Positions 1 to 64,000 of a stretch of 64,000 bases of DNA are shown here, piece after piece. The stretch spans positions 310,001 through 374,000 of the forward strand of contig NZ_FOYL01000005.1 in the NCBI RefSeq assembly GCF_900115955.1. Direction: 5' to 3'. The position numbers and the translations under genes are program-made. The notes under the pieces were generated by a model. That model was not told the origin of the DNA, made no database searches, and saw only the letters and a program-made list of their open reading frames with translations. Source of the DNA: Lentzea waywayandensis (GTDB taxonomy: Bacteria; Actinomycetota; Actinomycetes; Mycobacteriales; Pseudonocardiaceae). The stretch's first letter is position 1, and each line of letters begins with the position of its first letter.

Positions 1-294
1 CCGCAGCCGCGAGAAGGCGAACCCGGCCAGCGTGCCCAGCACGACGTTCGAGATCGCCACGGTCGCCGCCACGATGAACGAGTTCTGCATGGCGAGCCAG
101 AAGTCGACGGTGTCGAAGACGCGGGTGATGTTCTCGACCAGGTTGCCGCCGGGGATCAGCGGTGGGACCTTCTCGCCGAGGACGGAGTTGTCCTTCGACG
201 CGACGATGAACGAGTAGTACAGCGGGAAGATCGAGGCCGCGAGCACGGCGACCAGGAACCCGTAGAGCAGTGGCCCTGCCTTGGCGTTCTTCAC
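1..294 (-). CDS. Carbohydrate ABC transporter permease (MalG type), partial
   Basis: Inner-membrane permease subunit of a sugar importer. Only the first 98 residues are in the window; the gene continues beyond position 1. I chose the GTG at 294 because the reading frame is open to the edge and an AAGGAG ribosome site ends 7 nt before it. The N-terminus has a short basic start (VKNAKAG), a first membrane segment (about residues 9-28) ending in a FPLYYSF motif typical of MalG-like permeases, a periplasmic stretch, and a second membrane segment starting near residue 72 (NSFIVAATVAISNVV). It follows the MalF-type permease gene with a 4-nt gap, so it is the third gene of a binding-protein/MalF/MalG operon. 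The ATPase (usually the shared MsiK) is not visible here. The substrate cannot be read from this fragment. Confidence 0.9.
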   Translation of the reverse strand, partial: MKNAKAGPLLYGFLVAVLAASIFPLYYSFIVASKDNSVLGEKVPPLIPGGNLVENITRVFDTVDFWLAMQNSFIVAATVAISNVVLGTLAGFAFSRLR

Positions 295-298
295 GCGA

Positions 299-1276
299 TC
301 ACTCCTTGCCCGCGATGCGCCGCGTCAGCGTGAAGTTGACGAGCGCGACCAGGAGGACGACCACGAACAGCATCCACGCGATGGTGGCCGCGTAGCCCGC
401 GTCGAACAACCGGAAGCCCTTCTCGTACATGTAGAGCACCAGCGTCTGGAACTGCCGGTCGGAACCGCCGGTGGAGTTGTTCGCGGCGAACCCGGGGTCG
501 AACAGCGCGGGCTCGGCGAACAGCTGCAGACCGCCGATCGTCGAGGTGACGACGGTGAACAGGATCGTCGGCCGGATCGACGGCACGGTGATCGACCAGA
601 ACATCCGCCAGCGACCGGCACCGTCCAAAGTGGCCGACTCGTACATGTCCTTGGGCACCGACTGCATCGCCGCCAGGTACAGCAGCGCGTTGTAGCCGGT
701 CCACCGCCACATGACCATTGTGGACACCGCGAGGTGCGAGGCCCACGTCTCGGCACGCCAGTCGATCGGGTCGATGCCGACGAAGCCCAGCAGGAAGTTC
801 ACGATGCCGAAGTCGCGGCCGAAGAACTGCGCGAACACCAGCGCCACCGCGGCGACCGAGATGACGTTGGGCAGCAGCACGCCGGCCCGCCAGAACGCAC
901 TGCCGCGCAGGCCCCGGTCCAGCAGCGCGGCCAGCCCCAGCGCGGCCAGCAGCTGCGGCACCGTCGAGAGCACGAACAGGCTCAGCGTGTTGAACAGCGC
1001 GTTCCAGAACTTGGTGTCGCCGAACAGCTCGACGTAGTTGGCGAGACCGACGAATCCCTGGTTGCCGTCGATCAGCTGCCAGTCGTGCAGCGACACCCAC
1101 GCCGTGTAGATCAGCGGGTAGAGCCCGAAGATCCCGAACACCAGGAAGAACGGCGTGATGATCAGGTACGGCGTGTACCTGGCGTCCCAGTGGCTCAGCC
1201 GGAAGCGCTTCGGCTCCTTGGAAGGCGAAACCGAGACGGCCGGGGCCGTCTCGGTCTCTTGACGCGTCACCGTCAC
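299..1276 (-). CDS. Carbohydrate ABC transporter permease (MalF type)
   Basis: Inner-membrane permease of a sugar ABC importer, 325 aa, normal length for the family. After a 35-residue cytoplasmic lead it has six predicted membrane segments, the first at about residues 37-58 (IITPFFLVFGIFGLYPLIY). The cytoplasmic coupling (EAA) loop is recognisable around the motif YESATLDGAGRWRMFWSITVP, which contacts the ATPase. The start is a GTG at 1276 whose GTGA overlaps the TGA stop of the upstream binding-protein gene by 4 nt, so translation is probably coupled. It pairs with the partial MalG-type permease downstream. Sugar specificity is not determined by sequence alone; the CebR-like operator upstream hints at an oligosaccharide such as cellobiose, which is inference. 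Confidence 0.93.
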   Translation of the reverse strand: MTVTRQETETAPAVSVSPSKEPKRFRLSHWDARYTPYLIITPFFLVFGIFGLYPLIYTAWVSLHDWQLIDGNQGFVGLANYVELFGDTKFWNALFNTLSLFVLSTVPQLLAALGLAALLDRGLRGSAFWRAGVLLPNVISVAAVALVFAQFFGRDFGIVNFLLGFVGIDPIDWRAETWASHLAVSTMVMWRWTGYNALLYLAAMQSVPKDMYESATLDGAGRWRMFWSITVPSIRPTILFTVVTSTIGGLQLFAEPALFDPGFAANNSTGGSDRQFQTLVLYMYEKGFRLFDAGYAATIAWMLFVVVLLVALVNFTLTRRIAGKE

Positions 1277-2535
1277 TTGGCGGCGTCCGTCGCTTCCTTG
1301 AGCGCCTGGGTCCAGGCTTCAGCAGCGGACTGCTTGCCCTGCTCGACGCGGGTCAGCGCGGTGGCGAACACCGGTCCGACCTTCGAGTCCTTCGTGCCGC
1401 GGTAGGTCGGCTTCAGCGACTCCGCCGAGGTCGCGAAGATCTGGCCGACCGGAGCCTTGCTGAAGTACTCGTTGACCGTGGCCTGCACCTCGGCGTCCTG
1501 GTAGACCTTCGGCTGGCTCGGCAGGTTGCCGGTCTCCTTGAAGATCCGCTTCTGCTGCTCGGGGGCCGTCAGCCACTTGGCCAGCTCGTAGGCCTCCTTG
1601 GGGTTCTTGCCCTGCTTCGGGATGGCGAGGAACGAGCCACCCCAGTTGCCGCCGCCACCGGGCGCCGTCGTCACGTCCCACTTCCCGGCAGCCGCGTCGC
1701 CGGCACCCGCCTTGATCAGCGCGAGCGCCCAGGCCGGGCAGGTGGTGGTGGCGAACGAACCCTGCTTCAGCGCGACGTTCCAGTCCTGGCTGAACGGCTC
1801 GAGGGCACCGGTCTGCTGCTTGGTGCCGAGCGCCGCCGCCGTGTCGAACGCCGTCTTGACCTTGTCGTTCTTCTCCGCGATGTACGAGTCGTCCTTCGCG
1901 AAGTAGCCCTCCTCGGTCTGGTCGAGGATCGCCTTGTAGACGTTGCGGCCCGTGTCGACGAACTTCACGTTCGGCGTCTTGGCCGTGAACGTGTCCGCGG
2001 CCTTCGCGTAGTCGGCCCACGTCGGCCACAGCTTGGCGACCTCGGCCCTGTCGGTGGGCAGACCCGCCGCCGCGAACAGGTCACTGCGGTAGCAGAGACC
2101 GAGGCTGCCCATGTCCGTGCCCAGCCCCAGCACGAACTCACCGCCGTCGGCCGTGCCCTGGTTCCACTTCCACCCGGCCCACTGGTCCTTCAGATCCTTG
2201 GCCCCGTACTCCGCCAGGTTCACGAACTTGTCCTTGGAGGCGCGGAACTGCGAGACCACGCCCTCCTCGAGGGCAACGATGTCCGCGGCACCACGGCCAC
2301 CCGCGAGCTGCGTCGCGAGCTGCGTGTTGTGCTGCTCCATCTTGACCTTGCGCTGCTCGATCTTGATGTTCGAGTGCGAGGCCATGTACTCCTCGATGAG
2401 CTTGTCGTACCCGAAGTCGGAGAACAGACCCAGCGACAGCTCGATCTTGCCGTCGGCCCCGGAACTCCCGCCGCATCCAGCGACCAGAACCATCGCGAGG
2501 GTCGCAGCGACGCTGCCGACCAGTCTTGTGCTCAT
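1273..2535 (-). CDS. Sugar ABC transporter substrate-binding lipoprotein
   Basis: Extracellular solute-binding lipoprotein (family 1 type), 420 aa, that captures a sugar for the two permeases encoded downstream. It has a lipoprotein signal: a short basic start, a hydrophobic core and a lipobox VAGC with the lipidated Cys at residue 21, followed by a Gly/Ser-rich linker. The body shows family features, such as ADIVALEEG in the first lobe and a C-terminal region beginning at about residue 310 (GKNPKEAYELAKWLTAPEQQ) typical of CUT1 binding proteins. The start ATG at 2535 has a strong GAGGAGG site 4-5 nt upstream. It is the first gene of a three-gene operon preceded by a 14-bp LacI-family operator, so induction by the transported sugar is likely. 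Substrate unknown; cello- or other glucosides are plausible from the operator. Confidence 0.93.
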   Translation of the reverse strand: MSTRLVGSVAATLAMVLVAGCGGSSGADGKIELSLGLFSDFGYDKLIEEYMASHSNIKIEQRKVKMEQHNTQLATQLAGGRGAADIVALEEGVVSQFRASKDKFVNLAEYGAKDLKDQWAGWKWNQGTADGGEFVLGLGTDMGSLGLCYRSDLFAAAGLPTDRAEVAKLWPTWADYAKAADTFTAKTPNVKFVDTGRNVYKAILDQTEEGYFAKDDSYIAEKNDKVKTAFDTAAALGTKQQTGALEPFSQDWNVALKQGSFATTTCPAWALALIKAGAGDAAAGKWDVTTAPGGGGNWGGSFLAIPKQGKNPKEAYELAKWLTAPEQQKRIFKETGNLPSQPKVYQDAEVQATVNEYFSKAPVGQIFATSAESLKPTYRGTKDSKVGPVFATALTRVEQGKQSAAEAWTQALKEATDAAK

Positions 2536-2576
2536 CCGTCCTCCTCGACGACGCCGTGAGCGGCGCTTAACTGTGA

Positions 2577-2590
2577 TGAGAGCGCTCTCA
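2577..2590. promoter_or_regulatory. LacI-family operator (CebR-box-like palindrome)
   Basis: Perfect 14-bp palindrome TGAGAGCGCTCTCA, 42 bp upstream of the binding-protein start. It differs from the known Streptomyces CebR box (TGGGAGCGCTCCCA) by one symmetrical base pair. A possible -35 (TTGAGT, minus strand, 2592-2597) and -10-like AGTTAA (2567-2572) flank it, so a bound repressor would block the promoter. No LacI-type gene is in the window. The palindrome is seen directly; the regulator is inferred. Confidence 0.75.
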
Positions 2591-2724
2591 CACTCAACCG
2601 GAGAGGCGCGGGTGTCAAGCGGTCGACATCGTTCCGTAACTTTGTCGTGGCAGGCAACAAAAACCTGGACCGAAACGCCGAGCGTCTCGGATGGGGCGGC
2701 CGCGGGGCCCCCGGAAACGACGAA

Positions 2725-2759
2725 GAGGGACGACCGGGCCCTCGCTCCGGTCGTCCCTC
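2725..2759. terminator. Strong hairpin, terminator-like
   Basis: Perfect 13-bp stem (GAGGGACGACCGG / CCGGTCGTCCCTC) with a 9-nt loop. It lies 470 bp beyond the exporter gene and 190 bp before the importer gene, so it is not tight against any coding end. There is no clear T-run on either side. It may end a long exporter transcript or belong to an unrecognised small transcript. Confidence 0.45.
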
Positions 2760-3109
2760 ACCCCAGGTAGAGGGGCTTGCGGGCCAAAAGTGACGCGCGC
2801 CCTCCAAGATTTTTTCCGAACTCGTGGTTCAGGGGACCGTGAGGCGGGTGGCGAACGCCTGTTCACGCAGGTGAACCGCGAGGCCGGCGGTGAGGGCGGT
2901 CCGAGCGGCTGGCTTGCGGGCCGAGGCGTGCGGGGGGTCGTTGCGTGCGGGTCGTCGCGTTCCAGCGGGGTTGCGATTGCACCGCCTTGCGAGGCGGGCG
3001 CCCGGTGGCACCGCGCGGGGCCGGTTGCCACGCCTGGTCACGTTCCAGCGGAGGGGTCGCCTGCCGTGCGGGCCGTCACCTTGCCGCGCACCCTGCCCGT
3101 GAACGCAGC

Positions 3110-3142
3110 GGAGGCCCGGTGCCCCGACAGCACCGGACCTCC
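3110..3142 (-). terminator. Hairpin downstream of exporter operon
   Basis: Inverted repeat with arms at 3110-3122 (GGAGGCCCGGTGC) and 3130-3142, one G-T pair, 7-nt loop, 88 nt beyond the stop of the FtsX-type permease gene. A second, looser inverted repeat (CCTGGCC at 3189-3195 with GGCCAGG at 3214-3220) lies only 10 nt from the stop. Either could terminate the ABC exporter transcript. Confidence 0.45.
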
Positions 3143-3229
3143 ACCGATCCCCCGGTCGTGCGGCCCCTGTTCCGCACTCCCGAACCCGCCTGGCCGCAGC
3201 CCCCGACAGCCGGGGCCAGGCGGGGTGTC

Positions 3230-5746
3230 CTACGCCTCCGCCATGCCCGCGACCACGGAGTTGCGGGCCGCGCGGCGAGCGGGCAGGGCGGCGGCGATGA
3301 TCGCCGCGACCACGGCCAGCCCGAGCATGATCCCGATCTGGCCGAACGGGATGGAGAAGCTGATCGTGAACTCCGAGTTGGAGATCGCCTCGACCAGCAG
3401 CCACCCGAACCCGGCGCCGAGCAGCACGCCCACGACCGCGCCGATCAGGGCCATCAGGATCGACTCGACCACCAGCATCTGCCGCAGCTGGCCCCTGGTC
3501 AGGCCCAGTGCCCGCAGCAGGGCGGACTCGCGGGTCCGTTCCAGCACCGAGAGCGTCAGCGTGTTCGCGATGCCGAACAGGGCGATGATCAGCGCCAGGC
3601 CGACGAGGGCCCAGATGAACATCAGGATCTGGTCGATCTGCCCGTTCAGCTCCGCCTTGGTCTCGGCCGCGGAGTCCAGCACCGCCACCGGCGAGGTCGC
3701 GATGAACCGTTCCAGGTCGGCGCGGGCCACCGTGATGTCCGTGCCCGGCGCGAGCTTGACCAGCACGTTCTGGTAGCCCTTGACGGGCTCCTTGAGCAGC
3801 GACTGGGCCGCGGCGAGCGTCACGATGCCGGTGCCGTAGCTGTTGTCCTTGATCAGCGCGACGACCTTGAAGTCCTTGCCGCTGATCGGGACGGTGGAGC
3901 CGACGGTGAGGCCCGCCTCCTTGGCCTCCTTCTCCCGCATGGCGATCTCGTTGTCCTTGAGACCGGTCAACGTGCCCGCGGCCGTGTCCGGGCGCACCAG
4001 GGAACCGATCGCGTCGGTCGGGTATCCGGTGACGTCGGCGTACTGGAGCTTCGGCGACTCGCCGTAGGCCCTGAGCTCGGGCGCGACCTGCGCAACGTTG
4101 CGCACCTTCGCGAGGTCGTCGGTGAACTTCTGCGAGAGCGGCTGGCTGTAGACGTTCGACTTGACCGCGTAGTCCGCCGGGAACCGCTTGTCGACCTGCT
4201 CGTTCATGGTCGCGCGGCCACTGCCGGCCACGACCGTCACCATCGCCACGATGGTCACGCCGATCATCAACGCCGCGGTGGTCGCGGCCGTGCGCTTGGG
4301 GTTGCGGCCCGCGTTGGCCGAGGCCAGCTTCGCCGGGACACCGCGCAGCGCCTTGCCGAACAGGCGGTTCACCAGCGGCACGTAGAGCGGGCCGAGCAGC
4401 AGCACCGCCAGCAGCAGCACCATCGTGGCGCCACCGGTGATGAACATCGCCGGCTCTTCCTTCTCCTGCTGGAGGCCGAAGTAGACGGCGGCGCCACCGG
4501 CCAGTGCGATCAGCGTCGCGACGATGATCCGCAGCTTGCCGGTGCGGGCGACGTCGTCGGAGCTGTCCGGCTGCGAGCGCAGGGCGGCCACCGGGGCGAC
4601 CTTCGTGGCGCGGCGGGCGGGCAGCACGGCCGACAGCACCGTCACGACCACGCCGACACCGAAGCCGGCGGCGATGGTCACCCAGGAGATCGGCAGGCGG
4701 ATCGGGGCGTCTTCGCCGCCGGGACCGCCCACGGTGCTGATGAACGCCTGCAGAGCCGCCGAGACGCCGACTCCGCCGAGGAGACCGAGCACGGACGCCG
4801 TGAGACCCATGAAGAGCGCTTCGGCGAGCACGCTGCGGAACACCTGCGAGCGGTTCGCGCCGACGCAACGCAGCAGCGCGAGCTCCTTCGTGCGCTGGGC
4901 GACGAGGATCGTGAAGGTGTTGTAGATGACCATGCCCGCGACGACGAGCGAGATAGCGGCGAACGCGAGCAGAAACGTCTTGATCTCGCCGGCGGCGTCA
5001 CCGACCTGCTCCAGCGTGGCCTGGGTCAGCTGCTCACCGGTCTGCACCTCGTAGCCGCTGCCGATGGCCTTGGTGATGTCGCTGACGAGCTGCTGCTGCG
5101 ACACACCGGGCTTGGCGACCGCGACGATCTCGTAGATCCGCTGCTCCGGGATCACCGTGCGCAGGCCCTCCGGCGAGACCAGGACGTGGTCGCTGCCGGA
5201 CATCGAGATGCTGCTGGCGCCCTGCTGGTAGGTGCCGACGATGGTGAACGCGTGCTCGGCGTTCTCCTCGTCGAGCAGCTTGAGCTTGTCGCCGACCTTG
5301 AGCTTCGCCACCTGGGCGGTCTTGACGTCGATCGCGGCCTCGTCGGCCTTGACCGGGAACTTGCCGTCCTTGAGGTTGAAGTCGCGCAGCTTCTCCGTCG
5401 TGGGCAGCGGCTGCACCATCGCGCCGCGCGCCTTGCCCTCCCCGCTGAGCAACGCGGCGCTGCCGAACTCGCGTGAGTCCGCGCCCTCGACACCGGGCGT
5501 GTTGCGGATCTTCTGCACGAAGTCGGCCGGGATGCCCTTGTCCCGGTCCGGGCTGTTCTCGCCCAGGTGCACGGCCGCGTCGACGTTGCGGGCGCTGCGG
5601 GCGAAGTTGTCCCTGGTCTGTTCCCCGACCGCGTCGCCGAGCACGAGCGTGCCCGTCACGAACGCGACGCCGAGCGCGATGGCGATGCTGGACAGCACCA
5701 GCCGTGCCGTGCGGGCTCGCAGGCCCGCAAGGATGGTCTTCAGCAT
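3230..5746 (-). CDS. FtsX-family ABC transporter permease (MacB-like)
   Basis: Membrane subunit of a MacB/LolCDE-type ABC system, 838 aa. The N-terminal membrane helix (about residues 15-38, LVLSSIAIALGVAFVTGTLVLG) is followed by a large extracellular domain (about 40-260). Then come two FtsX domains, each with several membrane helices: one around residues 265-380 containing the signature AQRTKELALLRCVGANRSQVFRSVLAEAL, and a second at about 705-825 containing LERTRESALLRALGLTRGQLRQMLVVESIL. This duplicated layout is the common actinobacterial form. It follows its ATPase gene with a 7-nt gap. Such systems act by mechanotransmission or export of peptides, lipoproteins or drugs; the substrate here is unknown. 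It may respond to the two giant regulators upstream, but nothing in the sequence proves it. Confidence 0.93.
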   Translation of the reverse strand: MLKTILAGLRARTARLVLSSIAIALGVAFVTGTLVLGDAVGEQTRDNFARSARNVDAAVHLGENSPDRDKGIPADFVQKIRNTPGVEGADSREFGSAALLSGEGKARGAMVQPLPTTEKLRDFNLKDGKFPVKADEAAIDVKTAQVAKLKVGDKLKLLDEENAEHAFTIVGTYQQGASSISMSGSDHVLVSPEGLRTVIPEQRIYEIVAVAKPGVSQQQLVSDITKAIGSGYEVQTGEQLTQATLEQVGDAAGEIKTFLLAFAAISLVVAGMVIYNTFTILVAQRTKELALLRCVGANRSQVFRSVLAEALFMGLTASVLGLLGGVGVSAALQAFISTVGGPGGEDAPIRLPISWVTIAAGFGVGVVVTVLSAVLPARRATKVAPVAALRSQPDSSDDVARTGKLRIIVATLIALAGGAAVYFGLQQEKEEPAMFITGGATMVLLLAVLLLGPLYVPLVNRLFGKALRGVPAKLASANAGRNPKRTAATTAALMIGVTIVAMVTVVAGSGRATMNEQVDKRFPADYAVKSNVYSQPLSQKFTDDLAKVRNVAQVAPELRAYGESPKLQYADVTGYPTDAIGSLVRPDTAAGTLTGLKDNEIAMREKEAKEAGLTVGSTVPISGKDFKVVALIKDNSYGTGIVTLAAAQSLLKEPVKGYQNVLVKLAPGTDITVARADLERFIATSPVAVLDSAAETKAELNGQIDQILMFIWALVGLALIIALFGIANTLTLSVLERTRESALLRALGLTRGQLRQMLVVESILMALIGAVVGVLLGAGFGWLLVEAISNSEFTISFSIPFGQIGIMLGLAVVAAIIAAALPARRAARNSVVAGMAEA

Positions 5747-5753
5747 CGGTAGC

Positions 5754-6506
5754 TCACGCCCCCAGGTGCGTGAGGGCGTTGACGACGGACTCGGTGGTGG
5801 GCTGGTGGATCTCGCCCGCGAGCCGGCCGTCGGCGAGCAGCACCACGCGGTCCGCGTAGCTCGCGGCCACCGGGTCGTGCGTCACCATGATCACGGTCTG
5901 GCCCATCTTGCGGACCGACATGCGCAGGAAGTCGAGGACCTCGGCGCCGCTGCGGGAGTCCAGGTTGCCGGTCGGCTCGTCGGCGAAGATGACCTCGGGA
6001 CGGGCGACCAGGGCGCGGGCACAGGCGACGCGCTGCTGCTGGCCACCGGACAGCTCGGTCGGACGGTGGGTCAGGCGGTCGCGCAGGCCCAGCACGTTGA
6101 CGATCGTGTCGAACCATTCCCTGTCGGGCTTGCGGCCGGCGAGCTCCAGGCCCAGCAGGATGTTCTGCTCGGCGGTCAGCGTCGGCAGCAGGTTGAAGGC
6201 CTGGAACACGAAGCCGACGCGGTCGCGGCGCAGCTTGGTCAGGTCCTTGTCGTTCAGCTTGGTGATCTCGGTCTGTCCGATGTGGATCTCGCCGCTGTCC
6301 ACCGTGTCCAGTCCCGCGAGGCAGTGCATCAGCGTGGACTTGCCGGAGCCGGACGGGCCCATGATCGCGGTGAAACGGCCGGCCTGGAAGGCGACGTTGA
6401 TGCCGTCGAGCGCCCGCACCGCGGTGTCACCCTTGCCGTAGACCTTCACCAGGTTGTGGGCCGCCGCAGCGGTCCGGGTGCCGACCTCGGACACCAGTGC
6501 AGACAT
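5754..6506 (-). CDS. ABC transporter ATP-binding protein (MacB/LolD type)
   Basis: Cytoplasmic ATPase partner of the FtsX-type permease encoded next. It is 250 aa with all motifs intact: Walker A GPSGSGKST (residues 50-58), Q-loop in FVFQAFNLLPTLTAEQN, signature LSGGQQQR, Walker B VIFADEPTGNLDSRSG and the H-loop VTHDP. The DEPTGNLD and FNLLPTLTAEQN signatures place it in the MacB/LolD/FtsE group. I chose the ATG at 6506 over a GTG six codons upstream because the GGAAGG ribosome site ends about 8 nt before this ATG and would be inside the gene otherwise. The 7-nt spacing to the permease supports a two-gene operon. Confidence 0.94.
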   Translation of the reverse strand: MSALVSEVGTRTAAAAHNLVKVYGKGDTAVRALDGINVAFQAGRFTAIMGPSGSGKSTLMHCLAGLDTVDSGEIHIGQTEITKLNDKDLTKLRRDRVGFVFQAFNLLPTLTAEQNILLGLELAGRKPDREWFDTIVNVLGLRDRLTHRPTELSGGQQQRVACARALVARPEVIFADEPTGNLDSRSGAEVLDFLRMSVRKMGQTVIMVTHDPVAASYADRVVLLADGRLAGEIHQPTTESVVNALTHLGA

Positions 6507-6625
6507 GTCGCTTGCCTTCCTCACAGGGGATGTTCCTCGATGAGGAAGAAGCTATGAGGAAGCTGAGTGCGCGGACATCAACTCCGCGACGCGTTGCGCG
6601 TCAGCCTGAGGTATGACAACCAGCG

Positions 6626-9598
6626 CTATTCCAGCAGACCCCGGTCGTACGCGATCGCCACGGCCTCCGCGCGCCGCGACGCCCCCAGCTTGGCCATGAT
6701 CCGGGAAAGGTGCACGGAAACGGTCTTCTCGCTGATGTAGAGCTCCTCGCCGACCTCGCGGTTCGTCCGTCCCGAGGCGACCAGGCCGAGCACGTCGCGT
6801 TCGCGCGGGGTGAAGAGGTCGATCTGCTCGCGCACCGGTTCGTCAGCCCTGAGGGTGATGCGGGCCCGCTTGGCGCACGACGCCACGGCCTCGGCGAGCG
6901 GAACGGCCTTGAGCCTCGTCGCCACCTCGTCGGCCAGGCGCAGTTGTTCGGCGGCCTCCTCGCGGCGGTCCGCACCGAGCAACGCCTCCGCGAGCCGCCA
7001 CCGGCACAGCGCCTGCTCGAACACGACCCCGTAGGCGAACTCGTCGACGGCGGCCTGCCACAACGCCGGGTCGCCCGCGCCGGTCAGTCTGGACTCCTCG
7101 GCGAGCGCACGGGCCAGCCACGCACGTCCCTCGGGGCCGAGCACTCCGGCGCGCGGCTTGCCGTTCTCCGCGGTCAGCCGCACGTGCTCGGCGAGTTCGT
7201 GTCCTGCTGCGACGGCGTTCTTCTCGGCTTCGGCGTCCCGCTTGCGGCGGGCCTTCGCGGCGATCTCAGCGTGTGCCGCGATGCCGATCGCACCGATCCT
7301 GATGCCCGCGAGCATCCACGGACCACCGAGCTTGCGCGCCCACGCCAGCGCGTCGGTAACGCGCTCGACGGCGAGTTCGGGACGGCCGCGCCACAACGCG
7401 AGCTCCGCGCCGGTGCCACCGTTGATCAGCGCGATCTGGATGTCGCGGTGCCAGTCGCTGCGCAGCTTCGTGATCATCCGCTCGGACTCGGCGAGATCGC
7501 CGCGCGAGACCGTGAGGTGCGTGCTCGCGGACGCCAGCCGGGCCAGCACCGTCGACGACACGGACATGCCGGGCGGTTCGCTGGCCCACGCCGCGTAGTC
7601 CCAGTCGCCGATGTAGTAGTGCACCAGCACCTGGAGGATGCGGATCTCCAGCCCGTACATGCTCCACGTCAGGCCGGTCTCCTTGGCCCGGTCGCCCGCG
7701 AGGTTGTAGACGCGCGCGGCCTCGGCCAGCTCGCCGCGGTCGTAGTGCATCAGGCCGTAGTAGTACCAAGCCCTCAGTTCGTTGTTGAACGCTCCGACCT
7801 CGCGCGCGCACTGGATCGCTCGCTCGAAGCTGGCCTTCGCCTCCTCCGGCTGGCCGGCGTGGTCGTCGAGGATCGCCAGGGTGCCGAGCCCGTCCGCGAC
7901 CGCACCCGGCGCGTTCGCCGTCTGGCCGTCCGCGATCGCGAGCTCGGCGGCCTCCCGGGCCTTGGCGTCCTTGCGTTGCTGACGCAGGGAGGACGCCTTG
8001 CCCGCGAACACACGGGCGCGGGTGGGGCTGGGCTCGCGGTCCTGCACGAGGGCGAGCGCCTTGCCGAGGACCAGGAAGTGTTCCTCCTCGTTGCCGTCGA
8101 GGATCGAGAGCGCCTGCGAGAGCCGCAGCCAGACCTCGGCGGCCTCCTCCGGCGTCTGCTCGGCGCCGATGGCCTTGGTGGCGCTGCGGGCGAACGCGAC
8201 GGCGCGTTCCGGCTGCCCGGCCGTGCCCGCGACCCAGGAGGCGCGCCGCAGCAGCACCGACTCGTCCACATCGGACGGACGATCGGCCTCGGCGACGGCG
8301 TTCCACAGGTTGAGCGCCTTTTCCAGGTACCGCAACGACTCCGCGGGCGCGCCGGCGCGTTCGGCCTCCTTGGACGCCTTGATCGAGGCCTCCAGGGCCT
8401 GCGGCAGGTCGTGGCTCTCGAAGGCGTGGTGGGCCAGCGCCGCCGCGCCACCGCGTTCGTCCGGCCGCTGGGCCAGGTGCTGGGCGTAGGCGGCGTGCAG
8501 CCGGCCCCGTTCGCCGGGCAGCAGGTCGCCGTAGACCGCCTCCCGCACCAGGGCGTGACGGAAGGCGTAGACCTCGTCGTCGTTCACGACGAGCAGGTGG
8601 TGCTGGATCAGCTCGCGCAGGGCCGTGTCGAACGCGATGTCCGGCATGCCCGCGACCTCGTGCAGCCGGTAGTGCCGGACCCGGCGGCCCCAGACCGACG
8701 CGACGCGGACGACGTGCTGCGCCTCGGGACCGAGGCTTTCGACCCGGCTGAGCAGCACGTCGGCGAGCGCGGACGGCAACGACCTGGCGTCGTCACAGGT
8801 GGCCACCGCGATGAGTTCCTCGGCGAAGAAGGCGTTGCCCTCGGAGCGTTCCGCGACCTGCTGGACGACGTCCTCCGGCAGGTCGTCGGACAGGGCCTCG
8901 ACGAACCGGCGGGCGTCGGCTGCGTTGAACGGCGAGAGGTCTAAGCGGTCGACGGCGGGCAGCCGGACCAGCTCGGCCAGCAAGGGGCGCAACGGATGGC
9001 TGCGGTGCAGGTCGTCCGCGCGGTAGGTGCCGACGACCAGCAGACGCTGGGAACGCAAGCGGGACAACAGGAACGACAGCAGGTACCGGGTGGACGCGTC
9101 CGCCCAGTGCAGGTCCTCGACCACGAACAGCACGCGCTGCCGTTCGGAGAGATCGCCGAGAAGCCCGAGCACGGCGTCGAACAGCTGGAGCTGTCCCACG
9201 TCCTGCTCGGGCCGCCGGCCGGGAATCAGGCTCGGCGCGATCATGCCCTCGGTGCCGGGCTCGCGTTCGGCGGGCAACGTCAGCTGCGGCAGCAACATCG
9301 CGAGCGCGGGCCGGTTCGCCACATCGCTCTTGAGCTTGCTCAGGGCTTCGGCGAACGGCAGGTACGGCAGGCCGGTCTCGCCGACGTCCAGACACCGTCC
9401 CATGAGGACGAGGGTGTCGTCGGCGCTGGCGGCCAGCTCGTCGATCAGCCGTGTCTTGCCCACACCGGCGTCGCCGGCGAGCAGCACTGCCCCCGCGGCG
9501 CCCTCCCCGGCCTGTGCCAGGGCGGCACGCAACCGGTCCAGTTCCCGATCGCGTGCGACCAACGGAATTCCGGAACCCAGGCGCGCCACAAGGGGCAT
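6626..9598 (-). CDS. LAL-family giant transcriptional regulator (AAA ATPase, LuxR HTH)
   Basis: Large ATP-binding LuxR-type regulator, 990 aa. The order is an N-terminal AAA/STAND ATPase with Walker A GDAGVGKT (residues 42-49) and Walker B-like LFVVEDLHWAD (near residue 160), a long helical TPR-like middle (about 400-900), and a C-terminal LuxR helix-turn-helix (last 65 residues, LFTPRERDVLGLVASGRTNREVGEELYISEKTVSVHLSR split across the motif). Such proteins activate antibiotic or catabolic genes in response to ligands such as oligosaccharides. The start is uncertain: the frame stays open 55 codons upstream of the ATG at 9598, but that stretch is not LAL-like and no strong ribosome site is visible for either choice. 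It lies next to the SARP regulator on the same strand and 119 bp upstream of the exporter operon. Confidence 0.9.
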   Translation of the reverse strand: MPLVARLGSGIPLVARDRELDRLRAALAQAGEGAAGAVLLAGDAGVGKTRLIDELAASADDTLVLMGRCLDVGETGLPYLPFAEALSKLKSDVANRPALAMLLPQLTLPAEREPGTEGMIAPSLIPGRRPEQDVGQLQLFDAVLGLLGDLSERQRVLFVVEDLHWADASTRYLLSFLLSRLRSQRLLVVGTYRADDLHRSHPLRPLLAELVRLPAVDRLDLSPFNAADARRFVEALSDDLPEDVVQQVAERSEGNAFFAEELIAVATCDDARSLPSALADVLLSRVESLGPEAQHVVRVASVWGRRVRHYRLHEVAGMPDIAFDTALRELIQHHLLVVNDDEVYAFRHALVREAVYGDLLPGERGRLHAAYAQHLAQRPDERGGAAALAHHAFESHDLPQALEASIKASKEAERAGAPAESLRYLEKALNLWNAVAEADRPSDVDESVLLRRASWVAGTAGQPERAVAFARSATKAIGAEQTPEEAAEVWLRLSQALSILDGNEEEHFLVLGKALALVQDREPSPTRARVFAGKASSLRQQRKDAKAREAAELAIADGQTANAPGAVADGLGTLAILDDHAGQPEEAKASFERAIQCAREVGAFNNELRAWYYYGLMHYDRGELAEAARVYNLAGDRAKETGLTWSMYGLEIRILQVLVHYYIGDWDYAAWASEPPGMSVSSTVLARLASASTHLTVSRGDLAESERMITKLRSDWHRDIQIALINGGTGAELALWRGRPELAVERVTDALAWARKLGGPWMLAGIRIGAIGIAAHAEIAAKARRKRDAEAEKNAVAAGHELAEHVRLTAENGKPRAGVLGPEGRAWLARALAEESRLTGAGDPALWQAAVDEFAYGVVFEQALCRWRLAEALLGADRREEAAEQLRLADEVATRLKAVPLAEAVASCAKRARITLRADEPVREQIDLFTPRERDVLGLVASGRTNREVGEELYISEKTVSVHLSRIMAKLGASRRAEAVAIAYDRGLLE

Positions 9599-9681
9599 GC
9601 TGTCACAGGTCAGTGTTTGTTCACGAGTAACTTGTTCAGCGCGGTGTTGCCCGGATTTCGCCGGGGCGCCTGCTGGGGCCC

Positions 9682-9825
9682 TCATCGCGTCCGGGACATA
9701 GTGCGGTGCATCACTCGCTTGAGCCACGACGGCGTGTTGCCGTTCGACCGCTGCCAGTTGCACACCGCGTTGCCACGTCGGTAGTCGATTTCTGCCTTGA
9801 TCGCCTCAGGGGTCCATTCGGTCAT
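9682..9825 (-). CDS. Small hypothetical protein
   Basis: Possible 47-aa protein beginning MTEWTPEAIKAEIDYRRGN, lying between the SARP and LAL regulator genes on the same strand. The opening looks like a genuine soluble small protein (mixed charge, Trp residues, amphipathic helix), and it ends in a basic tail (KRVMHRTMSRTR). I recognise no domain. A start 16 codons earlier (9873) is possible but would add a low-complexity Ser-rich lead. No good ribosome site is visible, so it is a candidate only. Confidence 0.4.
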   Translation of the reverse strand: MTEWTPEAIKAEIDYRRGNAVCNWQRSNGNTPSWLKRVMHRTMSRTR

Positions 9826-9939
9826 GGTGGAGAGACTGCTGCTGAGGGATCGGGTGAGGCATCGGGCGATCACGTAGTTCCGCGCCGCGAATCCCTTACC
9901 CCGCCGGTCCCGCTCGACCCCTTACCTGGCCGGAACCGC

Positions 9940-12774
9940 TCAGCCGACGGTCACCGCGCGGGCTCTGGCCAGCCGGGCCCTCACCCCGTCGGCCTCCGGT
10001 GCCCCCAGCTCGCTGAACAACGCCAGCGCCCGCTGCCAGTGCGCCGCCGCCCCCGCCGCGTTGAGCCGCTCGAACACCGCCGCGAGCCGGTCGTGCGCCA
10101 ACGCCTGGTGGTACGGCGAGACGGCATCGCACGCCACCGCCAGCGCCGTACGGGCCGAGGTCAGCGCGCCGTCCGTGTCACCGGTCTCCAGCAGAGCCGT
10201 GGAGATGTCGACGTGGCAGGCCGCTTCCCCGCACTGCTCGCCGACCTCGTGGTACATCCGCAACGCCACGCGCAGCCACGGCATCGCGTCGTCGAAGCGC
10301 TGGGTGCTCAGGTACAACAAACCGAGGTGGTGATGGGCGTTGGCCTCGGCCCACTTCGAGCCCGCGATCCGCGAGATCTCCATGGCCTCGCGGTAGTGCG
10401 CCTCGGCCTCGGCGGCCCGGCCCAGGTCCTGCAACGTGCCGGCGACCGTCGTCAGGGCGCGCGCCTGCTGGTGCACGTCCTCCTTGCGGCGCGCCACTTC
10501 CAGCGCGCCCTGCTGGGCCTGCAACGCCTCTTCGAAACGTTCGAACTGCAACAACGCGACGCCGAGGTTGAACTGCATGACGAACCGGGCGTCGTCGTCG
10601 TTCAGCGCGATGGCGGCCTGCAAGGCGGCCTCGGTGAGGCGCAACGAGGTCTCGCGTTCGGTCCGCAGCCACAGGTACCGCGACAACGTGTACGGCAGCT
10701 GCCACGCGTGGACGTGCCAGCCGGAACCCGAGGCGAGCTCGGCGGCGGCGATCAGGTTGGCGCGCTCCGCGTCGAACCAGGCCGTCGCGTCCGCGGCACC
10801 GGAGATCGCCGGCACGTGGACGGGCCGGTGCTCCGGCGCGACCAGGACGCTGCCGCGGTTGATCGGCAACAACCCGTCGGCGAGGTCCGCGCAGTGCAGG
10901 TAGTAGTCGAGCATCCGGCCGGTGGCGGCACGGCGTTCCGGCTCGGACAGCTCACCGGCCAGGGTCTTCGTGTAGACGCGGACGATGTCGTGCGCGACGT
11001 GCCTGCCGGGTTCGCTGACGGACAGCAGGTTCGCGGCGGTCAACGCGTCCAGCGCGCGTTGGGCCTCCAGCAACGCCACGTCGCCCATCGCCGCGACCAC
11101 GTGCGGGGTCAGGTCCGCGCCGGGATGCAGGCCGACGATCGCCAGCAACCGCGACGGCTCCGCGGGCAACGCACGGCGCGAGGCGTCCAGAGCGGCTCGT
11201 ACGGTGCCCTCACCGTCCTCCAGGCCGAGTGCGGCCAGGCGGCCCTGCTCGTCCTGGAGCTCCTCGACCAGTTCGGCCACGCGCAGACGAGGGGACACGG
11301 CGAGACGGGCCGCGGCGATCCGCAACGCCAGCGGCAGGCCGTCGCACAGCTCGGCCAGTTCACGCAGGGCGTCGGCCTCGATGTCTGACCGGCCGGCGAT
11401 GCGGCCCAGCACGTCGACGGCGGCGTCCGGGTCGAGCATGTCCAGCTCGATCAGCTTCGCCTCGACCTGCGCGACCAGCCCGACCAACCGGCGGCGCGAG
11501 GTCACGACGACGCACGAGGGCGCGCCCGGCAGCAACGGCAGCAGATCAGCCGAGCTGCGGACGTTGTCGAGCATCACGAGCATCCGGCGGTCGGCCAGCA
11601 ACGTGCGCAGCAGCGCCGAGCGTTCGTCGACCGAGACAGGGGTGTCGCCGGCCGGAACGCCCAGCGCGCGTAAGAACCGGTTGAGCACCTCGCCGATCTC
11701 CAGCGGCTCCCGGTTCGGGTCGTAACCGTGCACGTCGACGTAGAGCTGGCCGTCCGGGAACTCCTCGCGGACCCGGTGCGACCAGTGCAGGGCGAGCGCG
11801 GTCTTGCCCACCCCCGCCGGGCCGGTCACCAGCATCACCGGGCCGTCGTGGCCGCGCAGCAACGCGTCCATGAGGCCGAGCTCGGGGTCCCGGCCGACCA
11901 GCGCGACAGGTGCGCGCGGCAGCTGCGCCGGGATCGTCATCGGGGCGGGTTCGGGCGCGGACGGCTGCTGCGGCACTCGGACCGGCGCGCGTTCCGGCTC
12001 GGGACTGTCCCCCGCCAGCACGGCCTGGTGCACGCGGCGCAGTTCGGGACCCGGCTCGACGCCGAGCTCCTCGATCAGCACGGCGCGGGCCTCCCGGTAG
12101 GCGGCCAGCGCCTCGGCCTGACGGCCCGCCTGGACCAGTGCCCTCATCAGCAGGCCGTGGCCGCGTTCACGCAACGGGTGCTCGACGACCATCGAGCCCA
12201 GCTGCGAGACCAGCTCCGGCCCCTGCCCGATCGCGAGGCCCAGCTCGGCCCGTTCCTCCAGCACCGCCAGCCGGCGTTCCACCAGACGGCCGCGTTCGAC
12301 GTCGGCGTGCAGTCCCGACACGCCGCCCAGCGGTTCGGCGCGGAACAACGCCAGCGCGTCGTCCAGCTCGACCGCGGCTCCGGCGAGATCCCCGGCGGCG
12401 CGCATGCGGTTCGCGAGCAGGACCTGACGTTCGAACACGTCGAGATCCAGGGCTCCTGGCTCGACGCGCATCAGGTAGCCGTCGCCGACCGAGGTCAGCA
12501 GCTCGGCGGGAGCCCTGCGCGCACGGGTCGGTTCGAGCGCCCGGCGCAGTCCGGCGACGTAGGTCTGGACGAGGTTGACCGCACTCGAGGGCACGTTGTC
12601 GCCCCAGACGGCCTCGATGATCTGCCCACGACTGACCGGGGTGTTGCGCTCCAGCAGCAGGACCGCGAGGACGGCGCGCTGCTTCGCCGCACCGAGATCA
12701 ACCTCTTGACCTGCGCGAACGACTCGGAGAAGGCCGAGAACCTCGAACCGAAGGGGTTCCTCGCCGTGCGTCAC
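9940..12774 (-). CDS. SARP/AfsR-type regulator (BTAD, NB-ARC, TPR)
   Basis: Large regulator, 944 aa, of the AfsR class. It has an N-terminal OmpR-like winged-helix DNA-binding domain (about residues 8-100, containing LGAAKQRAVLAVLLLERNT), a BTAD domain (about 105-255, ending ELGVEPGPELRRVHQAVLAGD), an NB-ARC/STAND ATPase with Walker A TGPAGVGKTALALHW (about 315-330), and C-terminal TPR repeats (about 690-930). These proteins activate secondary-metabolite genes and are often controlled by phosphorylation or ATP binding. Start is a GTG at 12774 with an AGGA site 7 nt upstream. No biosynthetic cluster is visible in the window, so the target genes are unknown; the adjacent LAL gene and ABC exporter are candidates by position only. 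Confidence 0.93.
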   Translation of the reverse strand: MTHGEEPLRFEVLGLLRVVRAGQEVDLGAAKQRAVLAVLLLERNTPVSRGQIIEAVWGDNVPSSAVNLVQTYVAGLRRALEPTRARRAPAELLTSVGDGYLMRVEPGALDLDVFERQVLLANRMRAAGDLAGAAVELDDALALFRAEPLGGVSGLHADVERGRLVERRLAVLEERAELGLAIGQGPELVSQLGSMVVEHPLRERGHGLLMRALVQAGRQAEALAAYREARAVLIEELGVEPGPELRRVHQAVLAGDSPEPERAPVRVPQQPSAPEPAPMTIPAQLPRAPVALVGRDPELGLMDALLRGHDGPVMLVTGPAGVGKTALALHWSHRVREEFPDGQLYVDVHGYDPNREPLEIGEVLNRFLRALGVPAGDTPVSVDERSALLRTLLADRRMLVMLDNVRSSADLLPLLPGAPSCVVVTSRRRLVGLVAQVEAKLIELDMLDPDAAVDVLGRIAGRSDIEADALRELAELCDGLPLALRIAAARLAVSPRLRVAELVEELQDEQGRLAALGLEDGEGTVRAALDASRRALPAEPSRLLAIVGLHPGADLTPHVVAAMGDVALLEAQRALDALTAANLLSVSEPGRHVAHDIVRVYTKTLAGELSEPERRAATGRMLDYYLHCADLADGLLPINRGSVLVAPEHRPVHVPAISGAADATAWFDAERANLIAAAELASGSGWHVHAWQLPYTLSRYLWLRTERETSLRLTEAALQAAIALNDDDARFVMQFNLGVALLQFERFEEALQAQQGALEVARRKEDVHQQARALTTVAGTLQDLGRAAEAEAHYREAMEISRIAGSKWAEANAHHHLGLLYLSTQRFDDAMPWLRVALRMYHEVGEQCGEAACHVDISTALLETGDTDGALTSARTALAVACDAVSPYHQALAHDRLAAVFERLNAAGAAAHWQRALALFSELGAPEADGVRARLARARAVTVG

Positions 12775-13045
12775 CGATCTGTCCTTCGCCTGTGGTCCAC
12801 CTGGAGCTTGAAGATCACTTCAGTCGGGCTCCAGTCGTGCTGTAGAAGGCATTCTTACGCTTAGCGTGTCCAACCAACCACAGACCGCGAGATCAACGGA
12901 AACCGGAGATCGCGGAGTCCGGGCAGGTTGGACCGGACAGCGGAACACCCGCTGCTCCCCATGATCGACGTGGGTCGGCCGGCGTGCAAGGGGCATCCAG
13001 CCCGCGGCGGCGGAACGCCGGCCGGCTCACGTCCCCTTACGCGAG
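12775..13045. other. Intergenic region upstream of SARP gene
   Basis: 270 bp between the SARP start and the terminator of the DUF397 gene. It should carry the SARP promoter (minus strand). No operator-like palindrome or small gene is evident. Confidence 0.5.
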
Positions 13046-13078
13046 AAGGCCCCGGCTGGTTGATCCAGCCGGGGCCTT
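13046..13078 (-). terminator. Rho-independent-type terminator hairpin
   Basis: Perfect 14-bp stem (AAGGCCCCGGCTGG / CCAGCCGGGGCCTT) with a 5-nt loop, 19 nt after the stop of the DUF397 gene. There is no long T-run, as is usual for high-GC actinomycete terminators. Confidence 0.8.
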
Positions 13079-13097
13079 CCTCGTCGTCGTCTTTCGA

Positions 13098-13289
13098 TCA
13101 GCTGACAAAAGAGCCTGTCTTCGCGGCAGCGAGGAACGTGTCCCATCCCGCGCCGCCGAACCTCAGCCGCGTCCCGTCCGCGTTCTTGCTGTCACGGACG
13201 GCCGCGCCGGACGACACGAGCGCGATCTCGACGCACTCGGGCCCACCGGCCGACGACCTGCTGCTCTTGCGCCAACGCAAGCTTTCCAC
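13098..13289 (-). CDS. DUF397 domain protein
   Basis: Small DUF397 protein, 63 aa from the GTG at 13289 (66 aa if the GTG at 13298 is used). The family signature is clear: LRWRKSSRSSAGGPECVEIA near the start and VRDSKNADGTRLRF...W..F in the second half. DUF397 proteins in actinomycetes are nearly always encoded next to an XRE-DUF5753 regulator, as here (22-nt gap), and are thought to act as its small partner in development or antibiotic control. I prefer 13289 because a GGAG ribosome site lies about 10 nt before it but only 1 nt before the 13298 codon. A strong terminator follows immediately. Confidence 0.9.
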   Translation of the reverse strand: MESLRWRKSSRSSAGGPECVEIALVSSGAAVRDSKNADGTRLRFGGAGWDTFLAAAKTGSFVS

Positions 13290-13311
13290 TCTGTTCACTC
13301 TCCGGTCGCAG

Positions 13312-14157
13312 TCACGCGAGAGTGCGAGCGATCTCCGTGATCAGGGTTGCCGATTCCCGCGGGGTCATGGCGGAGCTCACGAGACGCTCGAACATCTCGG
13401 CGTAGGAATGGACGTCCGACTGTTGTTCCAGGTAGACGCCGCTTCTGGTGCTTTCGATGTACACGACGTCGGAGTCGAGCTGCTCAGGAAAGCTCAGGAT
13501 GACGAACGGGCCGTCCATCGCAGCATGACCACCGGCGCTGAACGGCACGACTTGCATCGTGACGTTCGGCAACGCACCGACTTCGAGAAGACGCGCCATC
13601 TGCACGCGCATCACCTCGGCGCCGCCGACGAGCCGGCGCAGGGCGGCCTCGTCGATCACGACGTGCAGGCGCAACGGGTCGTCCTCGCTGAGCAGGGCCT
13701 GCCTGGCCTTGCGCAACCGGACGCGACGGTCGATCTCGGCGGTGCGCGCGTCCGGCAGCACCTGCGAGATCAACGCCCTCGTGTACGCCTCGCACTGCAG
13801 CAGGCCCGGGATCATCAGCCCCTGGTAAGTCCTGATCGAGTCCGCGTCGGCCTCGTACCCCACGTAACGACCGGGCACGATGTCGCCGAACTCGTCCCAC
13901 CACGCCTTGCGACGGGCTTCCCTTGCCAGCTGAACCAGTTCCTCGAGGGTGGCGGCGTCCGCACCGTAGGCGTTGAGCATGTCCCGCACGTCACGCGGGC
14001 TCACCCCCACACGGCCGGTCTCGATGCGGCTGATCTTGGAGGCCGAGCACTCCAGGCGCTCGCCCACCTCCTCGATCGTCAGCCCGGCCACTTCACGCAG
14101 CCGCCGGAGCTCGGTCACGAGCCGGCGCTTGCGCAGGGTCGGGCTGCTGCCCCGCAT
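13312..14157 (-). CDS. XRE-family regulator with DUF5753 domain
   Basis: Transcriptional regulator, 281 aa. The N-terminal Cro/C1-type helix-turn-helix (about residues 15-70: LRRLREVAGLTIEEVGERL then CSASKISRIETGR) is followed by a DUF5753 domain (about 95-275; IRTYQGLMIPGLLQCEAYTRAL is its hallmark). Ribosome site AGGAGGAG sits just before the ATG at 14157. It forms a pair with the DUF397 gene downstream, the typical actinomycete WhiJ-like arrangement; these pairs repress developmental or stress genes until a signal relieves them. A CTGCAA-C-TTGCAG palindrome in the divergent promoter region (14247-14259) is a candidate binding site. Confidence 0.93.
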   Translation of the reverse strand: MRGSSPTLRKRRLVTELRRLREVAGLTIEEVGERLECSASKISRIETGRVGVSPRDVRDMLNAYGADAATLEELVQLAREARRKAWWDEFGDIVPGRYVGYEADADSIRTYQGLMIPGLLQCEAYTRALISQVLPDARTAEIDRRVRLRKARQALLSEDDPLRLHVVIDEAALRRLVGGAEVMRVQMARLLEVGALPNVTMQVVPFSAGGHAAMDGPFVILSFPEQLDSDVVYIESTRSGVYLEQQSDVHSYAEMFERLVSSAMTPRESATLITEIARTLA

Positions 14158-14246
14158 GACTCCTCCTGGGTGTCATCCACGCTCCTGGTCGTACCCAGTT
14201 TGAGAGCAAAGGAGCTCGTCGCAAAGAGACGTCATCCATTCGTGTA

Positions 14247-14259
14247 CTGCAACTTGCAG
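14247..14259. promoter_or_regulatory. Candidate operator palindrome (CTGCAA-C-TTGCAG)
   Basis: A 13-bp palindrome with one central base, in the 165-bp divergent region between the XRE regulator (minus) and the small Cys-containing protein (plus). Position and symmetry suit autoregulation by the XRE protein; this is inference. Confidence 0.4.
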
Positions 14260-14322
14260 ATCGCAGGTTCGACGCGACAGTCTGCTGGGGCTGCTTACGT
14301 AAGGACTGGAGCTCTGAGCCTG

Positions 14323-14640
14323 ATGGCCGTCACGGTGTTCAGCCAACTGGACAAGTCGCTGCACTCCCACCTGGCCACACTCACCGACCTCGCCGCACGT
14401 GGCGACGACCAGACCGCTCTCGTACTCGCCAGGGTTGAGTTGCCGAGGGTGGTCGCGGTGGTGAAGGCGTTGCTCGACGAGCACCAGCCCGACGAGCACG
14501 GCCGGTGCGCGACCTGCAAGCGCGGCTGGTTCTCACGGCGAATGCCCGCACCGTGCCGTGCTTATCTCTCGGCGCAGCTGATCCTGACCGTCGTCGGCCA
14601 GGAGACTGCGCACGGCAAGCATCTGCGCTCGGTAGGCTGA
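14323..14640 (+). CDS. Small conserved-looking hypothetical protein with CxxC
   Basis: A 105-aa protein, divergent from the XRE-DUF5753 gene. The first 55 residues are helical (FSQLDKSLHSHLATLTDLAARGDDQTALVLARVELPRVVAVVKALLDEH, read in pieces). A short metal-site-like stretch follows, CATCKRGWFSRR...CRAY (Cys 62, 65 and 78), and then a hydrophobic end. The pattern 'H-x-P-D-E-H-G-R-C-x-x-C' followed by PAPCR recalls small proteins common beside DUF397/XRE loci in Pseudonocardiaceae. No enzymatic function can be assigned. The ATG at 14323 has only a distant GGAG (about 11 nt), so the start is moderately certain. A strong terminator follows 40 nt after the stop. Confidence 0.75.
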   Translation: MAVTVFSQLDKSLHSHLATLTDLAARGDDQTALVLARVELPRVVAVVKALLDEHQPDEHGRCATCKRGWFSRRMPAPCRAYLSAQLILTVVGQETAHGKHLRSVG

Positions 14641-14679
14641 TTTCCGGAACTCGATAGTTCTTCAGCTCCGACCCGACTT

Positions 14680-14714
14680 GGGCCGGCTCCGCACCCCCCG
14701 ACCGGAGCCGGCCC
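14680..14714 (+). terminator. Terminator hairpin
   Basis: Perfect 12-bp stem (GGGCCGGCTCCG / CGGAGCCGGCCC) with an 11-nt loop followed by TTCTTC, 40 nt after the small Cys-protein gene. Confidence 0.8.
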
Positions 14715-15101
14715 TTCTTCGTGATCACCTCGCGTGACGGCGCCGCCCAAGATCAACACGGTTGGCTGAAAGATCTGTCACAGCACCGATTCCGGCCTCA
14801 TCATTGAGGGCGACGCGGCCTGATCCCGCCCCACGATGCCTGTGCCGACACGGAGGTGTTCCCGTGCCGACCCCGCATGACCGCGCCGACGCGCTCGCAG
14901 CCGTCCGGCCGCGCCGCATGCTGCCCTTAGAGCGCCTGGTGGCGCGACTCAGAACGCCGACGGTGAATTCACGCTCGGCAGGGTGCCTCGCGGCAACGTT
15001 CTGAGCCACGCCACCAGAGCGCATCTCCCAGCTCACCTCCCCTCCCCGCCCTGTGCATCCGTCGCACAGGGCTATGCCGCTATTCAGCAAAGGGAAATCT
15101 C
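14715..15101. other. Leader region of SulP-carbonic anhydrase gene
   Basis: 387 bp upstream of the SulP fusion. It contains a short plus-strand frame at 14918-15004 (28 codons, ending GCLAATF) without a convincing ribosome site, and a 9-bp perfect hairpin at 15048-15072 (GCCCTGTGC / GCACAGGGC), 30 nt before the start codon. It may be a regulatory leader; no known riboswitch was recognised. Confidence 0.4.
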
Positions 15102-17315
15102 GTGAACCATCAGCCCAGGTCCAACACCGGCGACCACACCCCGCACGGTCCACCGCTGATCCTGAAGCACGACCTGCCCGCGAGCTTCGTGCTGTTCCTC
15201 ATCTCGATCCCGCTGTCGCTCGGCATCGCGCACGCGACGGGCGCACCGCTGATGGCCGGGATCATCTCCGCGATCATCGGCGGCGTGGTCGTCGGCGCGA
15301 TCAGCGGAGCGCCGTTGCAGATCAGCGGGCCGGGGACCGGGCTCGTGGTGATCGTGGCCGGGCTGGTCGCGCAGTTCGGGTGGGCGGCCACCGCGGCGAT
15401 CACGCTGGCCGCGGGCGTGGTGCAACTCGCGCTGGGGCTCACCGGGATCAGCCGCCTGGTGCTGTCGCTGTCCCCCGCCGTGGTGCACGGCATGCTCGCG
15501 GGCATCGGCATCTCCATCGCCGTCGGGCAGCTCGTCGTGGTGCTGGGCGGCACGGCGGCGTCCACGGTGCCCGCGAACCTCGCGTCGCTGCCGGGAGAAC
15601 TGGCCGGAGCCTCACTCGGGTCGGTGCTGGCCGGTGCGGTGGCGATCGCGGTTCTGCTGCTGTGGCCCCGTGTTCCGCGCGCCCGCGTGATTCCCGCGCC
15701 GCTGGTCGCCGTCGCCCTGGCCACCGCGCTGGCGTTCGTGCTGCGTCTGGACGTCGCCAGGGTCGACCTGCCGGACAGCCACGCGCTGGTGTTCCCCGAG
15801 ATGCCTCAAGGAAGTGCCGGCACGGTGGTCATGGCCATCGTCACGGTCGCGTTGGTGGCCAGCATGGAGTCGTTGCTGTCGGCCGTCGCCACGGACCGGC
15901 TGCACGACGGGCCGCGCGCCCGGCTGGACAAGGAGCTCATCGCGCAGGGCACCGGCAACGTGCTCGCGGGCGCGCTCGGCGGGTTCCCGATCAGCGGTGG
16001 CCTGGCACGCAGCTCCACGAACGTCGCGGCGGGCGCGAAGACCCGGTACGCCGCGATCTTCCAGGGTGTGTGGATCGCGGTGGCGGTGCTGGCGTTCGCC
16101 CCGGCCCTGGAGCTGATCCCGTTGTCGGCGCTGGCGGGCGTGCTGCTCGTCGTCGGGTGCCGGCTCGTGTCGGTCGCCCGGATGCGGAACCTGGTGCAGC
16201 ACCGGGAGTTCCTCGTCTACGCGGCGACCGCGCTCGGTGTCGTCCTCTTCGGACTGCTGGAAGGCGTGGTCGCCGGCCTCGCCATCGCGTTGCTGCGCGC
16301 GTTGTACCGGCTGACGCACTGCTCGGTGCGGGTCGAGCGCAACCGCGTGTACGTGCGGGGATCGTTGGTGTTCCTGGGAGTCGGGCGGCTCGTGCGGGAG
16401 CTGCGCCGGATGCCGCAGGGCGAGACCGTCGTGCTGGAGCTGCACGTCGACTACCTGGACCACGCGTCCTACGAAGCGATCAACGACTGGCGCGAGGGCT
16501 ACGAACGGCTCGGTGGCCGGGTTCAGGTCGACGAGGTGCACGACACCTGGTACGACCGCGCGAACCAGGGCAAACCGGGGCGGCGCAAGACGTTGCCCGG
16601 CCCGCTGCCGCGCTGGTTCGCACCGTGGTCGCACTGGCAGGGCACGCCCGGCCTGGTGACGCTGCCGGAGCAGCGGTCGTCCGCCGAGGGCGATCCGATG
16701 CTGCGCGGGATGCACGAGTTCGAACGCCGTTCCGCGCCGTTGGTGCGGCCGTTCCTGCACGAGCTGGCGGTGCGCGGGCAGCGGCCCCAGCAGCTGTTCA
16801 TCACGTGCACGGACTCCCGCGTGGTGCCGAACCTGATCACCACGTCCGGGCCGGGCGACCTGTTCTGCGTGCGCAACATCGGCAACCTGGTGCCGATGCC
16901 GTCGTCGGACGACAGCTCGGTCGGGGCCGCGATCGAGTACGCGGTGGAGATCCTGAACGTCAGCACGATCGTCGTGTGTGGACACTCCGACTGCGGCGCG
17001 ATGAAGGCCCTGGTGAACGGGTCCGCGTCCCGCGGCTCGCACCTGCACTCGTGGCTGCGCAACGCCGAACCGTCGCTGATCCGGTTCCACGCGCCGACCT
17101 CGCCCGGCTGCGCGGAACTGCCGGTGTCCGACCGGCTCGCCGTCGCGAACGTCGCGCAGCAGCTGGACAACCTGCTCGCCCACCCGAGCGTGCGGGAGGC
17201 GATCACGGCGGGCACGCTCACGTTGAAGGGCATGTACTTCGACATCTCGAACGCCCGCGTGTACCTGGTCGACCCGGACCGCAACGGGCTCGAACCCGTG
17301 TCGGCACCGGCGTAG
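15102..17315 (+). CDS. SulP anion transporter fused to beta-carbonic anhydrase
   Basis: A 737-aa fusion. Residues about 20-410 are a SulP (SLC26-type) permease with about ten to twelve membrane segments; the family motif QISGPGTGLVVIVAGLV is near residue 70. A STAS-like segment follows (about 410-480, LVFLGVGRLVRELRRMPQGETVVLELHV). The C-terminus (about 530-737) is a beta-class carbonic anhydrase with zinc ligands Cys569, His628 and Cys631 and the Asp571-Arg573 dyad (CTDSR and CGHSDCG). The whole is expected to import bicarbonate or sulfate-like anions and interconvert CO2 and bicarbonate at the membrane. GTG start with an AAGGGA site. The same fusion occurs in mycobacteria. A second, unfused SulP/carbonic anhydrase pair lies at 33.6-35.5 kb. 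Confidence 0.95.
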   Translation: MNHQPRSNTGDHTPHGPPLILKHDLPASFVLFLISIPLSLGIAHATGAPLMAGIISAIIGGVVVGAISGAPLQISGPGTGLVVIVAGLVAQFGWAATAAITLAAGVVQLALGLTGISRLVLSLSPAVVHGMLAGIGISIAVGQLVVVLGGTAASTVPANLASLPGELAGASLGSVLAGAVAIAVLLLWPRVPRARVIPAPLVAVALATALAFVLRLDVARVDLPDSHALVFPEMPQGSAGTVVMAIVTVALVASMESLLSAVATDRLHDGPRARLDKELIAQGTGNVLAGALGGFPISGGLARSSTNVAAGAKTRYAAIFQGVWIAVAVLAFAPALELIPLSALAGVLLVVGCRLVSVARMRNLVQHREFLVYAATALGVVLFGLLEGVVAGLAIALLRALYRLTHCSVRVERNRVYVRGSLVFLGVGRLVRELRRMPQGETVVLELHVDYLDHASYEAINDWREGYERLGGRVQVDEVHDTWYDRANQGKPGRRKTLPGPLPRWFAPWSHWQGTPGLVTLPEQRSSAEGDPMLRGMHEFERRSAPLVRPFLHELAVRGQRPQQLFITCTDSRVVPNLITTSGPGDLFCVRNIGNLVPMPSSDDSSVGAAIEYAVEILNVSTIVVCGHSDCGAMKALVNGSASRGSHLHSWLRNAEPSLIRFHAPTSPGCAELPVSDRLAVANVAQQLDNLLAHPSVREAITAGTLTLKGMYFDISNARVYLVDPDRNGLEPVSAPA

Positions 17316-17323
17316 AAAAGCGA

Positions 17324-17355
17324 GGAGCCGCCCCGAGAACGCTCGGGGCGGCTCC
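17324..17355. terminator. Bidirectional terminator
   Basis: Perfect 14-bp stem (GGAGCCGCCCCGAG / CTCGGGGCGGCTCC) with a 4-nt loop between the convergent SulP-fusion and DD-carboxypeptidase genes; it can serve both. Confidence 0.85.
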
Positions 17356-17370
17356 ACTTGCGACGTTCTT

Positions 17371-18906
17371 CTAGCAGGTGCCGATCCAGGAGCACTCCAC
17401 GTCGAAGCGCTCCTTCGCGGGAACCTCGGTGCGGTCCTGCGCCGGAGCCTTGCGCTGCTGCGGCACCGACTGGACCTGCGGCGACACCAGCTGGGTGCCG
17501 CCGTCGGAGGCCAGGCGCACGGCGATCCTGTCCTCGATGTTCTTCGGGCTGTTGAACAACAGGACGTTGTTCTGCACCACCGAGAACACCAGCTCCCGGC
17601 CCGCCTGCGTCTTCACGTAGCCGGACAGGCCGGACACGCCGGACAGCGACCCGGTCTTGGCCTTCACGTTGCCCGCGGCCGGGGTGTTCTTCATGCGGTT
17701 GACCAGCGTGCCGTCGACACCGGCGACCGGCAGCGACGCCTGCCACGCGGCGAACCACGGCTTCGTCTTCGCCTTGACCAGCACCGAGGTGAGGTCGTCC
17801 GGCGAGAACTGGTCGAGCCGGGACATGCCGGAACCGTCGAAGACCTCGACCGCGTTCGGGTCGACGCCCAGACCGGACCACTTGGTGCTGAGCTGGTTGA
17901 TGCCGTTGGTGAACGAGCCACCCGCGGTCTTGACCAGCACCTCGGCCAGCATGTTGTTGCTGTTCTTGAGCAACGGGACGATCAGCTCGCTGAGCGTCAT
18001 CGACGTGTCGGTCGCGAGGACGGCGGCGTTCGCCGGCGCCTTCTGCCTCTTCACTCCACCAGTGACGGTGATCCCGTTGGCCTGCAAGGCCTTCTGGAAC
18101 ACCGACGTCACGAGGCCGGTCGGGTCCTTGACCGACGCGAGCGCGGTGGTCTCGACGGACGTGGAACCGCTGACGAAGATCCGGTTCGTGCCGTGTTCGC
18201 GTTCCACGGAGACGCCACCGTTGCCGGTCGTCGCCGTGGACACGATCTGCACGTGGTCGTTCGCCGGTTCGGTCGTCACGACAGCCGGGGCGCCCGCCGC
18301 GGCGCCCGGCTTGACGCGCACGACCACGGTGCCCGCGCTGAACTTCGCGTCCGGCGAGAGCGTGAGCGCCGACGTCTCCGCACTGTAGGAGTACGGCTCG
18401 TCGTCCCACGCCCACCCCGAGCCGTACGGCTGCGCGTCGAACTTGGTGTCGTCGATGACGAGCGCGCCGTTCACCGTGGTGACGCCACTGGCCTTCAACG
18501 TGTCCGCGAGCTGCTGGTAGCGCAGCCGGGACATCGTCGGGTCGCCGCCGCCACGCAGCACCAGGTCGCCGTTGAGCGCCGTCCCGGTCTTCGTACCGGC
18601 CGAGACGAGCTCGGTCTTCCAGCGGTAGTCCGGACCCAGCAGGTCCAGCGCCGTCGTCGTGGTGAGCAGCTTCATGTTCGACGCCACCTGGGAACGCCTG
18701 CTGCTCTGCCTGGTGTAGATCACTTCACCTGAGTTGGCGTCCCGCACGACCAGGCCGACATCCGCGCCCTTCAGCGCGTTGTCGGCCAGGATCGTGTCGA
18801 GATCAGCCGTGAGGGCCTCGTTGCCGACCGCCACGGCGCCGCCGCTGGACGTCAGGGTCAACCCTGCCGTCACAGCGACGACCGCCCCCAGAATGCCTAA
18901 TTTCAC
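17371..18906 (-). CDS. dacB: D-alanyl-D-alanine carboxypeptidase/endopeptidase (peptidase S13)
   Basis: Secreted penicillin-binding protein 4-type enzyme, 511 aa, that trims D-Ala from, or cuts cross-links in, peptidoglycan. It has a signal peptide (about 1-26). The active-site motifs are SxxK at Ser76-Lys79 (ASNMK), SNN near residue 310 (KNSNNM) and KTG near residue 423 (KAKTGSLSG). The large domain between the first two motifs is typical of S13. Its GTG start overlaps the stop of gnd by 4 nt (GTGA), indicating coupled translation. Odd feature: a C-terminal tail rich in Gln/Lys/Glu ends in ECSWIGTC with two cysteines, not part of the catalytic fold. Confidence 0.94.
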   Translation of the reverse strand: MKLGILGAVVAVTAGLTLTSSGGAVAVGNEALTADLDTILADNALKGADVGLVVRDANSGEVIYTRQSSRRSQVASNMKLLTTTTALDLLGPDYRWKTELVSAGTKTGTALNGDLVLRGGGDPTMSRLRYQQLADTLKASGVTTVNGALVIDDTKFDAQPYGSGWAWDDEPYSYSAETSALTLSPDAKFSAGTVVVRVKPGAAAGAPAVVTTEPANDHVQIVSTATTGNGGVSVEREHGTNRIFVSGSTSVETTALASVKDPTGLVTSVFQKALQANGITVTGGVKRQKAPANAAVLATDTSMTLSELIVPLLKNSNNMLAEVLVKTAGGSFTNGINQLSTKWSGLGVDPNAVEVFDGSGMSRLDQFSPDDLTSVLVKAKTKPWFAAWQASLPVAGVDGTLVNRMKNTPAAGNVKAKTGSLSGVSGLSGYVKTQAGRELVFSVVQNNVLLFNSPKNIEDRIAVRLASDGGTQLVSPQVQSVPQQRKAPAQDRTEVPAKERFDVECSWIGTC

Positions 18907-20333
18907 GCTTCCACCTCTGATCGATCACCCGACCACAACGTGTGGAAGCTACCGGGCCTGTCCGTACGCCGGTACGTGTGTGCCCCGAAGAAGTCCCGCT
19001 GTCCCTGCACAAGCGCGGCCGGCAGACGTTCCGAGCGGAGTCCGTCGTAGTAGGCCAAAGCGGACACGAAGCCCGGCGTCGGCACGCCGGATTCCACTGC
19101 TCGCACCACAACCCGGCGCCACGCGGCCTCGGCGTTCTGCACCGCGTCCCGGAAGTAGTTGTCCACCAACAGGGACTCGATGTCGGCGTTCACGTCGTAG
19201 GCCTCGCGAATGCGGTTGAGGAACTGCGCTCGGATGATGCAGCCACCACGCCAGATCGTCGCCATCGCACCGAGGTCGATGTTCCAGTCGAAGTTCTTCG
19301 ACGCCTCACGCATCATGTCGAAGCCCTGCGCGTACGCGACGACCTTCGACGCGTAGAGCGCCTGGCGCACGTCGTCGACCAGTTCGGCGTCCGGCTTCGC
19401 GACGACCTCGCTGGCACCGAACGCCTCGCGCACGGCCTTGCGCTGGTCGGTGTGACCGCTCAGGCTGCGCGCGAACACGGCCTCGGCGATACCGGTGACC
19501 GGCACACCCAGCTCCAGCGCCTCCTGCACGGTCCAGCGGCCGGTGCCCTTCTGCTCCGCGGCGTCCTCGATGACCTGGACGAGCGGCGTGCCGTCCGCGT
19601 CGACGTGCTTGAGGACCTCGGCGGTGATCTCGACCAGGTACGACTCCAGGTCGCCCGAGTTCCACTGCGTGAAGACCTCGGAGATCTCCGCCGGCGTCTG
19701 GCCGCCGATGCGGGACAGCAGGTCGTACGCCTCGGCGATCAGCTGCATGTCGGCGTACTCGATGCCGTTGTGCACCATCTTCACGAAGTGCCCGGCGCCG
19801 TCCGGCCCGACGTGCACGCAGCACGGCTGACCGTCCACCTTGGCCGCGATCTCCTCGAAGACCGGACCGACGTGCTTGTAGGACTCGGCGGGACCGCCCG
19901 GCATGATGCTCGGGCCGTTGAGCGCGCCCTCCTCGCCACCGGAGATGCCGGCGCCGACGAACAGCAGCCCCTTCTCCTTCAGCGCGGCCTCACGGCGACG
20001 CGTGTCGTTGAAGTGGGCGTTGCCGCCGTCGATGACCATGTCGCCGGGTTCGAGGATCCCGCTCAGCTCGTCGATGACGGCGTCGGTCGGGCCACCCGCC
20101 TTGACCATGATGATGATCTGGCGCGGCGTCTGCAGGCTGTCGACCAGATCCTGCAGCGTCTCGGCGCCGACGAAGTCGCCCTCGTGGCCGTGCTCGTCGA
20201 GCAGGGCCTTCATCTTCGCGGGCGTCCGGTTGTGCACGGCCACTTTGAAACCGTGCCGCGCGAGGTTCCGCGCGAGGTTGCTGCCCATGGTGGCAAGACC
20301 GGTGACCGCGATACGTGCTTTGCCTTCCGTCAT
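18903..20333 (-). CDS. gnd: 6-phosphogluconate dehydrogenase (decarboxylating)
   Basis: Oxidises and decarboxylates 6-phosphogluconate to ribulose 5-phosphate with NADP in the pentose phosphate pathway; cytosolic. 476 aa, the long (GND1) form. The N-terminal Rossmann domain has the motif GLATMGSNLARNLARHG (residues 12-28) and binds NADP through NRT. The substrate site GISGGEEGALNGPSIMPGG (about 130-148) and catalytic Lys in HFVKMVHNGIEY (about 185-195) are intact. The all-alpha C-terminal domain ends in the usual HTYRRTDRPGSFHTLWSG tail (split here as HTYRRTD and SFHTLWSG). It is the first gene of a pair with the DD-carboxypeptidase (4-nt overlap), a link without an obvious biochemical reason. 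Confidence 0.97.
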   Translation of the reverse strand: MTEGKARIAVTGLATMGSNLARNLARHGFKVAVHNRTPAKMKALLDEHGHEGDFVGAETLQDLVDSLQTPRQIIIMVKAGGPTDAVIDELSGILEPGDMVIDGGNAHFNDTRRREAALKEKGLLFVGAGISGGEEGALNGPSIMPGGPAESYKHVGPVFEEIAAKVDGQPCCVHVGPDGAGHFVKMVHNGIEYADMQLIAEAYDLLSRIGGQTPAEISEVFTQWNSGDLESYLVEITAEVLKHVDADGTPLVQVIEDAAEQKGTGRWTVQEALELGVPVTGIAEAVFARSLSGHTDQRKAVREAFGASEVVAKPDAELVDDVRQALYASKVVAYAQGFDMMREASKNFDWNIDLGAMATIWRGGCIIRAQFLNRIREAYDVNADIESLLVDNYFRDAVQNAEAAWRRVVVRAVESGVPTPGFVSALAYYDGLRSERLPAALVQGQRDFFGAHTYRRTDRPGSFHTLWSGDRSEVEA

Positions 20334-20454
20334 ACGCGACAGCCTGCCGTGTTCTCCGCCTTTACGCGAGACGTCACAGGGTGTTCTCAGACTCCGTTTT
20401 GCCAGGTGAACCGCGTCACGTGCCGGTACGTATTGCTAGGCGTAAGTTGGCTTC

Positions 20455-20757
20455 ATGACGGAATTCACGAGCGTGGGACGCTCGGCGACCGACCGTGCCC
20501 CCAGGTACGGATCGCAGCTGGTGAAGCACTTCACGGCCAAGGACCTCGAAGGGTCCTGGGAGGACACCCGCGGCTTCGTCCGCTTCTCGGCCGGCCTCGC
20601 GGAGTTCGAGGCCTCGGACGACGCGTTGATCATGCGCGTGGTCTGCACGTCGGAGGAGGACGTGGCTCGGCTGCGCGATGTCGTGGAACGGCACCTCGTC
20701 CGCTTCGGAACGCGCGACGAACTGTCCGTCACGTGGGACTCAGGTAGCGAGAACTGA
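20455..20757 (+). CDS. DUF2218 family protein
   Basis: Small cytosolic protein of 100 aa matching the DUF2218 family: SVGRSATDRAPRYGSQLVKHF at the start (here split) and a conserved VVERHLVRFGTRDELSVTW end. The family often sits beside siderophore or metal genes, but its role is unknown. Divergent from gnd (120-bp gap). Its 3' end overlaps the convergent LysE-type exporter gene by 18 nt. ATG at 20455; ribosome site weak. Confidence 0.88.
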   Translation: MTEFTSVGRSATDRAPRYGSQLVKHFTAKDLEGSWEDTRGFVRFSAGLAEFEASDDALIMRVVCTSEEDVARLRDVVERHLVRFGTRDELSVTWDSGSEN

Positions 20758-21333
20758 CGCCGCCAGCCCGATGAGAGCGGTCCCACAGACCCTCTCGAAC
20801 ACCGCGCGCGTCCTGGGCCTGCTCAAGAGCCTGCCCAGCTGACGCGCCAACGGCACCACGATGACCCAGAACACCGCGAACACCCCGACCGTGACCGCGC
20901 TCAGCACGGCCGCCTGCGGAAGGGGCGCGGCGTTCGGGTCCATCGCCTGCGGGATGAGGCTCAGGAACGTGAGCATCACCTTGGGGTTCAACAGGTCGCA
21001 CAGCATGCCGCGCAGGAACACGTTCTTCTGCTGAGGCTGCTCTTCGATCGGCTTGTTCGCCGTCTTCAGCGTCATGAAGCCGATGTAGGCGAGGTAGAGC
21101 GCGCCGATCGCCTTGACCACGAACAACGCCGCCGGGGCCGCCGCCACGAGCGCGGACAACCCGACCGTCGCGAGCGTCGCGTGGATCAGCAGCCCGGTGA
21201 GCACCCCGAGCGCCGCCTCGACGCCCTTCCTGAAGCTCCGGACCGCGTTCCCCATGACCAGTACGAAGTCGGGACCGGGCACGACCGTGATCACCACGAG
21301 TGCCAGCAGGAACGACGTCCACGCGATGTGCAT
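20740..21333 (-). CDS. LysE/RhtB family amino-acid exporter
   Basis: Membrane exporter of 197 aa, the usual family length, with six predicted membrane segments. The N-terminal signature VVPGPDFVLVMGNAVRSFRKGVEAALGV (read in parts; PGPD at about residues 19-22) is diagnostic of LysE/RhtB. Such proteins export amino acids such as homoserine, threonine, leucine or lysine. It is divergent from an Lrp/AsnC-type regulator with 60 bp between the start codons, the classic LysE/LysG-like arrangement, so the regulator very likely controls it in response to an amino acid. Confidence 0.94.
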   Translation of the reverse strand: MHIAWTSFLLALVVITVVPGPDFVLVMGNAVRSFRKGVEAALGVLTGLLIHATLATVGLSALVAAAPAALFVVKAIGALYLAYIGFMTLKTANKPIEEQPQQKNVFLRGMLCDLLNPKVMLTFLSLIPQAMDPNAAPLPQAAVLSAVTVGVFAVFWVIVVPLARQLGRLLSRPRTRAVFERVCGTALIGLAASVLAT

Positions 21334-21356
21334 GGCGCAGATCGTCTGTGGTTTGT

Positions 21357-21364
21357 TCGTACGA
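21357..21364. promoter_or_regulatory. Candidate Lrp operator core
   Basis: TCGTACGA palindrome in the 60-bp divergent promoter between the LysE exporter and Lrp genes, with a related TACGA at 21381-21385. Candidate site for the Lrp/AsnC regulator; position-based inference. Confidence 0.3.
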
Positions 21365-21393
21365 GTTCCAGCAGGTCAGTACGATGTTCGGTT

Positions 21394-21903
21394 ATGCGCG
21401 AACAAGCCGAACTGGATTCGGTCGACTGGCACATCCTGGAGGAGTTGCAGAACGACGCGACCCTGCCGAACCGCGCGCTGGCGGAGATCGTCGGGCTGGC
21501 GCCGTCGTCGTGCCTGCAGCGGGTGCGACGACTGCGGGATCTGGGCGTGATCACGGGGTGCCACGCCGTGGTGGATCCGGCGACGACGGGGCTGCCGCTG
21601 GAGGCCGTGATCTCGGTGAACGTGCGGCCGCACACCCGTGCCGTGGTGGCCGGCTTTCGGGCGTTCGTGATGGCGCAGCCCGAGACGCGGTCGATCTTCC
21701 ACGTCTCCGGGCAGGCCGACTTCCTGATCCACATCGCCGTTGCCGGGTCCACGCATCTGCAGGCGTTCCTGATGGACAAGATCGCTTCGCGGACGGAGGT
21801 GCGGAATTTGACCAGTTCGGTGGTGCTGGAGCGGGTGGAGACCCGTGCTTTGACGCCGCCGGCGAACCTGCGGCCGACTCACCGGCGGCGTCGTGCGGAC
21901 TAG
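21394..21903 (+). CDS. Lrp/AsnC family transcriptional regulator
   Basis: 169-aa regulator. The N-terminal winged helix-turn-helix (about 8-60: LDSVDWHILEELQNDATLPNRALAEIVGLAPSSCLQRVRRL, in parts) and C-terminal RAM ligand-binding domain (about 75-150; VSGQADFLIHIAVAG is the characteristic GxxD motif) are both present. It probably senses an amino acid and controls the divergent exporter gene. The ATG at 21394 was chosen because the upstream frame extends into the exporter promoter. The C-terminal 20 residues are a basic tail. The stop overlaps the convergent Uma2 gene by 4 nt. Confidence 0.94.
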   Translation: MREQAELDSVDWHILEELQNDATLPNRALAEIVGLAPSSCLQRVRRLRDLGVITGCHAVVDPATTGLPLEAVISVNVRPHTRAVVAGFRAFVMAQPETRSIFHVSGQADFLIHIAVAGSTHLQAFLMDKIASRTEVRNLTSSVVLERVETRALTPPANLRPTHRRRRAD

Positions 21904-22472
21904 CGGATCAACTCGTCCAGGTTCAGCGTCATCGGCGACGGGCCCACGACGTCGAGCGTTCCGGTGCCACCCTCCGCGAGTTCGTACCAGCCGTCCGCGA
22001 GGGAGTACGCGGCCATGGCTGCGGGACCATCGAGAGCGATGATCCAATAGTTCGGGATCCCGGCCGCCGCGTACTCGCGCAGCTTGATCCGGAGATCGAC
22101 GTCCTCCGACTCCTCCGACATGATCTCGACCACCAGCGCCACGTCCGCAGCATCGAACCGGGTGACCTCATCACGGAAGGCTCGGATCGACGCCACCACC
22201 ACGTCAGGTTTGCGCATCAACGGCCAGCTGCCGTCTTTGAGCAGAACGTCGAACGAGTGCACGACACGCAGCCCGGCCGGCAGCTGCTCGTCCAACTGAT
22301 TCGTGAGCATCATGAGTGCTCGTTGATGCCTTGGGGTCCGCGGCGGCATCTCCACCAGTTCGCCGTCAACTAGTTCGTGCCGCCTGCAGTCGTCCTCGGA
22401 CATGGCGTCGTAACCGGCCAGCGTCGTGATCACCACTGGATCATCGACGCGGCGAGAGCCGACCTTGATCAC
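21900..22472 (-). CDS. Uma2 family (DUF820) putative endonuclease
   Basis: 190-aa protein of the restriction-endonuclease-like DUF820/Uma2 family. The family opening RRHELVDGELVEMPPRTPRHQRALMML (about 30-56) and the PD-(D/E)xK-like core KPDVVVA...ADVALVVEIMSEESEDVDLRIKLREYAAAGIPNYWIIA (in parts, about 88-145) are intact. Hundreds of such genes occur in actinomycetes and cyanobacteria, mostly as stand-alone copies; their role is unknown. Start is a GTG at 22472 without a strong ribosome site; a downstream GTG is possible. A second member lies at 52.0-52.6 kb. Confidence 0.88.
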   Translation of the reverse strand: MIKVGSRRVDDPVVITTLAGYDAMSEDDCRRHELVDGELVEMPPRTPRHQRALMMLTNQLDEQLPAGLRVVHSFDVLLKDGSWPLMRKPDVVVASIRAFRDEVTRFDAADVALVVEIMSEESEDVDLRIKLREYAAAGIPNYWIIALDGPAAMAAYSLADGWYELAEGGTGTLDVVGPSPMTLNLDELIR

Positions 22473-22490
22473 TCGAACAGGGGTGCGAAC

Positions 22491-23402
22491 TCACTCCCCA
22501 TCAGGTGACGACTTGATCACCCGGATCAGCCCTTCCTGCACCACGGTCGCCACCAGCTGCCCGTCCCGGGTGAAGAACCGCCCAGTGGCCAGCCCACGAT
22601 TCCCCGAGGCAGACGGAGAAGACGTGTCGTACAGCAACCACTCGTCGGCCCGGAAAGGCCGGTGGAACCACATCGCGTGGTCCAAAGAGGCTCCGAGGAC
22701 CTTGTCCAGTCCCCAGTAGACGCCGTGCCGCGCCAGAACCCCGTCCAGCAACGTCATGTCCGAGGCGTAGGTCATGATGCACAGCTGGAGCATCGGGTCG
22801 TCCGGCAGCTTGCCGTCGGCCTTCATCCACACGCGGGACGCGGCCTCGCCGGGACCGTCCTCACGCGACTCCCACGGCGGCTCGGTCACGTAGCGGACGT
22901 CGATCGGGCGCGGGAACTTCGACGTGTGCAGGCTGTAGCCCTCTGCCGCCTCGGCCCAGGTCGGCAGCGACTCCGGGTCCGGCACCTCCGGCATCGGCGA
23001 CGAGTGCTCGTTGCCCTGCTCCTCCAGCTGGAAGGAGGCGGACAACGCGAAAATCGCCTTGCCGTGCTGCACGGCGACGACGCGGCGGGTCGTGAAGGAC
23101 CGTCCATCCCGGATTCGGTCCACCTCGTACACGATCGGCACGCGGGGGTCGCCGGGCCGGATGAAGTACGAGTGCAGCGAGTGCACCCGCCGTTCCACCG
23201 GGACCGTGCGACCGGCGGCCACCAGGGCCTGGCCCGCCACCTGCCCGCCGAAGACGCGCACTGGCGACTCGGCGGGCGACACGCCTCGGAAGATGTTCTC
23301 CTCGATGCGTTCCAGGTCGAGCAACGCGACCAGGTCGTCCACTGCGGATTGTCCGCTCAAGCCTGATGGGCTCGTAGCAGCGGCTCGGGCAGCCTCGGTC
23401 AC
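22491..23402 (-). CDS. tesB: Acyl-CoA thioesterase II
   Basis: Hydrolyses acyl-CoA to free acid and CoA. 303 aa with a double hot-dog fold: the N-terminal half has RVFGGQVAGQALVAAGRTVP and the characteristic HSLHSYFIRPGDP; the C-terminal half has DMTLLDGVLARHGVYW and SLDHAMWFHRPFRADEWLLYD, carrying the catalytic Asp, followed by GNRGLATGRFFTRDGQLVATVVQEGLIR. All family blocks are present. Start GTG at 23402 with TAGGAG 6 nt upstream, located 9 nt after the pyk stop, so both are likely one transcript. Confidence 0.96.
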   Translation of the reverse strand: MTEAARAAATSPSGLSGQSAVDDLVALLDLERIEENIFRGVSPAESPVRVFGGQVAGQALVAAGRTVPVERRVHSLHSYFIRPGDPRVPIVYEVDRIRDGRSFTTRRVVAVQHGKAIFALSASFQLEEQGNEHSSPMPEVPDPESLPTWAEAAEGYSLHTSKFPRPIDVRYVTEPPWESREDGPGEAASRVWMKADGKLPDDPMLQLCIMTYASDMTLLDGVLARHGVYWGLDKVLGASLDHAMWFHRPFRADEWLLYDTSSPSASGNRGLATGRFFTRDGQLVATVVQEGLIRVIKSSPDGE

Positions 23403-23411
23403 GTCAAGCTC

Positions 23412-24836
23412 CTACGCGTGGTCGTCCTCCCCCAGCCGGTGCACCCGGATGAGGTTCGTCGACCCAATGGTGCCAGGAGGCGATCCGGCGACGACCACCA
23501 TCAGGTCACCGGCCTGGTAACGGCCGATCTCGATCATGGCCACGTCGACCTGTCGGACCATCTCGTCGGTGGACTCGACGCGCGGGACCAGGAACGTCTC
23601 GGTGCCCCACGTCAGCGCGAGCTGCGAGCGCACCGCGGGCTCCGGCGTGAACGCCAGCAGCGGCAGGTGCGTGTGCAGACGGGCCAGGCGGCGGACCGTG
23701 TCACCGGACTGCGTGAACGCGACCAGGGCCTTGGCGTTGAGGCGCTCGCCGATGTCGCGGGCCGCGTACGAGATCACGCCGCGCTTGGTGCGCGGGACGT
23801 GGGTCAGCGGCGGCACGACGACCGACTCGGTCTCGACGGCCTCGATGATGCGGCCCATGGTCTGCACGGACTCGATGGCGTAGCGGCCGACCGAGGTCTC
23901 ACCGGACAGCATCAGGGCGTCCGCGCCGTCGAGCACCGCGTTCGCGACATCGGACGTCTCGGCGCGGGTCGGGCGGGAGTTCGTGATCATCGAGTCGAGC
24001 ATCTGGGTCGCGACGATGACCGGCTTGGCGTTCTCGCGGGCGATCTGGATCGCGCGCTTCTGCACCAGCGGGACGTGCTCCAGCGGAAGCTCGACGCCCA
24101 GGTCACCGCGGGCGACCATGACGCCGTCGAAGGCCAGCACGATGGCCTCGAGGTTGTCCACGGCCTCCGGCTTCTCGATCTTCGCGATCACCGGGAGGCG
24201 CTTGCTGCCGCTGCGGTCCATGATCTGGTGGACCAGGTCGATGTCGGCCGGGGAACGCACGAACGACAGGGCGATGAAGTCCACGCCCAGCGAGAGCGCG
24301 AACTCGAGGTCCTCGATGTCCTTCTCCGACAGCGCCGGCACGGAGACGTCCATGCCGGGCAGCGAGAGGCCCTTGTTGTTGCTGACGGGACCGCCCTCGG
24401 TCACCTCGGCCACGACGTCGGAACCTTCGACATCCACGACCACGAGCGCGACCTTGCCGTCGTCCACGAGCATGCGGTCGCCGACCTTGGCGTCCTTCGC
24501 GAGCTCCTTGTACGTCGTCGACACGCGGTCGTGCGTGCCCTCGACGTCCTCAACGGTGATGCGAACGATGTCGCCGGTGTTCCAGTCCACCGGACCCGCG
24601 GCGAAACGGCCGAGACGGATCTTGGGGCCCTGGAGGTCGGCGAGGATTCCCACGGCGCGGCCGGACTCGTCGGCTGCCGCGCGGACCATGTCGTAAACCT
24701 GCTTGTGGTCGGCATGGCTGCCGTGGCTGAAGTTCATCCTGGCCACGTCCATACCGGCCGCTACCAGGTCACGGACCTTGTCCGGCGTGCCAGTGGCGGG
24801 ACCGAGGGTACAGACGATCTTTGCGCGTCGACTCAC
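23412..24836 (-). CDS. pyk: Pyruvate kinase
   Basis: Converts phosphoenolpyruvate and ADP to pyruvate and ATP, the last step of glycolysis. 474 aa from the GTG at 24836 (MSRRAKIVCTLGPATGTPDK), the standard length. The frame extends 68 codons further upstream, but that stretch overlaps the VanZ gene and is not pyruvate-kinase-like. Key blocks: NFSHG near residue 35 (substrate binding), the catalytic Lys/Glu motif LPVIAKIEKPEAVDNL, MVARGDLGVELP, and the C-terminal domain with FTQSGDTVRRLARLH. It is transcribed toward tesB. Confidence 0.97.
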   Translation of the reverse strand: MSRRAKIVCTLGPATGTPDKVRDLVAAGMDVARMNFSHGSHADHKQVYDMVRAAADESGRAVGILADLQGPKIRLGRFAAGPVDWNTGDIVRITVEDVEGTHDRVSTTYKELAKDAKVGDRMLVDDGKVALVVVDVEGSDVVAEVTEGGPVSNNKGLSLPGMDVSVPALSEKDIEDLEFALSLGVDFIALSFVRSPADIDLVHQIMDRSGSKRLPVIAKIEKPEAVDNLEAIVLAFDGVMVARGDLGVELPLEHVPLVQKRAIQIARENAKPVIVATQMLDSMITNSRPTRAETSDVANAVLDGADALMLSGETSVGRYAIESVQTMGRIIEAVETESVVVPPLTHVPRTKRGVISYAARDIGERLNAKALVAFTQSGDTVRRLARLHTHLPLLAFTPEPAVRSQLALTWGTETFLVPRVESTDEMVRQVDVAMIEIGRYQAGDLMVVVAGSPPGTIGSTNLIRVHRLGEDDHA

Positions 24837-24900
24837 GTTTAGAGAGAGTAGACCTCGTTCCTGGACCGATCCCGAACTACTCCTCGGTAATGTTCGGACC

Positions 24901-25248
24901 ATGGCTCGAGTATTCCCGTTCGTGATCGCGGCGTTGCTCAGCGTCGTCGTGCTGTTCACCCCCGAGTCAGGTGTGCCGAGCTCGCCACCAGGTACGGACA
25001 AGGTGGTCCACACGCTGCTGTTCGCGCTGCTCGCGTTCACCGGCCTGTACGCGAAAATTCCTCACATTTTGCCGTTGCTGGTGATCTACGCAGGAGTTTC
25101 GGAGGTGCTCCAGCAGCTGGTCACGCCCCTGCACCGCAGCGGCGACGTGCTCGACGCGCTGGTGGACGTCGTCGGGATCGGCCTGGGCTGGGCTACCGCG
25201 ACCTGGTGGACTCGCTCACGCCGACGTGGTCCTCGCACCACGCGTTGA
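24901..25248 (+). CDS. VanZ-like membrane protein
   Basis: Small membrane protein, 115 aa, with three to four membrane segments and the VanZ-like pattern TDKVVHTLLFALLAFTGL (residues 32-49) and SEVLQQLVTPLHRSGDVLDALVDVVGIGLGWA (in parts). VanZ family members modulate glycopeptide or lipid-envelope properties, but most are uncharacterised. The ATG at 24901 is divergent from pyk (64-bp gap). The last 56 nt overlap the convergent DUF2461 gene. Confidence 0.88.
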   Translation: MARVFPFVIAALLSVVVLFTPESGVPSSPPGTDKVVHTLLFALLAFTGLYAKIPHILPLLVIYAGVSEVLQQLVTPLHRSGDVLDALVDVVGIGLGWATATWWTRSRRRGPRTTR

Positions 25249-25843
25249 AGTCCCTGAGCTGCCTCCACGACTTGCGCACCCGGTCGAGGCAGCCCGGCTC
25301 GTGCAGCACGTCGTCCGGCTCCCAGACCTTGCGGACGTAGATCGAGCGGTGCTTGAGCAGGTCGAGGTGCGGGTGGTCGTCGGCGAACCCGCGCGGCTTC
25401 GACTTCATCACGTCGCCCGCGAGCGTCCACCCCTGCTTGACCAGCTTGTCCACGATCTTGCGCAGCAGGACGCCGTGCGCGCCGACCGAGGCCCGGTACC
25501 GGGCGAGCTGGTCCGGCTGCATGTGGAACGAGCCGCCGCCGGTCATCAGGCCCTCGGGGCTGAGCTGCACGTAGTACGCGCCGCCGCCGCGGCCCTTCTC
25601 GATGACGCCGCCGCAGTGGTCCTTGTACGGCGTCTTGTCCTTGGCGAACCGCACGTCGCGGTACGGCCGGAACACCTTGCCCTCGCCGAACTCCTTCTCC
25701 AGCGCGAGCAGCAGCGCCTCCATCGGAGCCCGCACGTCGCGCAGGTAGGTCTCCTTGTTGTCGTCCCAGTACGCCTTCGTGTTGTCCAGGACCAGGCCGT
25801 CGTAGAAGTCAATGGCGTACTCGCCGAAACCGTCGAACGTCAC
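25193..25843 (-). CDS. DUF2461 family protein
   Basis: 216-aa cytosolic protein of the DUF2461 (TIGR02453) family. Diagnostic stretches are FYDGLVLDNTKAYWDDNKETYLRDVRAPMEALL (in parts), VFRPYRDVRFAKDKTPYKDHCGG and GGGSFHMQPDQLARYRASV. The function of the family is unknown. It overlaps the end of the convergent VanZ-like gene by 56 nt. Confidence 0.92.
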   Translation of the reverse strand: MTFDGFGEYAIDFYDGLVLDNTKAYWDDNKETYLRDVRAPMEALLLALEKEFGEGKVFRPYRDVRFAKDKTPYKDHCGGVIEKGRGGGAYYVQLSPEGLMTGGGSFHMQPDQLARYRASVGAHGVLLRKIVDKLVKQGWTLAGDVMKSKPRGFADDHPHLDLLKHRSIYVRKVWEPDDVLHEPGCLDRVRKSWRQLRDFNAWCEDHVGVSESTRSR

Positions 25844-25918
25844 CGAGTCAGCCTAGGCGGATCGCCCATGTGCGTGAAAATTCGTTTGAGAACACACAAT
25901 CAGGCCATAATCCGGTGA

Positions 25919-27838
25919 ATGCCCCGCCGTATCAACGCGCTCGCGACCTGGCTCCTCCAACTCGGGCCGGACGAGGTGGCCGCGATACTCCTGTACCGCC
26001 GTGACGTCGCCGACCGCTTCATCCGGACGTTGAAGGACCTCGCGACGCAGCTGACCGACTCCGACTCGGTGCACGCCGTCGAGGACACGCTGGACCAGGG
26101 CGCGCTCGACGTGCTCGGCGCGATCGTGGCGCAGAACAACACCGGGACCGTCGACTCGGTGTGTGCCGAACTGCACTGCACGGTCCCTGATTTCGAACGG
26201 GCGCTCGGTGAGCTGAAGCAGCGGGCGCTGGCCTGGCCGGAGGGCTCACGGCTGATCGCGGTGAACTCGGTGCGGACGAGCGGCGCGGCGCAGGGCGAGC
26301 TGACGTTACGACCGAAGGCCCCCGGTAGGCGCAAGGCGTCCGGGATCTCGCCGATCGTGCCCGCGATGTCCACTGTGGACGGGGTGGCGCGGCTGCTCGC
26401 GTACTGCGAGCAGGACACGTTCGACGCCCGCTACACCGGTGGCGTGGCGACCGTGGAGATCCGGCGGGTAGCGCGGGCGTTGCGGGTCTCGGACGGCGTG
26501 CTGCGGCTGTGGCTGGAGCTCGCGGCCGAGGCCCAGCTGGTCGGCGTGGAACGGTCGCGGCTGCTGCCGACGAACCAGGGTGACGCGTGGCTCGACTCGC
26601 AGCCGGGTCCGCGGCTCGCGGCGCTGGTCGCGGCGTGGCGGCGGATGGACTGGCGGCCGGAACCGGACCAGGCGCGGGCGGCGTTGCGCGACTACACCGG
26701 TGCCGCCGGGCTGGTGCTGCGCCGCGGCGCGCTGGAGCGGTTCTCGGCGGAGGAATCCTTCACGAACATCAACGAACTCGTCGACGATCTCGTCTGGGAA
26801 CGCCCTGCCGTGCACGACCCGCGGGCGACGGCGGCGGTGATCAGCGAGATGGAGTCGCTGGGACTGGTGGCCGGCGGCGCGCTCACGCCGTTGGGCGTGG
26901 CGGTGCTGCACGACGGTGACGTCGACGCCGCCGCCGATGAGCTGATGCCCCCGGCGACGGAGAAGGCCGCGTTCCAGACGGACATGACCGCGGTGGTGAA
27001 CGGGCTGCCGTCACCGGAGCTGAGCGCGACGCTGAACCTGGTGGCGGACCTGGAGGACAACGACGCCGCACGGGTGTGGCGCCTGTCCGCCGGGTCGGTG
27101 CGGCGCGCCCTGGACTCGGGGCTGTCCGCCGACGAGGTGCTCACGAAGCTGAACGCCGTGTCGGAGGCCGCGTTGCCGCAGGTGATCGAGTACCAGGTGC
27201 AGGACGTGGCGCGGCGGCACGGGCAGCTGACGGTGACGGACGTCGCGAGCTGTGTGCGGGGCTCGGATCCCACGCTGTTGCAGGAGATCGCCAGGTCGAA
27301 GCGGCTCGCGTCGCTGAAGCTGCGGTTCCTCGCGCCGACCGTGCTGGCGTCGGCCCAGCCGATGGCCGAGACGCTCGCGGCGTTGCGCCGGTGCGGATAC
27401 GCGCCGACCGGGCTGGACGCCGGTGACAAGTCCATTGTGGAGAGGGTCGGCCGGCTGCGGGCGTCCGCCCGGGGCGAGCGCAAGCCGGAGCGGTGGTGGC
27501 GCACCGAGATGAACGACCTGGAGCTGACCCAGCTCGCGGTGCGGCTGGTGGAGCAGGAACGGCCGAGCGTCGGACCCGGCGCGCCGCGGGCCAACGCGGC
27601 GCGGATGCTGCGCGACCAGAACGTCTTCCTGCGTGACGAGGAGGTCGTGCTGCTGTCGTCGGCGCTGGTCGACGGGAGCCGCGTCGAGATCAAGTACGCG
27701 ACCGGGCCACGCCGGACCGACACGCACGTGATCGTGCCGACCAAGCACCTCGAAGGCGTGCTGAGCGCGGACTGCGAGGACGGGACGAGCAGGGAGTTCG
27801 ACATCGGGCACGTCCGCAAGGTCGCGCTACCAGAATGA
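25919..27838 (+). CDS. Helicase-associated (XPB/Ssl2 N-terminal-like) protein, WYL-like C-terminus
   Basis: 639-aa protein resembling the actinobacterial family annotated as helicase C-terminal/XPB-associated domain proteins (for example mycobacterial Rv0862c). It has no helicase motifs itself. The sequence has a helical N-terminus (LATWLLQLGPDEVAAILLYRRDVA), a middle with winged-helix-like repeats, a central helicase-associated block (about 430-500, YQVQDVARRHGQLTVTDVASCVR and RSKRLASLKLRFLAPTVLASAQP), and a C-terminal WYL-like sheet (LVDGSRVEIKYATG). It may support DNA repair or act as a transcription factor; this is uncertain. It ends 52 nt before the NACHT gene on the same strand. Confidence 0.82.
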   Translation: MPRRINALATWLLQLGPDEVAAILLYRRDVADRFIRTLKDLATQLTDSDSVHAVEDTLDQGALDVLGAIVAQNNTGTVDSVCAELHCTVPDFERALGELKQRALAWPEGSRLIAVNSVRTSGAAQGELTLRPKAPGRRKASGISPIVPAMSTVDGVARLLAYCEQDTFDARYTGGVATVEIRRVARALRVSDGVLRLWLELAAEAQLVGVERSRLLPTNQGDAWLDSQPGPRLAALVAAWRRMDWRPEPDQARAALRDYTGAAGLVLRRGALERFSAEESFTNINELVDDLVWERPAVHDPRATAAVISEMESLGLVAGGALTPLGVAVLHDGDVDAAADELMPPATEKAAFQTDMTAVVNGLPSPELSATLNLVADLEDNDAARVWRLSAGSVRRALDSGLSADEVLTKLNAVSEAALPQVIEYQVQDVARRHGQLTVTDVASCVRGSDPTLLQEIARSKRLASLKLRFLAPTVLASAQPMAETLAALRRCGYAPTGLDAGDKSIVERVGRLRASARGERKPERWWRTEMNDLELTQLAVRLVEQERPSVGPGAPRANAARMLRDQNVFLRDEEVVLLSSALVDGSRVEIKYATGPRRTDTHVIVPTKHLEGVLSADCEDGTSREFDIGHVRKVALPE

Positions 27839-27890
27839 ACAGCTGGTGAAGTCCTCCGGCGTGCGGTGATCACCTGCTGATACTGGACGT

Positions 27891-30764
27891 GTGGCCGACC
27901 CGTTTTCCGCCGGACTGCTGATGGTGCTGGAGACCGTGCTGGAGCGCGTGCTGCTCGGTCTCTTCGACGTCGTGCACAGAGGCGCCAAGGACAAGAAGCG
28001 CCAGCGCGAGCTGACCAGGCCGGGACCGCTGGTCGAGCGGGTCAGCTCGGAGCTCGCGCGCGGCGAGCTGAGTGCCGTCGAGCAGCACGAGTGGCAGGCC
28101 GCCGTGGAGGCGGCGCGCGAGTCCATCGAGGCCGCGCTGCCGTTGCGCCCGGAGGAGGCGCTGCGGGTGATGCTGACGCCCGAGTCGCTGCGCGCCCACG
28201 TGATGTCCAAGTCGGAGCAGATCCGGCGGGCGGCGGGGCTGTCCGAGCAGGCGACGGCCGTCTACGACGCGTTGCTGCTGAGGGTGTGCGTCGCGGTCGT
28301 CGAACTGGTGTGGTCGCAGCCGGAGTACGCGCGGCGGCTCGCGGTGGAGATGTACCGGATGGGCCGGGCGACCGCCGACGCCGTGGCACGGCTCGCGGAC
28401 CAGCGGCAACTCGCGCTGACGGCGTCGCATCGGGACTTCGAGGACCGCTACGCCGACCAGGTCGCGCACGCGCTGGGCGGGCTGGAGCTGTTCGGGGTGT
28501 CGCGCGGGCGGGCGCCGCGGCGGCAGTCGTTCGACACCTCGTACGTGTCGCTGGCGGTGGCGCGGGTCGGGGACACCGACGAGCTGACCGGGGCCGGGCT
28601 GCCGGTGGCGGCGGCGCTGGCGGACACGCCTCGGGTGCTGATCCGGGGCGGCGCCGGCGCGGGCAAGACGACGTTCCTGCGCTGGCTCGCGATGAACGCG
28701 CTGGGCGAGACGCGGACCTCGGGCAACGAGTGGCTCGGGCTGGTGCCGTTCTTCGTGCCGCTGCGGCAGTACGCGTCGCTGCCGAAGCCGGAGGAGTTCA
28801 TCTCGTCGACCGCCTCGATGATCGAGGAGGAGAAGCCGTCCGGGTGGGTCACCGCGCGACTCAAGGAGGGGCGCGCGGTCGTCCTGATCGACGGTGTGGA
28901 CGAGCTGGTGTGGGAGCGGCGGGCCGAGGCCCGGCTGTGGCTGGAGAAGCTGGTCAACGCCTATCCGGACGCCCGGTACGCGATCACGACCCGGCCGGCC
29001 GCGGTGCCGGAGGACTGGCTGGAGGATGTCGGCTTCAGCGCGTTCGACCTGTTGCCGTTGAGCGACAAGGGTGTGCGCGACTTCGTGGAGGCCTGGCACA
29101 CCGCCGCCCGCGACGAGCCGGGGCTGACGCGGGACGCGCGGGTGTGGCTGACCGAGTGCGAGGCACGGCTGGTGGCGACGCTCGTGAAGCGGCCGGACCT
29201 GCGGCGACTGGCGTCGAGCCCGTTGCTCGCAGGCCTGTTGTGCGCGTTGCACCAGGACCGGAACATGCATCTGCCACGCGATCGCCGATCGCTGTACGAG
29301 GCCGCGCTGGACCTGTTGCTGGTGCGGTGGGACGAGGACCGCGGGCTCGCGCTGCCGTCGTTCTCCAAGGAGGAGCAGCTCGTTCTGCTGCAACGGTTCG
29401 CGTACTCGCTCGTGCGCAACCGCGAGCTGATGGTTCCCCGCGAGGAGGCCGTGCACCGGCTCGGGAACGCGATGCGCGGGTTGCGGTCGCACGACATCGA
29501 CCCGGACGAGGCGATGCAGCGGTTGCTCGAACGGGCCGGGCTGCTGCGGGAGGTGGCGTCCGAACGCGTGCAGTTCGTGCACCGGACGTTCCGGGACTAC
29601 CTGGCGGCCAAGGAGGTCGTGGACGCCGGTGACCTGAACCTGTTGGTGGACAGGGCACATCTGGACGAGTGGCACGACGTCGTGGTGATGGCGGTCGCGC
29701 ACGCCCGGCCGCGCGAACGGGCCCGCGTGCTGATGGACCTGCTGGCGGGCAACGACGACACGCGCAAGGACGAACGCGGGCGGGACAAGCTGCGGCTGCT
29801 CGCGCTGGCGTGCCTCGACCAGGCCGACGTGATCGAACCGGAGACCGCGCGGGCCCAGGTGACGGCCGCCGCCGCGTCGCTGATCCCGCCGAAGAGCTTC
29901 GCGCACGCCGACGCGCTGGCCGAGGCGGGCTCGTTCGTGGTGGACCTGCTGCCGGGTCCGGAGGCCGCCGGGGACTCGGCCGGGGCCGCGTACGTCGTGC
30001 GGACGCTGGCCAACATCGGCGGCGAGGCCGCGTGGGAGCGGATCGCGGAGTTCGTGGCCGTCGATCACGCGATGGTCATCGACGAGCTGCTGCGGGCGTG
30101 GCGGAACACGCCGGACGCGGAGAAGTACGCGAAGTCCGTGCTGTCCAAAGTGGATTTCGGTGACCGGCGGGTGGACGTCCGCGGCTGGCACCGAATCCAG
30201 TTCATCATGCACCTGGAGAAGCTGCGGTACGTGCGGTGCATCGGCAACATCAACCCGCTCGACCCGTTGGGCGGCATGCCGTCGCTGCACCGGCTGGAGC
30301 TGTGGCAGAACGAGGTGATGCGCGATCTGTCGCCGTTGGCCGGGTCGCGTTCGCTGAAGGAGCTGCACCTGAGCCGGTGCCGTCCGCTCGGGCGGATCGA
30401 CCTGTCGCCGGTGAGGGACCTGGACGAGCTGCACCTGCACTTCAGCCGGGTCGAGCTGGACTCGCTGGAGGGCGGTGCGCTGCGGCGCCTGCAGATCCGC
30501 GACTCGGTCACCGACGAGGGGCTGGGCGCGTTGCCAGGCCTGCCCGCGTTGCGCGAACTGGCGATCGACCACCGCCCGCCCTACTCGCTGGCGGGGTTGG
30601 AGCGGTGGCCGACCATCACGACGCTGGAGGTGTTCGGCGTACCGGCGGCGGACGACCTGCACGTCCTGCCGGTGCTGGAGCACCTCGTGGTGCATCAGCC
30701 GGAATCGGCTGCCCGGCTGGAGGAGCTGCGCGGGCAACTGCCAGGGGTGCGCGTCACGACGTGA
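27891..30764 (+). CDS. NACHT NTPase with N-terminal helical domain and C-terminal LRR
   Basis: 957-aa NLR-like protein. Residues about 1-230 are an all-helical NACHT-associated N-terminal domain. The NACHT domain follows with Walker A GGAGAGKTT (about 253-261), Walker B VVLIDGVDEL (about 326-335), the sensor-like motif YAITTRPAA, and a winged-helix region ending in FVHRTFRDYLAAKEVVD (the conserved NACHT C-terminal motif). The last 200 residues (about 760-955) are degenerate leucine-rich repeats (LHRLELWQNEVMRDLSPLAGSRSLKELHLSRC in parts). Bacterial NACHT-LRR proteins of this form have been shown in other species to protect against phages. GTG start; ribosome site weak. No recognisable effector domain is fused, so an N-terminal or partner effector is needed; the convergent endonuclease is a candidate. 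Confidence 0.92.
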   Translation: MADPFSAGLLMVLETVLERVLLGLFDVVHRGAKDKKRQRELTRPGPLVERVSSELARGELSAVEQHEWQAAVEAARESIEAALPLRPEEALRVMLTPESLRAHVMSKSEQIRRAAGLSEQATAVYDALLLRVCVAVVELVWSQPEYARRLAVEMYRMGRATADAVARLADQRQLALTASHRDFEDRYADQVAHALGGLELFGVSRGRAPRRQSFDTSYVSLAVARVGDTDELTGAGLPVAAALADTPRVLIRGGAGAGKTTFLRWLAMNALGETRTSGNEWLGLVPFFVPLRQYASLPKPEEFISSTASMIEEEKPSGWVTARLKEGRAVVLIDGVDELVWERRAEARLWLEKLVNAYPDARYAITTRPAAVPEDWLEDVGFSAFDLLPLSDKGVRDFVEAWHTAARDEPGLTRDARVWLTECEARLVATLVKRPDLRRLASSPLLAGLLCALHQDRNMHLPRDRRSLYEAALDLLLVRWDEDRGLALPSFSKEEQLVLLQRFAYSLVRNRELMVPREEAVHRLGNAMRGLRSHDIDPDEAMQRLLERAGLLREVASERVQFVHRTFRDYLAAKEVVDAGDLNLLVDRAHLDEWHDVVVMAVAHARPRERARVLMDLLAGNDDTRKDERGRDKLRLLALACLDQADVIEPETARAQVTAAAASLIPPKSFAHADALAEAGSFVVDLLPGPEAAGDSAGAAYVVRTLANIGGEAAWERIAEFVAVDHAMVIDELLRAWRNTPDAEKYAKSVLSKVDFGDRRVDVRGWHRIQFIMHLEKLRYVRCIGNINPLDPLGGMPSLHRLELWQNEVMRDLSPLAGSRSLKELHLSRCRPLGRIDLSPVRDLDELHLHFSRVELDSLEGGALRRLQIRDSVTDEGLGALPGLPALRELAIDHRPPYSLAGLERWPTITTLEVFGVPAADDLHVLPVLEHLVVHQPESAARLEELRGQLPGVRVTT

Positions 30765-30783
30765 CGCCGGGCCGGCGGACGTG

Positions 30784-31596
30784 TCACCACTGGATGTCGG
30801 TCAGGCTGTCCAGCGGCTTGCGCTCAGCCTCGTCCAGCAGCTGCACCGACGCGGTGTCGGCGGCGTGCAGCTCGGCGGGGAAGGTGAGGCTCACGCGCTT
30901 CTCCAGCTCGGTCAGCGACACCTGGAACACCCGGAACTCGTCCAGGTCGAGAGCCTCGGCCAGGACGATGTTCTGGGTGAGCAGGAACGCGCTGCAGCGC
31001 AGCTCGCCGTCCACCACGAACGCGATCGCCTTGTAGAACTCACGCGGGATCGCGACGCTGCGGAACACCCTGTCGTCGGCGTTGAAGACCGGGCCGCCGT
31101 AGACGCTGACCTTGAGGTTGTCCACGTCGACGTCGGCGAGCACCGCGTCCTCGAGCCGGCCCCAGAGGCCTTCCTTGGTGCTCTGGTTGAAGTCGTCCAT
31201 CTGCGGCGTGATGTTCGTGAAGAAGAACGAGTCCCTGTTCGCCTTCTGCGCCTCGGCCTTCGGGCCCCAGCACAGGTCGGCGCGACGCGCGAGGTGGCCG
31301 CGGTCGAGCCTGTTGTCGCGGTAGAGCTCGTCGCCGGTCTGGAACCCGGCCGGGACGCGCGGGTCCTTGACGAACGGGATGTTGCTGCGGCTCAGGGCCT
31401 TCATCTCGCCGCCGTCGATGTTCCACGCGACCCAGCTCGCGAACTTGCGCGACTTGCTCATCGCGAGTGAGAAGTGCGTGTAGTCGATCGTGGTCGAGCC
31501 GTCGAGCTCGACCGCGTCGGCCGCTCCCGAGTCGGTCAGGACCGGGATCCCGGCAGTCGTGCCGAGGAACTTCGCGTCGAAGCCTGCGCTGGTCAT
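30784..31596 (-). CDS. DNA/RNA non-specific endonuclease (NUC1/NucA family, DRGH)
   Basis: 270-aa beta-beta-alpha-metal nuclease without a signal peptide, hence probably intracellular. The catalytic motif DRGHLARRAD is at residues 98-107 (His101 as general base) and the metal-binding block FTNITPQMDDFNQSTKEGLWGRLED at about 126-150 (Asn128, Asn137; given here in family terms). Related intracellular DRGH nucleases occur in bacterial conflict systems, and secreted ones are nutritional. It is convergent with the NACHT gene with a 19-nt gap. ATG at 31596 with an AGGGGG ribosome site. Toxicity to the host would require control, which is not visible here. Confidence 0.93.
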   Translation of the reverse strand: MTSAGFDAKFLGTTAGIPVLTDSGAADAVELDGSTTIDYTHFSLAMSKSRKFASWVAWNIDGGEMKALSRSNIPFVKDPRVPAGFQTGDELYRDNRLDRGHLARRADLCWGPKAEAQKANRDSFFFTNITPQMDDFNQSTKEGLWGRLEDAVLADVDVDNLKVSVYGGPVFNADDRVFRSVAIPREFYKAIAFVVDGELRCSAFLLTQNIVLAEALDLDEFRVFQVSLTELEKRVSLTFPAELHAADTASVQLLDEAERKPLDSLTDIQW

Positions 31597-31680
31597 GTGT
31601 CGCCCCCTACTGGTTCATCTTCAGGGTCGACATCTCTCACAGAGCCGTTAGCCAGATACACCCGAACGGCCTAGTGTTCA

Positions 31681-32130
31681 TCAGCTCTTCTTGACCAGTT
31701 TCCCGTCCGCGGCGATCGCGAACCACTCTTCGTCGACGCCTTGGCCGTTGACGTCGCCGGCGACCTGGTCTCCCACGTAGTAGTAGAGCGGCCACTTTCC
31801 GTACACAGCCTGCGAGCTCTCGTCGATCTGCGAGACGAGCTGCACGTCGGCGCCGTCCTTGGCGTCTACTTTGGACTCGGCGGTGAGCGCGGGCCACACG
31901 GCGATGCAGTCGGCGTCGCACGCGCTGGACTTGTTCTCGTCCTTGGTGAAGGCGTAGAGCGTCCGTCCCGTTTGGTCGACGAGGATCGGTCCGAGGTCGG
32001 ACTGCGCGATCTTCACCTCGACCTTCACCGGGGCCTCCTGCCGCGAATCCTGTTGCGGTGCCTCGTTTCCGCAGGCAGCCAGTCCGGCGAGCAGCACCGG
32101 CAGCAGCAGAATTCCCATACGTGCGCGCAT
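31681..32130 (-). CDS. Lipoprotein with Y-x4-D-type repeats (COG4315-like)
   Basis: 149-aa lipoprotein: signal with lipobox LAAC (Cys at about residue 16) and a mature part with two copies of the small secreted repeat seen in COG4315 proteins (ILVDQTGRTLYAFTKD...CIAVWPAL, and YGKWPLYYYVGDQVAGDVNGQGVDEEWFAI, in parts). Function unknown; cell-surface. I chose the ATG at 32130, which has GAGGAG 6 nt upstream, over an upstream ATG at 32172. It is divergent from the CHRD protein gene. Confidence 0.88.
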   Translation of the reverse strand: MRARMGILLLPVLLAGLAACGNEAPQQDSRQEAPVKVEVKIAQSDLGPILVDQTGRTLYAFTKDENKSSACDADCIAVWPALTAESKVDAKDGADVQLVSQIDESSQAVYGKWPLYYYVGDQVAGDVNGQGVDEEWFAIAADGKLVKKS

Positions 32131-32295
32131 CTTCGTCTCCTCGCGGGGTGTGTCCTGTTCCGACGTTGACACGTAATGAGACGCCCTTCGGTTCAGCGGA
32201 GAATTCCTTGAACCGAATCTGACCGACGTCCGTGTTGGTCATGTCGGGTCCGCCAGACCCCCCGACTCCCACAGCGGAGCCTTGGAGTACATCCC

Positions 32296-33549
32296 ATGCC
32301 TGTCAACAAAAACGTCGCTGCCGCATGCCTTCTGGGCGCCACACTCGGACTCGCCGTGGTGACGCCGGCGTCCGCCGCCCAGGACGCGGTCACCGTGAAG
32401 ATCACGAACACCGCCGGCTACGAGGCGAGCTTCTGCGCCGCCGACCAGCTGGAAGGCCGCTGCCTCGACGGCGCCAAGAAGGGCGAGTCGCGCACCTTCA
32501 CCGTGAAGCCCGGCCGCGGCCAGATCGAGGTCCGCGTGGTCGTGAAGAACGGCGGCTCTGCCTTCGAGTTCTTCACCGCCGACGGCCCCACCCTGAACAT
32601 CGACGCCGGTGGTTCCGCGCAGAAGCCGACCGCCACGAAGTCCGGCGGCGCACCGGACCACGGCGCCGGGCACGGCGGCCACAGCACGGCCCCGCCCGCG
32701 CCCGGTCAGACCACGCCGCAGGCCCCGAACCAGCCGGTCAAGCCCGCCACCGGCAAGCCCGTGTTCTTCTCCGCGGAGCTGGACGGCCGCCAGGAGGTCC
32801 CGACCGCCGGCGGCCCGGCCGTGGGCGACGCGGACGCCTCGGCGAAGGCGCTGGTCGAGGTGCGCGGCGACCGCGTGACGTTCGCACTGGAGTGGAAGAA
32901 GACGGCCCAGCTCACCCTCGGCCACATCCACCAGGGCGCTGCGGGCCAGAACGGCGCGGTCAAGGTCAACCTCTTCACCACCCCGATGCCCGAGACGCTG
33001 GGCGCCGCTGCCGGTCAGACCGTGGTCGACGCCAAGCTCGCCGAGGACATCCGCAAGAACCCGGCCGGCTTCTACGTGAACCTGCACAGCACCGAGAAGC
33101 CCGGTGGCGCGGTCCGCGGCCAGCTCAAGCCGCTGACCAAGCAGATCAACCCGCTCGACATCATCAAGGGCGGCAAGCTCCGCGCGTTCTCCAACGGCCG
33201 CAACGAGGTTCCGGTGCAGAACGGCCCGAAGGTCGGCGACCCGGACGGCCAGGCCATCACGTTCGTGCAGCCCACCGCCACCGGCGTCGACTTCTCGCTG
33301 GCCTGGGTGAACGTCGACGCGCCGACCCTCGGCCACGTCCACCAGGGCGCGAAGGGCGTGAACGGCGCCGTGAAGATCACGTTCTTCGGCACCGCCGTCC
33401 CGAACGGCATCTTCGCGGTCTCGGGCACGGCCGCCGCCGACAAGGCCACGCTGGACGCGCTTCGCCAGTCGCCCAAGGACTTCTACTCCAACATCCACAC
33501 GGCGGCGTTCCCCGGTGGTGCGGTGCGCGGGCAGTTCACGACCCACTAG
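32296..33549 (+). CDS. Secreted CHRD-domain protein (two tandem CHRD domains)
   Basis: 417-aa secreted protein. The signal peptide is residues about 1-28 (ending ASA). A small beta domain follows (about 30-110, with two Cys), then a Pro/Gly/Thr linker and two CHRD domains (about 155-270 and 295-415). Each carries the family pattern LGH(I/V)HQGA...NG(A)VK and ends PGGAVRGQ(L/F). CHRD domains occur in chordin and in bacterial surface proteins; their bacterial role is unknown. GGAG ribosome site 8 nt before the ATG. It is followed by a strong terminator. Confidence 0.93.
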   Translation: MPVNKNVAAACLLGATLGLAVVTPASAAQDAVTVKITNTAGYEASFCAADQLEGRCLDGAKKGESRTFTVKPGRGQIEVRVVVKNGGSAFEFFTADGPTLNIDAGGSAQKPTATKSGGAPDHGAGHGGHSTAPPAPGQTTPQAPNQPVKPATGKPVFFSAELDGRQEVPTAGGPAVGDADASAKALVEVRGDRVTFALEWKKTAQLTLGHIHQGAAGQNGAVKVNLFTTPMPETLGAAAGQTVVDAKLAEDIRKNPAGFYVNLHSTEKPGGAVRGQLKPLTKQINPLDIIKGGKLRAFSNGRNEVPVQNGPKVGDPDGQAITFVQPTATGVDFSLAWVNVDAPTLGHVHQGAKGVNGAVKITFFGTAVPNGIFAVSGTAAADKATLDALRQSPKDFYSNIHTAAFPGGAVRGQFTTH

Positions 33550-33565
33550 TGACCAACTGAATGAG

Positions 33566-33602
33566 AGGCGCCGCGACCGCGACCCCCACGGTCGCGGCGC
33601 CT
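33566..33602. terminator. Bidirectional terminator
   Basis: Perfect 14-bp stem (AGGCGCCGCGACCG / CGGTCGCGGCGCCT), 9-nt loop, between the convergent CHRD and second SulP genes (4 nt from the SulP stop). Confidence 0.85.
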
Positions 33603-33606
33603 TCTG

Positions 33607-34938
33607 CTACCTGCCGACGAGGTCGACGGTCTTGCCCGCCCGCCGCGACTCGTCGACCCACTGGTCGATCGCCTGTCCGCAGGCCTGGTCGAGGTGCCGG
33701 ACCCCGCTCAGGTCCATCCGGACGTGCTCGCGGTCGACCCGGTCCAGTTCATCGAGCAACACGGGCAACCGCAGGAAAGTCGCGTTGCCGCGCAACGCCA
33801 CGCCCTCCGCCGTCACGGTCACCTGCAGCCTGGACACGTCCCAGGCGGTCTTGACGACAGCGGCCAGCAGACCGGCCACGGTGCCCGTCAGGAGATCGGT
33901 CGCCACGATGAGACCGGCCGTGAGGACGAAGATGAAGCTCTCAGCCTTGTCGGTGCGCCACGACGTGACGACCTCCCGCAGGCCCAGCAGCTTCCACCCG
34001 GCGTGGACCAGGACGGCCGCCAGCACGGCGACCGGGATCAGCGTCAGCAACCCCGGCAGCAGCACCACGAACAGCAGCAGCCACACACCGTGCAGCACCC
34101 TGGACGCTTTCGTCCGGGCTCCGGCCGACACGTTGGCCGCGCTGCGCACGATCACCGCCGTCATGGGCAACGCGCCGAGCATGCCGCAGATCGTGTTGCC
34201 GACGCCCTGCGCGACCAGTTCCTTGTTGTACCGCGTGCGCGGGCCGCTGTGCATGCGGTCGACGGCTGCCGCGCTGAACATCGACTCCGCCGAGGCGACG
34301 AGGGCGAACACCACCGCTGTGCCGATGACTCCGGTGTCCAGCAACGAGAAGTCCGGCAGGTGCACGTCCGTGGAGAGCGTGCCGACCGTGATGCGGTCGA
34401 CGTCCGACGCGAACACCGCCGCCAGCGCGGTGCAGACGACCACGCCGACCAGGATGCCCGGCACGACCCGCAGCGGAGTTCGCTGCCACAGCAGCATGAT
34501 CAGCACGGTGAGCAGGCCCAGCGCCAGCGCGGCCGGGGACACCACGAGGTGCCGGAGCTGACCGAGGATCAGCACCAGCCCGATGCCCGCCAGCATGCCC
34601 TGCACCACCGACGGCGAGATCGCGCGGAACCACCGTCCGCACCTGGCTAAGCCCAGCGCCACCTGGAGCAGCCCGGCGCCGAGCACGATCACGCCCAGCG
34701 CCTGAATTCCGTGCCGGGACACGGCATCCGCCACCAGCACCGTCAGCCCGGCGGCCGGCCCGCTCACCTGCATCGTGCTGCCCGGCAGCAGGCCGACGAC
34801 GATGCCGCCGACCACGCCGGTCACGATGCCGAGCTCGGCCGGCACCCCGGACGCCACCGCCACGCCCACGCACAACGGCAGCGCCACGAGGAACACTACG
34901 ACCGACGCGCCGAGATCGGTCCAGTACTTCTTCATCAC
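33607..34938 (-). CDS. SulP family inorganic anion transporter
   Basis: 443-aa membrane transporter of the SulP/SLC26 family, with about ten membrane segments, the motif MQVSGPAAGLTVLVADAVSRHG (near residue 55-76, split), the SASESMFSAAAVDR-type helix and a C-terminal STAS domain (about 365-443, MDLSGVRHLDQACGQAIDQW). It lies 11 nt after the stop of a beta-carbonic anhydrase gene, so the pair is most likely a bicarbonate uptake/conversion unit. I chose the GTG at 34938 (GTGATGAAG) because an AGGGG site lies 8 nt upstream; the next ATG is at 34935. Confidence 0.92.
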   Translation of the reverse strand: MMKKYWTDLGASVVVFLVALPLCVGVAVASGVPAELGIVTGVVGGIVVGLLPGSTMQVSGPAAGLTVLVADAVSRHGIQALGVIVLGAGLLQVALGLARCGRWFRAISPSVVQGMLAGIGLVLILGQLRHLVVSPAALALGLLTVLIMLLWQRTPLRVVPGILVGVVVCTALAAVFASDVDRITVGTLSTDVHLPDFSLLDTGVIGTAVVFALVASAESMFSAAAVDRMHSGPRTRYNKELVAQGVGNTICGMLGALPMTAVIVRSAANVSAGARTKASRVLHGVWLLLFVVLLPGLLTLIPVAVLAAVLVHAGWKLLGLREVVTSWRTDKAESFIFVLTAGLIVATDLLTGTVAGLLAAVVKTAWDVSRLQVTVTAEGVALRGNATFLRLPVLLDELDRVDREHVRMDLSGVRHLDQACGQAIDQWVDESRRAGKTVDLVGR

Positions 34939-34949
34939 GTCAGAAACCC

Positions 34950-35522
34950 CTACAGCGGAAGGAAAGCGTGCTCGGCACACGCGGAGACCTGGCCGGTCTC
35001 GATGTCGTAGAACCAGCCGTGGACGCGCAACGAACCCGAAGCGACCTTCTCGGCCACGAACGGGTACGCCAGCAGGGTTTCCAGCTGAACGCGCACGTGG
35101 TCCTGTCCTTCCGACCGCATCGCCGGATCGGACGACTTGCGCGGCCGTCCGGGACGCAGCCAGCCGCGCATCGCGGGCAGGTGGTCGATGCCGCCGCCGT
35201 TCAACGCGCCCACCGCACCGCAGTGCGAGTGGCCGCAGACGACGATCTCGCTGACACCGAGCTGCAGCACGGCGAACTCGATCGTGGCCATCTCACTGGA
35301 CGGCGCGGTGAGCGAGTAGGGCGGGATGACGTTGCCCGCGGTGCGGAGCTCGAACAACGAACCGGGTTCGGCACCCGTGATCGCGGCGGTGACGATGCGC
35401 GAATCGGCACACGTGATGAACATCGTGGTGGGTTGCTGACCAGCGGCGAGCTTGCGGCCGAGTGCGCGGGAACGCGATGCGGCGTGTGCGCGGGCATGCT
35501 GAACAAAGCGATGGAAGTCCAT
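34950..35522 (-). CDS. Beta-class carbonic anhydrase
   Basis: 190-aa zinc enzyme interconverting CO2 and bicarbonate. Zinc ligands are Cys38, His98 and Cys101, with the Asp40-Arg42 dyad (CADSR and CGHSHCG). The length is typical of the short bacterial beta-CA. Strong GAGGGA ribosome site. Encoded directly upstream of a SulP transporter (11-nt gap); the same two activities are fused in one protein at 15.1-17.3 kb, which supports a functional link. Confidence 0.95.
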   Translation of the reverse strand: MDFHRFVQHARAHAASRSRALGRKLAAGQQPTTMFITCADSRIVTAAITGAEPGSLFELRTAGNVIPPYSLTAPSSEMATIEFAVLQLGVSEIVVCGHSHCGAVGALNGGGIDHLPAMRGWLRPGRPRKSSDPAMRSEGQDHVRVQLETLLAYPFVAEKVASGSLRVHGWFYDIETGQVSACAEHAFLPL

Positions 35523-35579
35523 GGGAGTCCCTCACTGCTAAGGAAAAGTGTTTCGGTTTGATCGGGGAGTGGGGACCGA

Positions 35580-35897
35580 TCAGTGTCGGAACACCTGCAG
35601 CGCAGGGGGTGTGCGCCAGACCAGTGTTGGTTCGGCGTCGGACACGAGCGCGAGAACACCGGGAACGGCGCGCGGCGTGAACACCGTGAAGAAGGACGGA
35701 GCGGCCACGTTGGACGTCCGGTCGACGGACGCGACCAGCAGACGCAGGCGGCTCGGCTCGCGCTCCTCACGCGGCGCTTCTTCCTTGGGGACAGACGTCT
35801 TCGACTTCGGCGGCGGCGCGCCGATCGACACAGTGGACACGGCCGGGGTCAGCACGGCGCACAGGGCGACGATGACAGCGAGAAGAACGCTGCGCAT
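35580..35897 (-). CDS. Hypothetical secreted or membrane-anchored protein
   Basis: 105-aa protein with a clear N-terminal hydrophobic segment (RSVLLAVIVALCAVLTPAVS, residues 2-21) that could be a signal peptide or anchor. A charged Pro/Lys/Glu stretch (PPPKSKTSVPKEEAPREERE) follows, then a moderately hydrophobic end. No domain recognised. I chose the ATG at 35897, which has a GGGGG site about 6 nt upstream; a GTG at 35903 sits too close to that site. It lies 57 nt upstream of the carbonic anhydrase gene on the same strand, so it could head that operon. Confidence 0.65.
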   Translation of the reverse strand: MRSVLLAVIVALCAVLTPAVSTVSIGAPPPKSKTSVPKEEAPREEREPSRLRLLVASVDRTSNVAAPSFFTVFTPRAVPGVLALVSDAEPTLVWRTPPALQVFRH

Positions 35898-36146
35898 GCT
35901 CACACCCCCGACCGAGTTGATCTACGACTATCAGTTTCGCCCAAAGTGGACAAGTTCCGCGATATACGAGACTGACTTTGCCCGCATCACACACAAGTTT
36001 CACCCGAAAGGGCTTCTGATTTCACGGAAACGTACGTATGCAGAGAGTGGTCCCGCCGCGTTGTAGATCCGCCAGTCAGTGGACGACCGGCCGCCGATCC
36101 CTGCCAGCTCTGCACAATCGGTGACCGAATGCCAAAGGAGACGGTC

Positions 36147-38222
36147 GTGGCGAGGGTGTTCATCAGCCACGCGACGCAGAATGTGGCGATCGCGACACAT
36201 ATCCGCAACTGGCTCGAAGGTGATCACGAAATCTTCCTGGAAGTGCACCCCGAGGACGGGATCCAGGTCGGCGAGGCGTGGCGCGAGCGTTTGCACCACG
36301 AGTTACGCAGGGCGGACGCCGTCGTGTGCGTCATCAGCCAGGCGTCGGTCACGTCGAGCTGGTGCAACGCCGAGATCGCCATCGCGGACGCGCTGGGCAC
36401 TCTCCTGCTGCCCGTGCAGCTCGACGGCGTCATCCACCCGTTGATCGGGCACCTCAACCACATCCCGCACACCACCGCACGCGAGCACCTGCAAAAGGCG
36501 CTGCGGCGGTTCGACACCGGCGGCCGCAAGCTCGCGAAGGACCAGGAACCGTTCCCCGGCCTGGACGCGTTCAGCACGGCGCTGAGCGCGGTGTTCTTCG
36601 GCCGTGACGCGGAAACCCGCGCGCTGGCCCGCAAGGTGCGCCGCGGCCCCGGCCTGCTCGCCGTCGTCGGCCCGTCCGGCTGCGGCAAGTCGTCGCTGGT
36701 CAGGGCTGGCCTGCTGGCCCAGCTCGCGGACGACCCGCGCTGGCTCGTCATGCCGCCGTGGCTGCCGGGCACCGACCCGCTCGACGCGCTCGCCCGCGCG
36801 GTGCGCAAGACCGCCGGCCGAGTCGGTCTCGACTGGACGTTGCGGGAGACCAAGGACCGGCTCGTCCTCGACGGGCTGCGCGGCGTCGCCCAGGAGCTCG
36901 TGGACGAGGACCGCAGGCTGCTGATCACCATCGACCAGGCCGAGGAGTTCTTCACCCGTGCCGACGAGAAGGACCGTCAGGTCGTCGCGAACCTGCTCAA
37001 GGACGCGCTGGCGGACAACGTGCGGGTGGTCGCGACGCTGCGGTCGGAGTTCCTGGACGACCTGCGGACGTTGCCCGAACTGAGCGGCGTCCACCTCGGC
37101 AGCTACGTGCTGGCACCGCTCGCGCGCGAGGTGCTCAACATCGTGATCACCGGCCCTGCCCGCGTGGCCGGGCTCAAGGTGCACCCGGAGCTCGTCGCGT
37201 TGCTCGTCGAGGACACGGTGAGCGGCGAGGCGTTGCCGTTGCTCGCGTTCACGTTGCAGCACCTGGCGATGGGCGTGCCCCGAGGCGGCACGCTGTCCAG
37301 CGAGCTGTACGAACACCTCGGCGGCGTCCACGGCGCGTTGGCCCGGCACGCCGACGACGTGCTCGACAGTGCCGTCGCGGAAACCGGGATGGGCAAGGAG
37401 GAACTGCTCGCCCGGCTCGCGGCCCTGGCCACGCTCGACCACACCGGCAGGCCGACCCGCAAACGCGTCAACATGGCCCAGCTGGACCCGCACGCCCGCG
37501 CCGCACTGGAGGTGTTCGTCCGGCACCGCCTGCTCACCGCGAGCGGCGACAAGCAGGGCCGCTGGATCGGCGTGGCGCACGAGGCGTTGTTCACCGAGTG
37601 GCGGCCGTTGCGCGGCGCCATCGAGGAACGGCAGATCGGCCTGCGTGCGGCCCAGTCCGTCGAGCTGGACGCCTCGCAGTGGATCGAGGGCGAACGCGCG
37701 GACCACTTGCTGCTCAACGAGGACACGTTCGCCGCCATCGCACCGTTGGTGGCGAACGACGACCTCTCCCCCGACGCCCGCCGGTTCCTGGCCGTGAGCC
37801 GCAACCGGATCCACACGCTGCAAGGACAACGCCGCCGCGACCGCAGGCGCACGGTCAGCTGTCTGGCGGTGTTCCTCGTGGCCGCGATCGGCGCGGCAGG
37901 GCTGGCAGCAGTCCAATGGCACAACGCCAGCGTGGGACGCGACAAGGCCACGGCACGCGCACTCGTGGCACAAGCCCAGGTCGCGCGCACCTCGTCGCCG
38001 CGGCTGGCGCTGCGCCTCGGCCTGACCGCGCACGCTCTGGCGCCCAGCTCGGACACGAACGCCGAACTGGCCACCACGTTGCGCGGTTCGTTCGGGCAGG
38101 GATCGCCCGGCAGCCTGGTCGGCCACGCCTGCACGGTCGCCGCCGGCGGCCTCAGTCCGCTGGAGTGGCAGCAGTACCTGCCGGAACTGGACTACCGCGA
38201 CACCTGTGCCCAGGCCGCATAG
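36147..38222 (+). CDS. TIR-STAND NTPase lacking its WD40 propeller
   Basis: 691-aa protein. The N-terminal TIR domain (about 1-115: RVFISHATQN, then SSWCNAEIAIADALG with the conserved Trp-Cys and putative catalytic Glu) is followed by an nSTAND1-type NTPase with Walker A GPSGCGKSS (about 174-182) and Walker B LLITIDQAEEFF (about 256-267), a winged-helix part, a membrane segment (about 570-592) and the ARALVAQAQ...SPRLALRLGLTAHALAP helix pair that normally precedes a WD40 propeller. The protein then jumps after LVGH to ACTVAAGGLSPLEWQQYLPE, the usual extreme end of such proteins, so the propeller is missing. Start GTG at 36147, with AAGGAG 6 nt upstream, preferred over the ATG at 36129. TIR proteins degrade NAD or make signals in phage defence. 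Function here inferred. Confidence 0.9.
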   Translation: MARVFISHATQNVAIATHIRNWLEGDHEIFLEVHPEDGIQVGEAWRERLHHELRRADAVVCVISQASVTSSWCNAEIAIADALGTLLLPVQLDGVIHPLIGHLNHIPHTTAREHLQKALRRFDTGGRKLAKDQEPFPGLDAFSTALSAVFFGRDAETRALARKVRRGPGLLAVVGPSGCGKSSLVRAGLLAQLADDPRWLVMPPWLPGTDPLDALARAVRKTAGRVGLDWTLRETKDRLVLDGLRGVAQELVDEDRRLLITIDQAEEFFTRADEKDRQVVANLLKDALADNVRVVATLRSEFLDDLRTLPELSGVHLGSYVLAPLAREVLNIVITGPARVAGLKVHPELVALLVEDTVSGEALPLLAFTLQHLAMGVPRGGTLSSELYEHLGGVHGALARHADDVLDSAVAETGMGKEELLARLAALATLDHTGRPTRKRVNMAQLDPHARAALEVFVRHRLLTASGDKQGRWIGVAHEALFTEWRPLRGAIEERQIGLRAAQSVELDASQWIEGERADHLLLNEDTFAAIAPLVANDDLSPDARRFLAVSRNRIHTLQGQRRRDRRRTVSCLAVFLVAAIGAAGLAAVQWHNASVGRDKATARALVAQAQVARTSSPRLALRLGLTAHALAPSSDTNAELATTLRGSFGQGSPGSLVGHACTVAAGGLSPLEWQQYLPELDYRDTCAQAA

Positions 38223-38226
38223 GCGA

Positions 38227-38260
38227 ACGCCCCGGCCGACGTCGTTGTCGGCCGGGGCGT
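38227..38260. terminator. Bidirectional terminator
   Basis: Perfect 14-bp stem (ACGCCCCGGCCGAC / GTCGGCCGGGGCGT), 6-nt loop, between the convergent TIR-STAND and gltD genes. Confidence 0.85.
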
Positions 38261-38291
38261 CATGCTGCTCTCCGCTGATCTGACGCCGTTG

Positions 38292-39797
38292 TCAGACCAC
38301 AGCGAGCGGAAGCTGGTTCGGGATGACCGGCGAAGGCAGGTTCGAGGAACCCGTGAGGAACCTGTCCACGGCGTTCGCCACGGACCGCCCCTCGGCGATC
38401 GCCCACACCACGAGGGAAGCGCCGCGATGCGCGTCCCCGCAGACGAACACGCCGGGCGCGGTCGTCTGCCAGTCGGAGCCGCACGAGATCGTGCCGCGCG
38501 CCGACAGGGAAATGCCCAGGTCGTCCAGAAGGCGCATGTGCTCGACGCCCTCGAAGCCGATCGCCAGCAGCACCATGTCCGCGGGCAGGACCTCGATCTC
38601 GTCGGTCAGCGGCACCACGGAACGGCGGCCGGACGAGTCCTTCTCGACGCGCACCTGCTGCAGTTCGATGAAGCGCACGTGCCCGTCGTCGTCACCCACG
38701 AAACGCTTGACCGCCACGGTGAAGCGGCGTTCGCCGGCCTCCTCGTGCGCGGGGTACGTGCGCAGGATGTGCGGCCACACCGGCCACGGCGAACGGTCGT
38801 CGTCGCGGACGGACGGCGGCATCGGGTACTGGTCGAGCTGCGTCACGGACAGCGCGCCCTGGCGGGTCGCGGTGCCGTAGCAGTCGGCGCCCGTGTCACC
38901 ACCGCCGATGACGATGACGTGCTTGCCCTCGGCGGAGATCGCGGACGGGCCGTCACCCTCGACGGCGCGGTTCGCGGGGACCAGGTGGTCCATCGCGAGG
39001 TGCACGCCCTTGAGCTCACGCCCAGGGGTCGTCTTGTCGTCACGGCCGCGCAGCGCACCCACGGCGAGCACGACCGAGTCGAACTCGGCACGCAGCTCCT
39101 CGACCGTGATGTCGACACCGACCTCGCAGCCGGTCACGAACTTCGTGCCCTCCCGGCGAAGCTGGGACAGGCGACGGTCGAGGATCTTCTTCTCCATCTT
39201 GAACTCGGGGATGCCGTACCGCAGCAGGCCACCGAGCCGGTCGTCCCGTTCGTACACAACGACCTCGTGGCCCGCGCGGGCCAGCTGCTGCGCGGCGGCG
39301 AGTCCGGCGGGACCGGAGCCGACGATCGCGACGCGCTTGCCCGAGGACACGGTCGCCTGGATCGGCTGCACGTAGCCGTTCTCCCACGACACGTCCGCGA
39401 TGGTCTCCTCGACCCGCTTGATCGCGACGGCACCACCGGCGTCGTGCGAGATCGCCAGCACGCAGGCGGCCTCACACGGTGCCGGGCACAGACGACCCGT
39501 GAACTCCGGGAAGTTGTTGGTGGCGTGCAGGCGGTCCGAGGCGAGCTCCCAGTCGCCGCGGCGCACCAGGTCGTTCCACTCGGGGATCAGGTTCCCGAGT
39601 GGACAGCCCGCGGTTCCGCTGTGGCAGAAGGGAATGCCGCAGTCCATGCACCGCGTGGCCTGCGTGCGCACCGCGTTGTTGCGCTCGACGGGGTCCTCGT
39701 GGAGGTAGACCTCGTTCCAGTCCTGCAACCGTTCCGGCTTCGGGCGCTTGGGCGCGTCGGAACGGGTGTGCTTCATAAAACCCTGTGGATCAGCCAC
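38292..39797 (-). CDS. gltD: Glutamate synthase small subunit
   Basis: NADPH-dependent subunit of glutamate synthase, 501 aa; passes electrons to GltB so that glutamine plus 2-oxoglutarate give two glutamates. The N-terminal iron-sulfur region has [20 protein letters not shown] and CPAPCEAAC (cysteine ligands of two 4Fe-4S clusters). Two nucleotide-binding domains follow: [24 protein letters not shown] (FAD) and [23 protein letters not shown] (NADPH), read in parts. I chose the GTG at 39797, which overlaps the gltB stop by 8 nt and has a GGAGG site 6 nt upstream inside gltB; this is coupled translation of two subunits needed in equal amounts. Confidence 0.97.
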
Positions 39798-42700
39798 GGG
39801 ACGCCTCCATGACAGCCGCGTCAACGTCCCGGCCCTCGGCGCGCGCCAGACGCATCGCGTCCATCACTCGCTGGAAGTCACCGGGCATGACCTTCGTGAA
39901 CGCACCGGCTCGCCGGGTCCAGTCACCGAGCAACGACGCGGCGACGGCGGAACCCGTCGCCTGCTGGTGCTTGGTGATGGCGTCCTTGAGCCAACGCAGG
40001 TCCTCGGCGTTGAGGCGCTGCAGTTGCACCATCTCCTGGTTCACCGACAACGGGTCCAGGTCGAGCACGTACGCGATACCGCCGGACATGCCGGCCGCGA
40101 CGTTGCGCCCGGTCGGCCCGAGCACCACTGCCCGGCCACCGGTCATGTACTCGAACGCGTGGTCGCCCACACCCTCGGCCACCAGCAGCGCGCCGGAGTT
40201 GCGGACGCAGAAGCGTTCGCCGACACGCCCGCGCAGGAAGATCTCGCCGGACGTGGCGCCGTAGCCGATCACGTTGCCCGCGATCACCTGGTCCTCGGCG
40301 CGGAACGGCGCGTCCTCGAACGGCCGGACGATGATCCGTCCGCCGGACAGGCCCTTGCCGACGTAGTCGTTCGCGTCGCCGACCATCTCGAGCGTGATGC
40401 CGCGCGGCAGGAACGCGCCGAGCGACTGGCCGGCCGACCCGGTCAGCCTGACCTGGATCGTGTCGTCCTCCAGGCCCTCGCCGCCGAAGCGACGGGTGAC
40501 CTCGGCGCCGAGCAGCGTGCCGACGGTGCGGTTGACGTTGCGGACGGGCAGCTCCAGCTTGACCTGGTGCGCGTCCTCCAGCGCCGCCTCCGCGAGCTGG
40601 ATCAGCGTGCGGTCCAGGGCCTTGTCGAGGCCGTGGTCCTGGTCGCGGATCTTGCGCTTCGCCGTCGGGTACGGGGTCTCCGGCACCTCGAAGACCGGGT
40701 CCAGGTTCAGGCCCGCGGTCTTCCAGTGCTCGATCGCCTCGTCCTTGTCGAGCAGCTCCGCGTGACCGACGGCCTCGTCGATCGTGCGGAACCCGAGCTC
40801 GGCCAGGATCTCGCGGGCCTCCTGCGCGATGAACTCGAAGAAGTTCACGACGTGGTCGGCCTGGCCGGTGTAGCGGGCGCGCAGGTCGGGGTTCTGCGTG
40901 GCGACGCCGACCGGGCACGTGTCCAGGTGGCAGACGCGCATCATCACGCAGCCCGCGACGATCAGCGGTGCCGTGGCGAAGCCGAACTCCTCCGCGCCCA
41001 GCAGTGCGGCCACGACCACGTCCCGGCCGGTGCGCATGGCGCCGTCGACCTGGACGGTGATGCGGTCGCGCAGGCCGTTGAGCAGCAACGTCTGCTGGGT
41101 CTCGGCGAGGCCGATCTCCCACGGCGTTCCAGCGTGCTTGAGCGAGTTCATCGGCGAGGCGCCGGTGCCGCCGTCGTAGCCGGAGATCAGCACGACGTCC
41201 GCGTGAGCCTTGGCCACGCCGGCCGCGACCGTGCCCACACCGATCGACGAGACGAGCTTCACGTGAACCCGAGCCTGCTCGTTCGCGTTTTTAAGATCGT
41301 GGATGAGTTGCGCCAGATCCTCGATCGAGTAGATGTCGTGGTGCGGCGGCGGCGAGATCAGACCGACGCCCGGCGTGGAGTGCCGGGTGCGTGCGATCCA
41401 CGGGTAGACCTTGAAGCCGGGCAGCTGACCGCCCTCGCCGGGCTTCGCGCCCTGCGCCATCTTGATCTGGATGTCCGTGGAGTTCACGAGGTACTCGCTC
41501 GTGACGCCGAACCGTCCACTCGCGACCTGCTTGACCGCGGAACGCCGCTCCGGGTCGTACAGGCGCTCGCGGTCCTCGCCGCCCTCACCGCTGTTCGACC
41601 TACCGCCGAGACGGTTCATCGCGATGGCAAGGGTCTCGTGCGCCTCGGCCGAGATCGAGCCGTACGACATGGCGCCGGTGTTGAAGCGCTTGACGATCGA
41701 GCTGACGGGCTCGACCTCGTCGATCGGGATCGGCGTGCGGCCCTCGCTCCGGAACTTGAACAGCCCGCGCAACGTGCCGCCCTGCCGGGAGATGCGCTCG
41801 ACCTCCGCCGTGTACTGGCGGAAGACGTCCTCCTTGCGCGTCTTCGTGGCGTGCTGCAGCAGGAACACCGTCTCCGGCGTGAACAGGTGCAGCTCGCCTT
41901 CGCGGCGGTAGGAGTACTCGCCGCCGACTTCCAGCCTGCGGTGCGCGCGGTCGGTCGGGTTGTCCGGGTACGCGCGGCGGTGGCGGACGGCCACCTCCTC
42001 GGCAAGCACGTCCAGGGCGACGCCGCCGAGCTTGGACTGCGTGCCGGTGAAGTACTCGTCCAGCAGGTCGTTCGACAGGCCGACCGCCTCGAAGATCTGC
42101 GCCGCGGTGTAGGCACCGACGGTCGAGATGCCCATCTTCGACATGATCTTCAGGACGCCCTTGACGAGCGCCTTGACGTAGTTGCGGACCGCCTTGTGAG
42201 CGCGGACGCCGGAGATGGCGCCCTGGCTGATCAGGTCCTCGATCGTCTCGAACGCGAGGTACGGGTTCACCGCGGCGGCACCGTAGCTGAGCAGGGCGGC
42301 GACGTGGTGGACCTCGCGGCAGTCACCGGACTCGACCACCAGCGCGACCCGCAGACGTTCCTTGGTGCGCACCAGGTGGTGGTGCACCGAGGACACGAGC
42401 AGCAGCGACGGGATCGGCGCCATGCGGTGGTCCGAGTCGCGGTCGCTCAGCACCAGCGTACGAGCGCCGTTCGCGATGGCCTCCGACGCCTCGCGACGCA
42501 CGCGCTCGATCGCGGCGGTGAGCGCCTCGCCGCCGCCGTCCACTTCGTACAGTCCAGACAGGACGGTGCAGGCGAAGCCCGGCAGGTCACCGTCGTCGTT
42601 GATGTGGATGAGCTTGGCGAGCTCGTCGTTGTCGATGACCGGGTAGTCGAGCGTCACGTGGCGGCACGAGACGGGGCCGGGGTCGAGCAGGTTCTGCTCG

Positions 42701-44313
42701 GGGCCCATCACGCGCTTGACGGACGTGACGATCTCTTCGCGGATCGCGTCCAGCGGCGGGTTCGTGACCTGTGCGAAGTTCTGCACGAAGTAGTCGTAGA
42801 GCAGCCGGGAACGCTGGCTGAGCGCCGCGACCGGTGTGTCCGTGCCCATCGACGCCAGCGGCTCCATGCCCATGATCGACATGGGCGTGAGCAGGATCCG
42901 CAGCTCCTCCTCGGTGTAGCCGAAGGTGAGCTGGCGGCGCACGACCGACTCGTGGCTCTGCACCACGTGCTCGCGGTCCGAGAGGTCGGCCAGGTCGAGC
43001 AGGCCGGCGTGCAGCCACTCGTCGTAGGGCGACTCCGAGGCGAGCCCCGACTTGAACTCCTCGTCGTCGACGATGCGGCCCTGCGCGGTGTCCACCAGGA
43101 ACATGCGACCCGGCTGCAGGCGGCCCTTCGCGACCACCTGGTCGGACGGCACGTCGAGCACGCCGGTCTCGGACGCCAGAACCACTCGGCCGTCGGCGGT
43201 CTGCCACCAGCGGGCAGGACGCAGGCCGTTGCGGTCGAGGACCGCGCCGACGAGCGTGCCGTCGGTGAAGGTGACACAGGCCGGGCCGTCCCACGGCTCC
43301 ATGAGGCTCGCGTGGAACTGGTAGAACGCGCGGCGCTTCGGGTCCATCGTGGCGTGGTTCTCCCACGCCTCCGGGATCATCATCAGCACCGCGTGCGGCA
43401 GGCTGCGGCCGCCGAGGTGCAGCAGCTCCAGCACCTCGTCGAACGACGCCGAGTCCGAGCCGTCCGGGTTGCAGATCGGGAACAGCCGGGCGAGGTCGCC
43501 CGGGATGAGTTCGCTGTCCAGCAACGCCTCGCGGGCACGCATGCGGTTGCGGTTGCCGCGGACGGTGTTGATCTCACCGTTGTGCGCGACGAACCGGAAC
43601 GGGTGCGCGAGCGGCCACGACGGGAAGGTGTTCGTGGAGAAACGACTGTGCACCAACGCGATCGCAGAGTAGAGGCGCTCGTCGTGCAGGTCGGGGAAGA
43701 ACGCCGGCAGCTGCTCGGTCGTCAGCATTCCCTTGTAGACGATCGTTCGCGCCGACAGCGAAGGGAAGTAGACACTGCCCTCGTGCTCCACCCGCTTGCG
43801 CAGGCAGAAAGCCAGGCGGTCCAGGGCGATCCCGGCCTCGTCGCGCGTGCCCTTCACGAAGAGCTGCGCGAAGTGCGGCGCCACCGACATCGCGGTCGGG
43901 CCGACGTTGGCCTTCTCCGGGTCGGTCGGGACGTCGCGCCAGCCGAGAACGACGAGGCTCTCCTCTTCCGCGATGCGTTCGATCTCCTGCATCGCGGCGA
44001 CGCGTTCTTCGGATTCAAACGGAAGAAAGGCGATTCCCGCCGCGTACTGGTCACGCTCGGGAAGGTCGAAATCGACCACAGCACGCAGGAACTCGTCCGG
44101 CAGCTGCAGAAGAATGCCAGCACCGTCACCCGAAGTGGGTTCGGCGCCCGCGGCGCCCCGGTGCTCCAGGTTCGCGAGCGCCGTCAAGGCATCGACGACG
44201 ATGCCGTGGGAGCGCCTGCCCTGGATGTCGGCCACCATGGCGACGCCGCACGCGTCGCGCTCATCAGCCGGGTCGTAAAGACCCTGGGGGCCGGGGATGG
44301 CGGAGAAGATCAC
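39790..44313 (-). CDS. gltB: Glutamate synthase large subunit
   Basis: 1507-aa catalytic subunit for ammonia assimilation into glutamate. The N-terminal class II amidotransferase domain has its nucleophile Cys22 after a 21-residue propeptide ([12 protein letters not shown]) and the NGEINT motif near residue 247. The central FMN domain follows, with a 3Fe-4S ligand set in [21 protein letters not shown]. The C-terminal GXGXG beta-helix repeat domain ends the protein (for example GANAMN-type repeats [18 protein letters not shown]). GTG start at 44313 with an AAGGAGG site 8 nt upstream. First gene of gltBD. The 540-bp upstream region holds GTTAC/GTAAC half-sites like those of GlnR (inference). 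Confidence 0.97.
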
Positions 44314-44812
44314 TGCGCAGACCTCCTTCGTCGTCCTCGCTAAAGAACAATGTCCTCGTGCTCAGACCTCGAACCAACAAGGGAGCACGGGACGACGATG
44401 GCCCGCGTGTTGACGCGACTTTAACAGCCGCGAAACCCAGGGACACCCGCCAATGGGTGATCTAGGTCATGGATGTGTAACGATTCCCGGCTGGGGAGCG
44501 ACATTGCGGCCAACGTCGGCGTTCGTTACAGCCGGGTAAGCGTAACCGAACGTTCAACATCGGCCAGCCGGATGAGAGTTGCGCGACATTCCCGGTTTGC
44601 CACTGGATGAGCTGGGTACCCACACGTTTTCGCTGGTCGAGCCATTGTCGTCCCAGTTAGCGGACGCTCACTCGAAACCGGCCACAGCCGCCGGGCCACT
44701 GTCCACTGGGGCAGACCGCGACTGTTCCCTGCCAAACGAGACCGAGGCCCCGTTCACCCCACGCCGCATGCGGGGAGAGCGGGACCTCGGCATACATGGA
44801 GGTCTGAGGTCT
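44314..44812. other. gltB upstream region
   Basis: About 500 bp between gltB and the dctA terminator, with no recognisable gene on either strand. It must hold the gltB promoter. It contains AT-richer stretches (for example TTTAACAG at 44410-44425) and the half-sites noted in the next entry. Confidence 0.4.
44525..44546. promoter_or_regulatory. Possible GlnR-type half-site pair
   Basis: GTTAC at 44525-44529 and GTAAC at 44542-44546, inverted with a 12-bp spacer, 212 bp upstream of gltB. Another GTAAC lies at 44477-44481. They resemble parts of actinobacterial GlnR boxes (GTnAC/GaAAC), and gltBD is a known GlnR target in some genera. Weak evidence. Confidence 0.25.
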
Positions 44813-44848
44813 CGTGACCGGAGGCGGGAAGAGTCGCCTCCGGTCACG
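44813..44848 (-). terminator. Terminator of dctA
   Basis: Perfect 14-bp stem (CGTGACCGGAGGCG / CGCCTCCGGTCACG), 8-nt loop, starting 7 nt after the dctA stop. Confidence 0.85.
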
Positions 44849-44855
44849 GACGTCC

Positions 44856-46217
44856 TCAGTGAGCCGCGACCGGCTCCTTCCTGTCGTCGCCCTCGGCGCC
44901 GGTCTGCTGCGCCAGCAGGTCGTCGACGTCGACGCTGTCGGGGTTGTTCAGCACCTCGGTCAGGCGCTCCTTGTCGAGGCCCTTCTGCCAGGCGGCCACG
45001 ACCAGGGAGCCGACACCGTTGCCGATCACGTTCGTGATGGCGCGGGCCTCGGACATGAACCGGTCGATGCCGACGATCAGCGCGATGCCGACCGCGGGGA
45101 TGGCCGAGTGGGCCTCGAAGGCCTGCAGCGAGGCGGCCAGGGTGACGAGGCCGGCGCCGGTGACGCCCGCCGCGCCCTTCGACGCGATCAGCATGAAGAG
45201 CAGCAGGCCGATCTGGACGCCGATCGACACGTCGTTACCGGTGGCCTGGGCGATGAAGATCGCGCCCATGGTCAGGTAGATGCAGGTGCCGTCGAGGTTG
45301 AACGAGTACCCGGTCGGGATGGTGAGGCCGACGACCGACTTCTGGGCGCCCGCCGCCTCCAGCTTGACCATCATGCGCGGCAGCACCGACTCGGACGACG
45401 AGGTGCCGAGCACGATCAGGATCTCGTCCTTGATGTAGCGCAGGAACTTGAAGAGGCTGAAGCCCGCGAACTTCGCGACCAGGCCGAGCACCACGATGAC
45501 GAACAGGATGCAGGTGGCGTAGAACGAGCCCATCAGCCACAGCAGCTTGCCGAGCACGCTGCCGCCGAACTTGCCGACGGTGTAGGCGATACCGCCGAAG
45601 GCACCGATCGGCGCGACGTACATGACGATCTTGATGATGCCGAACATCACCTTGGAGAGCGTCTCCATCGCGGAGACGACCTTGGCGCCGCGCTCACCCA
45701 TGCCGGCGACCGCGACGGCCACGAGGATGGCGACCACGAGCACCTGGATCAGCTGGCCGTCGGTGAACGCGCTGACGAACGACTTGGGCACCAGGCTCAG
45801 GATGAAGCCGGTGATGCCCGTCTCCGCGGTCGAGGCGGACTTCAGCGTCGCGTCGGCCTGGCTCGCGTTGAGCGTGATGTCGCCGCCGTGGTGACCCGGC
45901 TGGACGATGTTCACGACGATGAGGCCGATGGCGAGCGCCACCGTGGTCATCGCGGTGAAGTAGAGGATCGTCTTGAGCGCGAGCCCGCCCGCCTTGGCGA
46001 GGTTCCCGAGGCCCGCGATGCCGACGATGATCGTCGCGAAGATGGTCGGCGCGATGACGACCTTCACGAGGTTCACGAACAGGTCGGCGAGCCACTTCAT
46101 CTCGGACGCCTGTTTGGGGAACAGGAAGCCGACGGCAGCGCCCAGAACGATGGAGACCAGCACCCAGAAGTAGAGGTGCTTGTAGATCGGTTTGCGCCCT
46201 GTGGTCGTGGTGGCCAC
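44856..46217 (-). CDS. dctA: C4-dicarboxylate/cation symporter (DctA, DAACS family)
   Basis: 453-aa secondary transporter importing C4-dicarboxylates (succinate, fumarate, malate) or acidic amino acids with protons or sodium. It has eight membrane helices and two hairpins. Family motifs: the serine-rich hairpin ILIVLGTSSSESVLPRMM (about 266-283), IPTGYSFNLDGTCIYLTM (about 300-318) and SKGAAGVTGAGLVTLAASL (about 345-363). Cytoplasmic C-terminal tail acidic. Followed by a strong terminator. Divergent from the TAXI receptor gene (111-bp gap), which together with the two-component genes beyond it probably controls uptake. Exact substrate unproven. Confidence 0.93.
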   Translation of the reverse strand: MATTTTGRKPIYKHLYFWVLVSIVLGAAVGFLFPKQASEMKWLADLFVNLVKVVIAPTIFATIIVGIAGLGNLAKAGGLALKTILYFTAMTTVALAIGLIVVNIVQPGHHGGDITLNASQADATLKSASTAETGITGFILSLVPKSFVSAFTDGQLIQVLVVAILVAVAVAGMGERGAKVVSAMETLSKVMFGIIKIVMYVAPIGAFGGIAYTVGKFGGSVLGKLLWLMGSFYATCILFVIVVLGLVAKFAGFSLFKFLRYIKDEILIVLGTSSSESVLPRMMVKLEAAGAQKSVVGLTIPTGYSFNLDGTCIYLTMGAIFIAQATGNDVSIGVQIGLLLFMLIASKGAAGVTGAGLVTLAASLQAFEAHSAIPAVGIALIVGIDRFMSEARAITNVIGNGVGSLVVAAWQKGLDKERLTEVLNNPDSVDVDDLLAQQTGAEGDDRKEPVAAH

Positions 46218-46328
46218 TGTTCCTCCTTGAACTACGCGTTGGGAGAGAGAGTGAGCCGCGCCACCAGGCCCGACAAGCCGACGTGAGGAAACTTCAGACA
46301 GCCCTGACGTAACAGCTAGGCTTCATTG

Positions 46329-47228
46329 GTGTCGCTTCGTCGTCGCACGCTTCTGCTAGGGGCCGGACTGGCTCTCGCCGGGTGCACCCCGCGCAGAGTC
46401 GAGGCACCCGCCGAGCTGGTGCTCGCGACCGGGCCGGAGGGCGCGGTGTTCCGCGAGGTCGGCGGAGCGCTGGCGGCCGCGCTGGCCGAGCAGCTGCCCG
46501 GCACGAAGGTCACCGCCATCCCGACTGCTGCATCGGTTGAGAACCTTCAGTTGCTGCGCTCCGGTGAAGCCCAGCTCGCGCTGTCCTCTTTGGACCCGAT
46601 CGACGACCCGCAGAGCGTCCGCGCGGTCGGCCGGCTCTACGACAGCTTCATGCAGATCGCGGTTCCGGCGGCGTCCCCGATCCACACCTTCGGCGATCTC
46701 GCGGGCAAGCGGATCTCGCTGGGTCCCATCGGGTCCGGCACGGAGTTCACCACCGAGCGGATGCTGGCGTTCTTCGGTCTGTCCGCAATGGACGAACGCA
46801 TGGCGCACGCCGAGGCCTCCCGCCGCGTCGCCGACGGGTCGTTGGACGCGATGCTGGCGCTGACCGGCATCCCGACGCCGGCGATAACCGATCTTCAGGG
46901 CAACGTGCGGCTGATCAACATCCCGGACGAGGCGATCAAGCTCGCCGAGAAGTACAAGGGCCCGTACATCCCCGCGACCATCCCCAGCACCACCTACGAG
47001 GACGTGGCGGCGAACCAGACGTTCGCGGTGCCGAACCTGCTGCTGGCGCGCGAGTCGCTGAGCGCGGACGTCGTGGAGGTCGTGACGCGCACGGTGTTCA
47101 CCGAGACCGCGCGGATCGTCGAGGGGCACCCGGAGGCGTCGCGGATAAACGTCCGCACCGGCATCGCGACCGGTCTCGTGCCGCTGCACGACGGCGCTAT
47201 GCGCTGGTTCCGTTCCGTGAAGCGCTGA
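46329..47228 (+). CDS. TAXI family TRAP-type solute-binding lipoprotein (orphan)
   Basis: 299-aa periplasmic-type binding protein of the TAXI family. It has a lipoprotein signal with lipobox LAGC (Cys about residue 18) after SLRRRTLLLGAG. The mature part begins LVLATGPEGAVFREVGGALAAAL and has the TAXI hallmark GKRISLGPIGSGTEFTTERML (about 130-150, split). Normally it delivers a carboxylate to a TRAP permease, but no DctQ/DctM or 4TM-12TM permease gene is nearby. It sits between dctA (divergent) and a histidine kinase/response regulator pair (convergent, 32-nt overlap), so it may be the ligand sensor for the kinase. GTG at 46329 preferred to TTG at 46326 by ribosome-site spacing. Confidence 0.9.
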   Translation: MSLRRRTLLLGAGLALAGCTPRRVEAPAELVLATGPEGAVFREVGGALAAALAEQLPGTKVTAIPTAASVENLQLLRSGEAQLALSSLDPIDDPQSVRAVGRLYDSFMQIAVPAASPIHTFGDLAGKRISLGPIGSGTEFTTERMLAFFGLSAMDERMAHAEASRRVADGSLDAMLALTGIPTPAITDLQGNVRLINIPDEAIKLAEKYKGPYIPATIPSTTYEDVAANQTFAVPNLLLARESLSADVVEVVTRTVFTETARIVEGHPEASRINVRTGIATGLVPLHDGAMRWFRSVKR

Positions 47229-48570
47229 GGGCGACCTTCACGTCCAGGCCGGGGTCCGCGTCGTGCAGGGTGAGCGTGCCGCCGGCCGACTCGATCAGCT
47301 CAGCGCAGATCGCGAGCCCCATGCCGGTGCCCGCGACGTTCTGGTGCTTGGTCGCGCGCCAGAACCGCTGGAGCGCGAGCTCGCGTTCCTCGGCGCTCAA
47401 GCCGTCGCCGTCGTCGACGACGTGCAGCTCACCGGGCCTGCCGGTGATCACGACCTCGGTGGCGTTGGAGAGGCGGATGGCGTTGCTGACGAGCTCGTCC
47501 AGCACGCTGCCGAGGCCGCCAGGCGGTTCCTGCATGGTCAGGCCCGCCGGTACGTCGATCTTCAGCGTGACACCGGACCTGGTCGCGAGCGCCTGCCAGG
47601 CCGCACGGTGCGTCGTGAGCAGCTGGTCGATCTCGACGGGTTCGGTCTGCCGCGCGCTGTCGAGCCGGGTCGCGGCGAGCAGCGTGTCGAGCACGCGCCC
47701 CATCTCCTCGGCCTCCTCGACCGCGATCTGGTGCGCTTCCCGCGCGAGCTCGCCGTCCACGTGCGGTTCGAGGTTGTCCACGGCGAGCCGCAGACTGGCC
47801 AGCGGGTTCCGCAGCTGGTGCGACGCGTCGGCCACGAACGCCTTCTGCCTGTTCAGCGCCTTGCCGACGACGTCGACCATGATGTTGAAACTGCGGGCGA
47901 GCCTTCTGAGCTCCTGCGGCCCGCCGACCTCGTCCGCCCGCACGTCGAGGTTGCCCTGGGCCACGGCCGCGGTGGCCTCGTCGAGCCTGCCGACCGGCCG
48001 GAGCACCCACCGCGACATGGGCCAGGCGGCGGCGACCACGGCCAGCATCGGCGCGAGACCGGCCAGCGCCATCAGTCCCCACTGCCGCAGCACCTCGGTG
48101 CGCAGGCCGCGTGTCTGCGAAATGGTGACGACGGCGGCCACCACCTCACTGTCCCGCCCGACCGGCTCGACCACGACCATCGGCCCCGTGCGCCACGGCC
48201 AGCCCGTGTACTCGGGCTCGGGCCTCACGCCACCGTTCAACGCCGTGTTGAGGGCCTTCGTGACCTCGGGGTCGTTGCTGGGGTTGAACCCCTGCCGCGA
48301 GGACATGACGATCCGCCTGTCCGCGCTGACCAGGGCGACCGGGATGTCGTAGAGGTTGTCGTAGCGCTGGATCTCCTGGCTGAGTGCTTCCAGCCGGTCC
48401 GACTGCAACGCGCTCTCGCCGAGCGAGGCGAACCTGCTGGCGTCACCGAGGCGGTCGAGATAGGTCGTCTGCGTCTCTCGCTGCACGACCGCGGACGCCA
48501 AAGGGATGCCGAGCGCCGCCACCAGGGCGACGAGCAGCGGAACGGTGATGACGAGCAGTCGGCGGAGCAT
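47197..48570 (-). CDS. Sensor histidine kinase
   Basis: 457-aa membrane kinase. Two membrane helices (about 7-29 and 165-188) enclose an extracellular sensor domain of about 135 residues. A HAMP domain follows (about 188-240), then HisKA with the phospho-accepting His in ADASHQLRNPLASLRL (about 248-263), and an HATPase domain with N-box LDELVSNAIRLSN and G-boxes VVDDGDGLS and GTGMGLAI. The DASHQLRNPL motif and layout match actinobacterial kinases working with OmpR-type regulators. It follows its response regulator gene by 48 nt. The convergent orphan TAXI receptor suggests that ligand is sensed through it, an inference. Confidence 0.93.
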   Translation of the reverse strand: MLRRLLVITVPLLVALVAALGIPLASAVVQRETQTTYLDRLGDASRFASLGESALQSDRLEALSQEIQRYDNLYDIPVALVSADRRIVMSSRQGFNPSNDPEVTKALNTALNGGVRPEPEYTGWPWRTGPMVVVEPVGRDSEVVAAVVTISQTRGLRTEVLRQWGLMALAGLAPMLAVVAAAWPMSRWVLRPVGRLDEATAAVAQGNLDVRADEVGGPQELRRLARSFNIMVDVVGKALNRQKAFVADASHQLRNPLASLRLAVDNLEPHVDGELAREAHQIAVEEAEEMGRVLDTLLAATRLDSARQTEPVEIDQLLTTHRAAWQALATRSGVTLKIDVPAGLTMQEPPGGLGSVLDELVSNAIRLSNATEVVITGRPGELHVVDDGDGLSAEERELALQRFWRATKHQNVAGTGMGLAICAELIESAGGTLTLHDADPGLDVKVALSASRNGTSA

Positions 48571-48618
48571 CGGTTGCGATTGTTCCGCACGTACCTGTGG
48601 ATGTCTCTTGGAGACTCG

Positions 48619-49281
48619 TCACGTGGCGAGGCGGTAACCCACGCCCCGGACCGTCTCGATCTTGGCGTGGCCGCCGAGCTTGCCGCGCAACGCCGCGATG
48701 TGCGTGTCCAGCGTCCGCGACGGCGCCTCCCAGTGCGCCTGCCACACCTGGTCCACGATGAAGTCGCGGCTCACGACCTCGCCCTTGCGTGCGGCGAGCA
48801 GGGCGAGCAGGTCGAACTCCTTGCGGGTCAACGAGAGCGGCTCACCGTCCAAAGTGACCGCACGCGTCGAGGTGTTGATCTGCAGCGGCCCGATCCGGAG
48901 CGGCCCTTCGCTCTCCGGTTCCGCGCGGTGCGTGCGCGTTCTCCTGAGGACGGCTTCGATCCGTGCGAGGAGTTCGGACGTGCCGAACGGCTTCACCACG
49001 TAGTCGTCGGCGCCCGCGCGCAGACCGAGAACGCGTTCGCGTTCCTCGCCGCGTGCGGTCACGGTGATGACGGCGGTGCCCGGACGGTGCCGCAACTCGC
49101 GCAGCACGTCCAGGCCGTCGCCATCGGGCAGGCCGAGGTCGAGCAGCACCACGTCGGCAGGTGCGGCACGCAGCGCGTCAGCGGCCGTGGCCACCCGATG
49201 CACCTCGTAGCCCGCGTGCCGCAATGCGGTCAGCAGGCCTCTGGCCACCCGGTCGTCATCCTCGACGACGAGCACGCGCAC
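48619..49281 (-). CDS. OmpR-family response regulator
   Basis: 220-aa regulator. The receiver domain (1-115) has the acidic pocket VEDDD (residues 6-10), phospho-acceptor Asp in VVLLDLGLPDGDG (about Asp48), switch Thr in ITVTARGE and Lys in DYVVKPFG. The C-terminal winged helix (about 125-218) has LTRKEFDLLALLAARKGEVVSRD and RTLDTHIAALRGKLG. It is cotranscribed with the kinase gene downstream and starts 3 nt after the lgt stop... that is, lgt precedes it on the same strand. Target probably dctA by analogy with other dicarboxylate systems. Confidence 0.95.
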   Translation of the reverse strand: MRVLVVEDDDRVARGLLTALRHAGYEVHRVATAADALRAAPADVVLLDLGLPDGDGLDVLRELRHRPGTAVITVTARGEERERVLGLRAGADDYVVKPFGTSELLARIEAVLRRTRTHRAEPESEGPLRIGPLQINTSTRAVTLDGEPLSLTRKEFDLLALLAARKGEVVSRDFIVDQVWQAHWEAPSRTLDTHIAALRGKLGGHAKIETVRGVGYRLAT

Positions 49282-49284
49282 AGA

Positions 49285-50280
49285 TCACTCCGGTTTGACG
49301 GACTCCGGGGAGTTCTTCTTGTCCTTCTCGGCGGCGTCGTCCTCGTTGCCGTCCTCGACGACGTCGGTGACGCTCTTGTCCTCTGCCTCTTGTTCGGCTT
49401 CAGCGGGTTCTTCCGTGCCGCGCAGTGCGGCGACGTCCTCTCGCTCACCGCGGGACTTCGCGATGATGAAGTACGCGACCGCGCCGAAGAACACCAGCGC
49501 CGACACGAACACGTTGACGCGCGTGCCGAGGATCAGCGTCGCCTCGTCGGTGCGCATCAGCTCGATCCAGAACCGACCGGCCGTGTAGCCCGCGACGTAC
49601 AGCGCGAACACCCGCCCGTGGCCGAGCCGGAACTTCCGGTCCGCCCACACGATCAGCACCGCGACACCGAGGTTCCACAGCAGCTCGTAGAGGAACGTCG
49701 GGTGCACGACCTGGATCGGCGTGTGATCGATGGCGATACCCGCCAGCGCGTCCTCACGCCCCTCAGGCGTGACGCGACGGTAGATCTCCAGACCCCACGG
49801 CAACGTCGTGTCGCCGCCGTAGAGCTCCTGGTTGAAGTAGTTGCCGAGCCGACCGATGGCCTGCGCCACCACGATGCCGGGCGCGAGCGCGTCCGCCATC
49901 GCGGGCAACGGAATGCCCTTGCGCCGGCACCCGATCCACGCACCGACGGCACCGAGCGCGATAGCACCCCAGATGCCGAGGCCGCCGTTCCAGATCTCCA
50001 GCGCCGCGAGCGGGTCCTTGCCCGGCCCGAAGTACTTCTGGTTGTCCGTGATGACGTGGTAGAGCCGCCCGCCGACGAGGCCGAACGGCACCGCCCACAC
50101 GGCGATGTCCGTGACCTCGCCCTTGATGCCGCCGCGTTCGACCCAGCGGCGCTCACCCCACCAGATGGCGACGATGATGCCGGCGATGATGCACAGCGCG
50201 TAGGCCCTGAGCGGGAGGGGACCGAGGTACCAAACACCGCGGTCGGGACTCGGGATCGTGGCCAGGAGGGCGTCCAACAC
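49285..50280 (-). CDS. lgt: Prolipoprotein diacylglyceryl transferase
   Basis: Membrane enzyme attaching diacylglycerol to the lipobox cysteine of prelipoproteins, the first step of lipoprotein maturation. 331 aa with seven membrane helices. The Lgt signature GRLGNYFNQELYGGDTTLPWG (positions about 138-158, split) with the essential Arg/Asn/Glu residues is intact, as is PLPLRAYALCIIAGIIVAIWWGERRW near the start. The C-terminal 45 residues form an acidic, Glu/Asp/Lys-rich cytoplasmic tail common in actinomycetes. I chose the GTG at 50280 (MLDALLATIPSPDRGVWYLGP), which gives the usual Lgt N-terminus; a GTG at 50289 is also possible. It is followed closely by the two-component genes. Confidence 0.95.
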   Translation of the reverse strand: MLDALLATIPSPDRGVWYLGPLPLRAYALCIIAGIIVAIWWGERRWVERGGIKGEVTDIAVWAVPFGLVGGRLYHVITDNQKYFGPGKDPLAALEIWNGGLGIWGAIALGAVGAWIGCRRKGIPLPAMADALAPGIVVAQAIGRLGNYFNQELYGGDTTLPWGLEIYRRVTPEGREDALAGIAIDHTPIQVVHPTFLYELLWNLGVAVLIVWADRKFRLGHGRVFALYVAGYTAGRFWIELMRTDEATLILGTRVNVFVSALVFFGAVAYFIIAKSRGEREDVAALRGTEEPAEAEQEAEDKSVTDVVEDGNEDDAAEKDKKNSPESVKPE

Positions 50281-50361
50281 GGCGCCCACCGTACCGGTCG
50301 GCTTGTGAGCGTCTCGTGGGGACGCTCGATCGTTATCGGCCCGAACCCTGTCGGTGCCGAT

Positions 50362-50720
50362 CACTAGAATCGAAATTGGGGGTACCCGGCCGGGCTCGTG
50401 TGTGTGGTCGCGGCCCATAGGCGCGTGAGCCTCATGGCCTCAGCTGGGCGTATGCACCGGACGTGACACGCTCGCCGGGAGGGCGAAGCCGTGCCCGTTC
50501 TTTCCTCTGCCGAGGCTCGGATTCGCCCGACCTCCGGGACGCGCCACCAGAACCGAAATCGGGATACCCGGCCTGGTGTGTGGCCGCAACCCACAGGCAC
50601 TTGGGCCGCGTGACTTCAGCTGGGCGAACGCACGGAACGTGCCTGACCTCCGGGACAGCGGAGCAGCGCCCGTTCTCCATCCGCCAGGCTCGGGTCCAGG
50701 ACCTCGGAGGGGAGGGAAGC
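50362..50720. repeat. Degenerate tandem repeat, two units of about 183 bp
   Basis: Two imperfect direct copies: unit 1 from about 50362 and unit 2 from about 50545. Matching blocks in order are AGAATCGAAATTGGG / AGAACCGAAATCGGG, TACCCGGCC, GTGTGTGG, CAGCTGGGCG with CGTG, and GCCCGTTCT...AGGCTCGG. There are indels between blocks, and the last part of each unit differs. The region has no convincing protein-coding frame. Function unknown. Confidence 0.7.
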
Positions 50721-50725
50721 ACGCG

Positions 50726-50835
50726 GAACCGTGGACCTCAAGGGTGTTCATGACCGGTTTCCGCGGCGCGAACCTGCCCACCTGGGCCGGCGACGTCCAG
50801 AACTCCGGACCTTAGGGGGTTCGTGATCGCTGAAC
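50726..50835. repeat. Second degenerate direct repeat, period 74 bp
   Basis: GAACCGTGGACCTCAAGGGT... at 50726 and GAACTCCGGACCTTAGGGGG... at 50800 share GAAC-NN-(T/C)GGACCT, a G-run, GTTC(A/G)TGA(C/T)C and a later CTGGGC. The second copy runs into the promoter region of the monooxygenase gene. Confidence 0.45.
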
Positions 50836-50880
50836 CGAGATACTCGGACGCGGTCTGGGCAGACTCCCGAAAGGTCGGAC

Positions 50881-52029
50881 ATGACGGTCCTGGTGGTCGG
50901 CGGCGGTATCGGCGGGCTGGCGACGGCGCTCGGGCTCGCACGGGCCGGGCAGCGGGTGACGGTGCTGGAGGCCGCGCCCTTGTTCGAGGAGATCGGCGCG
51001 GGCATCCAGGTCGGGCCCAACGGGTTCCGCATGCTCGACTCGCTTGGCGTGGGTGCCGCGGTGCGGGGCCGGGCCGTGCACGTGGACGAGTTGCGGTTGC
51101 GGTGCGGGGTGTCCGGGCGGCAGATCGCCGGGTTGCCCGTCAACGAGGGCTTTCAGGAGCGGTTCGGCACCTATGCGGTGGTGCATCGCAACGACGTGCT
51201 CACGCCGTTGCTCGACGCCTGCCAGAACGACGAGCGGATCGACCTCCGGGTCAGCAGCGGCGTCGAGGCCTACACGCAGGACGCTGACGGGGTCACGGCG
51301 GTGCTGCGGTCGGGCGATCTCGTGCACGGAGACGCGCTGATCGGCGCTGACGGGTTGCGGTCGGCGGTGCGGCGGCAGCTCGTGGGTGACGGGGATCCAC
51401 AGGTGTCCGGGCACACGACGTTCCGCGCGGTCATTCCCGCTCAGGACGTGCCGCTCTCGTTGAAGGAGAACGTCGTCACGCTGTGGGCGGGGCCGCGCTA
51501 TCACGTCGTCTGGTACGTGATCGCGGGCGGGCGGTACGTGAATCTCGTCGCCACCGCGGACAACGACGCCACGGACCCCATGACCGGCAAGCCCGTCGAG
51601 CACGCCGAGGTGATGAAGCACTTCACGCCGTTGTGCGACGACGCGGCACGGATCATGGAGCTCGCCGACGAGTGGCGGGCGTGGGTGCTGTGCGACCGCG
51701 CGCCGATCACCGACTGGCAGGACTCGCGGGTCGTGCTGCTCGGTGACGCCGCCCATCCGGTGCTGCAGTACGCCGCGCAGGGCGCCTGTCAGGCGTTGGA
51801 GGACGCCGTGTGCCTCTCGTCCGTGTTCGACCCCCGTGACGTAGGCGGCTCTTTTGCGCGGTACGTGTCGCTCCGCTCGGAGCGGACCGCGCGCGTCCAC
51901 CACGCGTCACGATGGATGGGCCGGGAGATCTACCACCCGGCCGGCGAGGCGGCGGAGGTCCGCGACGCGATGTTCGCCTCGTGGGCCGTGGCCGACCTGC
52001 ACGACCGGCTGGAGTGGCTCTACGGCTAG
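50881..52029 (+). CDS. FAD-dependent aromatic monooxygenase (3-hydroxybenzoate 6-hydroxylase/salicylate hydroxylase-like)
   Basis: 382-aa single-component flavoprotein hydroxylase. It has an N-terminal FAD-binding motif VLVVGGGIGGLATALGLARAG (residues 3-23, split), the conserved GAGIQVGPNGFRMLDSLGV block, the DG motif IGADGLRSAVRR (about 153-164), and the second FAD motif VVLLGDAAHPVLQYAAQGACQALEDAV (about 282-308, split). The LQYAAQGACQALEDA sequence is close to that of 3-hydroxybenzoate 6-hydroxylases. It probably hydroxylates a benzoate or a natural-product intermediate with NAD(P)H and O2; the substrate is not known. AAAGG ribosome site. No other aromatic-catabolism gene is nearby. Confidence 0.9.
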   Translation: MTVLVVGGGIGGLATALGLARAGQRVTVLEAAPLFEEIGAGIQVGPNGFRMLDSLGVGAAVRGRAVHVDELRLRCGVSGRQIAGLPVNEGFQERFGTYAVVHRNDVLTPLLDACQNDERIDLRVSSGVEAYTQDADGVTAVLRSGDLVHGDALIGADGLRSAVRRQLVGDGDPQVSGHTTFRAVIPAQDVPLSLKENVVTLWAGPRYHVVWYVIAGGRYVNLVATADNDATDPMTGKPVEHAEVMKHFTPLCDDAARIMELADEWRAWVLCDRAPITDWQDSRVVLLGDAAHPVLQYAAQGACQALEDAVCLSSVFDPRDVGGSFARYVSLRSERTARVHHASRWMGREIYHPAGEAAEVRDAMFASWAVADLHDRLEWLYG

Positions 52030-52592
52030 GAGAGCAGTTCGATCGTGACCGGGAACGGCCGCTCGAAAGTCAGCACGCCGGCCTCGCTGCGCGCGATCTC
52101 GACGTACTTTCCTTCACCGAGTTCGAGCAACGACGCCTGGGGAACTTCCTTGGCCGGATCGATGATCAGGTAGTAGGAGATACCCGCTTCCGCGTACATC
52201 TGGCGCTTGAGCACCAGGTCGTTCACCTTGGTGCTCCGGGAGAGCACCTCGCCGATGAGGAGCACGTCCGCCGCCGGCACGGTCAGGCCTTTCGCGCCCC
52301 GCTTCTTCAGCACCGTGAAGTCCGGGATGAACATCCGATCACCGTCGAACTGAACGTTCAGCTCGATCGTCGTCTGGAGCTCCTTCGGACATGCGCCACG
52401 CAACGAATAAGACGCATCGAACACCAAGCGCTGGTGCAAGGCGTTCCCCAACGGGCTCACGTAAAGCATCCCGTCAACGAGTTCGATGCGTTGACTGTTG
52501 TCCTCCGGCAGGGCGAGGACGTCATCGAGCGTCCAGGGCCCTTCGTGGGCGGGCAGCAGGACATCGGGTCGAGCTTCGGCTGGCGCCGCCAC
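52026..52592 (-). CDS. Uma2 family (DUF820) putative endonuclease
   Basis: 188-aa Uma2 protein, the second in the window. The motifs are SQRIELVDGMLYVSPLGNALHQRLV (about 33-57, split), an acidic catalytic-type core FIPDFTVL and VLLIGEVLSRSTKVNDLVLKRQMYAEAGISYYLIIDP (in parts). Convergent with the monooxygenase gene, sharing 4 nt. Stand-alone, with no partner gene; role unknown. Confidence 0.88.
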   Translation of the reverse strand: MAAPAEARPDVLLPAHEGPWTLDDVLALPEDNSQRIELVDGMLYVSPLGNALHQRLVFDASYSLRGACPKELQTTIELNVQFDGDRMFIPDFTVLKKRGAKGLTVPAADVLLIGEVLSRSTKVNDLVLKRQMYAEAGISYYLIIDPAKEVPQASLLELGEGKYVEIARSEAGVLTFERPFPVTIELLS

Positions 52593-52798
52593 TGGGCATC
52601 ACCTCCGTTGACCGCCTGCGCACCACCAGTGTGGCACGCCGGGCGGATGGCTGGGTTGTGCATAAGTCCACGATCGCAGGTCAGACCGACGGTCAAACGG
52701 GGTTTCGACCCCCAACCGACAGAGATTCACTCGATCAGGTGTTCGAATCCATGTCATGCTCTTGGAGGAACATCCAGCCCCCGGCAGGCAAAGCAAAA

Positions 52799-52822
52799 CC
52801 GCCCGGCCAGAAGGCCGAGCGG
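52799..52822 (-). terminator. Terminator of trp genes
   Basis: Inverted repeat CCGCCCGGCC / GGCCGAGCGG with one mismatch and an AGAA loop, 20 nt after the trpA stop. Confidence 0.65.
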
Positions 52823-52842
52823 CAGCACAGAGCAAAGGAGGT

Positions 52843-53630
52843 TCAGACGGTCGCGGGAGCCGACCGCACACCCTTGGCGAGGTCGGCGGCCAGCGCGCGC
52901 ACCGCGGCGTCGCCCTCCGCCACGGCCGACACGAACGCCGACCCGACGATGACGCCGTCCGCGAACCCGGCGATCTCGGCGGCCTGCGCACCGGAGCGCA
53001 CACCCAGCCCGACACCGATCGGCAACGAGGTGTGCTCACGCACCCGAGCGACGAGCTCGGGGGCAGCGGACGACACGACGTCACGGGCGCCCGTGACACC
53101 CATGACCGCGGTGGCGTAGAGGAAGCCGGAGGACGCACGCGCGGTCATCGCGATGCGCTCCTCGGTCGACGACGGCGCCACCAGGAAGGTCCGGTCGAGC
53201 CCGTGCGCGGCGGAAGCGGCCATCCAGTCCTCGGCCTCGTCCGGAACGAGGTCGGGCGTGATGATGCCGAGGCCACCGGCTGCGGCGAGGTCGCGCGCGA
53301 ACGCGTCGACTCCGTAGCGCAGCACCGGGTTCCAGTACGTCATCACGACCGCACGCCCACCGGCGTCGGTGACAGCAGCCACCACGTCGAACAGGTCACG
53401 TACGCGGAAGCCCGCGGCCAGCGCCTGCTCGGCGGCGGCCTGGATCGTCGGGCCGTCCATCACCGGGTCGGAGAACGGCAGGCCGACCTCGACCAGGTCA
53501 CACCCGGACTCGACCATCGAACGGAGGTAGTCCTTGGAACCATCGACCGTGGGGAAACCCGCGGGCAGGTAGCCGATCAGCGCGGCACGCGACTCGGCGC
53601 GCGCGGCGGAGAACACGTCGGACAACGACA

Positions 53631-53631
<1 letters not shown>
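52843..53631 (-). CDS. trpA: Tryptophan synthase alpha chain
   Basis: Cleaves indole-3-glycerol phosphate to indole and glyceraldehyde 3-phosphate; works in complex with TrpB. 262 aa TIM barrel, normal length. The signature LPAGFPTVDGS and catalytic Glu in LVEVGLPFSDPVMDGPTIQAAAEQAL are present, with the second catalytic Asp in PDLVPDEAEDW and the phosphate site GVGLGVRSG and VIVGSA. Its ATG shares one base with the trpB stop (TGATG), so translation is coupled. Last gene of the cluster, followed by a hairpin. Confidence 0.97.
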
Positions 53632-54851
<1,220 letters not shown>

Positions 54852-54886
54852 CGAGTAGCTCCTCTAGCGCTGTTATCAACCGTGCC

Positions 54887-55696
54887 TTACCGGCTCGGCC
54901 GGGGGCACGCGGGGTGTGAGCCCGCGGTCACGAGCTTGTTCACGGCGGCCTTGGGGTCTCCGCTGGTCACCAGGCTTTCGCCGACGAGCACCGCGTCGGC
55001 ACCGGCGCCGGCGTACGACATCAGGTCACCGGGCCCGGTCACGCCCGACTCGGCGATCTTGATCGTCTCGAAGGGTAGTCCCGGAGCGATCCTGCCGAAA
55101 ACGTCTTTATCGACCTCCAGCGTGTGGAGGTTGCGCGCGTTCACACCGATCACCGACGAACCCGCTTCCAGGGCGCGGTCCGCCTCTTCGGCGGTGTGCA
55201 CCTCGACGAGCGCCGTCATACCGAGCGATTCCACCCGATCGAGCAGCGACACGAGCGCGTTCTGCTCCAGCGCCGCCACGATCAGCAGCACCAGGTCCGC
55301 GCCGTGCATGCGGGCCTCGTGCACCTGGTACGGCGACACGATGAAGTCCTTGCGCAGCAGCGGGATCTTCACCGCCCGGCGCACCGCGTCGAAGTCCGCC
55401 AGCGACCCGCCGAAGCGGCGCTGCTCGGTCAGCACGCTGATCACCGACGCGCCGCCCGCCTCGTACGCGGACGCGAGGTCGGCAGGCTCCGGGATCTCTG
55501 CCAGCGCCCCCTTGGAGGGGCTGCGGCGCTTGACCTCGGCGATGACACCCACGTTCGGCCCGCGCAGCACCGACAGCACGTCGAGCGGCGGAGCGGTCTT
55601 GGTCGCGCGCTCCTTGACCACCTCGAAGGACAACTGAGCCTCGCGAGCGGCGAGATCCTCACGCACACCTTCGAGGATCGACTCGAGAACCGTCAC
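54887..55696 (-). CDS. trpC: Indole-3-glycerol phosphate synthase
   Basis: Converts carboxyphenylamino-deoxyribulose phosphate to indole-3-glycerol phosphate. 269 aa TIM barrel. Motifs: the catalytic Lys/Glu block [13 protein letters not shown] (about 51-63), [33 protein letters not shown], and [29 protein letters not shown] for phosphate binding. GTG start with GGGGAG 7 nt upstream. It is preceded by a 130-bp gap containing a large hairpin but no tryptophan-rich leader peptide. Confidence 0.97.
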
Positions 55697-55728
55697 AGTG
55701 TTGCTCCCCTTCCCGCTATGGGGATGCT

Positions 55729-55763
55729 AACCCCGCCGGAGTAACGCCTCCGCCACCGGGGTT
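55729..55763. promoter_or_regulatory. Long hairpin in trpC leader
   Basis: Two-part stem in the gap upstream of trpC: outer arms AACCCCG (55729-55735) and CGGGGTT (55757-55763), inner arms CGGAG (55737-55741) and CTCCG (55748-55752). No T-run and no Trp-codon leader. It could be an attenuator-like element, a processing site or a weak terminator after the membrane-protein gene. Confidence 0.4.
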
Positions 55764-55828
55764 CAACTGTCCACGCAGCTAACCGAGGCTGTGCGCCTGT
55801 CACATGCGTGAACGCGGATGAATGATCT

Positions 55829-56230
55829 TCACTCGTTCGAGGCAGGTCCGCCGGGGGTCCTGTCGTCAGTCGGATCATCCCCACGCTCCAGTGCGCGCCA
55901 CAGGTCCGTCTCGGGGTCGTGCGTGCGGGTCTTCTGCCCGCCCACCCCGATCTTCGGCATCCGGGCCCCCAGCGCTACCTGAAGCCCACCGGAGAACGCC
56001 ACGAGGACGCCTCCGGCGATCGCCAGCCAGTGGCCGGAGAACGCCGCCGCGATGCCGACGACGATCAGCAACGCGCCGAGGACCCGGCGCGCCACCCCGC
56101 TCAGCGCGACGACCGCCGCGACGGCCGCGAGGCACAGCAACGCGACCGGCACCGAACCGGCGCCCCAGAAGGCACCCGCCGCGCCCACCAGCAGGAGCGC
56201 GGCGATCCACAGTGGAGAGCTAGCTTTCAA
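55829..56230 (-). CDS. Trp-biosynthesis-associated membrane protein (TIGR02234 type)
   Basis: 133-aa membrane protein with three to four membrane helices (about 8-27, 28-45, 48-66, 68-88) and a hydrophilic, acidic C-terminal tail ([24 protein letters not shown]). The [20 protein letters not shown] tail is the hallmark of the conserved actinobacterial Trp-region membrane protein, always found between trpE and trpC. Function unknown; perhaps a tryptophan or precursor transporter or regulator. Its start overlaps the trpE end by 11 nt. Confidence 0.92.
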
Positions 56231-57758
56231 CTGCCGGCGCCATCGTCTGCGCGGTGGCGATCGCGGCCAGCACCGCGCCCGCCTTGTTCAGGCACTCGTT
56301 GTCCTCGGACAGCGGGTCCGAGTCGGCCACGATGCCGCCGCCGGCCTGCACGTACGCCACCCCCTCGCGCACCAGGGCGGTGCGGATGGCGATGGCGGTG
56401 TCCGCGTCCCCGGCGAAGTCGAAATAGCCGACGACGCCGCCGTAGAGGCCTCGGCGCGTGGGCTCCAGTTCCTCGATGAGCTCCATCGCGCGCGGCTTGG
56501 GCGCGCCGGACAACGTGCCGGCCGGGAAGCACGCGGCGACCGCGTCGTAGGCCGTCTTGCCCTCGGCCAGCTCACCGGTCACGGTCGACACGATGTGCAT
56601 GACGTGGCTGTACCGCTCGACCTTGAAGAAGTCGACGACGTGCACCGAACCCGGCTTGCAGACGCGGCCCAAGTCGTTGCGGCCGAGGTCGACGAGCATC
56701 AGGTGCTCGGCGCGTTCCTTGTGGTCCGCGAGGAGGTCCTTCTCGAGCAGGGCGTCCTCCTCGGGGTCCTCGCTGCGCCAGCGGGTGCCCGCGATGGGGT
56801 GCGTGGTCGCCTTGCCGTCGCGCACGGTCACCAGCGACTCCGGGCTGGATCCGACGATGTCGAACCCGTCCAGGCGCAGGAGGTACATGTACGGACTGGG
56901 GTTCGTCGCGCGCAGCACCCGATAGATGTCGAGCGCGTCGGCGTCCGTCTCGATCTCGAACCGCTGCGACACCACGATCTGGAACGCCTCGCCCGCGCGG
57001 ATGGCCTCCTTGGCCTTCTCGACGGCCGCGAAGTGCTCGGCCTGCGAGCGCCGGCGCCGGAACTCCGGCTTGGGCCGCGCGAACACGGCGGCCGTCGGCG
57101 GCGCGGGCGTGTGCAGCGCCGTGGTCATCTCGTCGAGGCGGCGCACCGCGTCGTCGTACGCGGCGTCGACCCGTTCGGTCGAGTCGTCCCAGTTGATCGC
57201 GTTCGCGATGAGCGTGACGGTGCCCTCGTGGTGGTCGAGCGCGGCGAGGTCGGTCGCCAGCAGCATGACCAGTTCGGGGATCTTCAGGTCGTCCTCGGCG
57301 ATGACGGGCAGCCGCTCCAGCCGCCGCACCGCGTCGTAGCCGATGTAGCCGACCATGCCGCCGGTCAGCGGGGGCATGCCGGGCAACGGGTCGGTGCGCA
57401 GCACCTCGATGGTCTCGCGCAGCGCCTGCAACGGGTCGCCGCCGTCGGGCAGGCCGACAGGCCGCGTGCCCGTCCAGAACGCCTCACCGCCGGTCGCCGT
57501 GAGCGCCGCCGTGGACCGCACGCCGATGAACGACCATCGCGACCAGGAGCGGCCGTTCTCCGCCGACTCGAAGAGGAACGTGCCCGGCTGGTTGGCCCCG
57601 AGCTTGCGGTACAGACCGACCGGGGTCTCCGCGTCCGCGAGCAGCTTGCGCACCACCGGGATGACCCGGCGGTTGACCGCGAGCTCGCGGAACTCCTCAC
57701 GCGTTGGGCTGACGGCCCCAAGACCAGCGGCGGCCACAGCCCCGATGACGCTCACCAT
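56220..57758 (-). CDS. trpE: Anthranilate synthase component I
   Basis: Converts chorismate and glutamine-derived ammonia (from TrpG, not in this window) to anthranilate. 512 aa. The Trp feedback site [18 protein letters not shown] (about 62-79; family LLESxxx) is present. The catalytic domain has [71 protein letters not shown] (in parts), and [20 protein letters not shown]. Start ATG at 57758; no strong ribosome site. Divergent from a TetR gene with 38 bp between the starts, in which a perfect TTCAACA-N2-TGTTGAA operator sits next to the tetR start. Confidence 0.97.
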
Positions 57759-57778
57759 GCCGTCAATTGTTGCATAAA

Positions 57779-57794
57779 TTCAACAACTGTTGAA
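57779..57794. promoter_or_regulatory. TetR-type operator
   Basis: Perfect inverted repeat TTCAACA-AC-TGTTGAA, 2 bp before the tetR start and 20 bp upstream of trpE. An overlapping TTGTTG (57767-57772) to CAACAA (57781-57786) repeat adds a second half-site set. The region is AT-rich (ATAAAT). It could repress both divergent genes. Confidence 0.7.
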
Positions 57795-57796
57795 CT

Positions 57797-58408
57797 ATGG
57801 CCCGCGTGGAGCAAGTGAACCAGAAACGCCGGGGCCGTCGCGCCGCGGGCGAGGACACCAGGGCCGCGCTCGTCGCCGCGGCCCGCGAGGTGTTCGTGGA
57901 AAAGGGCTACGACGGTGCCACCGTACGCGCGATCGCCGCCAAGGCGGGCGTGGACGCCGCCATGGTCAACCACTGGTTCGGCGGCAAGGAAGGCCTGTTC
58001 GCGCAGTCGGTGCTGCAACTCCCCTTCGACCCGGCGGAACTCCTCAAACGCCTGCTCGACGGCCCGGTGGAAGACGCGGGGGAACGCATCGTCCGCACCT
58101 TCACGACGGTGTGGGACGCGACCGGCGGCGGCACGTTCGCCGCCCTGATCCGCAGCGTCACCAGCCAGCCGGAGGTGGCGGGCGCGCTGAAGTCGTTCCT
58201 CATCAACGCGATCTTCAAGAACGTGCTCGCGGAGATCGGCGCCGAGCAGCGCGAGCTCAGGGCCACGCTGTGCGCGACCCAGATGGTCGGGCTCGGCATC
58301 GTCCGGTACGTCGTGCGGTTCGAGCCGCTGGCGTCGGCCGATGCGGACACCGTGGTCAGGACGATCGGCCCGAACCTCCAGCGCTACCTCACCGGCGACC
58401 TGGACTGA
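57797..58408 (+). CDS. TetR family transcriptional regulator
   Basis: 203-aa repressor. The N-terminal helix-turn-helix (about 25-70: VFVEKGYDGATVRAIAAKAGVDAAMVNHWFGGKEGLF, in parts) has the TetR pattern. The C-terminal domain belongs to the TetR_C family seen in actinomycetes (ATLCATQMVGLGIVRYVVRFEPLA). No ribosome site is visible before the ATG (only 2 nt after the operator), so the mRNA may be leaderless. It sits divergent to trpE and convergent to hisI with a 4-nt gap. Its ligand is unknown. Confidence 0.93.
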   Translation: MARVEQVNQKRRGRRAAGEDTRAALVAAAREVFVEKGYDGATVRAIAAKAGVDAAMVNHWFGGKEGLFAQSVLQLPFDPAELLKRLLDGPVEDAGERIVRTFTTVWDATGGGTFAALIRSVTSQPEVAGALKSFLINAIFKNVLAEIGAEQRELRATLCATQMVGLGIVRYVVRFEPLASADADTVVRTIGPNLQRYLTGDLD

Positions 58409-58412
58409 CCGG

Positions 58413-58763
58413 TCACGCGTCGGCGAGCAGCACCGTGGCGTCGAAGCACGTGCGGTCGCCCGTGTGGCAGGCCGCGCCCACCTGGTCGACGGTCAGCAGC
58501 AGCGTGTCGCCGTCGCAGTCGAGCCGCACCTCGTGGACGTACTGGGTGTGCCCGGAGGTCTCGCCCTTCACCCACTGCTGCTGGCGGCTGCGCGAGTAGT
58601 ACGTCGCGCGGCGGGTGGTGAGGGTGCGGTGCAGCGCCTCGTCGTCCATCCACGCCACCATGAGCACCTCACCGGTGCCGCGCTGCTGGGCGACCGCGCA
58701 CACCAGGCCGTCCGGGGTGCGCTTGAGTCGTTGGGCGATGGCGGGATCGAGCGCGTTGCTCAA
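58413..58763 (-). CDS. hisI: Phosphoribosyl-AMP cyclohydrolase
   Basis: Opens the adenine ring of phosphoribosyl-AMP in histidine synthesis. 116 aa, the single-domain zinc enzyme. The block [41 protein letters not shown] (in parts) is conserved, with the zinc/metal Cys and His residues in LDCDGD and [17 protein letters not shown] start at 58763 overlaps the stop of the upstream membrane gene by 4 nt (TTGA), with a GGGAGG site 6 nt upstream. Confidence 0.96.
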
Positions 58764-59119
58764 CGGGGACCTCCCAGGTGTTCACGAGCCGGTCCGGTGT
58801 TGAGCAGGACCACTCCGTAGATGTGCACGGCGGACAGCACACCGGACGCGACGCGGGCCCACGCCGGTCCGTCGGCGAGCACGATGACGAGGTGCAGCAG
58901 CGCCACGAGGACGAAGACGATCATCGCCGGGTAGTGCATGAAACGCAGCCGCAGCAACAGGGCCGCCGCCACCGGCAGTTCCACGACCGCGAGGAACGAC
59001 GGCAGCTTCAGCACGTCCGCGTCACCGGTCGAGCGCCACAGGATCAGCCCGACCACGAAGAACACCAGGGCGCCGCCGAACGCGACCGCCGAGGCGACCC
59101 GCACCTCGACGGGCTTCAT
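58760..59119 (-). CDS. Four-TM hypothetical membrane protein in the his operon
   Basis: 119-aa protein with four membrane segments (about 8-28, 42-60, 64-82, 86-104: [74 protein letters not shown]). It is embedded between hisF and hisI with 4-nt overlaps at both ends (ATGA and TTGA), so it is translated with them. No function known; similar small membrane proteins occur in actinobacterial his clusters. Confidence 0.82.
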
Positions 59120-59874
59120 CGCACCACGACACCCGCCTGGCGCAGGCCGTCCTTGACCTCGCCGATGCGCAGCTGCCCGAAGTGGAAGACGCTCGCGGCC
59201 AGCACGGCGTCCGCGCCCGCGGCGACGGCCGGCGGGAAGTGGTCGATCGCGCCGGCGCCACCGCTCGCGATCAGCGGCACGTCGACCTCGCGCCGCACCA
59301 GTTCGATGAGCTCGAGGTCGAACCCGGCCTTGGTGCCGTCGGCGTCCATCGAGTTCAGCAGGATCTCGCCGACGCCCAGCTCCTGGCCCTTCGCCGCCCA
59401 GGCGATGGCGTCGATGCCGGTGCCGGTGCGGCCGCCGTGCGTGGTGACCTCGAAGCCGGTGCCGCCGGGCACGCGCCGCGCGTCGACCGACAGCACGATG
59501 CACTGCGCGCCGTACCGCTCGGAGCACTCCTTGAGCAGCTCGGGACGTGCGATCGCGGCGGTGTTGAGGCTGACCTTGTCCGCGCCCGCGCGGAGCAGCT
59601 TGTTGACGTCCTCGGGGCTGCGCACGCCGCCACCGACCGTGAGGGGGATGAACACCTGCTCGGCGGTGCGGCGGACCACGTCGAACGTCGTCTCGCGGTC
59701 GCCACTGCTGGCCGTCACGTCGAGGAACGTCAGCTCGTCGGCGCCTTCGGCGTCGTAGGCCCTGGCCAGCTCTACCGGATCGCCCGCGTCGACGAGGTTG
59801 GTGAAGTTGACGCCCTTCACCACCCGGCCCCGGTCGACGTCGAGACAGGGGATGACACGGACCGCGACTGACAT
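59116..59874 (-). CDS. hisF: Imidazole glycerol phosphate synthase, cyclase subunit
   Basis: 252-aa TIM barrel that, with HisH-derived ammonia, closes the imidazole ring and releases AICAR. Catalytic Asp12 is in [17 protein letters not shown]; the second catalytic Asp is in [12 protein letters not shown]. Phosphate sites GGGVRS and [10 protein letters not shown] are present. ATG at 59874. The gene is separated from priA and hisH by the plus-strand F420/ClpN cassette at 59920-61344. Confidence 0.97.
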
Positions 59875-59919
59875 GCGGGAAAGCCTACAAGGGGCGGGCG
59901 AGGACTACGCTGCGCGGCC

Positions 59920-60300
59920 ATGATCACCGAACTCGGCGAAGGCAAGTACCTGCTGCTGACGACTTTCCGCAAGGACGGCACCCCGGTGCCCACGCCGGTC
60001 TGGGTCGTGCCGGGCGAGAGCGAGGGCGTGATCTACGCCTGGAGCGCCACGGACACCGGCAAGGTCAAGCGGATCCGGCGCAACGGTGACGTCGAGATCG
60101 GGCCGTGCGACGTCCGCGGCAACCCGAAGGGCGAGTCGGTCAAGGCCCACGCGGCGCTCGTCGACGACGACGCGAGCGATGACGTGCGGTCGCGGATCAC
60201 GAAGAAGTACGGGCTGTTCGGGTGGATCACCGTGGCCGGCAGCAAGCTGCGGCGCGGGCGGACCGGGTCGGTGGGCATCCGGATCACGGCGGCGAGCTGA
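59920..60300 (+). CDS. F420/flavin-dependent PPOX-class split-barrel protein
   Basis: 126-aa split-barrel flavoprotein related to the actinobacterial PPOX-class F420-dependent family (TIGR03666 type). Motifs: GEGKYLLLTTFRKDGTPVPTPVWVVP (about 6-31, split), the TGKVKRIRRNGDVEIGPCDVRGNPKG block (about 46-71, split) and a basic C-terminus with GRTGSVGIRI. Likely uses F420 or FMN in a reductase or sensor role; the substrate is unknown. Its stop is immediately followed by the palindrome array. Confidence 0.88.
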   Translation: MITELGEGKYLLLTTFRKDGTPVPTPVWVVPGESEGVIYAWSATDTGKVKRIRRNGDVEIGPCDVRGNPKGESVKAHAALVDDDASDDVRSRITKKYGLFGWITVAGSKLRRGRTGSVGIRITAAS

Positions 60301-60304
60301 CCGG

Positions 60305-60642
60305 TCGACGTCGAGTCAACGTTGCTCCGGCCGATCAACGTTGACGGCGCCGGTGCACGTTGACGGCGCCGGTCCACGTTGACGGCCGCCAGTCCACGTT
60401 GACTCAACGTGGACACCGCTGGATCAACGTTGACTGGGCACGCTCAACCCCGACGTGGGGGCTGCCCACGCGGATGACAACGTTGTCTTCCGCGCCTCCC
60501 CTGCACATTGACCCGGCACGTCAACGTTGATCCCCTCGCGTCAATGTTGACTCAACATGGATCAGATCCGTCAACATTGAGTCACCGTGGATGCGTCAAC
60601 CCGAGGTTGACCCGGCGCTCAGCGTCAACCTAGAGTTGACGC
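60305..60642. repeat. Array of about 18 phased TCAACGTTGA-type operators
   Basis: Palindrome copies (10-bp unit, consensus TCAACGTTGA) start at 60305, 60316, 60335, 60354, 60373, 60393, 60404, 60424, 60444 (weak), 60477, 60502, 60521, 60541, 60552, 60571 and 60582. Two wider ones follow: GTCAAC-N5-GTTGAC at 60595-60611 and GCGTCAAC-N5-GTTGACGC at 60622-60642. Three 10-mers are perfect (60335, 60424, 60521); most others differ by one or two bases. Centre-to-centre steps are mostly 11, 19 or 20 bp. The array fills the whole 342-bp gap upstream of the HTH-ClpN gene. Confidence 0.92.
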
Positions 60643-60643
60643 G
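60607..60643 (+). promoter_or_regulatory. Probable leaderless promoter of the HTH-ClpN gene
   Basis: -35 TTGACC (60607-60612), 18-bp spacer, -10 TAGAGT (60631-60636), then the GTG start at 60643, only 6 nt after the -10. No ribosome site exists, so transcription probably starts at or next to the start codon. The -35 lies in one wide palindrome and the -10 in the other, so a bound regulator would block RNA polymerase. Confidence 0.6.
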
Positions 60644-61344
60644 TGATCCAGTTGACCGACCTCATCGTCACCGTCGCCCAAGAGGCCGACGACGCGCTCG
60701 TGCGCCTGGCGAAGGCAGTCGAGCTGAGCGGTCAGCTCAACGAGCTCGGCGACCACCTGATCGGCCACTTCGTGGACGAGGCGCGCCGCGGCGGGGCGAG
60801 CTGGGCCGAGATCGGCGAGAGCCTCGGCGTGACGAAGCAGGCCGCGCAGAAGCGGTTCGTGCCCAGGGAGTCGCCGGAGCTGTCCAAGCCCTCGACGGAG
60901 CGCTACACCCAGCGGTCGCGCCGGGTGATCGCGCTGGCCCGGCACCACGCGCGGTTCAGCGAGCGGATCGGCACCGAGCACCTGCTGCTCGGGCTGCTCG
61001 ACGAGTCGGCGGGGCTCGCGGCCAAGACCATCGCGAAGCTGGAGTCGGGCGACGGCAGCACGCGCATCGCGACCCTGAACCGGCTCGACACCGAGGCCAA
61101 GCAACGGCCGGAGAAGCAGCCGTACACGACGCACTGCAAGAAGGCCCTCGAACTGGCCGTGCGCGAGGCGCTGCGGATGGGCCACATGTTCATCGGGACC
61201 GAGCACATCCTGCTCGGCGTCCTGCTCGAAGCGGATGGGACCGCGGCCGACGTGCTGCACAACACGGGTGTGACGCACGCGGCCGCGGCCGCTCACATAG
61301 AGACGGTGGTCAACGGACCGCAGCGAGTGCTTCCGGGAGCGTGA
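60643..61344 (+). CDS. HTH regulator with ClpC-type N-domain (ClpC2-like)
   Basis: 233-aa protein. Residues 1-50 form a helical segment ([24 protein letters not shown]). A helix-turn-helix lies at 53-72 ([20 protein letters not shown]). Two Clp N-terminal repeats follow, [17 protein letters not shown] (105-121) and [18 protein letters not shown] (181-198), the ClpC adaptor/antibiotic-binding fold. There is no AAA ATPase domain. Architecture matches mycobacterial ClpC2, reported to bind ClpC-targeting antibiotics and to repress its own promoter. The operator array directly upstream supports autoregulation. GTG start; leaderless. Its last 35 nt overlap the convergent priA. Confidence 0.9.
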
Positions 61345-62041
61345 AAGCGCCGGCGTACAGGGCCTTGCCGATGATGGAACCCTCCACGCCGTCGCGTGAC
61401 AGCTTCGCGAGCGCGACCAGGTCGTCCACAGTGGACACGCCGCCGGACGCGATCACCGGGGCGTCGGTGCGGGCGCAGACCTCGCGCAGCAGCTCCACGT
61501 TCGGGCCCGTCAGCGTGCCGTCCTTCGACACGTCGGTGACCACGTAACGCGTGCAGCCGTCGCGGTCGAGCCGGTCGAGGACCTCCCAGAGGTCGCCGCC
61601 GTCCGACGTCCAGCCGCGGCCCTTGACCCGGTGACCCTGCTCGGTGATGCGGACGTCGAGACCCACCGCGATCTTCTCGCCGTACGCGGCCAAAGCCTTG
61701 GCGCACCACTCCGGGTCTTCCAGCGCGGCCGTGCCGAGGTTCACGCGGGCGCAGCCGGTGGCCAGGGCGGCCTCGAGCGACGCGTCGTCGCGGATGCCGC
61801 CGGACAGCTCGACCTTCACGTCGAGCTCGCCGACGACGCGGGCGATCAGCTCGCGGTTGGAGCCACGGCCGAACGCCGCGTCGAGGTCGACGAGATGGAT
61901 CCACTCCGCCCCGTCGCGCTGCCACTGCAGGGCCGCGTCGAGCGGCTCGCCGTAGTTCGTCTCGGTACCGGCTTCGCCCTGCACGAGCCGGACGGCGCGA
62001 CCGTCGGCCACGTCAACAGCGGGGAGGAGTGTGAACGTCAC
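61310..62041 (-). CDS. priA: Bifunctional HisA/TrpF isomerase (PriA)
   Basis: 243-aa TIM barrel performing the Amadori isomerisation in both histidine (ProFAR) and tryptophan (PRA) synthesis in actinobacteria. Catalytic Asp10 ([15 protein letters not shown]) and the second Asp in [15 protein letters not shown] are present, as are phosphate sites [13 protein letters not shown] and [12 protein letters not shown]. No trpF is seen in the trp cluster, consistent with a bifunctional enzyme; sequence alone cannot prove dual activity. GTG at 62041 overlaps the stop of the upstream secreted-protein gene by 4 nt. Confidence 0.95.
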
Positions 62042-63582
62042 CCAGGCAGCCTAGCGTCCCCCAGCACGAGGGCGGCCACGCGCTCCTGGGCCTCCGTGGC
62101 GCGCGGGAACTTCGACGGGACCGGCGTGCCGGGGCCCGTCGCGGCAGGTCCGACGCCCGTCCACGGGCCGAAGACCATGATTCCGACGAACGCCGGGTGC
62201 TGCCGCGCCAGCGCCAGGTACAGGTACTGGGTGCTTTCGAGGTCCGCGTCGGTCCTGTCCGCGCACCACGACTGCGGCGCGGCTTCCGGCAGCAGGAACA
62301 GCTCCTTGCCGGGCGCGCGTTCCTCCAGCTCGGTCATGCGCGCCTCCACCGCCTCGTAGCCGGCGCAGTACTCGTCGAAACCGACCCAGTCGACGGCGGC
62401 GGGCACTCGGAAGGCGTCGTCGACCCGGACGCCCGCCTCGATCAGCATGACCTTCTTGCCGGGGAACGTGTTCTTGATCTGCTGGGCGGAGAACTCGACG
62501 TCCGCGAAGCTCGCGCCGTGGTGGAACGGCTCGTCCTGCAGCACGAACCCGGCCACGCGGTCGAGGTACGGCCGCACCTTCGAAGCGAGGACCTGCCAGC
62601 GCTCGGCGGCGTTCGGGTACAGCGGGCAGCCGGCCGCGTCGCAGTCGAAGAACTCGTTGCCCGTGTGGACGACGCAGCCCTCAGGGGCGCAGTCCCGCAA
62701 CACCTCGGGACGGTAGGCGTCGACGTCGCTGATCTGCACCCAGTTGAGGTTGCTGCGGCCGCGCACCTCCGGCAGGTGGTTGCCACCGGCCTGGTTCAGC
62801 CGCGCGCCGAAGTAGCCGTAGTAGCGCAACCGGGACCCCGGCAGCTTGCGCAGGTCGTCGGAGTCGAGCTGCTCGACGCGGAGATCGTCGACGAGGCTGA
62901 CGGTCTTGTCGTTGTCGGAGTAGCGCCCGAGGTAGACCCACAGCCGTTCGGTCGGCACCGCCGTGCCCAGCGAGATCGTCTCGCTCTGGCCGTTGACCGT
63001 GAGGTCGAGCTTCGTCCCGACGAGCTTCAGCGTCACGTCGAACGAGCCGTCGTCCTTGGCCGAGGCGAACGCCGGCAGCGTCACGACGGGCGAGCCCTGC
63101 CGGAAGATCTGCACGCCTCCGTTGGCGCGCACCAGGAAGCCGAGGTCGATGTCCTGATTGGACACATAGCCCCAGCTGTTCGCCGACCGTCCCAGCGCGA
63201 TCGACGACCAGTCGCCGGACGTGCGGTCGCCCGCGACCGGGGTCAGCGTCGCCGAGATCGAGGACCCGGTGGACGGCGCGTCGAGCCGCACGGCCGTCGT
63301 GCCCAGGTGCATCGACAGCCTGCCCAGGTGGTTCGGGTGGCCGACCTGCGCGTACCACGGCCGCGGCACGTCACCGGTGTTCCACTTGCCGGACACGCGG
63401 CTGTACGTGACGGCGCCGGTGCCCTGGCGTTGCTTGAGGTTGTCGTTCAGGCCGTAGGCCGGGTCGGCGTCCACGGCGTTGTCGAAGTTGTCGTGGAACG
63501 GTGCCGGTGCGGCGTGCGCGCCCCCGGGCACGGCAACGCCGGCAGCCACGATCGCGGCTACCGTCAGCAGTCGGGTGATCAC
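62038..63582 (-). CDS. Secreted protein, concanavalin/LamG-like plus glycosidase-like TIM barrel
   Basis: 514-aa secreted protein lying within the his operon. Signal peptide about 1-24 (ending AHA). An N-terminal beta-sandwich (about 30-235) resembles LamG/concanavalin lectin domains ([39 protein letters not shown]). The C-terminal part (about 250-500) looks like a TIM-barrel glycosidase-type domain with [35 protein letters not shown] and [12 protein letters not shown]. Acid residues Asp/Glu in the LQDEP and WVGFDEY motifs may be catalytic. Both ends overlap his genes by 4 nt (GTGA with hisH, GTGA with priA), so it is translated with them. Exact family and substrate not recognised. Confidence 0.8.
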
Positions 63583-64000
63583 GAAAAGTTAGTCAACCAG
63601 TTCTGCAGCAGGTGCGCCCCGGCGTCGCCGGACTTCTCCGGGTGGAACTGGGTCGCCCACAGCGGCCCGTTCTCGACCGCCGCGACGAACTCGTCGCCCG
63701 AGTGGTCCGCCCACGTCACCAGCGGCGGCTTGAGGTGCTCGGCCGGCTCCAGCTCCCACCGGCGCACGCCGTAGGAGTGCACGAAGTAGAACCGCGTGTC
63801 CTTGTCGAGGCCCGCGAAGAGCTTCGAACCCTCGGGCGTGCGCACGGTGTTCCAGCCCATGTGCGGCACGATCGGCGCTTCGAGCCGCTCGACGGTGCCG
63901 GGCCACTCGCCGCAGCCCTCGGTCAGCACGCCGTGCTCGATGCCGCGCTCGAACAGGATCTGCATGCCCACGCAGATGCCGAGCACCGGACGGCCGCCGG
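63579..64000 (-). CDS. hisH: Imidazole glycerol phosphate synthase, glutaminase subunit, partial
   Basis: C-terminal 139 residues of HisH; the start lies beyond the window edge. Class I amidotransferase that supplies ammonia to HisF. Visible: [21 protein letters not shown] with nucleophile Cys, the oxyanion/interface VPHMGWN (family HxGWN), YFVHSY and the catalytic His/Glu in [11 protein letters not shown]. Its TGA stop overlaps the GTG of the next gene. Upstream his genes (hisD, hisC, hisB) are probably just outside. Confidence 0.96.

Follow-up and report, generated by a model that had tools for sequence, protein, structure and literature searches.

ClpC2 acts as both sensor and sponge for cyclomarin, an antibiotic directed at ClpC1, and how its operators work is being studied in mycobacteria. 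According to the available text of Taylor et al. 2023 (PMC10030653), mycobacterial ClpC2 represses its own gene through the motif CGTCAAC-n5-GTTGACG, cyclomarin A relieves this autorepression, and in many species two operator copies lie over the -35 and -10 elements of a promoter taken as leaderless. The same text gives an N-terminal structure spanning residues 4–72 after proteolysis in the drop, a double mutant of the C-terminal helix in which clpC2 expression rises 2.0-fold in cells, and two conserved phenylalanines, F96 and F172 of the M. tuberculosis protein, that contact cyclomarin. In M. tuberculosis, ClpC2 is induced by cyclomarin and not by ecumicin or ilamycin (accessible part of PMC12913811, 2026), which points to a narrow inducer range. 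The helix-turn-helix (HTH) of ClpC2 type is also found fused to DUF3887 and DUF2812 (PMC13284704, available portion).

Here we describe a clpC2 locus in a 64,000-nt stretch of Lentzea waywayandensis DNA (the window), where the published operator pair is preceded by a long row of small palindromes. The gap upstream of the gene represents an enlarged clpC2 control region with a known core and a new extension: the operators O1 and O2 are published, the 10-bp array is new. The features of the locus are the following.

59920–60300, plus strand: F420-dependent PPOX-class oxidoreductase gene (TIGR03666), upstream neighbour
60305–60591, unstranded: array of 10-bp palindromes, TCAACGTTGA and variants
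Array site starts (n=16): 60305, 60316, 60335, 60354, 60373, 60393, 60404, 60424, 60444, 60477, 60502, 60521, 60541, 60552, 60571, 60582
60330–60403, unstranded: 19-bp tandem repeat covering part of the array, 3.8 copies, 89% match
60392–60414, unstranded: 23-bp palindrome except for the centre base, two sites 11 bp apart
60474–60487, plus strand: element ATGACAACGTTGTC, distinct from the array sites
60541–60561, unstranded: promoter-near 11-bp doublet, at -54/-43 from O2
60595–60611, unstranded: operator O2, GTCAACCCGAGGTTGAC, on the -35, matching the published ClpC2 operator
60607–60612, plus strand: predicted -35, TTGACC
60624–60640, unstranded: operator O1, GTCAACCTAGAGTTGAC, on the -10, matching the published ClpC2 operator
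60631–60636, plus strand: predicted -10, TAGAGT
60643–61344, plus strand: clpC2, encoding an HTH domain and then two Clp_N repeats
60802–60858, plus strand: helix-turn-helix of ClpC2, residues 54–72, with second helix 65–72 (KQAAQKRF)

The clpC2 gene and its core operators

The 233-aa product combines an N-terminal helical domain with two Clp_N repeats (PF02861, E 2.1e-18) and stops after Clp_N, with AAA domains absent. Its Clp_N part is best matched by ClpC1 and ClpC N-domains (best E 3.1e-27), and is matched less closely by C-terminal chains of M. tuberculosis ClpC2 (9p2p, E 4.3e-20; 8ad9, E 6.5e-19). The ClpC2 N-terminal chain 8ada aligns with residues 2–63 (E 1.8e-13) and the RelI antitoxin chain 9sdc with residues 40–76 (E 2.9e-4). 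Judged by these matches, the gene at 60643 is a clpC2 orthologue. In the predicted model (mean pLDDT 87.8), helices 54–61 and 65–72 form a helix-turn-helix, and residues K65, Q66, A67, K70 and R71 are invariant across 29 sequences. Since the 8ada match ends at about residue 63 here, short of the second helix, this motif would be a better candidate for reading DNA than the C-terminal helix mutated by Taylor et al. Both cyclomarin-contact phenylalanines are apparently replaced by tyrosine (Y88, Y161) in the Lentzea alignment, read by eye with the M. tuberculosis sequence outside it. The PPOX gene and clpC2 are flanked by hisF-like (59116–59874, minus strand) and hisA-like (61310–62041, minus strand) genes, again by eye.

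The two wide palindromes, which an earlier sequence-only reading had placed on the -35 and the -10, have the form GTCAAC-N5-GTTGAC and, by their sequence, are the already known ClpC2 operator pair. O1 ends two nucleotides before the GTG, and O2 lies 29 bp upstream. With 18 bp between TTGACC and TAGAGT, transcription is predicted to start at about the GTG at 60643, that is, leaderless. The sequence-only reading, which saw one small regulator behind the array and proposed a cooperative filament-like or titration switch, is partly supported: the gene belongs to an autorepressor family, ClpC2, and has that family's published operator pair. O1 and O2 are present in all 40 clpC2 promoters collected by protein search (the window and Lentzea, Saccharothrix, Umezawaea, Actinosynnema and one Gordonia bin), 28 or 29 bp apart and exact in 78 of the 80 copies. 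More broadly, an exact operator pair was found in 260 of 390 family genomes, as a single pair in all but five; a reversed control of the pair had no match among the 390.

Four genomes (G237, G244, G246 and G248) have a second operator pair of ClpC2 type, placed before a gene for an erythromycin-esterase family protein (PF05139, E 2e-41 to 3e-50). These genes are located at L222:475–1704 (minus), L219:1532–2782 (plus), L218:285–1499 (minus) and L221:167–1510 (minus), and start 2–3 nt after O1 in three cases and 8 nt after it in L221. The association holds for all four two-pair genomes that were fetched, the fifth, G245, standing outside this count. ClpC2-type operators at esterase genes, seen in a handful of genomes from two genus codes, suggest a sensor-plus-hydrolase response.

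Composition, register and distribution of the array

The 294-bp gap upstream of the 60643 gene contains 16 non-overlapping copies of TCAACGTTGA (at most three mismatches). Together with the two wide palindromes, they account for the "about 18" operators of the sequence-only reading, whose site centres and coordinates were correct; the spacings of 11, 19 and 20 bp that it saw almost throughout make up 13 of the 15. Between 60301 and 60642, TCAACGTTGA is matched 3 times exactly, 9 times with at most one mismatch and 15 times with at most two, the fifteenth match lying within the wide palindrome at 60624 and not in the array proper. Dinucleotide shuffles of the same interval (1000) gave mean counts of 0.0, 0.02 and 0.28 and maxima of 0, 1 and 3, respectively. 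The block at 60392–60414, taken for a perfect 23-bp palindrome, is indeed a palindrome made of two sites, but its centre base is an exception. An exact N5 operator is absent from the window array, whose sites have spacer 0 and relaxed half-sites.

Across species, 134 array sites yield the consensus RTCAACGTTGAY, in a logo that counts the ACAACGTTGT element as a two-mismatch site. This 12-mer behaves as a unit, with a mismatch tolerance that is two-fold symmetric. Neighbouring sites are spaced by 19 (60), 11 (36) or 20 bp (21) in 117 of 173 cases, and relative to O2 they recur at -12, -23, -42, -53, -72, -91 and -107. The full set appears only in L093 (with -106 for -107); the registers of the window and L094 are 1–2 bp off, with the -107 element of the window at -118, that of L087 is 1–3 bp off, and those of L080 and L113 are different. 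In L084 and L085 the whole block is displaced by 11 and 21 bp, equivalent to one and two turns. Most arrays have the promoter-near doublet at -53/-42 relative to O2, or at most 2 bp off.

The sequence-only reading proposed that all sites face a similar side of the DNA. Between neighbours this is supported, since they are phased beyond chance: over the 14 arrays the mean cosine at 10.5 bp is 0.455, compared with 0.094 for random placement (sd 0.064, maximum of 500 placements 0.292), and at 10.0 bp the phasing is stronger (0.578). Half-sites in the same orientation are separated by close to whole turns (11, 19–20, 30 bp), those in opposite orientation by close to half turns. Along the whole array, however, the proposal does not hold. 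The window array has its best period at about 9.9 bp (R 0.74), 10.5 bp being poorer (R 0.46), and the best-fit period, each time chosen among many, falls below 10.0 bp in 12 of the 14 arrays, so that on 10.5-bp DNA the faces of the sites would drift.

Sites are more conserved than the sequence between them. In figures that are somewhat generous, because the sites were picked with the consensus and the alignment program is biased towards repeated motifs, an ungapped comparison of six genomes gave 72.5% identity in site columns versus 50.6% in spacer columns (1 of 91 circular shifts of the mask scored higher), and leave-one-out comparisons gave 83% versus 56% with five arrays (30 of 30 comparisons, non-independent) and 88% versus 52% with three (3 of 3). 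On the same scale, third codon positions of clpC2 are 83% identical in the six genomes. As judged from these alignments, array sites, their spacings and their distance to O2 are preserved in many species.

The array is present in 14 of 24 Lentzea genomes, with 3 to 11 sites (at most one mismatch) within 450 bp before O2; the other ten have 0 or 1 such site. It was found in none of 67 non-Lentzea loci, a sample of 50 operator pairs and 17 clpC2 loci whose two sets have at least one genome in common (L115, L155). The 50 pairs, from 18 genus codes, contain no site with at most one mismatch, and seven of them a single two-mismatch match; they were chosen by exact operator match, which leaves promoters with diverged operators unsampled, and one stands before an esterase gene, not clpC2. 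From the PPOX stop to O2 there are 122–424 bp in the 14 arrayed loci and 1–13 bp in the eight measurable array-less ones (3 Lentzea, 5 Saccharothrix). On a tree of 24 tips (13 arrayed, 11 not, two of the array-less being Saccharothrix), array presence takes at least four state changes, and the close relatives L077 and L078 have arrays of 139 and 371 bp. In ClpC2 itself, only residue 144, in the Clp_N part, has different majority states in the 13 arrayed and the 8 array-less species compared, a weak difference. An array absent or unaligned in close relatives had been named in advance as evidence for chance or an unrelated repeat. Among arrayed Lentzea we found it aligned and in register, but it is absent from ten Lentzea genomes and from the non-Lentzea loci, and thus not needed for ClpC2 autoregulation. 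By this survey the array is a new, Lentzea-only addition upstream of the known operators.

One element within the array is of a different kind. Of the 14 arrays, 12 retain ACAACGTTGT: in 11 it takes the form ATGACAACGTTGTC, and in L080 it is inverted. Each Lentzea genome contains between 1 and 7 matches to the 14-mer ATGACAACGTTGTC on the two strands together, and in 14 of 20 fetched regions it forms, by eye, the start of a LacI-like gene. Six Lentzea genomes have two copies in inverted orientation, separated by about 2.85 kb; in both pairs that were read, a LacI-like gene begins at one of the copies. The element may be a separate operator.

Candidate readers of the array

Our leading guess, a tentative one, is that ClpC2 itself would read the array by docking and titration, given that the half-sites of the array (RTCAAC, core TC.A) are a looser version of the GTCAAC that its own operators contain. 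Among 272 array half-sites, the positions T, C and A (1, 2 and 4) are fixed in 98%, position 3 is A in 182, C in 49, G in 39 and T in 2, position 0 is G in 136, and position 5 varies. In the operators, GTCAAC varies only twice in 160 half-sites, with positions 0 and 3 fixed in all 160. Speaking for ClpC2, the largest clusters seen stand at the clpC2 promoter, locked to its operator. Mechanistically, ClpC2 would dock weakly at each array site, and the row of sites, phased to O2, would hold the protein near the promoter and tie up free ClpC2, producing deep repression at rest. A ligand (cyclomarin or the like, or an unfolded protein) would then remove ClpC2 from the DNA, and repression would collapse steeply. 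Tandem duplication of units roughly two helical turns long probably contributed to the growth of the arrays, which selection would then have trimmed.

The variation at positions 0 and 3, which are invariant in the operators, speaks against ClpC2, and so does the geometry of the sites. Array half-sites abut, 6 bp or about half a turn apart, versus 10–11 bp in ClpC2-type operators, so a dimer built for the latter should not span an array site. In addition, 10 of the 24 Lentzea genomes manage without the array, site clusters occur elsewhere, only residue 144 of ClpC2 differs with array presence, and the inducer range seen in M. tuberculosis is narrow. The HTH family of ClpC2 does preserve the GTCAAC half-site while its spacer changes, from N5 in ClpC2 to N4 in a split paralogue and perhaps N0 here, which makes a further geometry conceivable. 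We also considered a rather improbable arrangement in which ClpC2 subunits would line up in two antiparallel rows, one on each face of the DNA, and bind cooperatively with O2 and O1; it is suggested by the near-whole-turn distances of half-sites in the same orientation and the near-half-turn distances of opposite ones. If true, a drug-sensing autorepressor would become an all-or-none switch, whose steepness evolves through sites gained or lost in steps of helical turns.

Nearly as likely as ClpC2 is another reader, a dimeric regulator unrelated to it that would recognise RTCAACGTTGAY as a whole site, have clusters at several Lentzea loci and provide a second input to clpC2 in the arrayed species. 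The unit character and two-fold symmetry of the 12-mer agree with such a protein, and so does its occurrence away from clpC2, where exact TCAACNTTGA pairs 11–21 bp apart are found in 23 of 24 Lentzea genomes but in none of 37 from elsewhere in the family. Counts of perfect 12-mers per genome range from 3 to 11 across 13 Lentzea and from 0 to 5 across 17 other genomes. The pair TCAACATTGATTCCATCAACRTTGA is shared by 22 of the 24 Lentzea genomes; the copy in the window genome is situated upstream of citrate synthase, next to a divergent frame opening with an HTH. In G011, whose own clpC2 promoter is array-less, the locus L128 (G011:C1, about 162182–162295) has six TCAACGTTGA-type sites within 150 bp of non-coding DNA that is open in no frame and follows a reading frame resembling, by eye, a transporter. 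Doublets at 11 bp also occur away from clpC2 in G007, G018 and G022, four sites lie near a convergent gene pair in L010, L015 has four as well, and the conserved ATGACAACGTTGTC within the array also starts a LacI-like gene.

These occurrences are less dense than those at clpC2. Around such sites 41 loci were fetched, with 7–9 sites per 150 bp in the five that have the clpC2 operator pair versus 1–6 in the other 36. Several copies are coding (PKS-like linkers in L011, L014 and L015, by eye; a ferredoxin-reductase-like ORF in L018) and may be coincidence, with spacings there mostly of 15, 19, 25 and 40. The half-site, furthermore, equals that of clpC2's own product. A LacI-type reader is retained only within this alternative. 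Central CpG is common in LacI-family sites, and the array 12-mer has one; as reader of the whole array, however, a LacI-family protein was rejected, with the central CpG missing from 52 of 136 array sites.

At L009:3257–3321, the gap between citrate synthase (PF00285) and the divergent HTH frame contains TCAACATTGA, TCAACGTTGA and TCCATGTTGA, with the 15-bp pair present in 22 of 24 Lentzea genomes. L011, L014 and L015 (G000 contigs C20 and C25) have TCAACATTGA-type sites 15, 25 and 40 bp apart in PKS-linker-like coding sequence (...SMLTALGQVHVDGINVDW...), with a local GC of 0.56–0.60. Pfam and NCBIfam searches of plus-strand ORFs around the L014 sites had no hits; the real genes seem to lie on the other strand, where by eye they read like PKS modules. 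Gene calls based on GC3 were unreliable, with wrong frames in L009 and L014.

The split paralogue offers a third reader. A second ClpC2-type HTH (E 1.8e-5 to 4.8e-5) is present in 23 of 24 Lentzea genomes, and in the 13 loci read it is a separate 69-aa HTH gene with twin GTCAAC-N4-GTTGAC operators. These were found in 13 of 14 fetched loci, 27 bp apart and with the ATG 3 nt after the second; in the three loci inspected, the HTH gene overlaps a stand-alone Clp_N gene (174 or 175 aa).

L224, 1029–1235 and 1238–1759, both plus strand: split ClpC2 paralogue
L225–L234, L236 and L237: split-paralogue HTH gene and operators likewise, with one N4-operator half-site deviating in L236

The fourteenth locus, L235 (G002:C198), encodes a longer ClpC2-type HTH protein with a different C-terminal part and GTCAAG/GTCAAC-N5 half-sites just upstream; among the HTH hits beyond these, it is the only one read. 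That the 69-aa protein, alone or with ClpC2, reads the array and links two Clp_N sponge genes seems to us improbable. The near-universal presence of this HTH in Lentzea and the changing spacer of its family speak for it, but its own operators have spacer 4, not 0, and the paralogue occurs both with and without arrays, so that the distribution of the array is left unexplained.

It is likewise improbable that the array is a functionless minisatellite grown between PPOX and clpC2, as the 19-bp tandem repeat over part of it, the lengths of 122 to 424 bp (139 versus 371 bp in L077 and L078) and the four or more state changes might suggest, since sites are kept where spacers diverge (a footprint somewhat overstated), distances to O2 are common to species and the spacings are phased beyond chance.

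Comparison with known systems

BldC-type regulators form oligomers along DNA and read variable numbers of phased direct repeats. The Lentzea arrays resemble theirs in phasing and in variable repeat number, but protein family and motif differ, the Lentzea sites being palindromic. The sequence-only reading knew of no described system with this many phased sites on one gene; this stands for the array, as far as the literature was searched, but not for the core operators, which were already published. In the portions of the papers retrieved, no array of this kind is described; seven papers from one search contain neither the term "operator array" nor "erythromycin esterase", and one of the seven, PMC12339860, mentions Lentzea and ClpC2 two times each.

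RelI and related ClpC2-type HTH proteins have their HTH in common with the window ClpC2 (PMC13284704). Unlike clpC2 of Lentzea, RelI is an antitoxin, for which the available part of that paper gives no operator or array. Our survey adds that one HTH family retains the GTCAAC half-site while the spacer differs (N5, N4, perhaps N0).

The closest system is mycobacterial ClpC2 (Rv2667, PMC10030653), which is like that of Lentzea in protein architecture, in the operator pair over the -35 and -10 and in the predicted leaderless start. One or two operators and no upstream array are described in the available text of that study, whereas Lentzea adds up to 20 relaxed spacer-0 sites.

The general idea that extra sites alter the behaviour of a regulator is shared with decoy-site titration of autorepressors (PMC7505660 and PMC8797265, as far as their text was available), where simulations and synthetic circuits were used; the Lentzea array, in contrast, is natural. 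The genus thus provides a natural promoter series in which the number of extra sites runs from 0 to 20 while the loci are otherwise alike, and in which the effect of site number on the threshold and steepness of an autorepressor is directly testable.
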